A stretch of DNA of 64,000 nucleotides, from assembly GCA_900095095.1 (NCBI GenBank), contig FMBT01000171.1, forward strand, positions 19,259 to 83,258, given 5' to 3'. The stretch comes from Fragilariopsis cylindrus CCMP1102 (Eukaryota > Bacillariophyta > Bacillariophyceae > Bacillariales > Bacillariaceae). Each line of letters opens with the position of its first letter. Positions within the stretch are counted from its first letter, which is position 1. The position numbers were made by a program, and so were the translations under genes. Shown in pieces: positions 1-64,000 of this stretch. The notes below the pieces were generated by a model. It worked only from the letters and a program-made list of their open reading frames with translations, was not told the DNA's origin and searched no databases.

Positions 1-381
1 TAGTATAATATACAATTGTGACATTATATTTGGTTGGTAATTCATGGTATTACTAGAAGTACTTTACAGTCCCTTGCTTTTTAAGAATTTCATATTATTT
101 ATTGCTGCAATAGCAGTGTGCAACGTCTTTGCAGGAATAGTATAGCGAAGCCAAATGAGTGATTCATTATTATAAGTATTGCACTACTATAATTATAATG
201 AAGAGGATTACTATTTTTACATGGATTCGATTTGAATTTTTGTCTAATGTATTACTATTGGTGGTTTGGATCATCAACTTCGTGTAGTTAGTAATGTTAT
301 ACATAGCATATGTTCCAGATGATTCGACTGGGTAACAATAACTACAAACTAAAACTAATACAGTAGTCTTGTCACAGACTA
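1..381. other. AT-rich spacer, no gene seen
   Basis: No reading frame with recognisable protein character, no tRNA and no strong repeat is seen. It lies downstream of the GST-like remnant on the minus strand. Confidence 0.6.
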
Positions 382-782
382 CTATATGTACCGTGCTTGC
401 AACAACAAATTAAGATAGTGTGGCAATGACGTTCTTTTTGTAGTTCGCAATCCCGTCTTGATTCTTTGATTTTCGTTTGTCGCTTTCAAGGAAGCTTTTC
501 TACATTCATGTTGTTTCGTTTGTTGATGGAAAGCTTTTAAAAGAGGGTAATCATTTTCAAATACGATGAAAGATGATGCGGTTCGATTTCTTCAAGGAGT
601 TCCCATAGTCGAAAATCTGGATAAGTGTAATCATTCCCAACTAAGAATAATGATGATCCATCTTCTGTTGCTGTTGTTGTTTGTTGACATTTCAAACGTC
701 GTTCAAATAAGGGAAGATACTTTGCATCAGCTTTATGGAGTTTCGTTAATAACAATAATGATTGGATGACAAAGTGTGACAC
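382..782 (-). pseudogene. Glutathione S-transferase C-terminal remnant
   Basis: The minus strand encodes the C-terminal helical domain of a GST. The stretch YLPLFERRLK is followed by FLVGNDYTYPDFRLWELL, which fits the F-V-G-x-x-x-T-Y-x-D-F signature of mu-like GSTs. After a one-base shift near 559-561 the protein continues as FENDYPLLKAFHQQ, the usual Y-P-x-L-K-x-F helix. One added T in the TTT run restores this frame, which then stays open to a stop at 382. No N-terminal thioredoxin-fold domain is visible upstream to about 1600. A possible splice acceptor lies at 731-732, so an upstream exon could have been lost or moved. Similarity to the family is clear; whether it is a functional gene is doubtful. 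Confidence 0.55.
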
Positions 783-1184
783 AGTGTATTTTGTATGTGA
801 AAATAAACAATATGAACTTATGTACTATGGTAGAGCCAGCCTCTCTTTCATGTACAGCTTCTTTCCTACAAAGAACCTAGTACATAAGTAGGTAATCATT
901 AGAGAAGTTAGTGGTCTAAATGATCAACTTAGCCAATTGGCCTAAAACTCTCAGGACTCAAGAAGCCAAAACCATCGATAGAATCAGATCCAATGCAACA
1001 ACCACTCTGAGTTGATGACATGCCACCACAGTTGAATCATATTGTTGGTAGCAGAGGTGGGGAAGATATATATGTATGGTGCATGTGATAGGGTCATGTT
1101 GCAGGCTAGTTTGGATGGTAGCTGATTATTTGGTTGTAGATATTGTATCTGCATGCGTTTATTCTTCTCTATACATATAAATTG

Positions 1185-1224
<40 letters not shown>

Positions 1225-1630
1225 GGGCTATCTCTAGAAAGGAAATCTCTCACATTCTACTCTTCTATAATCAATTGATAACTGTTTTGGTAAGTACATT
1301 ATTTCTGTTTCTGTGTAGTGTGACATATCAGAGGATAGTATTTTTCAGTTCAAAATCAACAATCGATATTTCTGAGGGAAAATTGTATTTTTCCTTCAGC
1401 ATCTTAGTTGTAGATCCTTACAGAAAATCAAGAATACGAATACACCGTACTTAAAGTTCTCGTCAGTAATAGTTTCCTAGAGTGGCAGACATCGAATATA
1501 TTTCTACAAGGACCGTACAAGATATACTGAACTTGTTTCCATTCTTTTCCCGATCTTTCTGCTTCTCGTTACGTTTAATTTTTCTTCTTTTCTTATCATA
1601 TACATTGTAAAGAACTTTATATTAGTTAAG
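783..1630. other. Intergenic spacer with TA microsatellite
   Basis: AT-rich spacer between the GST remnant and the 3' end of IF-3. The only clear structure is the TA repeat at 1189-1221. Short open frames on both strands lack protein character. Confidence 0.6.
1189..1221. repeat. (TA)n microsatellite
   Basis: About 16 uninterrupted TA units. Read in either direction it produces meaningless Ile-Tyr repeats in spurious frames. Confidence 0.95.
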
Positions 1631-2649
1631 CTAGCTAAAAAGATCGTCCGTTAAATCATCGGAACCAAACAAATCATCCAACGATGATTCGATATCCGCC
1701 TCCAGATCAAGAAGATCGTCGCTGCTATTACTAAGAGAAGAATCCGACGATGAACCATCTTCATCGTCAGCTTCTGCATCCGCTATAATTCCAGCAGCAG
1801 CAAGCTCCTCTGATACAGCCTTCTTCTCTTTCAATCGTTCTTCTCTTTTCTTTTTCTTTTCTTTATCTGATGCTCTACGATCAGCACCAACTTGCTTAAC
1901 AACCTCAGGACGGGGTGTAAAAATCAAAGACAAATTCCGTCCTTCGCGTTTGGGCCGTCCTTCTCTGACACAAGTATCTTCCATTTCCATTGCAAGTTTG
2001 TCTAAAATTCGAATCCTAACTTGTCGTGTTGTATTTCCCTTCCACGAAACGCTATAGAACATTTAACACGATTTCCTTGATTTAAAAATTTCAATGCAGC
2101 CTTTTTACGAACTTCATAATCATGTACGTCAATCTTGTAGGACATTTTAACTTCTTTAACTTCGGTTGCCTTTGAATTCTTCTTAACTTCCTTTGCTTTC
2201 TTTTCTTTCATGTATCGGTATTTGGAATAATCAACAATTTTAGCAACGGGTGGGTCCGAATTGGGATTAAGTAAAATAACATCAAGTCCACCCATTTCTT
2301 TTGCCTTGGCCAGTGCCTCTGCCTTTGTCATTACACCTAATGCTTCATCCTTACCCTTTGCGTTGGGTGTTGTCACACGAAGTTCATCGAATTGAATTTC
2401 ATCGTTCATTGGTGGTTTCTTTTCTTTTACAGGTGCACGTCTCATCATGTTCATGTTACGTCGAGCCATGAATAATGCCGATGATGTGGGGGACAATTGC
2501 TGCTGTTCTGGAATACTTATTTGTTGTAGAGAAGAAAGTCCGATACGAGGTACGAACCCTTGAACAACAGCAACGACCGAAAAAGTTGTAGCAAGTACAA
2601 GGAGGAGGGCCGATGGTCCCCTATCCTGGATGCTCCTACTGGTCGACAA
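1631..2649 (-). CDS. infC: Plastid translation initiation factor IF-3
   Basis: Single-exon gene for a bacterial-type IF-3, which binds the 30S subunit and proofreads start codon selection; here probably in the plastid. The first 30 residues form a signal peptide (ALLLVLATTFSVVAVVQGFVP) whose end, Q-G-F-V-P, matches the diatom plastid-targeting cleavage motif. The IF-3 N domain follows (DEIQFDELRVTTPNAKG, VILLNPNSDPPVAKIVDYSKY) and then the C domain (MSYKIDVHDYEVRKKAALKF, RVKCSIAFRGREIQ). The frame stops at a TAG in 2002-2004 inside the C domain, while the continuation LDKLAMEMEDTC is one frame off. Adding one T to the four-T run (2004-2007) joins them into 339 residues. The acidic Asp/Ser tail is an extension relative to bacterial IF-3. 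The frameshift is probably an assembly error. Confidence 0.88.
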
Positions 2650-3870
2650 TTCATTTTCAATATATTATATATTCTTGCCTTTGGAGGTTTATTTGTCTGG
2701 GTGTTCTGGAACTGCTTGATAACAATAGTCTGGGAAAGGTGATGTTTGTGAAGCAAGCAACGGACACAGTCAACAGGGAAAAGCAGTTGGTGGAGAAATG
2801 AAAGAAAATGAAAGGTAGCGATGAGTGACGTTACGCGTGACACAGTGTGATTGCGTGTTAAATAATCATTTTAAAAAACGCCGGAAGAGGCAAGACGGCG
2901 TGATTTAAAAAAAATGGAAAATATGGTCAGAATTCCTTCCTTCCTTGTAAAATCGAGCATACAATCAAATTAGGCTTTTTTTCTTGCATGTTGACACTTA
3001 ATTTTAATTGCCTCCTTCCATTCATTGCCATCAGGTGAGCCAAGTGAGTACCAACTGTTAATACAATATGCTTACTAGTTTTACATAATATATGATCATC
3101 TGCGTTTGATTAGATTTTACTGTAAAGCTCCATGAGCACCTTATTTTCCAACAGAAGCAAGAAGATCTCTCTCATTGTCTATCATTCATTACAAAATGAA
3201 TAAGCCACTTGGATGAATGGAGCCTTATTTCATTGCAACTAGAAATTGCTGGGTCAATGGTAGTAATTATACATGAGATACCATCTTTGTGGAGTAGCAC
3301 CGGTCCCATACAAGCATCACTGCATGTGTAATAGTAAAAGCATCATTAAATACCCCTTATGTGCACTATGCCACAGCAGGAGGGTAGATACCTTACAACA
3401 ACATTGTCTTTCTCCTCTCCTCATAATATTTTGATACCATTAATTTGTCATAAATACAAGACTGTTGATGATCGATCTATCAGTTATTCTTGGTGTTATT
3501 GTTCTCAAATGTTATACTTGTATGGCAATACTTGTATTAGCGTAAATGTGCAATTTTCTCCAGTTTTTTTTAGTGCAGGGGGCATACATAAAATATAAAA
3601 GGAATTTGCCGTATTCTTGGTTATTTTTACCATAATAAACAAAAAATTTGAAACACGACAGCTGGCGTTGTTAGTACTGGTAAACACGCGCTTAATGCGT
3701 TTAACACGACAGATCGTGAGAAGATGAACCCTTTTGGTGCGAGGATACGAAAAGAGTGGAAAGACTCGTCGCAAGTGATGTTTATTTTTAATTTTTATTG
3801 AAGTTACACTAATTAACTCCGTTACGGTTCGCACGACACTTTCATTATTGCTTACCATTTATCATCAACC
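2650..3870. other. Intergenic spacer between divergent genes
   Basis: Holds the upstream regions of IF-3 (minus) and the DUF6824 gene (plus). No RNA gene or repeat recognised; short frames here are not protein-like. Confidence 0.6.
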
Positions 3871-5178
3871 ATGTCGGACCAAATCAAGGAACCACATCCT
3901 CATGATGTGTTATCGGGGAGAGGAAATTATGTAAACTATCACGATGGGAATGAGTATTTTCGTAAGATGGTTCGAGATCACAAAGTTGATTACGTGAATT
4001 GTCCTAAGCAACAGAAGGGAAAATTCTCAAAATTGATTGTTGATAAAATAAAACAACGTAATCCTCCCGGTCGCTTTCTCAAACAAGTTAAGGATTCAAA
4101 ATTATGGTATGATATCGGAGAGAAGAAGGCATTAGATAAAACACGACAAGCTCTTCGAGAAGGAGCACCAGAACTCATGCAGAATGATTCGCCGGGAATA
4201 GAGGATGGAAGCGGCCATAATCTCGTACAAAGTGTAGGTGAAACGTCTGTCCGACCATCAGCAATTTCGGTTTTTTTTTATTTTTCGACGATAATAATTC
4301 TTACTGAATGAACTTTCTTTCTTTCTTTCACTGCTGTACTTATACTTTTTCTTTATTTAGCGACATTCACCATCAGAACAACAGTTCCAAAACAGTGAAC
4401 TTTCTATCTTACAACAATCGATTATGAGTGGTAACTTTGATGGGAGTGGGTTCATGTCTAACGTATCCCCCGGCGGCGGTGGCGGTGGCGGGATGATGTC
4501 TCAAAATGGTTTGATTGCGGCAGGGTTGTCACCTCAAATAATGGCATCTCCCCTATATGCTTCTCCTGGAATGAGTATGTCAAATAGTGCAACGCCGTCA
4601 TCAAATAACTTGATGAGTCAACGATTCGGTAATCGAACGGGCGGGATGAATTTATCACAAGTCATACCACCACCCCAAGTCCATCACCGGATCAAAACAC
4701 GAGTAATATTAATTCGATGTCGATGATGCAACAACAACAGCCAGCAGCTTCAGCAACAACAAGCACTACAACAAGAAAGGGAGAAACTTATTATACAACA
4801 ACAGCGACAGGAGCAAAAAAAACAACTACGGCTTCTTCAGCAACAACAATACCTACGACAGCAACAACAGCAGCAGCAACAACAACAACAAGCACGACGT
4901 CAATCATATACATCACAGCAGCAACAGGAAATACTTCTGAATGCCACGGCTGTGATGGGTAATAATCAATTAGGTATGACGAGCCCACAGCAGCGGCAAC
5001 AACAACAACAACAGCCGGAACAAATACATATGGATCAACTAAGAATAAATAAACTAAAAGAGAAACAACAGCTGCTGCAACAACAAATCAATGAACATAA
5101 ACAACTTGAAGAACAACTGAGAAAACAACAACAAATGGATCAGCAGCAGCAGAATCAGCAACAGCAGAACAGCAGCAA

Positions 5179-5209
<31 letters not shown>

Positions 5210-5922
5210 AACAACAACAACAGCAAAATCCATCCGAAATGCAAAAACTTCAAAGTAGGTTGGGAGAAATTTATAACACGGACGCATTCTTGGATCCGAC
5301 ACCCATTCATAGCAACGAAATGTCGGGAGTACAGTCGTCGTCTTCATATCAACATCGTCAACAACAGCAGCAACAGCAACACAATGAAGAAGGTAGCGAT
5401 AACGACTCAGAACGTTTTCGAACGTTAAAACGAGAAAATAGTCTCAAAATGGAAAGCGTATTCGATCCGGAGGATACTGTAACACTTACTGAGGGGAAGA
5501 AAAAATTCGATGCAAGTGCAATGAGTATGTCAGGAACGAGTTTATCAATGGGGGATTTTGGCGAAGAGAGTGAACTTAGTGCTCTATTTGATGCATCGAT
5601 GCAAATTACTCCTGGAAATTATGTCGTCGGTCTGAACGATAGAGGAAATCGATCTCAATCAAATTCATTGTCACCAAAGCGAGAGAGGGTTATGAAATCA
5701 TCATCGACGCCGTCGACCGAAGGTAATAATTATAAAGATAAACATGCAGCTCTTCTTGGTATGAGTCTTGCAACTATTGGTTCGTCGTCAGGATTTGATT
5801 ATTCAGGATCACTTAAGACACCCTCGACTGCCGGAGAAAAATCCAGTAGTAGTGGTAGTATGAATATGAGTTGTGACAGTTCCTTAAGTCATCTATTTGA
5901 GGACTCTATTAAAGAAAGATAG
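3871..5922 (+). CDS. DUF6824 domain protein, Q-rich
   Basis: Two exons, 3871-4233 and 4361-5922, with a 127-nt GT-AG intron (donor GTAGGT). The DUF6824 domain fills residues about 7-108: PHDVLSGRGNYVNYHDGNEYF, YVNCPKQQKGKFSK, PPGRFLK, KKALDKTRQALREGAPEL. This domain is greatly expanded in diatoms and is often suspected to be regulatory, but its function is unknown. After it come a Gly/Met-rich segment, a long Q-rich tract with coiled-coil character (4740-5230) and a Ser-rich acidic tail. Three one-base shifts occur: one C short at 4673-4676, one C extra at 4741-4742 and one base short at 5167-5168. Correcting them gives 641 residues and an exact multiple of three. Nuclear localisation is a guess. 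Confidence 0.85.
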
Positions 5923-6408
5923 GAAAAGAGCGGGGGTGTATTAAATAACGGTATTGTATAATATTTTATCGATTTTATCATAGTAATTTCCGTTGGGAAT
6001 AATGTTATTATCTGTCCTTTGGTGTAGTTCAAAATATTACGGTGTGTTTGTATGGAATCGGCAATGATTAATTCTTTCTCTTTAATAATCTTTTCCGATA
6101 GAAATGTAATTAGTAAAGAAAGAAATCTTTCAACTTGTGAATTGCCATTATTACTATTATTTCAGATTAGAAATGTGCCTCCCTCTGCTCAGACAATAAA
6201 ATAAAAGCAGAGAGCAGTTACCGACACATTTTTTAATTGAAACATCACTACTAAGTACCGTGATAGAAGATGCCTTTCCTCCTTCTGAAACTCCACAGCG
6301 TACTAATACCATGTACTTTCTCGTGAGTTCAACATTTCGTCTTCGGTAGATCGACGTTAGTCGTAGGATTGTCGCCCCCATTATTGGTTTCTTGTAATTC
6401 AGCTATAT
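5923..6408. other. Intergenic spacer
   Basis: Holds the 3' ends of the DUF6824 gene and, on the other strand, of the decayed membrane-protein gene. A minus-strand frame at 6157-6381 shows no recognisable family. Confidence 0.5.
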
Positions 6409-7200
6409 CTAACTTACTTCTGAATCATTTTTATCTTCAGTATTTTTCGCTCTATTCGTAGCCCAATAATAGGAAAAGAAATCGAGTACCGGTTTTCGAA
6501 CATCGGGTTTCGTCATAGTGATACAGGTCGATACAATCGGCTTGGCGGAACAAAGTAACGTTCGAGTTCCGTAGAAATAACCAGCAAAATTTGTAAGTAT
6601 AATGGTTGCGAAAACATGAAGAGTGCCATTCCTGGAACCCATACTGCGACGAATCAGAAAAAGATTCGGAAGAAATAACCTTCATCCTACTGTTCGGACA
6701 CGAGCTCAATAAACCACACCTCCAGATCATAACACATACGAAGAGAACCAAACCGACTGGAATTCCAACACTTTGGATGAAGGAAAGAGAAAAGTAGATA
6801 TAACCAGGAGCAATATCTCCCAGAAAATGCCCAAGGACAGCCAAGAGCATTGCAGAGCAGTAAACTGGTATTGCTTGTATTGTCACTTTGCAGAGACTTG
6901 GTGGATTAGTCCTACATATCCAAGAGGTTTTCTTCACGAAATCATATACCTCATAGGCTATATCTACATTCAAATATAGATCTGCTGTCACAACATTATC
7001 ATTCATACAACATTCCCGGGATGTCTTTTCTCAGAAAAAGAGGCCATAGCAATATATCCACCAGTCGCTTCATTCCAGTAGTCGCTGCAAAGCATCAGTA
7101 TGCGCCAGGCCAAAGAAGATTGAAAAGTGCATCGGGAATTGCCAGTATACAGGTATTTATTGGAACTGGATCGACTGGCGTAACTTGTTGTCTGCACCTG
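6409..7200 (-). pseudogene. Broken multi-pass membrane protein gene
   Basis: The minus strand carries pieces of a hydrophobic protein in more than one frame. From upstream: CILAIPDALFNLLWPGAY, then ADLYLNVDIAYEVYDFVKKT with C-R-T-N-P-P and VTIQAIPVYCSAMLLAVLGH, then YIYFSLSFIQSVGIPVGLVL, and in a shifted frame HVFATIILTNFAGYFYG. At least three transmembrane segments and a conserved-looking cytoplasmic loop can be seen. The layout resembles uncharacterised seven-helix-like families of diatoms, but I cannot name one. There are stops and frame changes near 7140, 7010 and 6640. Unlike other broken genes here, single added bases do not clearly restore one frame, so true decay is more likely. Confidence 0.4.
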
Positions 7201-7224
7201 GATACGATTGATGTTTGTTGGTGA

Positions 7225-7698
7225 TTCCTTTTCTCCTTCATAAGTAATCGTGACAAAATTGGAAGGACCAAAGCAGATGATATTAAAACTAAGAGATCAT
7301 CAGTCCAATGAACGAAACAAAAGTTGTGTCACTAAGGTTAAGCTGCTTCGTGATCGTTTCTTTCTTTACTGGATGACCAAAATTTCGATAGAGTGGTTGA
7401 GGATTTGCTTTCTTACGTCTACGCGAAGTGTAATTTGTAATTTCGTAATTTCACTACCATTATTTCGTACTTCAAGTAGCTTAAGAGAAATTGATAAGCC
7501 CCATCACAGGTGTTATAAATCTTTCTGAAAAATTCTTGACACAGATGCTCGACATGTCACATACGAACATACTGTACTAAGTACTAACGTTACGCATGAG
7601 AAGTAACACAGTATTCATCACAACACAGCAGCGAGATTGTCAAGTACATGTAGTACATTGTAGTAGAAATAGTAAAGGTAGTATACAGTAGTAGATAT
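7225..7698. other. Intergenic spacer
   Basis: Region upstream of the FAD monooxygenase. Nothing recognisable beyond short random frames. Confidence 0.5.
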
Positions 7699-10166
7699 AT
7701 GACCAGCTTCTTATTACGGACACTGTCCGCTACCACTACGAGGAGACCAGCCGCAACCGGACGTCGATCCACTCTGGCTGTCGTACTATTTTCGATTGTG
7801 GTAGTTGTTGTGACAGTAGCTCTAGTCGAAGCTTTTGTTCCTTCACAGATACCAACTCGTAACAGAGCATACCGACGACGACTGCTGCTGCTGCTGCCAC
7901 ACCGGAAGATGCGATTCAATGGTGTTATTCAAGAAGAAGAAGAAGTGGAAGTGGTAGTACAAATTTATTTTCCACAACAATAAATTCCTCTTCGGATGTT
8001 CCAATAACACCTCCTCCAAAGCAACAAAGTTCTGCAAATAGCGTCATTTGTGGTGGCGGTCCAGCGGGTTTGCTGACATCAATTATGTTGGCTCAAAAGT
8101 TTCCCAATCAAAAGGTGAGTGAGTGGCGCGCATTGTAACTGTATATTGTAGTGTTGTAACATTATATTATACTGTACTGCATGCATATTATTGTTCACTT
8201 TGGCTTATTCGCTATGGATGTGACTGTGATTATGACTACTGGTTTAATTTGATAAAGCCTACAGCCATATCTTGTTCTTTTCCGCTAAAGAACAATCGTA
8301 ACATAATCCAATGCCTACCGTACTTGCTCCTGACACAAAATCATGGTGACTAAAAAACTTTAAACAAAAATTACGAAATAAATAAAAAACTCTATACTGA
8401 TATAGATCAAAGTGTACGAGCGACTACCCGCACCATATTCGCCTACCGATTTGACTGTTTGGAATGATTTTGCTAAGTTTTATTTAATTGGATTGGGTGG
8501 TAGAGGACAGACAGCATTGGGAAAATTTGGTGTGTGGGACGAAGTTGAGGAGGTTAGTACGGCTGTTGTTGGTAGGAAAGACTGGTCACCCGGATCGGAA
8601 GAAGGTGTCGAACGGATCTTTGAGGGACGGAATAAACGAAAGTTTACAACCCAGGTATTACCCCGAGATAAATTAGTATCAGTATTGCATCAACATATCG
8701 TAGATAATTATTCAAATGAACAAATTGAATTAAATTACGGATTCGAAGTCATGCCTGTTAAGTTTGATAATGACGATGATGACAATCAAAGTCACGCTGT
8801 CGTCGATATTTACCGATGTCAAGGAGAAAAGGGAGATGAAGTCGACTGTGAAATGGACCCTATCGAGCGTATCTCAACAGATCTTTTGATCGCTGCGGAT
8901 GGAACATCAAGAACAATAGCGAACTACATGGCAGAAACTGATCAACGTGAACGCAAGTCGATGAATTTGATTCAGAGGCTATTCGCAGGAAAAACCTTTC
9001 AGTGTGACCCGATACATTGACGACAATCGGCGTGTGTATAAATCAATTCCAATGAAACTGCCAAAAGATTGGAGACCAGATTTAAATTATTCTGCTAGAT
9101 CGAAGGATGGTGGTATGAACATAGATGCGTTACCAGCGAATCGTGATGGTAGCTACTGTGGTATATTGCTTTTGAAAGAAGATGATCCGATGGCACAGGC
9201 CAACGTCGACCCTGAAACGTTACGAGGATTCTTAAATGAGAAACTTCCTCAGTTTTCATCAATGCTCGACGATAAGGTCGTTGCACAGGTAGCGAAGAAG
9301 CATCCCTCGTTTCTACCATCGTTTCGATCCGTTGGTCCAAGATTAAACCAAGGCGATCATATCCTGATTTTGGGTGATTGTGCGCATACCGTCAAGGTAA
9401 GGATATTGAAACCAAAAAAGTTTGAATGACTTCCAGAAAAGAATAGAATTTTCCAGGAAACTAGTAGTAACAGTCGAACTTGCTTGTTCATATTCCATTT
9501 GCTTTCCTCCATTACTCATACAACTCATTATTTCTTTGTGTTTTTTCTTCCTTCCTTCTTGTCGTCTCGTTTTGCTAGCCTTACTTTGGTTTGGGTGCAA
9601 ATTCAGCACTAGAAGATGTTTCAATATTTTCTGATTGCATCGACGATTCCAATGAAAACATGATAGATGCTGTCATGAGTTTCTCGTCGTAGAGCTAAAG
9701 ATTCCGAAACACTTGTCCGTATTTCGAGAGAACTTGATCGTCCTGGTATACTCGGTACAGTCACATTTATCATCCCGATAATACTAGACGCCATATTTAA
9801 CAAAATCAATCCAAATTATTCGCACCTAATATCATATCTATGCTTCAACGAGACGATATGACATTCAATCAAGTTGCACGACGGAAACGTCTTGATCGGA
9901 CCGTTCAGGTTGCTGTACTTGCTTCGTTAATGACCGGTGCAACGTGGATGGCAAAGTTTGTAGTTGCAGCAATTGCTAAAGCTATCGGACGTCGTTCTTC
10001 GACCGTATCATTGGTTTTGGCAGGAATTTCCGCTGGTATGATCTACTCAAAAAAATCGTTGACACAATATTTAAATTCTGATATGGCACCCGCAGATGTT
10101 CTTGCCAAGATGAAATCTCCCATTACCGAAGATGGGGAAACAATGGAAAAGGATGTAAAAGCTTGA
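7699..10166 (+). CDS. Plastid-directed FAD monooxygenase (KMO-like)
   Basis: Three exons: 7699-8114, 8406-9396 and 9579-10166 (introns 291 and 182 nt). An N-terminal hydrophobic helix ends in V-E-A-F-V-P, a diatom plastid-targeting motif. FAD-binding signatures appear in order: the dinucleotide motif VICGGGPAGLLTSIMLA with KVYERLP closing the second strand; the DG motif LLIAADGTSRT; and the GD motif ILGDCAHTVK joined across intron 2 to PYFGLGANSALEDV. The C-terminus (ISMLQRDDMTFNQVARRKRLDR) and two hydrophobic stretches resemble kynurenine 3-monooxygenase-like flavoproteins. The substrate cannot be told. Five single-base shifts occur: one base short near 7880, one A extra at 8990-8994, two short near 9674-9684, one short at 9813-9815. 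Correcting them gives 665 residues exactly. Confidence 0.8.
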
Positions 10167-10290
10167 AAAAAATAATGATAGAAATAGCTAGCTAGGAAGA
10201 ATCATTTTTTTTTAATGTTTATTTTTTTGTTCTACTAATACTGTTGCCGATAATGTTAATTTACAATCGAAGCAAACGACGTCGGTAATT

Positions 10291-11061
10291 TCAAACCATC
10301 AGTGTACTAGCGTTGTTGTTGCTACTAGAATTATAGTGGGAAACGGTAGTAGAAGCAGATGATGATGAGGATGCGCCAGTTGGTTCGTCTGTGTATAATA
10401 CTGATCGGAGTGGTATCGCTTCACTGTTTTGAGATAATTCTTCTCCTCCACCTCCTCCAGATACAAGAAGACGATAATACCGTGTAAATTCTTTTCGTGC
10501 CATCAATAACTGTATCATTACAAGTAATTGAAAAAAACACATAAATGAACTTATATATGATAATGTATAAAGTATTCTCGTCAATGAATGATTAACGATC
10601 ATATGTCGTCCACTTTCTTCGAATACATTACCATTGGGATTTAATTTTGATAAATTTAGTAATAAATTCGTTTCAGCCGACCAAACATATACCATATTCA
10701 ATGACAGTAATGATGCACAGAATGTACAACCAGTAAATATTCCAATAACAAAATGTGCTTGATGTAATAATGATGACTCGTCTGCTGGTCCAGAAAATAA
10801 TGCATAACCAAGTGCAGCATGGAATATAGCAAATACACCTGATGATTCTCCCGTGAAGGTAATACCTTTATTAACCTTCCATAATTCTTGTAATCCAGGA
10901 CCTTCATAACATGGCATTACATAACATGCCTCAGCTGCATTCCAATATACTAATTTACAATACCAAATTGAAAGTAATCCCAGTACTGCATGACTAATCG
11001 CTAATAATTTTCTCCATGGAAATAATGATGATGATGATGATGATGAAAAAATCGCTGTCAT
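10291..11061 (-). CDS. Four-helix membrane protein, unknown family
   Basis: An intact 256-residue frame. Four hydrophobic segments are seen: LLAISHAVLGLLSIWYCKLV near residue 20, a segment around GVFAIFHAALGYALF, one around FVIGIFTGCTFCASLLSLNM, and one near YISSFMCFFQLLVMIQLLMA. The cytosolic tail is Ser/Asn-rich and low in complexity. Tetraspan topology is visible, but the Cys-Cys-Gly loop motif of tetraspanins is not, so that name is not used. It is tail-to-tail with the monooxygenase gene, about 125 bases apart, and divergent from the SDR gene. I do not recognise the family. Confidence 0.7.
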   Translation of the reverse strand: MTAIFSSSSSSSLFPWRKLLAISHAVLGLLSIWYCKLVYWNAAEACYVMPCYEGPGLQELWKVNKGITFTGESSGVFAIFHAALGYALFSGPADESSLLHQAHFVIGIFTGCTFCASLLSLNMVYVWSAETNLLLNLSKLNPNGNVFEESGRHMIVNHSLTRILYTLSYISSFMCFFQLLVMIQLLMARKEFTRYYRLLVSGGGGGEELSQNSEAIPLRSVLYTDEPTGASSSSSASTTVSHYNSSSNNNASTLMV

Positions 11062-11475
11062 AATATTATTATTTATTTGTTTTATTGTGTCTTATCGTCT
11101 TATCGTCTTATCTCATATCCATATTTGTTGGGTTCAAAATCGGAACTTGGCTTTGTTGTGGCAATTCGACCAGCCAGTGATGACAATCTCTTCGTCGTCC
11201 TCGAAGCAAGCTAAATGTTGACAGTAACCGATGTCGGCGTTTGATAATTGAGTTGTGTTGTAAGAGTTGTTGTCGTTGTCAAAGGGCAATGAATAAGATT
11301 TAAAGATACAAGTATTGGCGCGCATTTACCGCGCGCGTGTAGATGTCAACAACAACAAAATAAAGCAAAAATCAACTTCCTGATGATCCGACACTAGTTT
11401 CAAATTATAAGTTGGGATGGATCACATAGCCATAAAACATAAAGCATAGAAAACCAACACAACATCAAAAGCATC
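11062..11475. promoter_or_regulatory. Divergent intergenic promoter region
   Basis: The 414 bases separate the starts of the four-helix protein (minus) and the SDR (plus), so both promoters must lie here. No specific element can be named. Confidence 0.4.
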
Positions 11476-12537
11476 ATGCCACCTTCTTCAGCATCATGTT
11501 CTTCCGTGGTCGTCTTTCTTATCACGGGTGCATCGAAAGGTTTAGGACGTGCTATCGCAACTGTCGCAAGTAAATATTATGCTCAACAACAACAACATAA
11601 ACTACGATCCAATGACAAAGATGATTCCATTTCGTCGGCATTGCCATCGTCGACGTCGTTATCGCAAAAATCAGCGCGATTTCTTTTAGTAGCAAGATCA
11701 TCGGATGGTTTACAAGAAACAAAAAAGGAGATCATTTTAACAACCTCAACAACAACTGATGAGGATAATGAGGATGATGTCATTATTTGTCGAACGATGG
11801 ATTTATCAGATCTAGATCGATTGGATGACAATATAGATGTCCTTTTAGATGACGTAAATCGTCTGATATGTTGTGGAGGAGATGACAAGGATGGCGACAA
11901 CCAGCGACACGATAACGTGGATGTGGTATTTGTGAATAATGCGGGTAGTTTAGGACATCTTGGACCAACCATAACAAGTCCATCTCTAAAAGACATGCGT
12001 CAAACTATAGATTTGAATGTAACAAGTTCTTTGTGGTTAACGGTACGATTTTCCCAATACGTAAAACAACTTGAAGAACGACAATGTCAACGACGTCAAC
12101 AACAAAAAACAATGTCACTAGCAGCAACAATTGTTAATATTTCATCATTAGCAGCAATTTCAGATGACTTTTTGAGTATGGGGATATACAGTACAGGTAA
12201 AGCAGCAAGAGAACGATATCATACGATGCTTGCCAAAGAAGAAATGAAATCAAAAACGATGAAACAAGAAGAAGAGCCATCGTTGACAAAAGATGGTTGT
12301 GATGATAATAACAAAAGTAGTAATATTGCTATCAAAACTTTGAATTATGCACCTGGACCACTCGAAACTGAAATGACAACAGCAATTCGTAATGCCGATC
12401 AATTGGATATTGATTTAAAACCACATTTTCAAAAAGAATTACTTGATGCTAATGATAGTGCACTTAAACTTATTAAGTTGGTAGATGAAAATACCTTTGA
12501 AAGTGGATCACATGTAGATTACTACGATCTTCCCTGA
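11476..12537 (+). CDS. Sepiapterin reductase-like SDR
   Basis: An intact single-exon frame of 353 residues. It is a short-chain dehydrogenase: the NADP-binding motif TGASKGLG is at residues 18-25, the N-N-A-G motif follows in VDVVFVNNAGSLGHLGP, and the catalytic Ser (IVNISSLAA) and Y-S-T-G-K (Tyr238, Lys242) are present. NYAPGPLETEM and the C-terminal SGSHVDYYD are features of sepiapterin reductase, which makes tetrahydrobiopterin in the cytosol. Benzil-reductase-like relatives share these features, so substrate assignment is moderate. Compared with the usual 260 residues it has low-complexity insertions, such as a Q/S-rich loop after strand 1 and an acidic loop before N-N-A-G, as is common in this genome. 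Confidence 0.8.
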   Translation: MPPSSASCSSVVVFLITGASKGLGRAIATVASKYYAQQQQHKLRSNDKDDSISSALPSSTSLSQKSARFLLVARSSDGLQETKKEIILTTSTTTDEDNEDDVIICRTMDLSDLDRLDDNIDVLLDDVNRLICCGGDDKDGDNQRHDNVDVVFVNNAGSLGHLGPTITSPSLKDMRQTIDLNVTSSLWLTVRFSQYVKQLEERQCQRRQQQKTMSLAATIVNISSLAAISDDFLSMGIYSTGKAARERYHTMLAKEEMKSKTMKQEEEPSLTKDGCDDNNKSSNIAIKTLNYAPGPLETEMTTAIRNADQLDIDLKPHFQKELLDANDSALKLIKLVDENTFESGSHVDYYDLP

Positions 12538-12847
12538 TAATCAAAAGAAATAATATTGAATGAAGGACTATGGAAAATAGGAGGTATGGTTTTGTAGTAT
12601 ATGATTTTATTCTATTAGTGATTTTTTTAATTATAAAGTAGTACAAAAGTTATGCAGTAAGAGAGTATCAGATGCAAGTAAAGACAAATATTTACAATTC
12701 TCTGGAGGACATTCAATGTCTCCATGCGTTGTGTATATAATTTTACATGCTAGCAATTAAAAAAGCCAGTGAAGAACCAGAACGGTTTAAATGTTCGATA
12801 GTACTTCCGTGCAACGCATAATTCACACGCGCTATCACGTTAAAATT
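12538..12847. other. Short convergent spacer
   Basis: Lies between the 3' ends of the SDR and the radical-SAM gene. It contains a 20-nt sequence at 12799-12818 that matches the terminal repeat of the MITE near 26.8 kb. Confidence 0.5.
12799..12818. repeat. Solo MITE-end-like sequence
   Basis: TAGTACTTCCGTGCAACGCA equals the right end of the 26.7 kb MITE, read inward, except for a missing TCC triplet. Probably a fragment or deletion derivative of the same element family. Confidence 0.45.
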
Positions 12848-14530
12848 TTAATTCAATCTAGGTTTGACGGGTTTTGGAATTCCATTTTCATCCCATGGAA
12901 GTTCCATACCAGGAAGTGGCTCTAAATCGTCATACCAAACTGCCTTAGGATCATACTTAGCAAAGAATGGCCGGCCAATCCAATCTTCATCACGGCATTG
13001 AAGGAATCGTAACACAAATGCCTTATGTCCTAGAATTTCTTCAACACCAGTAACCTCAACCTTGCCTGGAGTGCACGACATAGAAGGTCCTCGGACGGTA
13101 CGGATAAGTCCAGAACAATTGCGTATCGCATCACTATAAATACGTTGAGCCTTTTCAAGGGGAACCTCAAAGAAATGTTGCGCACCCGTATCACGAGCCA
13201 TGAACATATAATAGGGGATAATACCCATCTGAACCTCCTTTTTCCATTTTTCGGTCCATATGCTAGCATCATCGTTGATGCCTCTCATGATAGGAGATTG
13301 AGAACGAATGGTAGCGAATGCTTCCTTTTGGATCCGTTCAATTGCATGTTCGACTTTCTTGGTAGAAAGTTCACGTGCGTGACCTAAATGAGCCATAACA
13401 GCAAGATGACGTCCACCTTCTTCTCGGACACGTCGCATCAAATCAATAAGTTCATCTGCATCCTTATCGGTGGTAAATCGTTGGGGCCAGAATGTTAAGC
13501 TACGAGTTCCGATACGGACATTCTGTACGTGTGGTAAAAAATTTGGATCGCACAATGGTTCTAGGTATTGTTCCAATGATCGTGTTTGCATAATCATTGG
13601 ATCACCACCGGTCATTAAGATATCCGATACCTCCGAATGTTCTGCTAAGTAATCAAAGAGTGAAGTCGCTTCCTTTTGCGCAAACCTAAGTTCATCGTCA
13701 CCAATAAATTGTGCCCAACGGAAACAGTATGTACAATACGCATGACACGTTTGTGCAGCAGCGGGGAAGACCAATACCGTTTCAGAATATTTATGCTGAA
13801 CACCTGTTAATGACGATTGAGTTTCCTCACTTTCCGATTTAGGTGCGTTCAATGTTTTTTGTCCAGCAGGATGCGGATTCAAATCGGTACGTATCTCACC
13901 TACAACCTCCATAAGAGCAACTGGATCACCGTCTGCTTTTGCCTTGATGAGTTTCTCACGATGTTCATTACTCAACATATCTAAGGTTGGAAAAACAAGA
14001 CGATAAAATGGATCATCCTTAACTTTATCAGATCCAACGTCCCAATCGATAAGTTCATCAACAAAGTACGGAGATGCCTTGAATGGGAATATGAGACCAG
14101 ATAGACGAATATCATCCAGATGTGGGATGATTTCTGGGTGTTTTTCTGCAATCTTATCAACAGCTTGAAGACTAATAGCCCTATACCGTTCATTGTTAGT
14201 AACTGGTGGTGGTTCTAATCCATTCATTCCAATCATATTACTCATTCCGTCAACGGACACGGCTTGAGATGACATCATTCGTTCATCGTCGACGCCGCCA
14301 TTATTATTATTATTATCAGTGTTACTATTGTTGTTGATATTCACTCCAGCGACATTATCTTTATCGGCAACGATTTCTCTCGGTCGTTCCAATACACCAA
14401 GAGCCGATGACGAGGTGCGACGGCGGGTGTTTGGAGTGAATGCATCGGAGAATCCGACAGTAGCACTTAATAGAAATGCACAAACAACATATTGACATCG
14501 AGACGAAGATAAGAATGAAGAGCTGACCAT
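12848..14530 (-). CDS. Radical-SAM lysine 2,3-aminomutase family protein
   Basis: An intact 560-residue frame of the KamA/YodO/EpmB family: PLP-dependent radical-SAM enzymes that move an amino group between neighbouring carbons. The iron-sulfur cluster motif C-H-A-Y-C-T-Y-C-F-R gives Cys262, Cys266 and Cys269. It is followed by the family's SDILMTGGDPMIM and RIGTRSLTFWPQRFT. QMGIIPYYMFMARDTGAQHF and VRGPSMSCTPGKVEV correspond to conserved PLP-region segments. The N-terminus has a hydrophobic helix ending in S-D-A-F-T-P, which fits plastid import. The substrate may be free lysine, another amino acid or a protein lysine; the sequence does not decide. Oxygen sensitivity of such clusters makes a plastid location notable. 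Confidence 0.87.
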   Translation of the reverse strand: MVSSSFLSSSRCQYVVCAFLLSATVGFSDAFTPNTRRRTSSSALGVLERPREIVADKDNVAGVNINNNSNTDNNNNNGGVDDERMMSSQAVSVDGMSNMIGMNGLEPPPVTNNERYRAISLQAVDKIAEKHPEIIPHLDDIRLSGLIFPFKASPYFVDELIDWDVGSDKVKDDPFYRLVFPTLDMLSNEHREKLIKAKADGDPVALMEVVGEIRTDLNPHPAGQKTLNAPKSESEETQSSLTGVQHKYSETVLVFPAAAQTCHAYCTYCFRWAQFIGDDELRFAQKEATSLFDYLAEHSEVSDILMTGGDPMIMQTRSLEQYLEPLCDPNFLPHVQNVRIGTRSLTFWPQRFTTDKDADELIDLMRRVREEGGRHLAVMAHLGHARELSTKKVEHAIERIQKEAFATIRSQSPIMRGINDDASIWTEKWKKEVQMGIIPYYMFMARDTGAQHFFEVPLEKAQRIYSDAIRNCSGLIRTVRGPSMSCTPGKVEVTGVEEILGHKAFVLRFLQCRDEDWIGRPFFAKYDPKAVWYDDLEPLPGMELPWDENGIPKPVKPRLN

Positions 14531-15302
14531 GGTGCTAGCTTAAATAGAAGACACTGAACTGTGTATGATGTTATGGATTAAAATTGATAGTCGCAAATAT
14601 GAGGTTTGTTTGAAATTATGAGAAGAATATCTGAGTGGTTATCTAGCTAGTACATTGTTTGTACGACAGACTAACCATATCACCTGCAGATTTAGCAAGT
14701 CAGACGCGTTCCACTCGCAACTAAACTATGACGCACAATGAGGCCTCAATATATATGGCCTGCTATTTCCTATTTTAAAGCGACGAAACGTATCTTCGGT
14801 TTGTTTTTGATGTCTATCTGTGGATTGATAGCCAATCAAAAAAAAAAAAATATCATCATATTAAGTATTAGGGCGTGATTGAAAAGTAGCGTATTCTACT
14901 AAGTAGGGGGGGACAGGCTATGATGTGAAGAAGGACCTTTGAGAAAGACATTAAATCTCATTGTGGCTCAATAAACATTGTGTGATATTTTTCTGCTGAC
15001 TGGATTTGCATTAATTTTACTGCTAGAATTCGCAGGAATCTTTTTTAATGATTTGTCCGTGATCCACTCTAGTCCCGTAAAGACGGATCTGCGAGCGACG
15101 TACGTACAAAAGTGCAGGAAAAAGGATCCAAGATTTTATCTTTTCGGCTATTTTCAAATTTCCCTCTTCCACGGAACGACAACAAGCCAACAACAACAAC
15201 AACAACAAAACCGTCGAGAGAGAGAGCCAACAATTTCAAACACAATACAAAGTAATATATGAGATCAGTGTGCGCCCCTATACTCATCAAGATGTTGCAA
15301 CG
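14531..15302. other. Intergenic spacer
   Basis: Upstream regions of the aminomutase (minus) and of the atypical SDR (plus). Includes an A-run near 14838-14849; no gene recognised. Confidence 0.5.
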
Positions 15303-16007
15303 ATGATCGCTATCCGGTGTGCTATTACTATCGTCGTCCCCATCATCGGTTGGGGTAAATGGACTTCAAATAACTATCGCGGGCGGTACGGGAAGACTAG
15401 GTAGATTACTTCTACCGAAATTATCAGATCATGATGTGACTGTTTTGACACGGAATTCATTTTAGCATCTGCACCTAATAAAGTTACGGAAGCTTTTGGT
15501 TATCTTGGTAAAGGTTTTTACAGAAACATCCATATGTTACATTAAGAGATTGGGATGGTGGTGATCTGTTAGAGATTGTTGGACAAGACTTTATAGGATG
15601 GCAAGATGATACCTTACCAAATGCCGATATTCTCGTTCATTTATGTGGTGGATATACAGAACAACGAGAAATGGTGACAGAACGGTTAGTTAGAGAATCT
15701 TTACGAATGAATCCAAGTGTTGTCCATGTTACTGTGAATCCACTTGACGAAGAATCCCTAAAATTTCACCGGAATGGTTACACTCAAGACGAAAAGGATT
15801 AATGATTGTGAAAATATGGTTGAAAAAAATTGTAAGAATAGTCGTTGTTTACGATTAGAAGCCTTCCGAAACGAACAGGCAATCGAACAAATTTTTGATA
15901 CCATCAAATCTTTGGATAATAATAAGAGAAAGAAGAAGAAGAAGAAGAAGAAAATAATAACGATGCTAAAATGCGGACTACTGGCTAATGTACGATCGGC
16001 TGACTAA
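15303..16007 (+). CDS. Atypical SDR/epimerase-like protein, frameshifted
   Basis: Pieces in several frames line up into one small Rossmann-fold protein: LQITIAGGTGRLGRLLLPKL (NAD-binding G-G-T-G-x-x-G), VTVLTRNS, LASAPNKVTEAFGYLGKG, RDWDGGDLLEIVGQDFIGW, ADILVHLCGGYTEQREMV, PSVVHVTVNPLDEES and VTLKTKRINDCENM. It resembles the TIGR01777/YfcH-like epimerase group. The breaks fall at short homopolymers: the T4 run after N-S-F, the T5 run after G-K-G, and near 15765-15773; one base added at each rejoins the pieces. The start is uncertain: ATG at 15303 opens a signal-peptide-like helix but lies in another frame. The Lys-rich end (K8 from AAG repeats) is probably natural. Read here as an intact gene with assembly errors, but a pseudogene is possible. 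Confidence 0.5.
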
Positions 16008-17430
16008 TAATAATGAATGCTACTTTAAAGTATACCAGGCGTTTTACCTTTCACAGCATTATTCTCTATCTACAATGGCATGATCGTAGTACAAGATACG
16101 TTTTGGTGCAGATGTTTTATCACGTTGATGTGTTGCTTTTCGGCTTCTTTATTGATTCCTTTAACGTAGATGACTTCATTAACCTTGGATTAAAGGTGGT
16201 AATTTTATCATAGGAGATTTTTTTCCTGCCATGATTGCCATGCATGATGATTGGGTCATTTGATTATTTTGAGCGGCTTGATTGATTATTAGAACAATGA
16301 TTATGTTAGACTGCTTTTAATTTAGCGCAGCAAGGTTTTAATTTTTCTGTTGAGTAGCTCATTGGTCAAGATAATAGCAATAGAGTTCTTGGTTGCATGC
16401 TTGTTGGCTGGTGAAGTGTATCTATTTGATATCATCTCTCTATTCCTAATAGATTTTTCTAGAAAGCTTTACTATTCCTTAGTTGGATGCTTAATATACA
16501 GAGGTTAGTGGAGTTGCAATTTTTGAAGAAACTACAACAATCCATAAGAAATTATGGAGGACATGTTTAACAAAGTATATCTAAAGAGAAGGGCATTGTG
16601 AACTCAACTACAGTAATCATCACTTTTAAGAGTGATGATGAGCGTTGCATTGCCAAGTGTTTTGCTAAAAAGTGCTACATATGTCTCAGATGTTGCTAGG
16701 ACTAATGTGAGTATGTGTATTACTAATATCTTGCACATAGACTTAGACACACTACACACACTAATGTGTACAATTACTATTGGCTTTATTGTTGTTGCCA
16801 TCAAATAATGTCTTCAATGAGACATCATAAAAACAACAATTATAATTAGGCGTCCCGACATCATGAATGGGGATTTGTTCGAACAAAAGGAATGCATTTT
16901 TGTACTGCTACCGGCTTTTATGGTGTGTGCGTACGTAACAGCACAGCCAAGTACGACTTACGAGGTCGAAACACCCACACGTTATTACTAAAGGAAAAAG
17001 AGCACGACTGAGTACGCGTGTGACAGTAGCAAGCACCGGCGGGTCTGTGTCGACTAACATTCGAACATAAAAGCCTAACATCTCTGTTTTAGAAACTTTC
17101 TAAAACAGAGGAGTTAGGCAAAATGAAAAAATGGATTTGTCATTTAAACAACTAAACACATACCGTACATACCGTGTTGCAATAGCAAGCCAAGTCCATC
17201 TTCCATCGATATCGGTACACACGACAAATAATAGTCAAAAAATCGGAACGTACTGGTGTGTGTGTGTGTGCAACGCTACCGCATTGTCTTCTATTTTATA
17301 CCCATCTTTATTTATAAAGTAAGTCTACTGTAGTCGGCGTCGAGTCAGTCATTTTTTTCCCAAATAAATAATTATATAATATTAGAATGGGAAACGAAGG
17401 TTCTCTTCCGTCGAGCGATGAATCGGAGGG
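16008..17430. other. Intergenic spacer with a long hairpin
   Basis: No convincing coding region in 1.4 kb; several short frames lack family features. The strongest structure is the inverted repeat at 17073-17119, just upstream of the kinase gene. Confidence 0.55.
17073..17119. repeat. 47-nt near-perfect inverted repeat
   Basis: Two 23-nt arms around a single central C at 17096. The inner 14 bases of each arm (CTCTGTTTTAGAAA) pair perfectly, and the outer nine differ at two positions. It could form a cruciform or RNA hairpin, or be the remains of a tiny foldback element. Confidence 0.85.
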
Positions 17431-20179
17431 ATGGAATATAATCCCTCTACATTATCTCCCAGTGCCGTTGGTGGTCATTCTCGTAGCAGCAATAACAATA
17501 CAAATAACAATGATCCTCGAGCTATGGTGAGTGGAAATAGTATAGTTGACGCCGGCGTAATACCGGTAGGCGTTGGCGTTGGTGGCACTCAACAGCATCA
17601 AGGTAATAGTAGATCATCGGGAGGAGGAGGAGAACGATCGAATGGAAGTAGTGGTGGTGGACATCATGGAGGAAGACTGAAGGGTAGTGTTTTTACGCGT
17701 AGGAGTCATGCCCATAACCAAAACTCGACCGGTATAGAACGAACAAATCAACAACAACAACAACAACAATCTCCCGCAGAATCTGGGGCCTCTTATCCCC
17801 CGTCACAGTCGAGCGCGAATTCGTCATCGTCGGGTTTATCAGCATATCATACACCTATTCCGTCAATGGCAGGAGAAGAATTAGCATATATAAATCCCGG
17901 AAATATCACCACTCAACATCCTTATCAGAATACTAATAATATGAATGCACATCAACAACAACAGATGTACGCACAACAACAGCAGCAATATCAACAGCAG
18001 CAACAACAGCAACAGCAACATTATTACAATAATAATACCGTACCGATAAATAATAACCTGTCCGGTGCAACTTCTTCTAATACAACAACAACAACCAAAA
18101 AGACAATACCGGGACAACGTGCGGGTTCTGCAATCCTTAAAAGTATGCGAAATTTAAATATTGGTTCTGCCATGCATCGGATCGGTGGTGGTGGTGGTGG
18201 TGGTAGTAATGCTCGTAGTCCAGTTACTAGCCCCAGTCGAGGCAGTAGTAAACGACAGCAGCAGCAGCAGCAGCAACAACAAAACCGGCAACAGCAGCAA
18301 CAAGTTAATGATTGGGAAACTAGATGGGATGAAGATTCAGAAGATGACGATGACGAGGATGATCAGCATAACGAAGTTAATAATATAAATCAATCGAAAA
18401 GTCATCCATCACATAATCAACAACAACAACAACAAAATCAGCATCGGTCAACGACGTTACCACCAACACAACACACTTCCAATACTATAACTAATAATCA
18501 TATCCACAACAACACACTGTTACGACCTGAGTTGCGTCCTCCCGAAATGGATTCTGGTTATACGGCTGCCGCAGCAGTTGCAGTGGCCAATATTAATATG
18601 ACACCGACGACGCAGCAGCAACAACTTCAGCATCATCTAGCATACCCACCAGGTCAACCGACGACGACAACAACAAAAATAGCGACACCTGATCCACCAA
18701 TACAACAACAGCAACAACAAACACAAACACAACATGTCATCAATGATGATGACGATGAAGTTGAGTGGGATACAGGGATTGGCGTCAGTGATGCTGATAT
18801 TGTTGCCAGTGATGGTGACGGTACAGACCTTGATGATACTAGACCCAACGTACAACAATTTTCACCTTTACTTCGAGTGCTTGGAAAGGGATCATTTGGA
18901 AAGGTGCGTTTACTTACTATTATTTTCTATTACAATGATTGCAATTCGTTATTGAAAAGCAATAATGCTATGTTACTACTATTCCCGGCTCTTATGTATC
19001 GTTTCTGACACAATATGCATGGATTTGTTTGTCTCCTTTTTCTGTATATTTTAGGTTGTATTAGTTCAGAAAAGTGTAGGAAGAGAACAAGGTGTTTTAT
19101 TTGCAATGAAAATACTGAAAAAATCACATTTAGTCCGACGACGACAAATTGAACGTACCCGAACGGAACGAAAAGTATTATCGGCTGTGAATCATCCATT
19201 TATTATGAAATTACATTATGCATTCCAGTCACCTGACAAATTATATTTAGTGTTAGATTATTGTCCCGGTGGAGAACTATTCTTTCATTTGTCACGATTT
19301 CGACGTTTTCCGGAACGTGTTGCTCGATTTTATGCAGCAGAATTGTTATTAGCGTTAGGACATTTGCATAAACGGGGTATAATATACAGAGATTTGAAAC
19401 CGGAAAATGTTCTGTTGGATGCTGATGGCCATGTGAAACTTGGTGACTTTGGTCTAGCTAAAGCTGGTATCCGTCATGCGTATGAGGGTGCAACCTCTAT
19501 GTGTGGTACACCGGAATATATGGCCCCGGAAGTATTAGCGCAACAGGGACATGGATTCTGCGTCGATTATTGGGGTCTTGGTATGTTGACGTATGAAATG
19601 ATGACCGGGTTACCACCGTGGTACACAACAGATAGAGCGAAACTCTTTCGGAGATTACGCAGTGCACCATTGGATATACCTCCATACTTTTCTGCTCAAT
19701 CTGCATCATTTACAAGCGCATTGTTAGAACGAAATCCAAGAAGGAGATTGGGTGTAACCGGGATACGTGCCGCAATGGAAAATGATTTTTTCAAAAGTAT
19801 CAGTTGGAGAGCTCTATACGGACGCCGTGTGGAAGCACCCATCAGACCATGTGAGGGGTGGTCGCCTCCAGCTGGTGGTGATGAAAACGAACAAACGTCA
19901 TCGTCGCAACAGCAGTCTTCTCAAGTTAACAATGTCCCTACAGACTTGGATGCGGCAACGGCTAATTTTGATAATCAATTTACACGAATGCCTGTAGAAA
20001 CGGACGATAAAGGAAACGACGACAATGAGGACTTGGAAGAATTACACGAAGATACCTTTGTTGGATTTACGTTTGACGATGACGACCGTGATGCGGCTGA
20101 GGCCGCCCATCAACAAAAGCAACAGAATTCTAGACAAAGGACTCAACATATCGCTCGGGAAGGACACCATATAGACTAG
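17431..20179 (+). CDS. AGC-family protein kinase, Q-rich N-terminus
   Basis: Two exons, 17431-18903 and 19055-20179, giving 865 residues. The first 475 residues are low complexity (poly-Gln, Asn, Gly, Ser). The kinase domain then has the glycine loop GKGSFGK (485-491), Lys510 in FAMKIL, YRDLKPENV with Asp604, DFG with Asp622, and GTPEYMAPE (642-650). After the domain, TRMPVETD looks like a turn motif and FVGFTF (826-831) is a classical AGC hydrophobic motif with a phosphorylatable Thr. This places it near S6K/SGK/Akt/PKA kinases. The intron splits the domain right after the glycine loop. An upstream ATG at 17387 in another frame would start M-G-N-E-G-S, a possible N-myristoylation signal; one missing base near 17427 would join it to this frame. 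Confidence 0.88.
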
Positions 20180-21248
20180 CTACTAATATATAAGTTGGTG
20201 GTCATTGCCACAACATAGTAACGATGAAAAATGAAGGATATCTTCCTATATACTATATGTTTGTTCTGGTATTGATGTGTAGTACTAGTACGTAGGTAGA
20301 TGAATTTTGAGCCAATTCATATTGTTTTGCTTTGTCTTCGGCCTTCCAAACTAAAGATCGATTTTTTTCTATCATTGTGGTAATCCTGAGCGTCCTACAA
20401 TGCACGTAATACATATTGAATACACGCATTTCATTTACTCTGTGTTTATCTTATAGCCTTTTGCTGAATATAACATTTGTTGCCGTTGTGTTTTGCACAG
20501 TAAGAATTGCGACATCGGTCTGGATCCTTTCGCTGTTGAATTTTCTTCCTTCGCAGTATTGCTCAGTGTATCACATCCCAACAAGACCGACGATCTTTGA
20601 ACTTGTCGTATTTGTCCGAAGGTTGATAGAATCATCCATTGCCCTATGGTACCGGTCACGACTAACATCTGCAAATTTCCATCAAGAATGGAAGTGAGTG
20701 AGACATTTCTATGTCTGGGTTTCAATTCTACAAAAGAATATTCTGTCAAAACTGCCCCTCGAAAACTCGGTCTATTGAGGAAAACAATACAACCTTCGTG
20801 CCGCTTGTTGTTTTTCGTTTCCGTCATTGCTGACGGAAATGGACATTCCAACTCTTGCGATTGCGCGTACTTGAAATGGTGAACCCATCTATTGTCAAAC
20901 TAATTGTTAGTATCTAGAATTTACTACTCTAATGTAGTGTTGAAATAAACTGAATTTAGTTTTAAGAGCTTTCTCTTTGTACATTCGCTGAATTAAATAT
21001 TTTTTATTTTTGGCAGTACAAACGACAGGAGAAAAGCCGTTTCATCGCCATCGTCGTTGCTGCGTAGTTATCTGTCGTGATGCGCGAGGAAGCAGCAGCA
21101 GAATCTGAAAACGATGATGATACATTATTTATTCATTGATCAGTTGATAAATTTGTTCTTCGTTCGAGAAGATAAAGGAGAGAAAAGGATTTCCATGGCC
21201 GTTGTTTCGTGTATTGATTGATTGATTGATTATATGTCACGCTTCTTA
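20180..21248. other. Intergenic spacer
   Basis: No convincing gene. A 138-residue minus-strand frame at 20435-20851 overlaps a plus-strand frame of similar length and shows no family features. Confidence 0.5.
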
Positions 21249-22542
21249 CTACCGCCGCCCCATTATGTCCTCCAGCTTCCCCGTGGCTAGCAACACGAGC
21301 CATGTCACACCCACCAGAAGGCTCATGGAGGCTGAAACACAACGGATCCAGAACTCCACGATCACCAAGGAGGATACTTCCAAATCGTCGCGATCGTCGT
21401 CGTCGTCGCTGTTTTTCTCGCTTGTGGTGGTTGTGGTTAGGATTCTGGAGCTCCGTTCTTTTTTGTTATTGTGAGGCTTGGAAGAAATGCACCGCGCCAG
21501 AGAAGTTGTAAAGGTTCCGTATGCAGACGAAAAGGTCCCCATCGTGATGATAGAAGTGGTGCAAAAACTTAACAAATAGCAGATCGCTAGCCGAGGGTCG
21601 TGGAGCTGGATGGCGGGGACGACCCCCAGGACACCCCCCGGACCCGCCAGGCCGTGAAAGATCCCCGCACAGCATGCCAGAAAGGAGCTGTTGGAGTGGT
21701 CGTGATTGTGGCTGTGACGATGATTATTATTATTGAAGCCATCGCCGCCGGAAGCTTCGTTGGTGTTTGCGGTTTCCTCCGTGGACACAGTCCCGAACAT
21801 GACCTGGATGTTGTACCGAAATTCTTCCAAATCATCATCGGGTTCTGTGTAGTCTTGGCGGCGGTGGGGACCACTCGAATCACCACCGTATCCGTCGTCA
21901 CTATGGCTGTCGATTTCCGTGGCCTCCACCTCGAGGGGCCTCAGCTTGTTGATGTTGTTGTTGTTGTTGCTTATGGGATCATTCACAAAAACATCGTCGC
22001 CCTCGCCGGTGTTTTCGTTGCTGCTGCTGCTGCTGCTCCTATCGACTACGGTATACACGTTATAGCGGATCTTGCGGGCCTCATAAATGCCGTAGAATCC
22101 AAGCGTAAGCATGAAGATCCCCACAAAGGATTCGAACAAATGCGTAACCGCATCGGGAATCTCCAGCCTCTTGCCATCGCTATCGTCGCTTTCGTTATCG
22201 TCGTGGTTGTTCTGCAGGACATCTTTCATAATAAAAAAGCCTCCCACCAGCATCAATCCCGTGCTGTGCCCGATTCCCCATCGGGCACCGAGTCCGAAAA
22301 GGTAACACTTCGAGACAGAAGACGAGGACGACGATAGGGTGGCAAGCGCCTGCGTGTGGTTGTGAAGGAAGTGGCAGTGTTGAGATTCAAATGGAACAAA
22401 CGAAAAAGGAAAAACGAGACAAACGAAGCAGAAGCAATGGTAGCGAAGATATCTTACTTACAGATAGATGGTCAGGACCCGTCAGCACGTGCACGACGCC
22501 CATGGCGATTCCCGTCCAAACGAGATGGATTGCTGTCGCCAT
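21249..22542 (-). CDS. NicO/UreH-type metal transporter
   Basis: Two exons, 22542-22462 and 22349-21249 (112-nt intron, donor GTAAGT), 393 residues. The short first exon encodes helix 1 with the metal-binding motif H-V-L-T-G-P-D-H. It joins S-A-L-A-T-L-S and then LFGLGARWGIGHSTGLMLVG, the second conserved motif of nickel/cobalt transporters of the NicO/UreH type. A helix pair and a His/Asp/Asn-rich loop (HRHSHNHDHS), a likely metal-binding loop, follow. The C-terminal half (FHGLAGPGGVLGVVPAIQL) repeats the helix-with-motif pattern and ends in a last membrane helix. Nickel or cobalt uptake or efflux is inferred from family only. Base composition is much more GC-rich than its surroundings, locally above 70%. 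Confidence 0.78.
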
Positions 22543-23260
22543 CGTTTAGTGTTCATTCACAAAATCTTGCTCTTGTGGTTCTGGTTGTTTGTATTTATTA
22601 TTAGGTGAATGATTGTTGCAGGTTTTTGTCGAAAGGGAAGTACGAGTACGCACTAGTAGTGTGAAGTTGAAGGGGTTCCTTCCATGTAGTGTTTGTAGTA
22701 TCATCTATGTTTTCTCTCCCTTCTAAAGAAAAATAGATATTTTAATGAAAGCGTTTTCGAGAATTCAATCATCTTCGAATCTCTACTAACTAGTCCCGTG
22801 GGACCTAACTTCGACAAGATCGATAGTCTTAACTAAAAGAAAGGTACGGGGATAAATAATTTTATCCTGCAGTTTTCTGAAGAGAAAGCGAACGCAAAGT
22901 TGCCAAAACAATGGGTGTGTCTTTGTTCGGGATAAAAAAATCGCTGGTATTTTCATAATACTAAAGATGGAAGTACAAAGTGGAAGTGGCCAAACGTTTA
23001 ATTTTTCAGGATTAGACTGAGATGGAAAACCATAAAGAAAAATAGTAGAGAAAACAATTATTCACGTTTCACGTTGTTTTCTTTTCATGTAGATTTTTAA
23101 TTCGATTCATTCATTCATTCATTCGGTTCAGGTATACAATTCCTTTATCTGATCTATCATTTCGTTTAATCGATTTATTCGGTTCAACAGATTTATTGCT
23201 CTACATATTAACTCCAGGCTGGTATCATTTCAAATTACTGTTCATGAAGTATATTCATGC
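22543..23260. other. Intergenic spacer with direct repeat
   Basis: Lies between the 5' end of the metal transporter and the 3' end of the ABC transporter. It contains the left copy of a 34-nt exact repeat at 22772-22805. Confidence 0.6.
22772..22805. repeat. 34-nt direct repeat, left copy
   Basis: Identical over 34 bases to 27118-27151, same orientation, 4346 bases apart. Begins TCTTCGAATC and ends CCCGTGGGACC; the last bases contain a GTCCC/GGGAC inverted repeat. The sequences diverge at once on both sides. Confidence 0.95.
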
Positions 23261-26200
23261 TTAATGACCGTCAAGGTTAATTAGTGCCTCGTTAACATGT
23301 CTTTCGCTTTTAACCTTCTGCAGAAAACAGTCACGATCTAATAAGGGAACTGTACTATTTGATCTTTCGTTGTTCTTGCCATCAATATCAGTGGAAGAGC
23401 CGGCTTGCACCATGCTAAAAAAAATGCCATCGTCAATCTGGATCAACTCATGGTAGGTGCCATGTTCGGCAATAGTCCCGTGATCGAGAACGACAATCTG
23501 ATCTGCATCCTTAGACGTAAATGTGCTGTGAGATATGGAAACTATGGTCAGTTGCTCCGAGTCTCGGAGCCTTACGATCGTTTTCACAATCGAAGCCGCG
23601 GTCTCGGGATCAAGCGCGGACGTTGCCTCATCCAACAGCAGAACGGAAGGCTTTCGATATAATACTCGAGCCAAACAAATGCGCTGAATCAACGCCAGTT
23701 GCGACCAAATATATATAGCAAAGTAAATATTAGAAATTGAAGCAATTGAAAAAGAGAATGAAAACCAAAAGATAGGAAAAAAATCGAACTTACCTGAAGC
23801 TGCCCCCCGCTCATGTTTATACGGCTGTCGCCCCCAAGAACAGTGTCATAACCATCTGGTAGCATGGAAATTATGTCAGCTATTTCTGCCATGGTGGCGG
23901 CCTCAAATACCGCACCATCATTGTTGTCGGGTGAGCCAAAAAGAATGTTTTCTCGTATAGTCCCCTCTAGTATCATAGTTTTTTGAAACATCACCGAAAC
24001 ATATTGCCGGTAGCTCCTTAAAGAAGCACCAAATATTTCGGTTCCGTCCCACATAATAGAACCCTCATTGGGTTGCAGGTTTCTCATGAGCAAGTTGATC
24101 AGAGTGGTCTTTCCAGATCCACTAAGCCCACAAAGGACATTATAGGTCCCCCGTTTAAATGACAAATTGATACCTTTCAGCACTTCAACCGGCGAACCTT
24201 TATATCGAAATATGACCCCCTGTTTATCAGTATCAATGGTAAAACAACGCCAGTTGTGACCAAATGTATAGAGCAAAGTGAATATTAGAAATGGAAGCAA
24301 TTGAAAAAGAGAATATAAACCAGAAGATAGAAGAAATGTCGAACTTACCTTCATATCTATGCTCTCAGTAAGCGGGGATAACGACGGGTGATCAGCGCCA
24401 TTGTAATTAATAACAGTATTTCCACTAGCAATCAAATCATCAACTTTGCGAATACAACCAGCAGAATTCGATGCTTCACGCATGAAACCACCTAGCCGAT
24501 TGAGTGGTTCTGTCATACTGGCAGCCAAACTCACCAACGTGACAAACCCACCGACAAGTGTGGTATTATCGTCGGAATCTAGTACAGCTTTGCCATAGGG
24601 TATGATGACAAACAAAGTATAGATCGCGCCACACATCAGATAGTAGACCGAAATAGCTCCACTTGAAAAAATAGACCGTTGTCGTGCCTGGCTGAGTTCC
24701 AAAAGCATGGGCTGAATGCGATCAGCTGCCCATACTCCGGTGTCAGACGTAATTAAAACCGGAAGACAGTTGACAAGGCTCGCAAAATTAGAGGCTAACT
24801 TGCCTTCCAATCGTGATGCCTTTTGAGATGCTTCCGAAACAATAATGCAGATCTTATTTAGTAACAAAACAATCAATGAAATGTATGCAATGATAATAAT
24901 CTTGCATAAAAAATAACAAGATTATTTCCTGTGAAACAACCAAGAACTTACCGTCCGTAGCTTTCTTGGTAAGATCGTCATTGCTATACATTACAGGCAA
25001 TAGACAAATAAATGCTGCGGCCAAAATGATATTGACTTGTAAGCATGAAAGGCAAGCGATGGTAATTTTCATTGTAGAGAACAACATGGTGTAAGTGGAC
25101 GTGATGAGTGTCACTTCTACCCGACCCGTTTGACTTGTAAACACATCGACGATTTCTCCTGCGGAAGAACCATCACCGTCAACATTACTATTCACAACAG
25201 CACCCAGGGCTCGCTGCCGACACAATAGCATTGCTCGTGTATTCAGCTTCGATTGAGAATACGACAATGCAAGCATGATCACGGGATTAATACCCGCTAG
25301 AAAAAAATACACAATTAAGGCTGTTCTGGCATCCTTTTGATTATAGCTCGCGTTGTTGACAAATATACCTAAAGCGATGGCCTGTACCGGCGCAATTGCT
25401 GCGGCCATCGACATGATGATTAGCGATACGATGAATTCTCGAGGACATTGGATCCACTTTTGAAGGATGGTCCAGACTAAGGCAAAGGAGGTGATCGGGA
25501 CGGGGACCTTCTCGATGTTACAACCATGCTCACTATCGCAATACGACGAGAGGCAGTTGGCCATTTGTTTCACGACTCGTCTGAATTCGGACGAACTCAA
25601 ATACTGACTGTTGTTGTTGGATTTCCAACCGGGCCATATCGAAACATGTTCGGAAATGCGTTTCACGATGCACCAATAATCGAGGGCACCATCGCCCGCC
25701 GCACGTACCCGTTGATCGAGATCTATTTTTACTTTTTTGCCACGTTTAATGTCCTCGGAGACAATCAATACTTCCAACGCATGATTAAAAGCCTCTTGGA
25801 CTTGCTCCTTGGTTATTTCGGTGGACGTTTTTCGGAAAGATTGCATAATCATACTCGTGTCGCTATTTTCGTCGTCGTGATCATTAAATTTACCTGCTTG
25901 GTTGGTACCGAGGACATCTCGCAATTCATTCATCGGTTCATGATTTATTCGCAAAAAGAACAAATAACATCCGAACATGATTAGAGTTACAGATAAGATT
26001 GCTGTTTCGGATCGGTTCAATTGCTCGCATCCCAATGTTATGTTGAATTTGTCTTCTACGACGAGCAAGCCAATAATAGCAATGGCCAGATGCAACACCA
26101 GCGATAAAACGCACTGGAATCCTCCCCAGCGAAAATATATCAAGCCTCCAAAGAACGGGAGCGAGTACTCCCATAAAAATCCCGTGGCGATCCACAACGA

Positions 26201-26365
26201 AACATGGACAACGGAAAACCATTTAAAGTGTTCTGAGTTGCACCATCCTGGAGCCGTTATCAGTTCTGATACAGCGAACAGAAAGAACAATAGAAAGGAG
26301 ATGACCTGAACCGTATATCCAAGAGGTGTCGTGTAAGGTAGGATGAGCCGAAAAGTAGTATGCAT
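23261..26365 (-). CDS. ABC half-transporter (exporter type)
   Basis: Four exons: 26365-24952, 24830-24349, 24219-23794, 23683-23261, total 914 residues with no frameshift. The N-terminus has about five membrane helices as an extra domain, then a hydrophilic linker, then a six-helix exporter core (from PREFIVSLIIMSMAAAIAPV). One nucleotide-binding domain follows: Walker A GLSGSGKTT, Q-loop region SVMFQKTMILEGTIRENILF, signature MSGGQLQR (split by intron 3), Walker B SVLLLDEATSALD and H-loop SISHS. One such domain means it must dimerise. The extra N-terminal domain recalls ABCB6/HMT1- or TAP-like transporters; substrate unknown. Introns 2 and 3 are homologous to each other (see repeats). Confidence 0.88.
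23684..23793 (-). repeat. Introner-like intron, copy B (intron 3)
   Basis: A 110-nt GT-AG intron splitting the ABC signature after MSGGQLQ. The block 23691-23795 (almost the whole intron and the exon base pair beside it) aligns without gaps over 105 nt to 24246-24350, with 12 mismatches (about 89% identity). Confidence 0.9.
24220..24348 (-). repeat. Introner-like intron, copy A (intron 2)
   Basis: A 129-nt GT-AG intron between S-I-D-M-K and G-V-I-F-R-Y-K-G, just before the nucleotide-binding domain. It shares 105 gap-free nt with intron 3. The acceptor end differs: copy A has about 24 extra bases before its AG. It has no in-frame stop, so retention would insert 43 residues. Confidence 0.9.
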
Positions 26366-26690
26366 TATTTTGTATGTTGTTGTTGTGGGAGGGTGTGCTT
26401 TAATATTATTACTGAGTGTAGCTAGTACTTTCTCTATGCAGCTTGTATTCCTTTGTTATCATGTCCAAACTTGTGCACTGTGTCTTTTCTGCGTCGTATT
26501 GATTCGATTATTCCTCTTGTTTGATCGCGTTTCCTATCATATTTGCTACATGATTTTGAAGTACAGTAGTAGAGAGTCCTCTCTCTCTAGCGAGTCTATC
26601 ACCGGTACGATTGTCATGAATAGATATGACCTCCTAGGAAGAGATTTTGATTTTTTTTCCCCATGGTGCACAGCATACACACAACACATA

Positions 26691-26854
26691 TTTCCTCCGT
26701 GCAACGCAGGTTGTCCACGGGGTAAGCCATAATAATGAGACGACGGTTTCTTTATTTAATATTTTCCTCTCAAATCACTCACTCTCCGTGCTTTTGCGCA
26801 CGTTAAATATTATAGCGCTTATCCCTGTGGACGACCTGCGTTGCACGGAGGAAG
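26691..26854. mobile_element. Small MITE, Stowaway/mariner-like
   Basis: A 164-bp AT-rich segment with terminal inverted repeats of about 37 nt (left TTTCCTCCGTGCAACGCAGG, right read inward CTTCCTCCGTGCAACGCAGG). It is flanked on both sides by TA (26689-26690 and 26855-26856), the target duplication of Tc1/mariner elements. The end sequence resembles the CTCCCTCCGT-type ends of plant Stowaway MITEs. No coding capacity, so it would need a transposase from elsewhere. Confidence 0.75.
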
Positions 26855-27117
26855 TACTAGTACAGCACTATTCATCGAGTCAATAATCAGTAACTTATGC
26901 TTTTAGGATGAATAAGATCATACTACTCACATGGAATTGACAGCCATTAGAAATATTGAATTTTAGGTAGAACAAATGTAGCTGCTGTTAGTACTTTTTC
27001 TAGAAGTAATTTGGAAATTTCATTTAACATTTCTCATAAACATTTATTTTGTTTCTAAAGATCTCCTCAAAACAGTTTTGATTGTTTGTACATCCAAAAA
27101 TAGTTGAGCAGTAGTAG

Positions 27118-27151
27118 TCTTCGAATCTCTACTAACTAGTCCCGTGGGACC
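27118..27151. repeat. 34-nt direct repeat, right copy
   Basis: Exact match of 22772-22805 in the same orientation. The two copies enclose the ABC transporter gene and the MITE. Confidence 0.95.
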
Positions 27152-27466
27152 AACAGTCGTATTACTTGAACTTGATTTGGACTTGAACTTATCAACAAAA
27201 CACAACAAACACAAACAAAACAGTCAGTCGAGCTATAAAAAAGAAAATCTAGAACAAATCTAAAATAAGCAAGAAAACCAAGCCTATCATTGCGAGAGGT
27301 TGCATTAGCAAAAGAGATAATCGGCGCTCTATCGATGTCTATCTTGCTTACGGCATTGCAAACGACAACGGTCGAACATTTGAATTCCATTTGCCTCCAT
27401 CCATCATGCTACATGACATAATCGACAGCACAATTTGATTATTGCGTAAAAAATCATTATCATTGA

Positions 27467-27496
27467 AATAGAATAGAATAGAATAGAATAGAATAG
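27467..27496. repeat. (GAATA)n microsatellite
   Basis: Six tandem copies of a five-base unit, upstream of the calpain gene. Confidence 0.9.
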
Positions 27497-27638
27497 GCCG
27501 TGTCAGTTTCGATTCATTCGATTGTTGCCCATTACAGTATCGATTATCGAATCGTATCTCACGACGGCACACAAGCAAATAAACACTCAACAGTTGAGAA
27601 TCTAGATTCAAATTTAATCTCATTATAAAATACATACA

Positions 27639-30600
27639 ATGGCGGAAACAAATAATAACAAGAACAATGAAGTAATCGATTTATTGATGAGCGATAACGA
27701 CGACGACGACGATCAAGACAATGTCAGTATCAATGATGCCAAGAATAAACAACAAAAACAACGCCGTGTCATGAAGGATCCTCCTCCATCGGCCTCGTCA
27801 TCGGCTTCGTCATCTGGCGCTACAAACAATAAGACCGAGGGTGAAAACAAGAAGAACGGTATATCGAACAGAAAAAACAATAATAGCAAAATCAATAACA
27901 GTAACAAGTATCGGACTACAGCTAAAACGACGATGGCAGCAACGAAAGCTAAATCTAAAACTAAAAAAACAACGAGTGATGGCCTACAAGCTGGATTGGT
28001 TCTAGAAGAAGATGTCTTCGCGTCGTCGGCAGCAGCGGCAGCCGTAAGAGGAAATGAAGGCGAAGACTACCACAGTAATGATAATGATAATATCAACAAT
28101 AACAATAACAATAACAATAATACGTATCTCGAGTTGTTTGAAGATGATGAATTCGGTCCTGTCGCATCATCGATTATGGGAATTCATAAACTTCCATCGT
28201 TGATATCAATCTTGATGATGATGAAGATGAAGATGACACTGATGAAGATGACGTGAAAGTTGAATCATCATCATCGTCGTCGGCATCGAACAAGAAGAAG
28301 ACTACTCAGAATGATAATAGTAATAGTAATAATAATGATAATAATAATAATAATAAATGGAATCCAAAATGTCGTTGTAAAATGTTAGCAAGATTATCGT
28401 ATAAAGAAAAGGATGGTGCACCATATTTTGAATGTGGTAAGGTTACTTCTACGAAGAATAATCCAAGAATAATCAAAAGTAATGTAAATTCTTTACATAT
28501 GCATTTAAACCAGAATTAACGGTATGGTACAGATTTGGTCATCATAATCGCATGTATTGGTACAGCAGCAACAACAACAACAACAGTTACAGACATTACC
28601 ATCATCGTTACTATTACCATCAAACACAAACAACAATAATAGCAACGACAATTCTAATTCATTATTTTCCGCACAAGATTTAGTACAAGGCACAGTAGGT
28701 GATTGTTGGTTCTTAAGTGCATTAGCAGTCGTTGCGGAACGTCCCGATCTTATTCGAAGACTATTCCAACAGCAATTACAACAACACAGCAGCAGCAGTA
28801 GCAGCGATGATTTACGAAATGGGATAATTCGTGTCAATTTATTCCTTGATGGGATATGGTCACAATTCAGATGGATAACTTCTTGCCATGTTATATCCGT
28901 GGTTATGATAAAGATGATGACGCCTTACAAAAAGCACTTGAAGCAAGTTTATTATCAATGAACGGTGGTGACAATGAAAATAGTAACAACAATAACAATA
29001 ACTCTACTATTCTTCGTAACCCATATAAGAAAAACAAGAATCCAAACAATAATATCCAACAATACACAAAATTTCCACCAGCATCTTCACGAAATGATCC
29101 TAATGGCTTGTCAGAAAGGAATCGACAAATTATGATCAAAACAACAGAATTTATTGATCGTGATCGAAAAATGAAACAGCAACATAGAGGAGGAGGAGGA
29201 TTTTACCGTCCCCGTTTAATAGGATTTGGTAATGCTAGTCGTGGTTCATCAGCACAAGCGCAATCACAGTCACAAGTAGTACAAACACGTGATTTAGCAT
29301 ATTCGAAGGCACATAAGAATCAATTATGGGTACCATTTTTGGAAAAAGCATATGCAAAAATACATGGTTCCTATCAAGCAATTAGTGGTGGTCAGATCGC
29401 TGAAGCATTCTTAGATTTAACTGGGTAAGTAATGCATGTATGTGAGAAGAAGCACGTGAATTTTTTTCATAATCATTACGAAGTATTCTAACTTTTTTTT
29501 CTTGCTTTTTACTATTATCTCTCGTACTGTAAAGTGCTCCTACATTACAGATTGGGTGGCATGCAGGTCGTGCCGCTTCTGGTATGAATAGTACTTCATA
29601 TGATGATCCGAAACGATTATGGTTTGATCTATTAAAATGGAGAAAACAACGTCTACCGATGGGATGTGGTACCGACAGTTCTTCGGAAGGATTAGTTGGA
29701 ATGCATGCATATTCTATACTGGATATACGGGAAATTACCGATGTTGGTATAGATTTCTTTAAAGATCATTTAATTCGTGGTACATTGGGGAATGTTAGTG
29801 GCTTTACGGAATATGATGGTAAAGTTCGACTATTGAGGATACGTAATCCACATGGACAAGTACGTTTTTTTTTTGCCTGCGTCGTGAAAAGAAATAAAGC
29901 AGATTTTGTTACAACCAACGACGGGAATATACAGTACTAAACCCCCATTCTTCTTCTTTCATGTGTTGTTGTTCTTATTTATACACTCTTTAATAGGGAG
30001 AATGGAAAGGTGAATTTTCGGATAAGTGTGCAATGTGGGAACAGTTGTTAACTAATAGTGGAATCACATTACCTAGAAGCGGTATTAATGATGGAACATT
30101 TTGGATTGGTTACGATGATTTTCTTCTAGGATTTAGTAACATCGATGTTGTTCTGGCACATCAAGGGAATCATGCCAAATCATTTATTTCTAACTTTCCG
30201 CAAAAGATTAATAATCATCGATGCACTCGTGCCTTTGAAGTTAGTCTCATCGACCCACAACCAGGTCTCGAAACAAAGGAACGTGTGGAAGTTTATGTTA
30301 TGGGGATACAAAAAAGCAAACGCGGCGCTCGACAAGGTCGCAAAGATCGAAAAAAATCATACAAAGTTTCTGACATGGGTATGTTGGTAGGAGAATATCC
30401 ATTGAATAGTAATGGTGGTAGCGAGAATAACAATGACAATGACGATGGTGCAGACGCAAATTCTGTTCCATTCTCTTCAGTGCACGGACAAATGTTTGGT
30501 TTCAAACGCAACGGTCACTATAAAATAGTTCTTGATCGAAAGAAATGCAAACGACTAGGTAAGTCCCACACAATAAAAATTCTGAACGCCGCAATACAAT

Positions 30601-32007
30601 ACAATCAGCATTCCATCTAACGAAAAAATGATTATCATAGTTGTTATGCCCATTTCATTTGGCCATCCCGCTGCAACCGATGCACTTTTGAGTTTCGTCG
30701 TACGGTTCAACGCCGATGCGCCTCTCATGATTCGCGAACTTGAGGAAGTTCCTCGTATGGATCGTGCTCTCTGCGACTTTTTAATCCGACCAAAGCCATC
30801 TGGACATTTTTCCGATACCCGTCAGGGTCAAAAAAAGATCCTGTGGCAAAATCCTCACTATCGAGTGGTGCAAATTAATTGTTTTGGGAATAGGGGTGGT
30901 ACCGTTTTCGTTTATCTTTGTGCTTCGCCTTCCGCAGAAGATCCAGTTTTGTTGGGTGTAGAAGCCACTTGCCGTGGTATGTCATGTCGAGTGGAAGCTG
31001 GACTACTTGATCATGAAACTTTAGCTAAAGGAAAAAAGTTTGAAGCTGCATGGAGAAAATTCAAGTGCGATATTATTGGGCAAACCAAGTCTCAACTCTT
31101 AATGGTTCTATATCAGTCTGGTCAGGATACGGAAATGGGATCGATTATTGTAAAACCAGTATATACTCTTGGCAACGGTAGCAATACACGACCAAAACCA
31201 AAAATGGCATCGACTACCTTGGATCGATATTGGAAGACAAATACCACAGGAAATGGTGACAGCGCCAACAACGAAGAAGATACATATGAATACAAGCTAC
31301 AAGGTGTATTCAATCCTATTCGTATTGATGACGACACCTTTCTACATTGTGGGGTGAATCGTGAAGTATTTGAATCGTCAAGCCGCGCAATATCAATGAG
31401 CGGACAGGGACAATATCACCCGGATGGAGAATTATTGGATGGAGATGCAGAACTTCAACAGGCTCTTGCATTATCCCGTCAGGGTCACGGCGTACCAGAT
31501 GATAGCAAAGATTTGGAAGAAGCCTTGAAGCGCAGCTGTCAAGACAAAGAGGGGCGGGGAACAACAACGGAAGATATCGATATGGAATTGGAGGACGCCT
31601 TGAGGCGTAGCCGTGAAGATGACTTCGGTAGAAATCAAGGTAGCAGTTTGAAACAAACAATCGACTTAACTATGAAGAAAGCAGCTAAATCTAAGAAGAA
31701 CGACAATGCAATAGTGTTGGACCTGACTGATACGTCTGATAATCCTACTTATCTCACAATCGACGGTTCGATCAATAATAGTAAAGAGAATCCAGACCGT
31801 AGGGGAAATAACTGTGAAGAGGGGGACGATCAGGAAATTATTATTCTAGATAGTGACGAAGAAGACAGTAGTGACACGAAGGCTGAATACGAAGAGAAGG
31901 GTAAACGAAAGGATATCGTGGAGCCTTCTTCATCTAGTCAAAATCGAGAAAAGAAAAGAAAATTGGCAGCAGAAGCTGCACTGAAGCGATTAGAAGGTCG
32001 GCTTTAG
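27639..32007 (+). CDS. Calpain-like protease with Zn finger, UIMs, SIMs
   Basis: Four exons: 27639-29424, 29535-29859, 29997-30558, 30641-32007. Four one-base shortages (near 28199, 28484, 28562, 28858) must be corrected; this gives 1347 residues exactly. The acidic N-terminus has V-I-D-L-L, then a GRF-like zinc finger (C-R-C ... FECGK ... CKFF). The calpain core has catalytic Cys357 in QGTVGDCWFLSAL, His654 in GLVGMHAYSI and Asn701 in RNPHGQGEWKGEFSDK; all three are present. Cys-to-His spacing is about 300 residues instead of about 160 because of an Asn/Ser-rich insertion. After two beta-rich domains come three ubiquitin-interacting-like helices (from about 1161, 1183 and 1207) and acidic SUMO-interacting-like motifs (IVLDLTD, EIIILDSDEED). 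Calcium dependence cannot be judged. Confidence 0.85.
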
Positions 32008-32778
32008 CTTTAAATTGGAACGAAACTATCTTCACCTCTTCCATAAGGTCTTATTAGTCATAAAAGAAAGGCTTCGTTTAGATCAGGGGATGATGATCTT
32101 TTTTAACTGACTTGAACTGCAAAAACTAAAAATACGATTTAGATTTAAAAACTATGTTTGAATTTACAGTTAAGTACAATTTATTTATATTTAATAATGT
32201 GTTGGCCGCACTACTACCTACAGCAGTCTAGCTAGTTGCGGTATGTCAAACAACAATTGTAGGTTCTACACGATTATCATATGACTATTGAATATAATAA
32301 ATAGAGTAGTGTTTAGTGGAAGTGCATTTTGATATACGGTAGTAAAAATAATGATTAATATGCATATTATCTAACATTACAGTTCGTTCTTTATAATACA
32401 GGTGTGTGTGTGTGTGTGTGTTAACGTATGTGTGCCGTAGTTTTTCTCTTTTCCCCGAGCGTGTGTGTGACAAAGAGAGTTGCTGTAAACTCTCAAAACC
32501 ACAGATATATTATAGTAAGCTAAAGGGATACAAGATAGCTTGATATTGATTTTGTGCGAGATTCTTTCTCGTTCGCTGTTTAAAAGTAAATGATATTCCC
32601 ATAAATGATACAATATCAATGAATAAAATCTTGTGCAGGAACGAATAGCTTGAACTAATAAGAGAAGTCTCGTGTGTGAGAATTCTCTCAGTGTTTCTTC
32701 GTCTTAGGATACCATCCTTCCCGGTCCCGGTTACTCTCTCTACTCTCTCCGTTTGCTAGCTTCGCATTAATATAATAA
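32008..32778. other. Convergent spacer with GT repeat
   Basis: Between the 3' ends of the calpain and ClpS genes. Contains a GT microsatellite at 32402-32420; no gene seen. Confidence 0.6.
32402..32420. repeat. (GT)n microsatellite
   Basis: Nine to ten GT units; produces His-Thr repeats in spurious minus-strand frames. Confidence 0.9.
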
Positions 32779-33333
32779 TTACTGTTCTTCATCAACAGGG
32801 ACAATATCTGATACTATTCCTTGTTTATGTAACCCTTCATTGTATGTTTCCGCAATTTCAAAACAAAATACTCCAACACATGCGATACCATTCTGATGAG
32901 CTGTCATCATCGTTTGATAGGCAGTCATTTCTGTGATACCCGTAATCTGTACGAGTGATCGTGCCACATGCTCTCTTGTATTTAATCCATCATTGTATAT
33001 TCGGACCTCCCATTCTTCACCACCCACATGTTCACGTTCTTTTACAACAGAAGAGGATCGATCAATGACCTTCTTTTCTGCTGGACGATCTAATACAGCC
33101 GGTCCGGTGGTTCTACCTGTTTTCTCTCTTTCAATAGTAGCCGGTCCTGCTGCTAATGCTGTGTTGAGTCTGTTATTGTGAGTCGTTGAAGCATGTCGTT
33201 GTTGTTGTTGTTGTTGATGTTGTACCGGTACATGTAGTTGTTGTGCATGGAAAGCGATACAAGTACCAAACAAAGAAGAGCATAAAAATAGCGGAAGTAC
33301 AGCAGACAGTAAAAATTTCATCGTGGAGATCAT
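32779..33333 (-). CDS. clpS: Plastid ClpS, Clp protease adaptor
   Basis: An intact 184-residue frame. ClpS hands N-degron substrates to the Clp protease. The core from about residue 105 reads WEVRIYNDGLNTREHVARSL, then QTMMTAHQNGIACVGVF and AETYNEGLHKQGI, ending I-V-P, the standard ClpS order. The N-D-x-x-N-T segment and the M-x-x-A-H segment form the known substrate pocket. The N-terminus is a signal peptide ending T-C-I-A-F-H-A, a diatom plastid-import motif, followed by a Q-rich and then a basic linker. A second in-frame Met (M-K-F) four codons later is an alternative start and also gives a good signal peptide. Confidence 0.9.
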   Translation of the reverse strand: MISTMKFLLSAVLPLFLCSSLFGTCIAFHAQQLHVPVQHQQQQQQRHASTTHNNRLNTALAAGPATIEREKTGRTTGPAVLDRPAEKKVIDRSSSVVKEREHVGGEEWEVRIYNDGLNTREHVARSLVQITGITEMTAYQTMMTAHQNGIACVGVFCFEIAETYNEGLHKQGIVSDIVPVDEEQ

Positions 33334-34277
33334 CGTGCTAATTATATATGATTATTGTAGGTTGGGTAGTTAGTTGAGCTGGTTAGTTGTGAAAGCAATA
33401 ACAATTGATTTATGAGCTAATTCAATAATTATACGGAGCAAATCGGTTTTAGATTGGAGGGAGACAACAATATTTTAATGGTCAAAACTAAGAAGTATCA
33501 ACACAAATGCAATACAGAAAGAAGCTGCAAGATGCACTTAATTCAAACTAAAATTTGGTGGATGACGAACGACGAGTGATACACTGTACTTTAAGTACCG
33601 GAGGAGGATAGTTCTTTACGGTATTTAATTTTTGACACGAACAAATACTAAGTAAAATTGCGCGAGAAAAAGTGTGTAAGATTGTTAGTGAATTTGCTGT
33701 GTAAAGAGTGATGAGAGTGACGAAATTTATGTAATTTTTGATTGAAGATTGTGAATTGTGAGATTGGGGGAAAGATGTATATTTTGTGGTCCAAAAAATA
33801 AAATAAAAATTGTCGATCATTTTTAGATTTTCTTGGCGATCCCCTCAAAATCCGTTTACTTTTGTTACGATCGCAGAATACTGTAATCCTACGTAGTTTG
33901 ATTGGCAATATCATTTTTTGCGCGATGATTTAAACTTACATACAGTGAAACCACATACAAAATACGTTAAATGCGCGCGCCGAAAGTTGGTAGAGAGTTA
34001 ACTACAAGTCTTCGAATTTTTTTCTAAATTCACCCATAAAGTAAAGGGGGGAGCAGATTGCGCGATGATGTGTTAAAAGATTGCATCGTTGAACTTCAAG
34101 ATCGAAAAACAAAGGGAGAATTGTGTCGTCCGAGAGAATGCAAGACTCATCAATTTCAAGTCCACAAATATGTAAATGCATAAAAATCAACGAAGAAAAT
34201 CCGACCGTAATGCTTATCGGGGAAGCACACCCTCTATGCCATAACTTTATCATAGCAATCGAATTAATGGTTCTAAC
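33334..34277. other. Intergenic spacer upstream of tRNA-Sec cluster
   Basis: No recognisable gene. Minus-strand frames in this spacer (33548-33914) are not protein-like. Confidence 0.5.
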
Positions 34278-34364
34278 GTGTGCATGATATAGCCTGGTGG
34301 TTATTACAGGCTTCAAACTTGTAGACGGCTAACGCCGTAGTTGTTCGATTCAACCTTGCGCACG
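34278..34364 (+). tRNA. tRNA-Sec (anticodon UCA), copy 1
   Basis: An 87-nt gene with the special fold of eukaryotic selenocysteine tRNA: acceptor GTGTGCA/TGCGCAC extended past a U-U mismatch to nine positions, a six-pair D-stem (ATAGCC/GGTTAT) with four-base loop TGGT, anticodon arm CAGGCTTCAAACTTG with UCA reading UGA, a long variable arm ACGGC-TAAC-GCCGT and a four-pair T-stem GTTG/CAAC. G is the discriminator. It differs from copies 2 and 3 in the D-stem, where pairing is kept by changes on both sides. A T4 run at 34375-34378 can end Pol III transcription. Confidence 0.93.
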
Positions 34365-34497
34365 TGTGGTATTATTTTGGTTTGGTTTGGGGGCAGAAAA
34401 AAAATCCAAGTTTATATTTGGGCGATAGGACGGTGATGGTGATACCTATGGGTTCAAGTAGCCTTAATTTTATCTTTCAATCAATCAGTCCTATTTG

Positions 34498-34584
34498 GTG
34501 TGCATGATCCAATTTGGTAATTGGTACAGGCTTCAAACCTGTAGACGGCTAACGCCGTAGTTGTTCGATTCAACCCTGCGCACG
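34498..34584 (+). tRNA. tRNA-Sec (anticodon UCA), copy 2
   Basis: An 87-nt tRNA-Sec with D-stem CCAATT/AATTGG, loop TGGT, anticodon arm CAGGCTTCAAACCTG and the same variable arm. It differs from copy 3 at one base, C at 34576, which faces U8 at the unpaired position of the long acceptor stem. No T4 run occurs between this copy and copy 3. Confidence 0.95.
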
Positions 34585-34660
34585 TACGTACATTGGAAAT
34601 GCTATCAAACTCAACGGGGATTACTCTCACCACAAAATAATAGAGGAACTATCCTACTCT

Positions 34661-34747
34661 GTGTGCATGATCCAATTTGGTAATTGGTACAGGCTTCAAA
34701 CCTGTAGACGGCTAACGCCGTAGTTGTTCGATTCAACCTTGCGCACG
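34661..34747 (+). tRNA. tRNA-Sec (anticodon UCA), copy 3
   Basis: An 87-nt tRNA-Sec, identical to copy 2 except T at 34739. All features of the nine-plus-four-pair eukaryotic form are present. The first T-run long enough to terminate Pol III downstream is T5 at 34793-34797. Confidence 0.95.
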
Positions 34748-35389
34748 TATAACGTTCCTTTCCACTCTCTCAAGTCCAGAAAAAATCGACTGTTTTTCGT
34801 TACATAAGTCTGTTGCTTGCTGATGCATTATCATCAATCCAAGAGAACCCTGAAATAATTCGAACGCGACGACGGTCTTGTAATACTTTTGTTTCTTCTG
34901 CGACATTGTTTCCCTTAAACGAGTATCCGAGTTGAAATCGAAGATTTGTCTAACTGGTGTTCGTAGTTTTTGATCCGAGCGATGCACCTAGTTCCATCCT
35001 AGTTTGTTGCCCAATTTGGAACCCAGTTCCATCGCGAGTGCTGTTCCAAGTAGGGAGCTGAGCAACTTGCTCAGATTGCGACCCAGCTTTATGAAGGGCC
35101 AAAACTACTTGTAAGTCAAGACAACAAATTCAATGGTCGTTAACGGTAACAACTAGTGAACTCGAACCTGTTCCGTTGTAACTGGAAAATAAGCACTGCC
35201 ATGTATGTATTCAATACACACACGTAATTATTATAGTGACGAAATTATCCGTACGAATATAGTAGCATATACTATGTATGTGGTTAGTTAGGCATCATGT
35301 TTTAAAGTTCTTTCAAGTTATTATTTACAGTTTTAAGTCAGTTAAATGATCATCCCCTGATCTTATAGTAGCATTTCGTATTTAGTTAG
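34748..35389. other. Intergenic spacer
   Basis: Downstream of the tRNA-Sec cluster and at the 3' end of the large membrane protein. Contains the probable Pol III stop at 34793-34797; no gene recognised. Confidence 0.5.
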
Positions 35390-37822
35390 TTAGGCATCGC
35401 CATCATCACCGGCTGGACAACCCGGCCATTCAATTTGTTCTAAACAATTCAAGTATTCAAAGTTCATTGTAAAGTCAGCACCAAAATGATTGACCATAGC
35501 AGAACTAACAAGTGCACCAGTTGATATTAACCAGAAGAAAAAATACCAAAAATGATCCTTGAAGATATAAGATAATATCCGACCCAATGATAATTTTTTG
35601 CCTTCTCCTAGCCCTTGTTTGGAACTAAAGAAGACACTATAATTGATCCCAACTACCAGTAATAACATCAATACAATAAATATTGATCCGTATTTCTGTG
35701 CTTCAAACCAACGCTCATCACTAATTTGGAATGATTCATTCAAATGCTGTGCTGAACTTGGTATATTCCGTACTGCAATAAAAATTAATTGTTGATTGAT
35801 ACGAACAATAATATTTACACATAGTGACCCAGTTGAATCGACCATATGATACAGATCACGTTGTTCCCATATTTCCTTTCCTCTTTTAGTAGCAGTAGTA
35901 GATGGTGTTACTACTTTCTTCTTGCCCTCATCAGAATCATTACTATTATCGTTTGGTGTATCATCATCGAGTATGATATTCTCGAAGCCATCCGTTCGTC
36001 CTCCCATTGTTCCTATCCTACTAGTAATAATCGAGTCGTCATCGCTGCCAAAGTTTATAGGGGCTTCAACATCGTACTCGTCATCGTCGTCGTCATTGGT
36101 GGTGGTGGTGGTGGTGGTGGTGGTGGTGCCATCTCCTACACCCCTCATGATGCTCGCGAAGTTATTCATCTCGATTGCCATACTAGAGTCGTCATCACTA
36201 TCATCATACATCATTACACGATTTGTGGCATTTTCGATGCTACCCCTACCCGCATCGGTAGAATATAAGTAAGCATGCTTGCTCACATTCCCTCCATTAT
36301 CGGGAAAATACGTTCCGTTTTCTTCTTCTTCTTCTTCACCAACGGTCGTATCAAGAGTTGTAGAAGTATTGCATTTCGTTAAGCTCCGTACTACGTCTTG
36401 TCTGTCTTCGCTTAGACTCATATTGATGATATATTGATTCGATCCAGTGAAGCAGGCTTCTGTGATACCTTTCATTCTACTTGATTTTGATGATCTCCCG
36501 CCCACGTCCACGCCAACAACATTACCATTACCATCGGTATCGTGCTGTTCCTGGCCTTCTAATGCTGTTGCCTTTATAGCACCCCACCAAAGACCAATCC
36601 GGTCAACACCATTGTAGTATCGCCATAGTACCACAGACGATTCACTGGCGAAGAGCGCAAGTAACGTAAAGGGACTATCGATGAAAGGCCACGTAGCAAT
36701 TTGAACCCTCGTGAAAAGCACATCAACTACAAGGTTGAGTTGAATGAGTCGCTTCGGATTGAGACGTACTGCGGTGTTTGCACATATCAATATCTTGCAT
36801 ATGAATCGTAAAATAGCATATGAGAATAAGACCAAGTATTGAAGCGGATTGCCCTGTAGTCGTTGGATACCAATAGCCCACCCGATTACCGCCGTCAGTG
36901 ATACCCAATAAGCGAGTAGATGAGTAAACATGAGACAAAAATTTCCACGCTCTCGATCCGGCTTGGGCGTCATCAAATACATGATGGGAACAGCTGGAAG
37001 AGTTCCCAATGTTCCCGTAACGAAAATCGAGAAGGGAATCGGAAATATCGGCTCGTAGATAAATATTCCTTTCGTCAAAATTACATCAATAACTTTTGCA
37101 ATGATCAAACCAACGGTTAATGCAAGCATTCTTGCACGGACTGGAATCTTAGCTTCAGGCATAGCAAAGTTACATGTTTCTATCCATGGTACTATCATAA
37201 ATAGTTGATAGAGTGTCATGATACCATAGATAAAAATTCGATTTTCTTCAGGTCCGTCATCGACAGGGTTCATTGGTAGGAAGAACACAACCTCGCCAAG
37301 AAGTGGACAGAGAATCATTATAATTAAAACCCACATTAGTTGTCTCCATCGGAATGTTGCTCGATGGGGAAGATCTTTAATAACATTAACAGTAGTTACG
37401 ATAGATGCCGTTATTACACCCTCAGCGCTTGATCCCCAGGAGATAATGGTCGTATGAAGTTCCGACAACGTCGACGGTAGGTTTCCTGCAATCTCACTTG
37501 CGTGAGCAGGTAATTCTATCGCTATCTGCTTTATTACATTTGGAACTGTACGTAAATTTTCTGGTAGATCCACAATAATTTGTTGTAACTTCTCAACAAC
37601 CTTTTTTGGGTCGGCTATGAAACCAGGAAGAGATATCTGTTGTAAAATTGATGGTAGTAGAGTCGTCGTATTCGCTGTGGCGTCGGAATCGTTGTTTTCG
37701 TTGTCGTTGTTATCATCATCTCCATCTACATCTCCCCTATGTTTCTTGATGTCTTCCCCATCGTGAATAAGTTTAGGTACTTCATCTACGTCGATAATAA
37801 GTCGGGGGATAATACCGACCAT
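35390..37822 (-). CDS. Large multi-pass membrane protein, unknown
   Basis: An intact single-exon frame of 810 residues. An acidic N-terminus and an amphipathic stretch precede about seven membrane helices (residues about 165-405; for example LMWVLIIMILCPLLGEVVFF and IFVTGTLGTLPAVPIMYLM). A long Asp/Ser/Thr-rich loop follows (about 430-640, including a run of ten Thr), then two more helices (SIFIVLMLLLVVGINYSVFF and WYFFFWLISTGALVSSAMV). Topology suggests a transporter or channel-like protein. I recognise no family; similar large membrane proteins of unknown role are common in diatoms. It is divergent from the next gene. Confidence 0.75.
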   Translation of the reverse strand: MVGIIPRLIIDVDEVPKLIHDGEDIKKHRGDVDGDDDNNDNENNDSDATANTTTLLPSILQQISLPGFIADPKKVVEKLQQIIVDLPENLRTVPNVIKQIAIELPAHASEIAGNLPSTLSELHTTIISWGSSAEGVITASIVTTVNVIKDLPHRATFRWRQLMWVLIIMILCPLLGEVVFFLPMNPVDDGPEENRIFIYGIMTLYQLFMIVPWIETCNFAMPEAKIPVRARMLALTVGLIIAKVIDVILTKGIFIYEPIFPIPFSIFVTGTLGTLPAVPIMYLMTPKPDRERGNFCLMFTHLLAYWVSLTAVIGWAIGIQRLQGNPLQYLVLFSYAILRFICKILICANTAVRLNPKRLIQLNLVVDVLFTRVQIATWPFIDSPFTLLALFASESSVVLWRYYNGVDRIGLWWGAIKATALEGQEQHDTDGNGNVVGVDVGGRSSKSSRMKGITEACFTGSNQYIINMSLSEDRQDVVRSLTKCNTSTTLDTTVGEEEEEENGTYFPDNGGNVSKHAYLYSTDAGRGSIENATNRVMMYDDSDDDSSMAIEMNNFASIMRGVGDGTTTTTTTTTTNDDDDDEYDVEAPINFGSDDDSIITSRIGTMGGRTDGFENIILDDDTPNDNSNDSDEGKKKVVTPSTTATKRGKEIWEQRDLYHMVDSTGSLCVNIIVRINQQLIFIAVRNIPSSAQHLNESFQISDERWFEAQKYGSIFIVLMLLLVVGINYSVFFSSKQGLGEGKKLSLGRILSYIFKDHFWYFFFWLISTGALVSSAMVNHFGADFTMNFEYLNCLEQIEWPGCPAGDDGDA

Positions 37823-38478
37823 AGTGCGTCTAAGAGTTACGCTTGTTAAAATAATAATAATAAATATTATTGCATTTTTATGATGGTGTGTTATTATTGT
37901 TGTCGGCGTTGTCTAAACTTGCATTATCTTGATCCAAAAGATAGAGGTAGAGGTGGGCGGAAGCCCAGAGCTCAGAAGAGATATTTGCACATTCTAATTT
38001 GTGTAGACCAATATGATCCTATGGAGCAGCTTTGGTTTTGGTTCCGACTTTGTTGGTTTGCGAAAACAAGGAGAAGCGAGATTGATATTTCGATAAAAAA
38101 TAAAACCTGAAAGAAAAATCTGATCGTAGTTCAATCACATCCGTGACTGAATCTACTATCCATGACTGAAAAGTAGCCGTTAAACAACGATAACGCGAGG
38201 TTTGAGATACTACTGCAGCTGTCGTCTGTTGACACAAATCGATCGTGAGTTGACACGAATGAAATCAACGAATACTGCTCAAAAGAGCGAATTTGACATG
38301 TTTCAAATTGTTCTTATTCGAAAGCATGATGCAATCTTTCTTTCGAAATCGAACAATACAAAATTAGGAAGTCAGAGTCATTAGGAGTTCTCATAAAAAT
38401 AATATCTAACAAAGTCAAACGTTACTACTACTAATACTAATACTAATACTAATACTAAGAAAAACGAAAACATTAATC
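37823..38478. promoter_or_regulatory. Divergent intergenic promoter region
   Basis: Both flanking genes start here. A trinucleotide-type repeat of ACT and AAT units at 38423-38458 ends 21 bases before the ATG of the coiled-coil gene, in its 5' leader. Confidence 0.45.
38423..38458. repeat. (ACT/AATACT)n repeat
   Basis: Three ACT units followed by five AATACT-type hexamer units in the leader of the coiled-coil gene. Confidence 0.85.
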
Positions 38479-38874
38479 ATGGTTGCCGTCGCCCCGAATA
38501 ACTCTAAGTTACAAGTCACCGCTAATAATGCTGGTCTAGAAGAACAAGAAAAAGTGTCACCGAAACAATTGAAACGTCTGGAGGAACAAAAAGCTAATGA
38601 AGCGAAGAAGATGGCGAAGCGTCAAGCCAAGGCTCTACAAAAGGAAAGAAAGACCACCGAGAAAGAAAACAAGGAAGCCGATCGTGAACGTAAGGCTGAA
38701 GAAGATCGGTTGTTGAATCAAGGTTTGTGTGCGAAAGAAATGGAAGAGAAACAACGACAAGACGAAGAAGCTGTCTTACTGGAGGAATTTCTAAGAGAAG
38801 ATCCGAAAAAAGTTCAAGCACACACCAAGAAATCTGCTTCTGATAGCAACCGTCTTGGAGTTGTCTTGAAATAA
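38479..38874 (+). CDS. Small charged coiled-coil protein
   Basis: An intact 131-residue frame rich in Lys, Glu, Gln and Ala. Residues about 25-105 are almost certainly one long helix or coiled coil (LKRLEEQKANEAKKMAKRQA and following). No signal peptide, membrane helix or catalytic motif. Codon use is more C/G-ending at the third position (GTC, GCC, AAG) than in neighbouring large genes, which often marks well-expressed diatom genes. The function is unknown. Confidence 0.65.
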   Translation: MVAVAPNNSKLQVTANNAGLEEQEKVSPKQLKRLEEQKANEAKKMAKRQAKALQKERKTTEKENKEADRERKAEEDRLLNQGLCAKEMEEKQRQDEEAVLLEEFLREDPKKVQAHTKKSASDSNRLGVVLK

Positions 38875-40084
38875 TTAAATAAATAGAAGAAAGAAATGAT
38901 GCAACATAAACAACGATACATCAGTTTTCGTTGCTCAAAGAAAGAAAGGGACAACGGGGTTTAAGAGTAAAAAATAAAAAGAAGAAGAAAGAAAAAGACA
39001 TCATCCGAAGGAAACTCTTATCAAGATAGTATCTCTTTTATAAATAAATATACATAGACTAATAAACATCTTTTTTAAAGTAAAAAAATAAATATCACAA
39101 AGTATCGTGATCTGATCTATAATAATAAAGAGATAGTCGACTTGTGTACAAGTTGCCGTGTCGTGCAAAGACAGAGTAGTGGTGAAGGTTAAGAAGACAA
39201 GTATTCGCCATAGCGTCACAGTCGTGTAACATCAATAGTGCAGATGGTCAGATAGGGCGCAACAGCAAGGCATTTCGATGCGATCGAGAGAATTCGTCCG
39301 AGGCAACGTGATCTATTGATAAAACAGATAGGAGAAAGAAAGATAGGCGATGCAGACAATCATTGTCGTCGACAAACAAACAGACAGACATCGATAGTAG
39401 GATGCACAGCTCTTCACAGACCATAAACTTAAGGCATCACACTCTATGGTGCCTCAAATGAGGTGCTGTGCCTTCGTGGAAACGGTATTCGGTCATTTCC
39501 GGGAGGATCCAAGTTAGATATTTATATTAATTATTATCAGAAGGAGAGAGAAGATTAGATTATTGAACACCATTTATTGGCAAACTTCCTATAATCGTAA
39601 CTTCCCTAGTAATTTCTTCTACGATGTTTTGTTGATACACTCGAATATCTTTGAGGTCATACAGTACATTACATCCCTTTTTTTAGATAAAAGCAGAAAG
39701 CAAACGCACCGCATGTGAATATACATTATTCTTAATATTGAAAATACACCGTAGACTTTTCATTGTGAGAAATGTATTGAAACTACTACCCTCTCTCTCC
39801 CTACCATCCATCCCACTTCACTAGAGGTAATACGTTTTCAAAACATATAAAGAATGCGATTTACTATTGCAATTTAAATGTTGATCTTGGTGAAAATTTA
39901 GATGGAACTCCATACAATACACACTATAAAAACAATGCTAGTACCAAAGAATTGATTGTGTATGCTCCCCAGAATGTATATTGAGATTAGCAGAGCAGGG
40001 CAAATTACTCTTTAATGTGTATTGAATATCAATAGTCTATTTATTTCAAAATTGTCTTTGATCTTCGAAAACGAAACTGGATAA
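38875..40084. other. Intergenic spacer
   Basis: Convergent 1.2 kb spacer. Contains a possible nested stem-loop at 39431-39474; no gene recognised. Confidence 0.5.
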
Positions 40085-41284
40085 CTAACCACATGATGCT
40101 TTCAATGTTACTCTTAACGAGTTATCAGACTCTGTCTCAGTGGTTGATGTATTATCCTTTTTATCTCCATGGTCGTCACCGTCCACATTATTACTTCTGT
40201 CGTGTTGCTGCCGTTGTTGTTGTTGTTGTTGTTGTTCCAATTCTTCTACTACTATTATTTCTCCTTCTTCTTCTTCTTCTTCTCGTTGTTGTTGTTGTTG
40301 TTGTTGTTGATTCGTAACCATCTTGTTAAGTTCCTTTTTGGCGTAATAGGATGTTAATGCTATAGCTAATAAACCAAAAATAACACCAAGGACAACAACT
40401 GTGATCGTAACAGCCTTGTTATCGTTACTGTCATTATCGCTATTATTGTTGACACTATCTGTTAAACTACCAGCAGATGCACCCAAAAATACATAAAATA
40501 TTGTTCCCGGTAATATTGCAAAATTTGAAAGGCAATAACTACCAAATCTAACAGTAGATACTCCCGCGATATAGTTAAGTACAACAAATGGTGTAATTGG
40601 ACTTAGTCGTAATAAACACATGATCCGTAATCCCTTTTCTGCTAATGCAATATCCAATGCCTCAAATAATGTATATCTTGTACTTAGTCGTCGGACACTA
40701 TCATGAAATAAATACCGTCCAAGTAAGAATGCAACAATAGCACTTGCAAATGCACCAATAAAGACTGCGACTGTACCAAGAACAACACCCCAAAAAATCG
40801 ATCCATCAAAACTTGCACTAAATACAAATCCACTACCGAATGTTAGTAATGCACCTGGGACACATAATACAGTTGCAATAAAATAAACAAATATAAATGC
40901 AATAACACCTTCACCAGGATTTTCTTTTATCCATTCTAAGAATATTGTTATCCCATGTCGGATATATTTTTGTCCAAACGTTGAATCAACTATAACAAAA
41001 CATATTATTATTAATAATATTGTACCAATAATAATTTTTCGATACAATCGTTTTCGATTATTCCGTTGCTGTTGTTGCTGCTGCTGCTGTTGATCTTGAT
41101 CTTGCTCTTCTTCATCTTCTCCGATCGACGACGATAACGATAATGATAATGGCGATGATGATGTTCTATCTATTGTGTTGCGGTCACCTGTAGTATCAAC
41201 CTCACCGTCAATCTCATCAATAAGTGAGGAGGAGGTATCACATCCAACTGCAGGACCAGTACGAAGAAGTTCGACTTCGAACAT
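40085..41284 (-). CDS. VTT-domain (TVP38/TMEM64) membrane protein
   Basis: An intact 399-residue frame. A hydrophilic Q-rich N-terminus precedes a first helix (IIIGTILLIIICFVIVDSTF). The VTT/SNARE-associated domain follows: ENPGEGVIAFIFVYFIATVL, LTFGSGFVFSASFDGSIFWG, GAFASAIVAFLLGRYL, RIMCLLRLSPITPFVVLNYI and LPGTIFYVFLGASAGSL, then a last helix and a poly-Gln/Glu tail. The F/L-R-L-S-P-x-x-P-F/Y motif is typical of TVP38/TMEM64 and DedA proteins, some of which scramble lipids in Golgi or ER membranes. Lack of a plastid signal suggests the endomembrane system. Confidence 0.85.
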   Translation of the reverse strand: MFEVELLRTGPAVGCDTSSSLIDEIDGEVDTTGDRNTIDRTSSSPLSLSLSSSIGEDEEEQDQDQQQQQQQQQRNNRKRLYRKIIIGTILLIIICFVIVDSTFGQKYIRHGITIFLEWIKENPGEGVIAFIFVYFIATVLCVPGALLTFGSGFVFSASFDGSIFWGVVLGTVAVFIGAFASAIVAFLLGRYLFHDSVRRLSTRYTLFEALDIALAEKGLRIMCLLRLSPITPFVVLNYIAGVSTVRFGSYCLSNFAILPGTIFYVFLGASAGSLTDSVNNNSDNDSNDNKAVTITVVVLGVIFGLLAIALTSYYAKKELNKMVTNQQQQQQQQREEEEEEGEIIVVEELEQQQQQQQRQQHDRSNNVDGDDHGDKKDNTSTTETESDNSLRVTLKASCG

Positions 41285-41565
41285 AGATAAAGTCGTAAAC
41301 AGTCTTGCTTATTGCGTTACGTACGTTCTCAGAAATAATAACGCAAACGAAGTACAGTATGTTTGCATTCCATCAAATGATGACGTCAAAATGTATGAAG
41401 TCTGATTGGTCTAATAACTACTTCAAAGTAGTAGAGATGTGATTTCTGCTTGGCGAAAGGGTTCTTTTACCATTCCTTCCCAGATTATTAGAATGTTTTT
41501 ATATCAGTTCATAGTGTGAAGTATAGAAAGTATAATATTTCTGCATCTCACAACAAACTTTAGCT

Positions 41566-41637
41566 GTCCGATTGGTCTAGAGGCATGATTCCTGCTTTGG
41601 GTGCAGGAGGTCCCGGGTTCGATTCCCGGATCGGACC
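41566..41637 (+). tRNA. tRNA-Pro (UGG), copy 1
   Basis: A 72-nt tRNA: acceptor GTCCGAT/ATCGGAC, anticodon arm CCTGC-TTTGGGT-GCAGG with anticodon TGG, T-arm CCGGG-TTCGATT-CCCGG. No intron. A T4 run directly follows (from 41640). Identical to the copy at 47771. Confidence 0.97.
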
Positions 41638-44600
41638 TCCTTTTAATGTTCCTTATGTTTTTTTATCCATTATTTTTGTCCAAATTCGGTTGAGTTGAAC
41701 TTGAGTTACAGTATTAATGATTGTTTGTTTTTGAAACGGAAAGATGAAGTACGATATTGTGCTGCTATAGAAAATTAGAATACATGTTAACATTGCACAC
41801 TACTACTACTACCTTCCTTGATTGAATTATTCTTTCTATCTTTGACCCTCCCTTTTTCCATACAAAAAGCTTTTTTTTAGAAAGATTCTTTTTGTCTTTC
41901 GTTTTCATCCATTTTCAATGTGGCATTTCTTTGCTGCTGCCAAAGTCTCATTTGATGCTGAATTTGTCATTTTTTGGTTTATTGCCTTTAGCTGTGCCGA
42001 TAGGTTGGAGCTGAAGTTTTGCTATGTTTGCCTTTGCCCTTGGGAGGTTCTGTCTGAAATGGATTATTTTTTGTTGTTTCTTGTTGTTTCCTGTTCTTCT
42101 GTATTATTACGCCATTGTTTATTGAGAGTGTTGTTGGTTCACACACTGACTACGCTGTGGTCTTCTGCAAAATTTGCACTGTGTCCACAGGTATGTCCAT
42201 TGTGAGTTGCAAAGCTAGCTAGATTCAAACGGTCATCTTTCTATTTCTATTGAAAAGACTTTGTAATATTGATTCTTTTTGTCCTTCATTCCCATCCACT
42301 TATGTCAAAGTGTTGAATTATAATACCCACGCACTCCTGCTACTTTGAGTCACCACTTTTCTTTGCCTTGCTATGATATTATAAATTCTGAAGAATTTAA
42401 TTGCTTTACTATTAGATTGATTTGATTTGCTTATACTTCTCTTTGAAACTAGATCTATAAATACGTATGAGCAAATAAATGAAGTAATGCAATTGATACG
42501 AAATAAATTTTGTTCTGCTACTTTTAATCCCTGCTGTACATCACCACTAACAAATAGCCTGGAAATTACTTATGCTTAGGGCAACACTAACAAACTCCAG
42601 CTGTGTATCTCAAGCTACAACGGCACTACCAATTCTATTCAGAAAGAAACAATTACTTTGGACCACTCGCTCAAAATTGTCCCACTCAGTTAATTCAATA
42701 CAGTATATTATTGAATTGAATATAACAGATGGTAGGTGTATCGGCTTATGATTATCTCAAATAAGTTATTATAATATAGTGCACCTCTTTGCAAATTTTC
42801 CCAGGGGCTCTTCCATAATTAAATTTACTGGCTTATTACAATACTCAGAATATTTACATCCTCATAAGAATCAATGTAACTACTCTTGTGGATGAGTTGG
42901 TCACAACCTGCTGCTGTTGAATATAAGGACGTGGTTTGATATCTATGTGCATCAAAAATCTGTTTTGATTTGGTCTATTATGTATTAATATCAGCTTCCA
43001 AAGTTTCTCATTTTTATTTTTTAGATGGAAATTATCGTGTGCTTTTAAAACGCGTAAAATACCACCAAAATATGCTATAGCATGAATCCTGTTAATGAAG
43101 ATGATGTACCATCCATGCAGCGGCATAGAGTAGGTGTGGCTATTGATTTTAAGCGGAAGTGAGCAATGCCATAATTCACATACAAGGAAGCTTTTTCTGG
43201 TTTTCTAGGCAAAATCAGCATTTCAACATACCCATTGGTATAGATCCCCTTCGAACACTCTTACGCTAATAGTAAAACTAACAACACCCTGCTACTTAAT
43301 AGTATAACAGTATAATAGACTATAGTCAACTATTTGTTCAGCTGTTACTCTATTATTTGATTCATGTGTACGACATTACTCCTCTCTTTGTTATGCCCTC
43401 TTGTTGTGACAATATTTTTGAAGTTCAACTCCATATTCAATCAATAAAAATCCGGCACTTTATTATTTGCATATTGATCCGTTACTGTAGTACAATAGTT
43501 GAGATAATAATGCCTGTATATAACCAACACTTTCCCACTGTCATGTCATGTATCAATGTAAAAATAATATTTTCCATCATGACATTTCAATTCTTGTTAC
43601 TCGCACATAAAATGGGGAATCATCTAAAATCTGTTGTTTGCTCAACACCTTTTGCTTTCTTGTACACTATTGGTGAAATAAATTTTGGTTTGCTGTGAGA
43701 GTCCGAAAACAGCTAAATTAGTTTCTACTAACTCATAATTTTTGAATCGAGACTTTGTCGAAACAAAGCTTAGCTAAAAAAAGTACGGTATTTCGTGATT
43801 TGGGTTATGAAGTTTAGTACCGGTACTTAATATTATTATTGCTCTTTCGAAAGACTTAGGTTAATAATGAAATTCTAATTTTCATATGCCCCTGTGGAGA
43901 ATTTACTTTCCTACTGTATCTGTCCAGTATCATCCATCGCGTTTTTTTCATTTAACGGGAACGAAGACCTTTTCCACATAGAAAGGAGGAGAACATAAAA
44001 CTAAGATTGAATACATGACATGACATGATTGGATTTGGATTACTGTATTTTCGATTCATTATTTATTGACTTAAAACAAAAGAGAACAATGATTATTACA
44101 CCTTCTTCACATCAATACAGTTCTAAGTACGAGTAGTATTTTTTTTAGAAGTAACGATATGAAAAAGTCTTATTGGTTTAACATACACTACTTAGGCCAG
44201 TGAAGTCGCGTTCTTATTAGTTTTGTTTGAACTTGACCGAAGATTGCATCACTGTACACATACAACATGTTGTATATACAGTATTTGATTCATTTCGTCG
44301 ACGTGCTGGCCTAATAAAAAAATCAAATAATAAATGTCACGAATTGCCATCTGCTTACGGTAGTGCAGAAACAATAGCGCCGCAGCTTTTCTTCTTTACC
44401 ATCCATCCCATAATGCAGAAATTAATGAAAGTCAGTTACTTAGGTTACATCGGATTAAAATTTGTTACACGTAAGTTGAATTGTTGCATTTTGAATGTTT
44501 ACATTTTGTTGAAAGATATACACATAACATTCACATTTATCAAATAATCGCATAATATCATTGTTTGTAGTGTATCTAAAGGACGCTCTTTAATCCAAAA

Positions 44601-45039
44601 AAAAGGTAAGGATACAGCAATAGCTTTATTATGTTTTTCGTTGTTGTTTTGTTTTGTTCTTTCTTACAATGGTGATTGTATTTAGTTTCGATTACCTCGC
44701 TCGTGGACTGTGTTGACGGTTATATGCGAATGCTAATACGAATGCTAATGCGAATGCGAATGCGAATGCTAATGCGAATGCTAATGCGAATGCGAATAGA
44801 ATGATTTTGTTCTCCGAACATAAAAGAAAGGACTATATATGCTTTAAAAAAAGAAACACATTGATTGACCGACAACGTCTTACGTTTCTCTTCATTTCTT
44901 CTTCTTCTACTTTTTCTTTCTCTGAAACACTCACTCACTTAATGAATTGAATGTTCTTCACCTATTACATAATTCTGCAAACTCCAATAACTCCCTCCAC
45001 TATTATCAAAAAAACAACAACAACAAAAACGCCCAATAA
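41638..45039. other. Long AT-rich gene-free region
   Basis: About 3.4 kb in which I see no gene. Open frames up to about 113 codons (for example 41918-42205, 43357-43698) lack family features and have no supporting splice structure. It carries a GCGAAT/GCTAAT repeat at 44726-44798. Old transposon remains or a long non-coding RNA cannot be excluded. Confidence 0.5.
44726..44798. repeat. GCGAAT/GCTAAT hexamer array
   Basis: About twelve tandem six-base units alternating mainly between GCGAAT and GCTAAT, about 240 bases upstream of the multicopper oxidase gene. Confidence 0.9.
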
Positions 45040-47351
45040 ATGATAAGATCCAAATCAAATATGCGTTTCACTAATTCCATTTTGGTCATTATGGCCGCCC
45101 TATATTTACCTTCTTTTCACGGCGACGGCGTTGTTGTTGTTGCTGCCGCCGCCGCTACTAACGAAGCAGTAGGACAAGATAACAACGTCGATGTGGTTGT
45201 TGTTGTTGAGGACTTTACTATTACTGACGTTGAAGAGACTGAGACTACCGATGCTACTACTAAGGTATTGTTTCTACCAGATTACTCAAAAAGGATAAAT
45301 CAAACAAAAAGGATAAATCAAATTCAAATAAGAAAAAGATGAAGCGTGCAAAGAAGCAGAAAAGTAGTAAGACCAATTCACCAACCGTTACCAGTTCACC
45401 AACTGTTACACCACCACCATTATCTGATGGTGAACTAACATTTCCAAAACAAGTATTTGCAGGTAATGGTCGGATGGTTGTTACAATGGATTATGTTGAA
45501 CATAAAACAGTTGCTGCCACAACATTTTCAACACGTGCATTACATGGTGGTATACCTGGTAATACGGTTATTGTCAAAAGTGGTGAAACATTAGAAGTAT
45601 CATTTCAAAATAAATTAGTACTCCAACCTAACTCTGTTCAAGAAGATGAAAAAAATAATTCATATGGTATACCTGATACAACAAATTTACATTTTCATGG
45701 TGGACATATTTCTGGTGAAGAACCATCTGATGATATATATATTCATGTTCGACCTGGTGATAAATATGAATATACATCTAAATTTCCAGAAAATCATATG
45801 CCAGGTACACATTGGGTACGTTACGTTACGTCCGTCCGGTCCAAGTCCAACAACACACGACATTTAATCGTTTTCAGTCCAGTTTGGTTTCAGTTTCAGT
45901 TTCAGTTTCAGTTTCATTTCATATTATTATTTTTCCATTGCAAATTGTAGTGTCTCGTCTCGTCTCGTCTCATCTGATATACTGATATATATACACACAC
46001 ACACTAACGTATTGTATTTGTTTCTCTTTCCTTCTGTATTGAAAATAAAATAAATGTAATAAAATATAGTCCCATCCTCATGTACACGGTTCATCTACAC
46101 TTCAAGTTGGAGGTGGTGCAGCGTTTGCGATTATTGTTCCAGATGATCCAAATGTTATTGAAATCCCACAGGAGGTTACAGATGCAACTGATATCTTATT
46201 AGTTGTACAAGATTTTAGAAATTTAACAAATAGTGTTGCAAGTACATCACGTGATGAAAAATTTGAACTTGTTATCAATCCAGATGTTAACGGTGGTGAT
46301 CAATTCCGTCTTGTGAATGGAAAGTATCGTCCGAACTTAACTATCATTCCTGGTGAATGGTATCGCTTTCGTACTATTTATGCTGGATGGCTTACAGATA
46401 ATCTTGATCTACAGATTGTATCAGCTGATGACGATGATGATATTGACAATACTGTCCGACCATGTGAAACAATTCTTCTTGCAAAAGATGGTATCTATAT
46501 TAAAGATTATCCTCGACCTATTGATATTTTTCCTCTTCCTGCTGGTGGTAGAGCAGATATTATGGTTAGATGTCCAACTGAAGGATCATTTATTGCAAAA
46601 CATTATACAGCTGAAGAAGATTTGTTTACAATTACATCAAAATTACCCAAAGGACAAAAGAAGATTAAAATGTCTCCAGGACCTACCATAGGTTTTGTAT
46701 GGGATTTTCCTGCATACTTAACAGACCTTCAAGAAGAAACTACTGAACCCGGTTGTGATTGTACTACCAAATTGTCTAGACGTGAAGATTTAGCTTTCGT
46801 TGTCAATGATAGACAATTTGCAGCAGACAGTTACTTACACACTGTTAGTTACGGTGATGTCGCTGAAAGAACACTTACTGGTCTTGCTAAACATACATAT
46901 CATCAACATGTATATCCGTTTCAAGTCCAGACTGGATTTGATAATGCTACAACCAATGAGGGTGGATATTGGAAAAATGGTACGTATTTATCTTATCTAT
47001 CTAAACTGGTTATATTTTATGTATATGGTATTGTATTATAACAACTCTAACATATATATTAATACTTGTTTTCCTTCTTTTACTCATAATTAATTTTACT
47101 TACGAATAATAAAATAAATAAATAAAAACAAAATAGGTGACTGGCAAGATTCAATTAAAGCTGATTTACAGAACACTATTACTATGAAATATCGTCCTAT
47201 TGTATTTTCAGGAAAGATTATGTTGCATTGTCATATTTTAACTCATGAAGATACAGGTATGATGTCACAAGAACGTGTTGTATTTAACAATGATACTAGT
47301 GGTAATGGTCAATGTACATGTGACTACACATATGATTATATTGATATTTAA
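45040..47351 (+). CDS. Multicopper oxidase (laccase/CotA-like)
   Basis: Three exons: 45040-45815, 46070-46979, 47137-47351. One missing A in the run 45288-45292 must be restored; the exons then give exactly 633 residues. The N-terminus is a signal peptide (FTNSILVIMAALYLPSFHGD), so the enzyme is secreted or extracytoplasmic, followed by a Lys-rich linker. All four copper motifs are present: HFHGGH in exon 1; HPHVHG at the start of exon 2; HTYHQHVYPFQV; and HCHILTHEDTGMM in exon 3, which supplies the Cys-His pathway and an axial Met of the type 1 site. The family oxidises phenols, metals or bilirubin-like compounds while reducing oxygen to water. The substrate here is unknown; copper-dependent iron or manganese oxidation is one option. 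Confidence 0.88.
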
Positions 47352-47770
47352 ATGGAAGAAAGAATCTAAAAAAAAGAGAGGAAAGAAGAAACTAAAATAA
47401 GAGAAGAGAGCCCAAAAAAAATAAGAGAGAAAGAAACGAATCGAGATAATGGATTCATTCAAAAGATAAACCATGCTAGCTATCAAAAAAGTACGTAAAT
47501 ATATACTAAAAAGAAAAAGAATAATACTATCATTACTACACTAACACGTAAAACGTGCATTTACAGTAACAAAAACATTTAATTATCCAACATAAACTAC
47601 ATCGTACAGTAACGTTATGAAATACAGTAATATAATGTACCATCGTTTCCCTAATTGTATTACCATACTAATAGCTGCTACTAAGTGGAACTTGAATTAT
47701 TAATGATTGGGCAGTGACGATTCGTTGTGATTATGAATGTCCATATTTTTAATATCACAGCAATAAAATT
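47352..47770. other. Intergenic spacer
   Basis: Downstream of the multicopper oxidase. No gene recognised before the second tRNA-Pro. Confidence 0.5.
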
Positions 47771-47842
47771 GTCCGATTGGTCTAGAGGCATGATTCCTGC
47801 TTTGGGTGCAGGAGGTCCCGGGTTCGATTCCCGGATCGGACC
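47771..47842 (+). tRNA. tRNA-Pro (UGG), copy 2
   Basis: Identical over all 72 nt to the copy at 41566-41637, same strand, about 6.2 kb away. A T4 run follows a few bases downstream. Confidence 0.97.
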
Positions 47843-48247
47843 TTCGTTTTATTTTAATTGGAAAATCTATGCTTGATCTCATTCGATCAAAAAAAAAATT
47901 AGATTCTTTTTTATGATTTCTTTATTTGGCGATTGTGCGGAAATCGGAAAGGGCATATATTGTGTCACAGCGGCAGGTGTGACTGAACCCGAATAACGCC
48001 TCATTAGTATCTAAAAAACATGTACAGAATGCGTTTGACGTTGAGGAATGAAACAAATGTCGTACAAGCCAGGAAGCTACTTCAAGTACCTTTTAAGTGT
48101 CGATGTCGTCAATCGATACTATTGAAGAATAGTAAGAATCTTGTCTAGGTATTTCAATCACATCTGTTATTGCTGTACAAGCACTCATTGCACTAGAGAT
48201 TTAGTAGCTTGCTTATCACTCATACAAATACAAAAAAGTAGTAGAGT
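47843..48247. other. Intergenic spacer
   Basis: Upstream region of the Cys-rich membrane protein. Nothing recognisable. Confidence 0.5.
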
Positions 48248-50721
48248 ATGACGACGACGAACTTACTTACATCGACACTTCCAAAGTGGTTTCCAGTTTC
48301 TCCAGCAAAAAGAAGATTGGACTACGATAATGACGACAACTATCAAAGTTATCTGGTAGATAGTGACGGTAATTCATACGAACCTTATGCAATGGCATGG
48401 CGTTATTTGGGAATGTACATTGATTGTGACGTTCAACAAGAGTACAACAATGATGGTGATTATGATGGATCCGATGTCTACCGAAATCGACAACGACAAA
48501 GACGTACTACTACTAACACTAACACCAATACGAAGCAGAGAAATCTTTCTGGTAGTGGTAGCAATGATGGTGATGATTGTTCTAGAAAGGTATTATGGGC
48601 TGCATATGTCGATCCTGGTTATCGTGGAGATTCAATTGGAGAATATCAATTTTATAATCGATTTGAGGAAACATGGGATAAATCAACATGCCAAACTGGT
48701 AGATGTGCCAAGATGGACTGTCATTCATCAAAGAGTCGTTTCAAATTAATTGGTGTATTCAAAGAGGCAGATGGATTAACCGATTGGGCAGAACAATTAT
48801 TTAAACATGAAGGATATTGTGTTTGGAATGATAATGCTAATGCGAATAATGACTATGACAACGAAGAAGGAAGTGGAAGCGGCGATAGTAATGATGATGA
48901 TGACGAAGATAGTGATTATGAATTTATGTCGTCATTGCAGCAAAATCAAGTACAAGAATGTACGAGTATGTACTTAACAGACGATGACGGAAATTCTGTA
49001 TATCGTCACTTACGACCACAGGGAGAAGGCAACATAACAGATAGTCTATATACAGATGAAGATTGTACACAAAAATCATACATGAGTTTTGCGGATTATA
49101 TTATTAAGTGGTATACAAATTATTATTACGATAGTGATAAAGGTCAACAGGTTGCTGAAAAATGGCAAGCAAATACAGTCCGATGGAATGAATTAATGAC
49201 AGATTATAAAGTTTGTCAACCATGTCGAGCATATACTAAAACTCCAACGTATGATGATGATGCAGATCGTCTTCGTTTTCTTCGTCGACTTGATGACAAC
49301 GATGACGGTGAAGGTGATGAAGAACAATATGGATATAATTGCTACGATGATGCTGGTTATCGCAATTGTAGTAAGTTACTTATCCTTTTGTATTTTATCT
49401 ATTGCCTATTGTATTCCCTTGTTTTCATTGCCGTTGCTTTGCTGCATGCTCACGCGCTTTCCCTCTACTAATTTAAATCAACAAATGGAATAAAAGACCA
49501 GTGCCACAAATTCGAAACAAAGACCGATATGGAAGCAGCAACAGTATCTGACCTAGAACGCGCATCAGCACAGGGGACAATTTTAGCTATTAAAGTAGAT
49601 GGAGTTACATACGGAAAGGGTGGAATTGATTGGCATGATGTAGAATTAGAAACTCAAGCTGGAATATTCGTCCTAGTGGCAGTTGCTATTTTGGGTATGA
49701 TTTTTCTTCTTGTTCGATTTTTCGGGTGGAAATCTATATCCGAATTCTTTTGTACCCCTGTTAGAATAAGTCGACGACGACGACGGCGACGACTTAAAAA
49801 CAAGAGCTTGATTGAAACTTTCGTTATTGATTCTACCAATACGAATACCGACAACAACGATGATTCTAATTCCTCCGAAGAGAAACCATGGTCGAACGAG
49901 ATGGTAGACGAACTTTCGAAAAGAGAGAAGTTATCGAAAAGCAACGTCGTGAAATAGAGCAAATGAAACTAGAGCTAGATCAACAATATACCATTAGAGA
50001 AATGGAATGGGAAACGAATCGAAGAGAGTTGAACGAATACAAGAAGAAGAGGAAGGAAAGTAGTAACTTCCCGCCAGAATCCATTGAAGTAGATGCAGGA
50101 AAAGATGATGATAGAGAAGAAGAAACGGAGGGTCAACTAACGGAAAGCGAATGTGCTATGTCGGAGACCAATAGCTTTGTAACGGCAGAAGCTCTAGAAA
50201 AGAAAACTGACGACAAAAAACAACAAGATAATCAACAAGAACAAGACCACGACACGAAGGAAAAATGCATGGAGAGAGAAAATAAGATAAAAAAGAAGAT
50301 AGGTGCAGTAGTAGTAGTAATCAATGAAAGTGGAAAGGAAGAACATCAGCAAGAAAGTTGCGAAGTAGTAGTGGAAGAACAAGAACAAGTAGATAGTGAC
50401 AACGTAGAACATGCACGTGAACAACAACAGCAAGAACAAGGCACGGAAGAAAAGTGCACGGAAGGAGAAAACAGCAAAGCAATAGTAGCGGAAAAACAAG
50501 AGCAAGAGCAAGAACAAGAACAAGAACAATTAGATTGCGACAACGGAGAACAGACACAGAGACAGGAACAACAACAAGAAAACCAAGTTCAAGGATTAGA
50601 GCAAGCTGAAGAACGTGAAGGAGAAAAAGCAGAGGGCGTGGTCATTTCGAACGATACAGACGAATTGATAAAGGAGGAAAAAGAAGAAGAAATACCTATT
50701 CACAATCACGAAATAATCTAA
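48248..50721 (+). CDS. Cys-rich single-pass membrane protein, unknown
   Basis: Two exons, 48248-49370 and 49497-50721. One missing C at 49885-49886 must be restored to join the last part, giving 782 residues. The outer part is rich in Cys, Tyr and Asp (MAWRYLGMYIDCDV, WAAYVDPGYRGDSIGEYQFY, KVCQPCRAYTKTP, YNCYDDAGYRNCNQCHKFE), has acidic insertions and is probably disulfide-bonded. One membrane helix (GIFVLVAVAILGMIFLLVRF) is followed by a basic stop-transfer (SRRRRRRRLKNK). The cytosolic tail is a long Glu/Gln/Lys coiled-coil-like region. I recognise no named family. No signal peptide is visible at this start, so a further upstream exon may be missing. Confidence 0.72.
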
Positions 50722-50786
50722 TGAAATATAGTATTGTGTATTAATTAGCTTGTTATTTATGAATGGTTCCTTTCTTATCTATGATA

Positions 50787-52645
50787 TTATACTTGTATGT
50801 TCTGACGACCCAATGATTGGATCGCCTTTTCCGCGACTTGCTTTGCACCAATTAAAACTAAAGGTACTCCATTGCCCGGCCTAGTACTAGCGCCACAATA
50901 CAACACGTTTGGGAGACCAGACGATTCTGGTCCAGGACGTGTCAAGCTGAGTTGGGCAAATCCGTGGCTCTTTTTATTTATAAGGAAGAAGATATGGAAC
51001 AACAACGAAGGAGATAAATTAGTAAAGGTATCGACAATACATCGTTCGAATAGCGGCAGAGCGGCTCAGTAGAAACCCCACGATAATGCATCCTTCTACT
51101 CTATATGCATATGTAATTGCAGTTAACTTACCAATCCGAATGGGGTTCCAGCAGCTACGTTATATTGATCGGCCCATGTTGCTGGTGTTTTATATTCTTC
51201 GTGGATGATATGATCTTCAAGATTAGTCAAAGATTCAACCGCGGCAAATCGTTTCAGGACAGTTTTCCGTAATTGTGATACAACCTCGGGCGGAAATTGT
51301 TTTTGGTACTATCCATTGCTTCCTTTCGTGGTAGATTTCACATTCTTCGTCTCGCAAAAGCGTCCTACATGGAACGAGTACCATAAGGGTATCACAGCCA
51401 GGAGGTGCAACGGATGGATCTATTTTACTTGGACGGTGGACATAAAAGTTGAATGGAACGTCTTCTTCTTCGCCTGTATTGTTTTCTGGTACTACATCCT
51501 GCTGTGACTGTTGGTCCCGTAAAACTTGCCAACTAGCTTCAGCTTGAGACCGAGTCCTTGTCGAAAGAAATACGTTGTGCGTATTAAGATCGTCAAGTGA
51601 CTTATCTAGCGACCAATAGAAGGAAACAACGCCACTACTAAAGGTAAAACTATCATCCCAATCAAATTTATCGGTTTTCAGCGGTGACGGTGACGGTGTA
51701 GGTGATAAATGTGATGTTTTGGTAGGTTGTTGTATATCATTGTTTTCATTCCTAATGTTTTTGCTGTTATTTGCATTACTGCCATTGCTATCATCGGTAT
51801 TGCTGTCGTCAATAAGTAGCGACTTTTTGGCATAAGGTAGATCAGCATTGACAATGATCAAATCGGCAGAGATAAATTCATTTTCAACAACAGTATCATC
51901 GCTATCAATAGTTGAAGATTGTAGCCAAACTCCATCCTTGGTTACACCCGTTACGGTCGTATCGCATCGAATATCTACATCCAAATCTGTCACCAAACGT
52001 TCCAATGCGTTTGTTACGGCTTGGAATCCACCCATGGGTGCAAATACTGGTTGATATGTACGAACATAATATTATTATAAGCGGACAGAATGAAGCAAAA
52101 CACAGTTAGGATTATTGGTTCGTATCACAAAATTCTATAGAAATGAAATCGATAGGGTAGAATATTTCATCGATCCTAATGTGTGACATATTGCGGCATT
52201 TTAAAAAAAAAGGAGAAAAAAGTATATCGTAACGTACCTCCCGCCTTGTCATTGGTGGGATGCAATTCAATAGCGGCCAATAATCCAAAAACTGCTGGTG
52301 CTGTTGATTTTAATACCCCACCACCAATTAATTTTTCATTCCGATATGGTTCTAATCCAACATACAGATCTTGAAAGGATGCCAGTGCTTTTAATTTATT
52401 GGAATCAAATATTTCATCTAACACATCCGAATGTGGTTTCAGAGGCCAGGCACGACCAAAGTTTTTTAAGGATTGAATTAAAAATTCTGGTACTGTTGTC
52501 AAATCGAGTCGTTCTTCGATAAAATTTGGTAATCCTGCATTCAAATAGGCAGACGTTATAGTCATATAATCATCCCATTTCTTAGAACCATCTACTTCGT
52601 AGGTATCCATTTTAGTTCTAGACAATGCCTTTTCTACTTCTTGAT

Positions 52646-52677
<32 letters not shown>

Positions 52678-53390
52678 ATTTGTTCTGGGAATCCTACAGA
52701 TATTCGATCACCGTCATCGAAAATTACTTGATAGGCGGGTACGCATTGAACTATATCCAATCCATAATCACTTGCCGTTTTATTCGTGGATGTTGTTTCT
52801 GTAAAAAGGTCTTTGTAGATACTTGGTAGAAGCAATAAGCTCGGTCCTTGCTCATGTCGAAATAATGATGATTTTTTGTAATTGTTGTCGCCGTCATTGT
52901 TGCCAGTAGTGTCTAAGTCTACCTTTCCTACTGTTGGATCGACCCAAAACGATCCACATCGTCCTCCCACTTGGGAATTCTTTTCCAATATCGTCACCTT
53001 TGTTGGTTTCGTCTCACTACTACTGCTGCTGCTACTACTACTGGCGGCGATTCTAGCTGCTACCGCTAAGCCTCCAATACCTCCTCCTACCACGACAACG
53101 TGCTGGCCCGTTGCAGTATCATATAGTGAAGATGACGACGATGATGATGATGATGATGATGCTGATGCTGAGGATAAATAATAGTTCGTGGATACTACTG
53201 GGGGTAGAGTGATAGGAATGAAGGATGACGCCGATTCCAAAAAGAAAAATAGTATACTTATTATTGATGTTGTAATAAGTAGTATAGGCGATACTAATGG
53301 CAGTCGCTGTGGCTTCTGCCGTACACCACGATGACGGCAATATATGTTTGTGATGTTGGTGGTGGCGATTGTTACGGTTGAGGACGTCAT
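50787..53390 (-). CDS. CrtI-type carotenoid desaturase/isomerase-like
   Basis: Three exons: 53390-52238, 52046-51132, 50969-50787. Two missing bases in exon 2 (a G at 51322-51323 and an A in the T5 of the plus strand at 51300-51304) restore 750 residues exactly. A signal peptide ends in A-S-S-F-I-P, the diatom plastid-import motif. FAD binding: VVVGGGIGGLAVAARIA, then VTILEKNSQVGGRCGSF. GPSLLLLPSIYKDLF, GGVLKSTAPAVFGLLAAIEL, GVFAPMGGFQAVTNAL (across intron 1) and the C-terminal LSLTRPGPESSGLPNVLYCG with TRPGNGVPLVLIGAK match bacterial-type phytoene desaturases and carotenoid isomerases. Which carotenoid step it performs cannot be told. Confidence 0.85.
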
Positions 53391-53861
53391 AATGATATTG
53401 GTTGAAAAATGTTCCTCATTGTGTACATTACATCATGGCGCTTTACACCTTCTTTACAGTACACCGATTCACCGATTGATGGATGATGACAACTGAAGAA
53501 GAAAAGAATATCTATTTTCAAAAAATAAGCATGACTGAAAAATAATCTACATCAATACATACGCATAAAACCTATGATCAGTATGAGTAGGTGTACAGCC
53601 TCTCATCGAAATCTACCGTAATACTACCGGTATTAGTACGATGACCAAGCTACAGTATGCACAAGAGGCAAGAGGAGAAACAAAAAAGGATACAACACAT
53701 CACAGCACTTCTACTAGCGAGCTATTCGTATCGTATCGTCTTGCTATTGATTGGAATTTGTTGAAAGGGTCGATATCTAAATTAAATCGCAGTTGATATA
53801 TATATATATTCTCAGTTATCTCTTTCTGTCCGAAAAATCGAGAAATAATCAATCATTCAAA
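53391..53861. promoter_or_regulatory. Divergent intergenic promoter region
   Basis: Separates the starts of the CrtI-like gene (minus) and EMC1 (plus). It includes a short TA repeat near 53797-53809. No defined element can be named. Confidence 0.4.
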
Positions 53862-56800
53862 ATGACGACAATTAATAATAATAACAACTTTCTCGTCGTT
53901 CTTCTTATTGTTCTAATCAGTGTACTAATTGGTGATGAAGGTGTAAATGCTATGTACAAAGATGATGTTGGTGTATTAGATTTTTCGATAGCAACAGCTG
54001 GACATGGACCTATTGGTGTTGTCCATAATAACAAGAAGAACGGCATAGTTATTACAACCGATACACCAACCACAACAGCAACCACAACAACAACATCATG
54101 TTTCGTGGCTGGACGTCAAATAAATGATGGTAGTTTAGTTTGGCGTCGTAATGTTTGTTCCGTTCCTGACGAGGATGCACAAGCTCATGCAATTGCTGTT
54201 GGAAATGATGACGATGACGATGCCGATGCCGATGCCTTTTATACGGTTGATAATGTTGGTATTGTACGAGCATGGACGATTGAAAATGGTGATTTATTAT
54301 GGGATGCTCGTATCCATGCTGCTGCTTCTGCTCCTAAATTGTGGGTGACTAAGGTGGGGGGTACTACTAGTTATGTAGCGGTTGCTTCAGCAGATGACGA
54401 ACTCGTATTTTTAAATGCAGAAACCGGAACGATTGTTGATAAAGTTAGTGCCTCAAAATCTACTGGAAATGGACAACGTGTGGAATGGTTATCGGTATTG
54501 TCGTCTTCGACATCGACTTCGACTTCGATGGTCAAAATTATTCTTTCAAAAGTCCAAGTCGTTGATGGAACAATCCAAACCGGTAATGACTTATACTACG
54601 GAATGTATGAAATTGGTAGTAAAGACAAAAAAATCCCTTCTCTTCAAAGTTTAAGTCAACTCAAAACAGCCAAAAACATAGTCGCTAACACAGTACGAGT
54701 CTTCCCTACCGACAACAAGTCGGCAGAAGAATATCATCTTTTTGCTGTAACAACATCGGGATCAGTCGCCCATGCGACGATTGGAAGTTTTTCTTCATCG
54801 TCCTCCTCTGCGGATGTTACATCTGCTAGTGATTGGAACGAAGGTTGGAGTACCGTCGTTGCGGTAGAATCCACCACTGACCCGTCAGTGATCCGTCTAT
54901 TGGGAAAATCATCAGAGGAATCTACTATGGCATTGTTCCGGTACGAAAATTCCTCATCGTCATGGAAAAAACTTTTGACTTCCTCTGCTGCCGTCGCTGC
55001 CGCTGCTTTTTGTCCAGAATTAGGATTGGTTGTAACAACATCGAACGATAAATCGGTCGAGATATACCGACAACAAAATGGTGACACATTATCATCTCCG
55101 TTAAGAACATCCGGAGATATGTTTGGCGCAGATGGTGATTCGGTGGTTGTCGTTTCACTCCTCGAATGTTCTTCTTCGTCTGGCAAGATGACTGTTCTTT
55201 TAGGTACGGAACGTGGAAGCACGACTCTGTTTTCATTGGAAACTACTGGTGATGACGAGGTTGTCAACGTGAAAGTAGATTGGACGGCTGAAGAAGGTCT
55301 GGCAAGTCTATCATCGGCTATTGTTTTAGATGCTAGTCATTTGGGATCTGACGATCTAGTCGAAGAAAAAGATGCCGTTTCTCGAAAACTTTCACTTGCT
55401 GGTCGTTTGAATTCACAATGGGAGGACGTCGTTGGTATGCTGTCAACCGCAAACGGCTTGATCAACAACAATGCTGTCAACTTTAGTTATCGTGACCATT
55501 TGTTCGGATTTGTTAAGGTTGCTGCATTACTTTCTCCTAAGGTCCATCGAATTTGGGGAATGAGTACCGCAGGGAAGGATCGTGGATCGATTCGTTGGTC
55601 TTTGGATTTGCCGAAGAAGGCGATTTGGCACAGTATGGTTCACGGAACGACAAATTCTGCCAAGGCCACTCACGGTATCCACGGAGATACTCACAGTCGC
55701 GAAATCTTGGTTTTATCGGTATCCTCTGCTTCAGTCGATTGGATGTGTATCGATGGGACGAGCGGTGCTATCAATTCTCAAGACTCCATTAAAATTTCCT
55801 CTCCCGTTGTGCAAGTTTTGCCCGTATACGGAACCAACACGGGTGGCTGTCGTCAAGCTTCTATCTTATTAGGAGAAGATCTCAGTCTTACTGTAGTTCC
55901 CGCGGATACAGAAACGAATGCGTTGATTAAGAAACAGTTATATAAAACTCCCAACGGACTGTATACTCACAAGATAGACAAGGTTGCCAACAAAGTGGAA
56001 TCGTATCGCGTGGCACACACGGAAGAAGATGATAAATTCGTCGCCCGTTCCATTGGACTGACCTCTTTTGCTGGAGAACAGATTGTGAAAGTAGCATACC
56101 CCTTACGTCACGAGGATGTAAAGTCCATGAGTACCATCCTTGGAGACAATTCTTTACTACTGAAATATATCAATCCTCATATGGCTGTCGTTGTAACCGT
56201 GTTGTCGGATAGTGAACACCAAACTGCTACTACGGTTGCAACGGCGCTCGAGAAGGAGAGGAATGGAAAAGCTAAAAAGCCTGTCGGTGCAGGAGCTCCT
56301 GGATCATCCATTCCTCCGTCATCCCAAAATGGATCAGAAGATTTACCCAACATGTTTATCAACTTAGTCGACACGGTATCAGGACGTGTTCTGTACCGAC
56401 ACAGTCATTCCAATGTTGACGGCGATAAAAAGGTTTCGGTGGTAATTTCTGAGAATTGGGTCATTTATACCTACGTAAACGAAAAGACACGACGAACAGA
56501 AATCGGTGTCTTAACACTTCACGAGGGTATGATCGAACCAAAGGGTCTAACATTCTTTGCACGTCCTGAACAGTCTACGTCCTTTTCTAGCTTTGACGCT
56601 CGTGAGTCGAAACCGGTCGTACTTTCCAAGGTGTATGCTTTCCCCAAAGCAGTTACGGCACTTGGAGTAACCAGCACACGCCAAGGTATTAGTCGACAGA
56701 ATATTTTGATTGCAAGTTCTGATGGAGCACTCAATACAATTAACAAGATGATCCTTGAAACCCGACGGCCTGTTGGGGAAGCCAAACCGGAAGAGAAAAA

Positions 56801-57110
56801 AGAAGGACTCATGCCCTACAGAGAATTAATTCCAGAGAGCCCACTGTTTTCACTTACATACAATCAAACGAATGAACCCTTCACATCTATCATTTCAACG
56901 GCGACCTCATTGGAATCTCAATCGTTAGTATTTGGCTTTGGTGGACCTGATCTGTTCTTTACCCGAACTTCTCCCACTAAGGGATTTGATGTGTTGCCCG
57001 AAACCTTCAACAAAATCTTAGTTGGATCTACCACAGCAGGAATAGTTATCGCATTGTTAGTGGTGCAACGAATGGGAAAGAAAAAGACTCTGAAACAGGG
57101 CTGGTTGTAG
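53862..57110 (+). CDS. EMC1: ER membrane protein complex subunit 1
   Basis: An intact 1082-residue single-exon gene. The ATG at 53862 is chosen because it gives a clean signal peptide (NFLVVLLIVLISVLIGDEGVNA) followed by MYKDDVGVLDF, the conserved start of mature EMC1; the frame is open upstream but begins inside a hydrophobic stretch. The lumenal part is beta-propeller-like with PQQ-type repeats (VWRRNVC, LLWDARIH, LNAETGTI, RWSLDLP). The DUF1620 C-terminal region includes VILSENW-like VVISENWVIYTYVNEKTRR and LIPESPLFSLTYNQTNEPF, then TRTSPTKGFDVLPETFNK, one membrane helix and the basic tail K-K-K-T-L-K-Q-G-W-L. The complex inserts tail-anchored and multi-pass proteins into the ER membrane. 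Confidence 0.93.
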   Translation: MTTINNNNNFLVVLLIVLISVLIGDEGVNAMYKDDVGVLDFSIATAGHGPIGVVHNNKKNGIVITTDTPTTTATTTTTSCFVAGRQINDGSLVWRRNVCSVPDEDAQAHAIAVGNDDDDDADADAFYTVDNVGIVRAWTIENGDLLWDARIHAAASAPKLWVTKVGGTTSYVAVASADDELVFLNAETGTIVDKVSASKSTGNGQRVEWLSVLSSSTSTSTSMVKIILSKVQVVDGTIQTGNDLYYGMYEIGSKDKKIPSLQSLSQLKTAKNIVANTVRVFPTDNKSAEEYHLFAVTTSGSVAHATIGSFSSSSSSADVTSASDWNEGWSTVVAVESTTDPSVIRLLGKSSEESTMALFRYENSSSSWKKLLTSSAAVAAAAFCPELGLVVTTSNDKSVEIYRQQNGDTLSSPLRTSGDMFGADGDSVVVVSLLECSSSSGKMTVLLGTERGSTTLFSLETTGDDEVVNVKVDWTAEEGLASLSSAIVLDASHLGSDDLVEEKDAVSRKLSLAGRLNSQWEDVVGMLSTANGLINNNAVNFSYRDHLFGFVKVAALLSPKVHRIWGMSTAGKDRGSIRWSLDLPKKAIWHSMVHGTTNSAKATHGIHGDTHSREILVLSVSSASVDWMCIDGTSGAINSQDSIKISSPVVQVLPVYGTNTGGCRQASILLGEDLSLTVVPADTETNALIKKQLYKTPNGLYTHKIDKVANKVESYRVAHTEEDDKFVARSIGLTSFAGEQIVKVAYPLRHEDVKSMSTILGDNSLLLKYINPHMAVVVTVLSDSEHQTATTVATALEKERNGKAKKPVGAGAPGSSIPPSSQNGSEDLPNMFINLVDTVSGRVLYRHSHSNVDGDKKVSVVISENWVIYTYVNEKTRRTEIGVLTLHEGMIEPKGLTFFARPEQSTSFSSFDARESKPVVLSKVYAFPKAVTALGVTSTRQGISRQNILIASSDGALNTINKMILETRRPVGEAKPEEKKEGLMPYRELIPESPLFSLTYNQTNEPFTSIISTATSLESQSLVFGFGGPDLFFTRTSPTKGFDVLPETFNKILVGSTTAGIVIALLVVQRMGKKKTLKQGWL

Positions 57111-57440
57111 TTAACAGAACTTCAGAAGCAATTTAAAAAGAAAAAAAAACGCTCAGGGATACTTTCGTACAAATGATACGATCAAGACCTAAAGTACTTT
57201 ATAGTCGTATTATTATTCCAATGTTGTTTTTCGGCTAATAGAAATAACAATTCTTTTTCTAGCTCTTATTATTTATTCTACTTTCAAATGTATGTAATTT
57301 GAAAAGTTTTTAATACCAGCACAGACGTAGTAAGTTAGTTGTCCCCAAGTGAAAATAATATACCCATTATTCATCTTGTCCCCTTTTTTCCAAAGAAGGA
57401 GCCTGTACTATCATAATGACCCCGCATATGGTGTTACTAT
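57111..57440. other. Convergent spacer
   Basis: Between the 3' ends of EMC1 and the RBR ligase gene. Nothing recognisable. Confidence 0.55.
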
Positions 57441-60162
57441 TCAACGCCGCCGTGCTGCTCGTGCTGCATCCAAATTTGCCTGTGCTTCTACTTGTGTTCG
57501 CTGTCGTGCTTGTTGTCGTGCTTGTTGACGTGCTTGCTGTGCTTGCTGCCGTGCCTGCGAACGCTGTTGTGCTTGTGCTAGTTGTGCTTGTGCTCGCTGA
57601 TGCGTCCGCTGTACCAATCTATCCATATCCCTTTGCGCCGCCGCTACTCCTCTTTCTCGGTAGCCTTGTCGTTGTTGTGCATGTGCGACCGCCTCCCTCG
57701 CTCGTTGTTGTACATCTGCAGCCATCCTTTCTGCGACTCGTAGCCCTCTCGGTTGCTGTAGCTGTTGTCCCCGTTGTCGTCGCGGTTGCGATGGATCATG
57801 CATAATTTGATCAACGTCTAATTGCACTTCTGCTGTTATATCTCCACCGCCTTCTTTCTGAAGATCCTCTTCATATTCTTTTTTAGCTGCTAATCCCGCG
57901 TCACGCATTGCCTGTTCGTCATCTTCTTCGTCGTTGGTATATAGTTTACACTTACCACAGCTAGAATGATCACAATGGGGCGTCTGACAAAAATGAACAT
58001 AAGGATTTCCTTTAGCCAAGGGGGTATTGCATACGTAGCATAGCTTCATTCCGCACGCACATGTCATTTTGTTACAACCGTCTGATTTGATAAACTTCTT
58101 TTTGCAACTCGGACAAACTCGCATCTTCGCCTCACTTAGAGCTTCTTCGATCTTTAGACGTCCATTGTCTTGTCGGTTTTGTTTGACCACTTCTTCGCAG
58201 CGCAAGGGTATATGCGATTCCAGGCCACACTTTTTACAAGAGGAAAATTGACAATCTTGTACAGGACATTCAAAAACCATTTGTGTTTCAGCAAGTTCAG
58301 CCTGGTATCCACATTTGGGACACGTGGACACGTTACCAAGTAGGCCAGCTCGTTGAATCTGAGCCGTGGTCTGTAGTTCTGAATATTTCTCCCATAACTT
58401 TTTAGGCAACGCCTTTTGCAAGTGCTCATCTCGAAAGCCAGAGTTACACCCTCCACCATCACAGCATTTGATTTCTAAGGCCGGTTTTTTGGTTTCTCTA
58501 TCAATGCCTAAATTCCCCGAACCAAATACTTGACTCTCAACATATTGTAAAATGCAGTCCATACAAAACAAATGCTATATTGTGCGTGGTCACGTAGTTG
58601 AAGTTACAGTTGGAGGAAAGCAAATAAATAAAGTTACACAAAACAATTGTATCGTTTGTGAGTTTTCTTTTATTGTAAAAAATATCCATGATTCGACAAT
58701 GAAAATGTAAAAAAGAACAGAAAATTTCAAAAGCAAGAGCTATTCAATAATACTTAGCCGTCCAACACACTCACCCCCTTTTCCTTACAGGGAACGCATT
58801 CCTCTTTAGCGACATCGTCAAAACAGATGCCACATTCAACGGTCGATCCATCCTCCACAGAAAATTTACGAACCGCCTCACGTCGTAAGCGGTGTTGAAT
58901 ATTTTCCCTCCATTCTTTAAATTTCTTGTCATAATGATGGTGCTCATCTTGTAATATGGGATCACTTAGCGCAGGACAACATACTCCTATCTTCTTTCTA
59001 GGTTTTTGCATACATTGAATAACACTTCCTATGCGTAACTTGACTTCTTCAGATATACGCCCTCGTATTAAGACAGCTTTTAATATTTGGTAGTGTTGGT
59101 TTTCTTCCTTTTTAGCTTTTTCAGCAGCGTCAGATCCGACCGCAGCGGCAACACCTTTTCCTCCATCGCTACCATTAGGACTATTCTTACCGACGATAGT
59201 GTCATGAATATAATTACGGGTCATTGTGTATCGTCCATGATTTTGTGATAGTAATGTTCTGACATTATTTTTCTTAATAAAGCAAAAATCATACTGGAGC
59301 AATTTTATAACTTGATTTTCGTAGTCATCGCTAGGCTCAAATGAAGTTGGTGATGAGTAGTCGTACTTTGGTGCTATTGATTTCCTTCCTCGAACAACAA
59401 CTGCAGCAGACTTGCTACTATTGATATTATTGGCGCGCGCCGGTACGTCAATTGAAATAGGTTTCGTTTGTTTCGGATAATCACTTTCTAAAAGAATCGC
59501 AACGACTACTTCAGTTCTGTATGCTTGCTCTCTAAGTTTTTTCTTAAGGAAGGATTCATCTACATCAGGAACAATTTCCAACACACAAAGAAAGGCCTTA
59601 TTTTCGGGATTTTCTTCCACCTGAATAGCAGCGGCTGGAGGAGCTTTTTTTCTACCACCAGCAGCAGCAGCAGCAGTGGCAGCAGGGGGAGCCTTTCTAT
59701 TATTCATATCTGACTGATCTAAAACTTGAACCTCATCATCATTATCAGATGAGGCTACTGATGGTTTCGATGCAGGTTTTCTATCTAAATTGTTGTTGTC
59801 GTCGTCGTCATCTGGAATTACAATTTCTTCTGACACGGAGTAGGCAGCAACGGGACCACGGTTACGTCGGTTTGTCCACGGTTTGGCAGCAGGCTTTACA
59901 TTCAAGTTTTCATCGTCGTCGTCATCATCATCATCGTCCAATATTTCTATGACGTCAACGGTTGCTGCAGACGCAGATGCTGATGCTGGAGCGACGCGAT
60001 GTTGTTGTTGTTGTTGTCCCTCATTATTGTCGCTTCGAATTTTCTTTTACGTCCTCGACCAGACACGGCCTTTTCGTTCTCGTAGTCTACCCCAGTAACA
60101 TTGTAAGTGTGATTTTTCCCTGGCTGGTTGAACGGTTGCAATTTTTTTGGAATGTTGCTCAT
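57441..60162 (-). CDS. RBR-type E3 ubiquitin ligase (RNF216-like)
   Basis: Two exons, 60162-58775 and 58574-57441, with a 200-nt intron. One missing A in the minus-strand A4 (60040-60043) restores 840 residues exactly. The N-terminal half is disordered and acidic with D-V-I-E-I-L-D-D-D and E-I-V-I-P-D-D-D-D, both resembling SUMO-interaction motifs. RING1 (C-G-I-C ... CVPCKEKGHLFCMDC) is split by the intron. The IBR has CPKCGYQAEL and CPVQDCQFSSCKKCG. RING2 is RVCPSCKKKFIKSDGCNKMT followed by C-A-C-G; that next Cys (near residue 630) is the expected catalytic one. The arrangement fits RNF216/TRIAD3-type ligases. The C-terminal 130 residues are a long Arg/Gln/Ala-rich helix or coiled coil. Confidence 0.88.
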
Positions 60163-60620
60163 GGTTTCATTATCCTGATTTTCTTTTTAGTAAGATACTA
60201 CATTAACCTAAAAATACAATCAACACTACAAACACCAACGGACGATTTGTAATCAATTATTGTAATCAAAGAGAGTGTTTCGTCGCTGGTTGGCTTTTTT
60301 GAGTTTTGAGTGATAAAATTCGAACACGGATACCCTCAGTCATATTTAATATTAACCGCGCAGAGGGCCATAAAAGGGTCTAATATAGTACTAGACAAAA
60401 AGGCAAGTTTTACTGCTTATATTATTCGTCTTTACATTCATCGTTTAAACAACGTGTGTTGTGACTCATCATTCACCTCACAATAACTTTCATTCAACAC
60501 TATCTTTTGTAAGATCTACCGTACTATAATTGATAAGAAGGTATGTTGTAGAAATCACAAGAGGCTGAAGAAACAACAGCAGAAACCAACAGTACCGCAA
60601 TTATCACAACGAAAACGACG
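60163..60620. promoter_or_regulatory. Divergent intergenic promoter region
   Basis: Separates the starts of the RBR ligase (minus) and the second VTT-domain gene (plus). No defined element can be named. Confidence 0.4.
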
Positions 60621-62617
60621 ATGACAACGTCGATAACGAATAGTAGGATGATGCAAAAAACGAACTGGTCCAGTAGATCTTTTCTCACTGTCTGTTGTTT
60701 GATGATTTTCCCCTCCGATGCATTTCAATTCCCATCATCGACGATATCAACAGCAAAACAACAATACAAGTACACGACAACTTATAGAACCCATTCATCA
60801 CTTACGCATACGCGATCCTCTCCATCATCGTCTTCTTCTTCTTCTGTTTTACATGTTTATAATGATGATGAAGAGAAAGAACAAATAGAAGAAGCACGAG
60901 TTAATATATATCAATCCCGTCGTGGAGAAATCCGTACAATGTTAAAAAGTGCAGAATCATTACGTAATTTTCGTTATGAAAAAGGATTTGTTCCTGAACT
61001 CGACGAGGATGGTAATCCCGTGAAGGATGAAGCTAGTGCAAAAACAGCTGTGACTGCTACAGCATTTGCGGTGACTGCTGGTGCTATAATTTTAAGAGTG
61101 GGCGGACGGGCTGCATTAGTGAGTGCGGTTGGTTTAGATTTTATTCAGGATAATCCTGATATGCAAAATCAGATCAATCAAGTATTGGAATATACAGAAA
61201 CAATGGATCCATTATTAAAAAGTGGATTATTTATCTTTGGTTGGACGTTAACAAAGACTTTTTGCTTTGATGCTGCAGGGATTGTGCTTGCATTCAGTTC
61301 TGGTATATTATTTGGTGGTGTATTACAAGGAGCGGTCATGTCAGCATTAGGTGCAACGATCGGATCAAGTGTTGCATTTGCATTGGTACGTATACGAAAG
61401 GCTTTAATTTAATATGTACATTTGTATTCGTCCAGAAAGAAAAAATCTAGATCACGATGTTTGAAATGTTAATCGTACATTCAATTCACGTTTTTTTGTT
61501 TTCTTTCTTCTGACAATTTCTTTTAGGCAAAAGCAGATACACCAATTCGCAAGAAGGCATTAGAGGTTGTTGAAGAAAATCCATCATTAAGAGGATTAGA
61601 AAAGGTTGTTGCAGATGAAGGTCTAAAGGCAGTTTTGACGTTGCGATTGGCACCAATCCTACCTATACCTTTGGGGATGTATAATTATGTATATGGTGTA
61701 TCAAATATACGGTATTGGGAGTTTGCTGGTGGAATTTTCTTAGGTTCGCTTAAGCCGTACTTTTTAGATTCATATTTGGGATATTTTGGTAAATCATTAG
61801 TAGATGGTTCAGCAGCAGCACAAGCAGCAGAAAATGGTGGTGCTGGTACTTTACAAGACTATGTTTTAATCGGAGTACTTGGATTCAGTGTTTTGATTGG
61901 AGTCTTTGCGTCGCAACTTGCAGCGGAAACATGGGATGCTATTTTGAAAGAGCAAGAAGAGGAAGAAAAGAAACTCAAAGGCGATAGCAATAATGATGGT
62001 GATGATGATGATGTTATGACAGAAATATTTGGATGGGAATTACCACAATGGGCTGTTGGATTTCAATATGCTTTAAATGATGCAGGAGACGTGTCGATGC
62101 ATTAGTGTTACAAGAATATGATGCAAAAGTTTGGAATTGTACTGAGGAAAAATCTCTTTTGGAGTTGAAATATCCAAAAATACTTTACCCGACGAAACAA
62201 ATCCTGCATTGGATCCAAAAAGTCCTGAAATTACCGGAAAATACCAAGGATTTGATTATGGGGAATGACATGTGATGGAATAGTATTAGTCCTATATTGT
62301 TTACATACTTTTTAAAATTTGCTGATCCATTATTTAATGACAAAGCATTCCAAGAAGAACGAATAATGAAAGACGAAGGAGGGGCCAATAATAATAATGA
62401 CATTAATAACGCAGCAACAATAACAGCAACAATAACGGTAACAGACGACAATGAACAGTTATTATCGAACGATTCTTCTACTGAGGGAGGTGATACTTCA
62501 CTGTCGAGAGAATTCAACTATCAAACCTTCCTTAATCAATTACTAGCACTTAAAGATGAAACGAGACGACGCTTAGAAGAAGCTGACGAAAAGATCAATC
62601 GGCTGAATGATAAATAG
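60621..62617 (+). CDS. Plastid-directed VTT-domain membrane protein
   Basis: Two exons, 60621-61385 and 61527-62617. Four missing bases (near 62086, at 62176-62180, near 62247 and at the T5 near 62310) restore one frame of 619 residues. The N-terminus is a signal peptide ending P-S-D-A-F-Q-F-P, the diatom plastid-import motif. The VTT domain includes AGIVLAFSSGILFGGVLQGA, GATIGSSVAFALAKAD (across the intron), LTLRLAPILPIPLGMYNYVY and YWEFAGGIFLGSLKPYFLDS, with the conserved R-L-A-P-x-x-P-x-P of SNARE-associated/DedA proteins. A last helix (YVLIGVLGFSVLIGVFASQL) precedes an acidic region and a C-terminal helix (LNQLLALKDETRRRLEEADE). Likely a plastid membrane protein; substrate unknown. Confidence 0.8.
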
Positions 62618-63364
62618 CGATAATAATGATGATGATAAATACGATTATACAGATCTTTTAACTGTCCAAATTATTTTCAAATGTAACAACCCGCATCGCT
62701 ACACAGACTAAACGGCTATATACAATATTATACTACGAATCGAATCATTTTTGACATTTATTATTAAGGTGGTACAATTGTACGTTTTTAGTATGAATTA
62801 TAAGATATTTTTTTTGGCTTGTTACTCTCTTATCATATCTTCTATTATTTTTCGGTTTGCGAGAGAGTGAGTGTTACTATACAAAATGGAAATGATTCAT
62901 TCAGTTCTATCAGAGTACCTTAGCAGAAAAGTAATCATGCAATTGATGCTAGTTCTCTTTTCTTTCTTTCTCTCTCTCTTCTCTCAAAGGAACGAAACAA
63001 CGCCCCACGTCCCTCATTGTGTGACTTGAGAGATTCCTGAATCCCGAATTTTTGATCCTTGTTTTATATTAATTCCCGACTTTTTCTATTTCTTATTTGT
63101 TCTTAATTGATCGCTGCTGTCTTGGAAGAAAATATTTATTTCGGTCAAGTCAATGATATAATAATAATTTGTGCCATCATTCACTCCCAATATACTCAAA
63201 ATGACGCATTTGGTATCATCCGTCGTGTCATCATCGTTCCGAAAGGTGTCGGTAATACTATTCTATTAGATCCCCATCTAGCATCTTCCTCGCCTATCGT
63301 ATCGAACCTTCCATCCCGAGAACTTCATTCATATAATGATTGAGAGCAATTATACTACCGGTCT
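62618..63364. other. Convergent spacer
   Basis: Between the 3' end of the VTT gene and the 3' end of the minus-strand gene at the right edge. A 78-codon plus-strand frame at 63107-63343 has no family features. Confidence 0.5.
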
Positions 63365-64000
63365 TTAGTAGATAATCCACCCAAACATCGTTGGAACCTC
63401 GCCATCATTGTCGTTGACGTCGTCGTCCTTCACTCTATTATTATTATTATTATTATCATTATCTTTTTGTTTATCGGCAATGACATCATCATCATCATTA
63501 TCACCCTCATCTTTCTCTAATAAAACGCAGCATGCATCGTCGATAACTGATGTTGGTGAAGAACAAGATATTTCCTTTTCAGGAGAAGGACGAATGACAA
63601 CAAGCTCGGGAGGAGGAGGAGGAGGAGAATTCTTTTTCTTCTTTTTCTTTCGTCTTTTCTTCGTAGTACTACGAGTGTTGTTGTTGTTGTTGTTGGTATT
63701 ATCATCACCAACAGTATTAGCAGTATTAGCAGTATCAGTAAAGTAGTAGTAGTAGTAGTAGTAGTAGCGTTACTGATTTCTTTTCCTTCTACAAGATGCT
63801 GTTGTGGTTGTAGTTGTGTTGTCGTTTGTTTTGTTGGAACTTTTTTGTAGCATTCGAGACAATGAAAGGATTTGTAATCTCGAGATGACGACGATGACGA
63901 TGATGACGAAGTGCTCAGCATAGTAGCATTAGTCGATAATGATGATAATGATGCTGATATCCATTGTTGATTATTATTACCATCGGTTCTGCAATCGGTA
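63365..64000 (-). CDS. Unknown low-complexity protein, 5' end cut off
   Basis: The 3' part of a minus-strand gene running off the right edge; stop at 63365-63367. Read inward from the edge: a Ser-rich stretch, then YKSFHCLECYKKVPTKQ with a C-x-x-C pair that may belong to a zinc finger, a run of Thr, and after a one-base shift near 63740 a tail with DTANTANTVGDDNTNNNN, a basic K-K-R-R-K-K-K-K-K cluster, six Pro, KEISCSSPTSVIDDACCVLL, an Asp/Asn-rich region and the end EVPTMFGWIIY. The correct frame was chosen because it gives balanced charged protein rather than poly-Leu. No family recognised. A nuclear location is suggested only by the basic cluster. Confidence 0.5.

Follow-up and report, generated by a model that had tools for sequence, protein, structure and literature searches.

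Why should one chromosome region of a diatom carry three genes for selenocysteine tRNA (tRNA-Sec) side by side, and where did they come from? A single copy is the general assumption for tRNA-Sec, and the situation in Fragilariopsis cylindrus was termed striking by the authors of Secmarker, whose 2017 paper reported eleven non-identical candidates in this species, two of them with a broken pair and several with compensatory changes (Santesmasses et al., PMC5330540). The sequence-only reading that drew attention to the array was therefore right to regard multiple copies as unusual. Because these eleven candidates had been reported, the multiplicity of tRNA-Sec in F. cylindrus is already known, and the layout of the genes, the difference between the alleles and the mosaic described below are modest additions to it; a literature search found no title or abstract opening on array layout, allelic difference or inter-locus exchange. 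The window analyzed here is a stretch of 64,000 nucleotides, C138:19259-83258, from a long-read assembly of 67.88 Mb and 818 contigs in which both haplotypes are present.

The three genes are located on the plus strand and are 87 nt each: copy 1 at 34278..34364, copy 2 at 34498..34584, and copy 3 at 34661..34747, separated by spacer 1 of 133 nt (34365..34497) and spacer 2 of 76 nt (34585..34660), both also given for the plus strand. ARAGORN calls all three tRNA-Sec(tca), and made no tRNA-Sec call across 50 mononucleotide shuffles of the window. The Rfam eukaryotic tRNA-Sec model RF01852, with a gathering score of 47 bits, accepts them with 71.7, 76.6, and 78.0 bits, respectively (E-values from 1.1e-12 to 2.5e-14, calculated for the whole window). 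The two methods thus agree on the number, strand, length, and spacing of the genes that had been read from the letters, and the proposed fold stood up to the covariance model. Each gene has the UCA anticodon (TCA in the DNA), G73, nine acceptor and four T-stem pairs, a six-pair D-stem, and a long variable arm, again as had been described. Standard pairs are formed at 29 of the 30 positions in each gene, the sole exception being acceptor pair 8. A U.U mismatch at this eighth acceptor pair is a feature of animal tRNA-Sec. It had been ascribed to all three genes; this holds for copies 1 and 3 (U8.U79) and fails for copy 2, which has U8.C79 with the C at 34576. Single-strand folding z-scores are -3.05, -3.48, and -3.82 for copies 1, 2, and 3. 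The window trio are genuine tRNA-Sec genes of a diatom, arrayed in tandem. The neighbors of the array are unremarkable, a frame with a ClpS domain found by Pfam match (32779-33333, minus strand) and a frame for which the Pfam search gave no match (35390-37822, minus strand).

The array is one part of a larger family. A genome search with RF01852 yielded at least 15 places, at least 13 of them above the cut-off, with 53 of 3172 candidates scored, and a DNA search that used the flanked C678 copy as query recovered the identical set of 13 places and none further. Three of these are located on each of the contigs C138, C56, C69, and C547, and one on C678. The sub-threshold places on C23 and C451 were rejected as tRNA-Sec; they are alleles of tRNA-Ser(UGA). 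A genome-wide search for other tRNAs gave at least 63 places (63 of 2708 candidates scored); this being a lower bound, a comparison of their number with that of tRNA-Sec was abandoned.

Contig C56 is 99.2% identical to the window across about 41 kb, the alignment ending at window position 42410. This stop had suggested a segmental duplication, an interpretation that was dropped: beyond the main alignment, window segments 300-659 (99%) and 54500-54859 (100%) pair with C56 in the same order. As these matches anchor both sides of the window, we take C138 and C56 as alleles. Similarly, C69 and C547 are 99.3% identical across about 53 kb, and their arrays, the second locus, consist of three units with a 163-bp period, each starting about 62 nt upstream of its gene. 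A DNA search of the genome found the 3-kb region around the C678 gene a single time. In our reading, the 13 places comprise two arrays of three genes, each present as a pair of alleles, and one single gene; this corresponds to about seven tRNA-Sec genes per haploid set if C678 is one locus. A published, locally diploid FALCON assembly of F. cylindrus has 59.7 Mb of primary sequence (745 contigs) and 9.1 Mb of alternate sequence (288 contigs) (PMC5634323). As a separate observation, C56 has about 27 kb of extra DNA compared with the window haplotype (window 42410-54500 versus C56:128500-166919). The extra DNA contains a young repeat, since a 360-base piece of it (C56:137999-138358) is found on 11 contigs, at one place each, with 99-100% identity; a Pfam search with the translated piece identified no family.

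Comparison of the two alleles demonstrates that the window array is heterozygous, since spacer 2 and copy 3 differ from their own allele. Spacers 1 and 2 measure 132 and 114 nt on C56, compared with 133 and 76 nt in the window. Window and C56 agree at 85/87 positions in copy 1, 130/134 in spacer 1, 86/87 in copy 2, and 58/60 downstream of the array, with 52/66 upstream of copy 1, versus only 52/117 in spacer 2 and 74/87 in copy 3. The differing part has its closest match at the second locus: window spacer 2 agrees with C69 spacer 1 at 73/76 positions, window copy 3 is identical to C69 copies 2 and 3 (87/87), and in a BLAST search window 34489-34749 is 97.3% identical to the second locus. Delimited by the first and last diagnostic differences from C56 in the alignment, the minimal tract of the second-locus type spans 34585..34727 (plus strand), and its ends may extend into identical portions of copies 2 and 3. 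This pattern points to copying between loci as the probable source of spacer 2 and copy 3. As spacers 1 and 2 of C56 are similar to one another (87/139), the older state seems to be that of C56 and the imported one that of the window, a direction that we infer from this likeness. The sequence-only reading explained the array by local duplication. The repeated C56 spacers and the 163-bp units of the second locus bear this out; for spacer 2 and copy 3 of the window, which look imported, the explanation does not suffice.

Might the copies stem from collapsed, duplicated, or chimeric contigs? The raw count of 13 does overstate the genes per haploid set, as both haplotypes are assembled. However, spacers, flanks, and D-stems differ among copies and loci. 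The seemingly imported spacer differs from its donor-like counterpart at 3/76 positions and hence is not a verbatim assembly copy, and copy 2 has a private base. The eleven earlier candidates agree with the multiplicity (PMC5330540), although in the part of that paper used here the assembly behind the count is not identified. A collapsed or false duplication, named in advance as the finding that would overturn the array, is contradicted by the haplotype contigs, which differ within it as a copy error would not. All this makes an assembly artefact most improbable.

The 13 copies represent seven distinct sequences, and ten distinct copies when 100-nt flanks are included; one sequence is common to six copies, window copy 3 and five others. 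Three D-stem types are found: AUAGCC/GGUUAU, as in window copy 1, CCAAUU/AAUUGG, as in window copy 2, and CCUGCC/GGUAGG. The UCA anticodon and G73 are conserved in 13/13 copies, standard pairs are formed at 29/30 positions in 12/13 copies, and U.U occupies acceptor pair 8 in all copies but window copy 2. Among the seven distinct sequences, two-sided changes affect six pairs, five of them among the six D-stem pairs. The covariation score is 0.254 compared with 0.144 in shuffles (reached by 0/500), and sliding the partners of the stems abolishes pairing. A measure of further pair types is below that of 494/500 shuffles. The covariation supports selection acting on each copy; coming from only seven related sequences, it is not proof of this.

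One copy deviates from this picture. The third copy of the C56 haplotype has 28/30 standard pairs, with a break at A5.C82; in its T-loop, C replaces T at the site we take to be T54 in standard numbering. Its folding z-score is -0.57 compared with -3.05 to -3.85 in four other folded copies, and judging from these features it is a decaying gene. If such decay were general, most copies would be pseudogenes or members of a spreading tRNA-derived repeat. This single clear case would fit, but every pair except pair 8 is kept in 12/13 copies, changes in stems are two-sided, and RF01852 together with the DNA search found only 13 places, grouped in three loci. We consider a family made mainly of pseudogenes or repeats very unlikely.

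The explanation that we strongly favor is that F. cylindrus has three tRNA-Sec loci subject to birth-and-death turnover, and that copying between arrays gave the window haplotype its stretch from spacer 2 to copy 3. The window would thus be one haplotype of one of these loci, and the family would be made up of the three-gene window array, the second array with its three 163-bp units, and the lone gene on C678. Tandem duplication probably produced the arrays, some copies would subsequently decay, as the third copy of C56 appears to do, and gene conversion or unequal exchange may have put an intact second-locus unit into the place of spacer 2 and copy 3. Such a layout makes the odd multiplicity readable as ordinary turnover of a tRNA family. 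The genes themselves are presumably expressed and functional.

A peculiarity of the family concerns terminators. In the window, the first run of four or more T follows copy 1 at +11 and copy 3 at +46 (a T5 run), and no T4 run is found in the 76 nt between copies 2 and 3. After copies 1, 2, and 3 of C56, the first such runs are at +12, +82, and +46, respectively. Neither C69 spacer contains a T4 run, the first being at +238 past the third copy; the first two C547 copies are identical to those of C69, flanks included, and the third also has its first T4 at +238. In C678, the run is at +44. Hence, a T4 run within 10 nt downstream is found for 0/13 tRNA-Sec genes, compared with 3/3 of the other tRNA loci examined (+1 for tRNA-Ser, +4 and +5 for tRNA-Pro). 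Of random points in the window, 60% lie more than 76 nt and 30% more than 200 nt from a T4, and 4% have one within 5 nt. The absence of T4 is therefore weak evidence taken alone, as random points often lie far from one, while the T4 of the control tRNAs looks selected, as so few random points have it within 5 nt. It appears that T4 is selected for at the control tRNAs and not at tRNA-Sec, a contrast resting on only three control loci.

Read-through transcription of the tRNA-Sec arrays is a fair but unproven interpretation of this difference. In Leishmania, according to the title of one study, polymerase II and polymerase III both transcribe the tRNA-Sec gene. A stronger version would have the tight units transcribed as multi-tRNA precursors, unlike other tRNAs, and the arrays maintaining themselves by inter-locus copying of 163-bp units; we regard it as a rather doubtful speculation. 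A TATA-like element was also considered, as AT-rich stretches are seen by eye about 20-32 nt upstream of the tRNA-Sec copies inspected; they were set aside as uninformative because the tRNA-Pro genes share them. The window contains two tRNA-Pro(UGG) genes, at 41566-41637 and 47771-47842, about 6 kb apart. They are 97.6% alike over 82 bp, and no longer shared flanks were found.

As far as genes alone can tell, these would be ordinary eukaryotic tRNA-Sec, charged with serine, converted by SepSecS, and delivered by eEFSec to UGA. The search for genes of Sec synthesis and delivery covered SepSecS, SelD, and eEFSec. SepSecS is matched by two pieces on C651, SelD at two places with equal scores (model positions 46-262), and the eEFSec domain by two pieces in one frame on C108. 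The second SepSecS piece (C651:13064-13414 and flanks) carries an in-frame TGA, which may be an intron, an error, or a real stop. Among potential selenoproteins, one of three Rdx matches has an internal TGA in the context CVS-TGA-G, presumably the SelT motif, and 5/9 glutathione peroxidase (GPX) matches have one internal TGA, which may or may not lie at the Sec codon. A genome search with SECIS_1 (RF00031) gave no matches at E up to 10, with 133 of 1400 candidates scored; this may reflect low sensitivity of the model for diatoms, and we base no conclusion about SECIS elements on it.

Another scenario is that selection for a high tRNA-Sec dose keeps the arrays, for example to supply abundant selenoproteins in a cold sea with variable selenium supply and translation rate. 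The full fold kept in all copies but one is in line with it, as are the intact counterpart of the decaying C56 copy on the other haplotype and the existence of the TGA-containing GPX and Rdx genes just described, with the reservation about the GPX codons. On the other hand, spacing and copy number of tRNA-Sec vary between the haplotypes of one strain, which resembles drift, and numbers of tRNA-Sec and selenoproteins are not correlated (PMC5330540). For F. cylindrus, that paper reports 36 selenoproteins, an ordinary number because diatoms range from 20 to 44 selenoprotein genes (PMC7539508). The suggestion in the sequence-only reading that the lineage makes many selenoproteins thus finds no backing in these reports, as far as the parts cited go, and dose selection seems to us possible but unlikely, turnover with inter-array copying being the preferred explanation.

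Several known systems can be compared with this family. The F. cylindrus candidates reported earlier share G73, compensatory changes, and broken pairs with ours, and eleven candidates there compare with ten distinct flanked copies here. The part of that report used here gives no loci, spacing, or allelic pairing, which are resolved in our analysis together with the mosaic tract (PMC5330540). Another protist with tandem tRNA-Sec is Trypanosoma cruzi Dm28c, where eleven genes form, in contrast, a single long trypanosomatid array; the likeness is one of arrangement alone and implies no kinship (PMC12421993). More than one tRNA-Sec gene per eukaryotic genome is also found in zebrafish, Branchiostoma floridae, Parasteatoda tepidariorum, and Daphnia pulex, which have two to four copies, those of Daphnia containing introns, unlike the window genes (PMC5330540). 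A tRNA-SeC is reported for Nitzschia inconspicua (PMC8329260). Since tRNA-Sec is usually a single gene, this diatom provides a natural test of a possible dose effect on UGA recoding. Its alleles differ in the number of sound copies, and the sequence variants could tell expression of the loci apart.

Some observations concern other genes. On the minus strand of the window, at 23689-26365, two overlapping frames resemble parts of one ABC transporter gene; the upstream frame matches an ABC membrane domain with 22.8 bits, below the cut-off, and the ATP-binding part of the other was recognized by eye. The ice-binding domain has 53 match places genome-wide (places, not genes, some being repeated within one frame), for example C307:329379-330080 and C674:243466-245442. 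The matched 234-residue part of PDB chain 6a8k, which we take to be the F. cylindrus ice-binding protein, is present in the genome with 100% identity. A solved F. cylindrus structure is mentioned, in the part of the review cited here without a code (PMC10992025).
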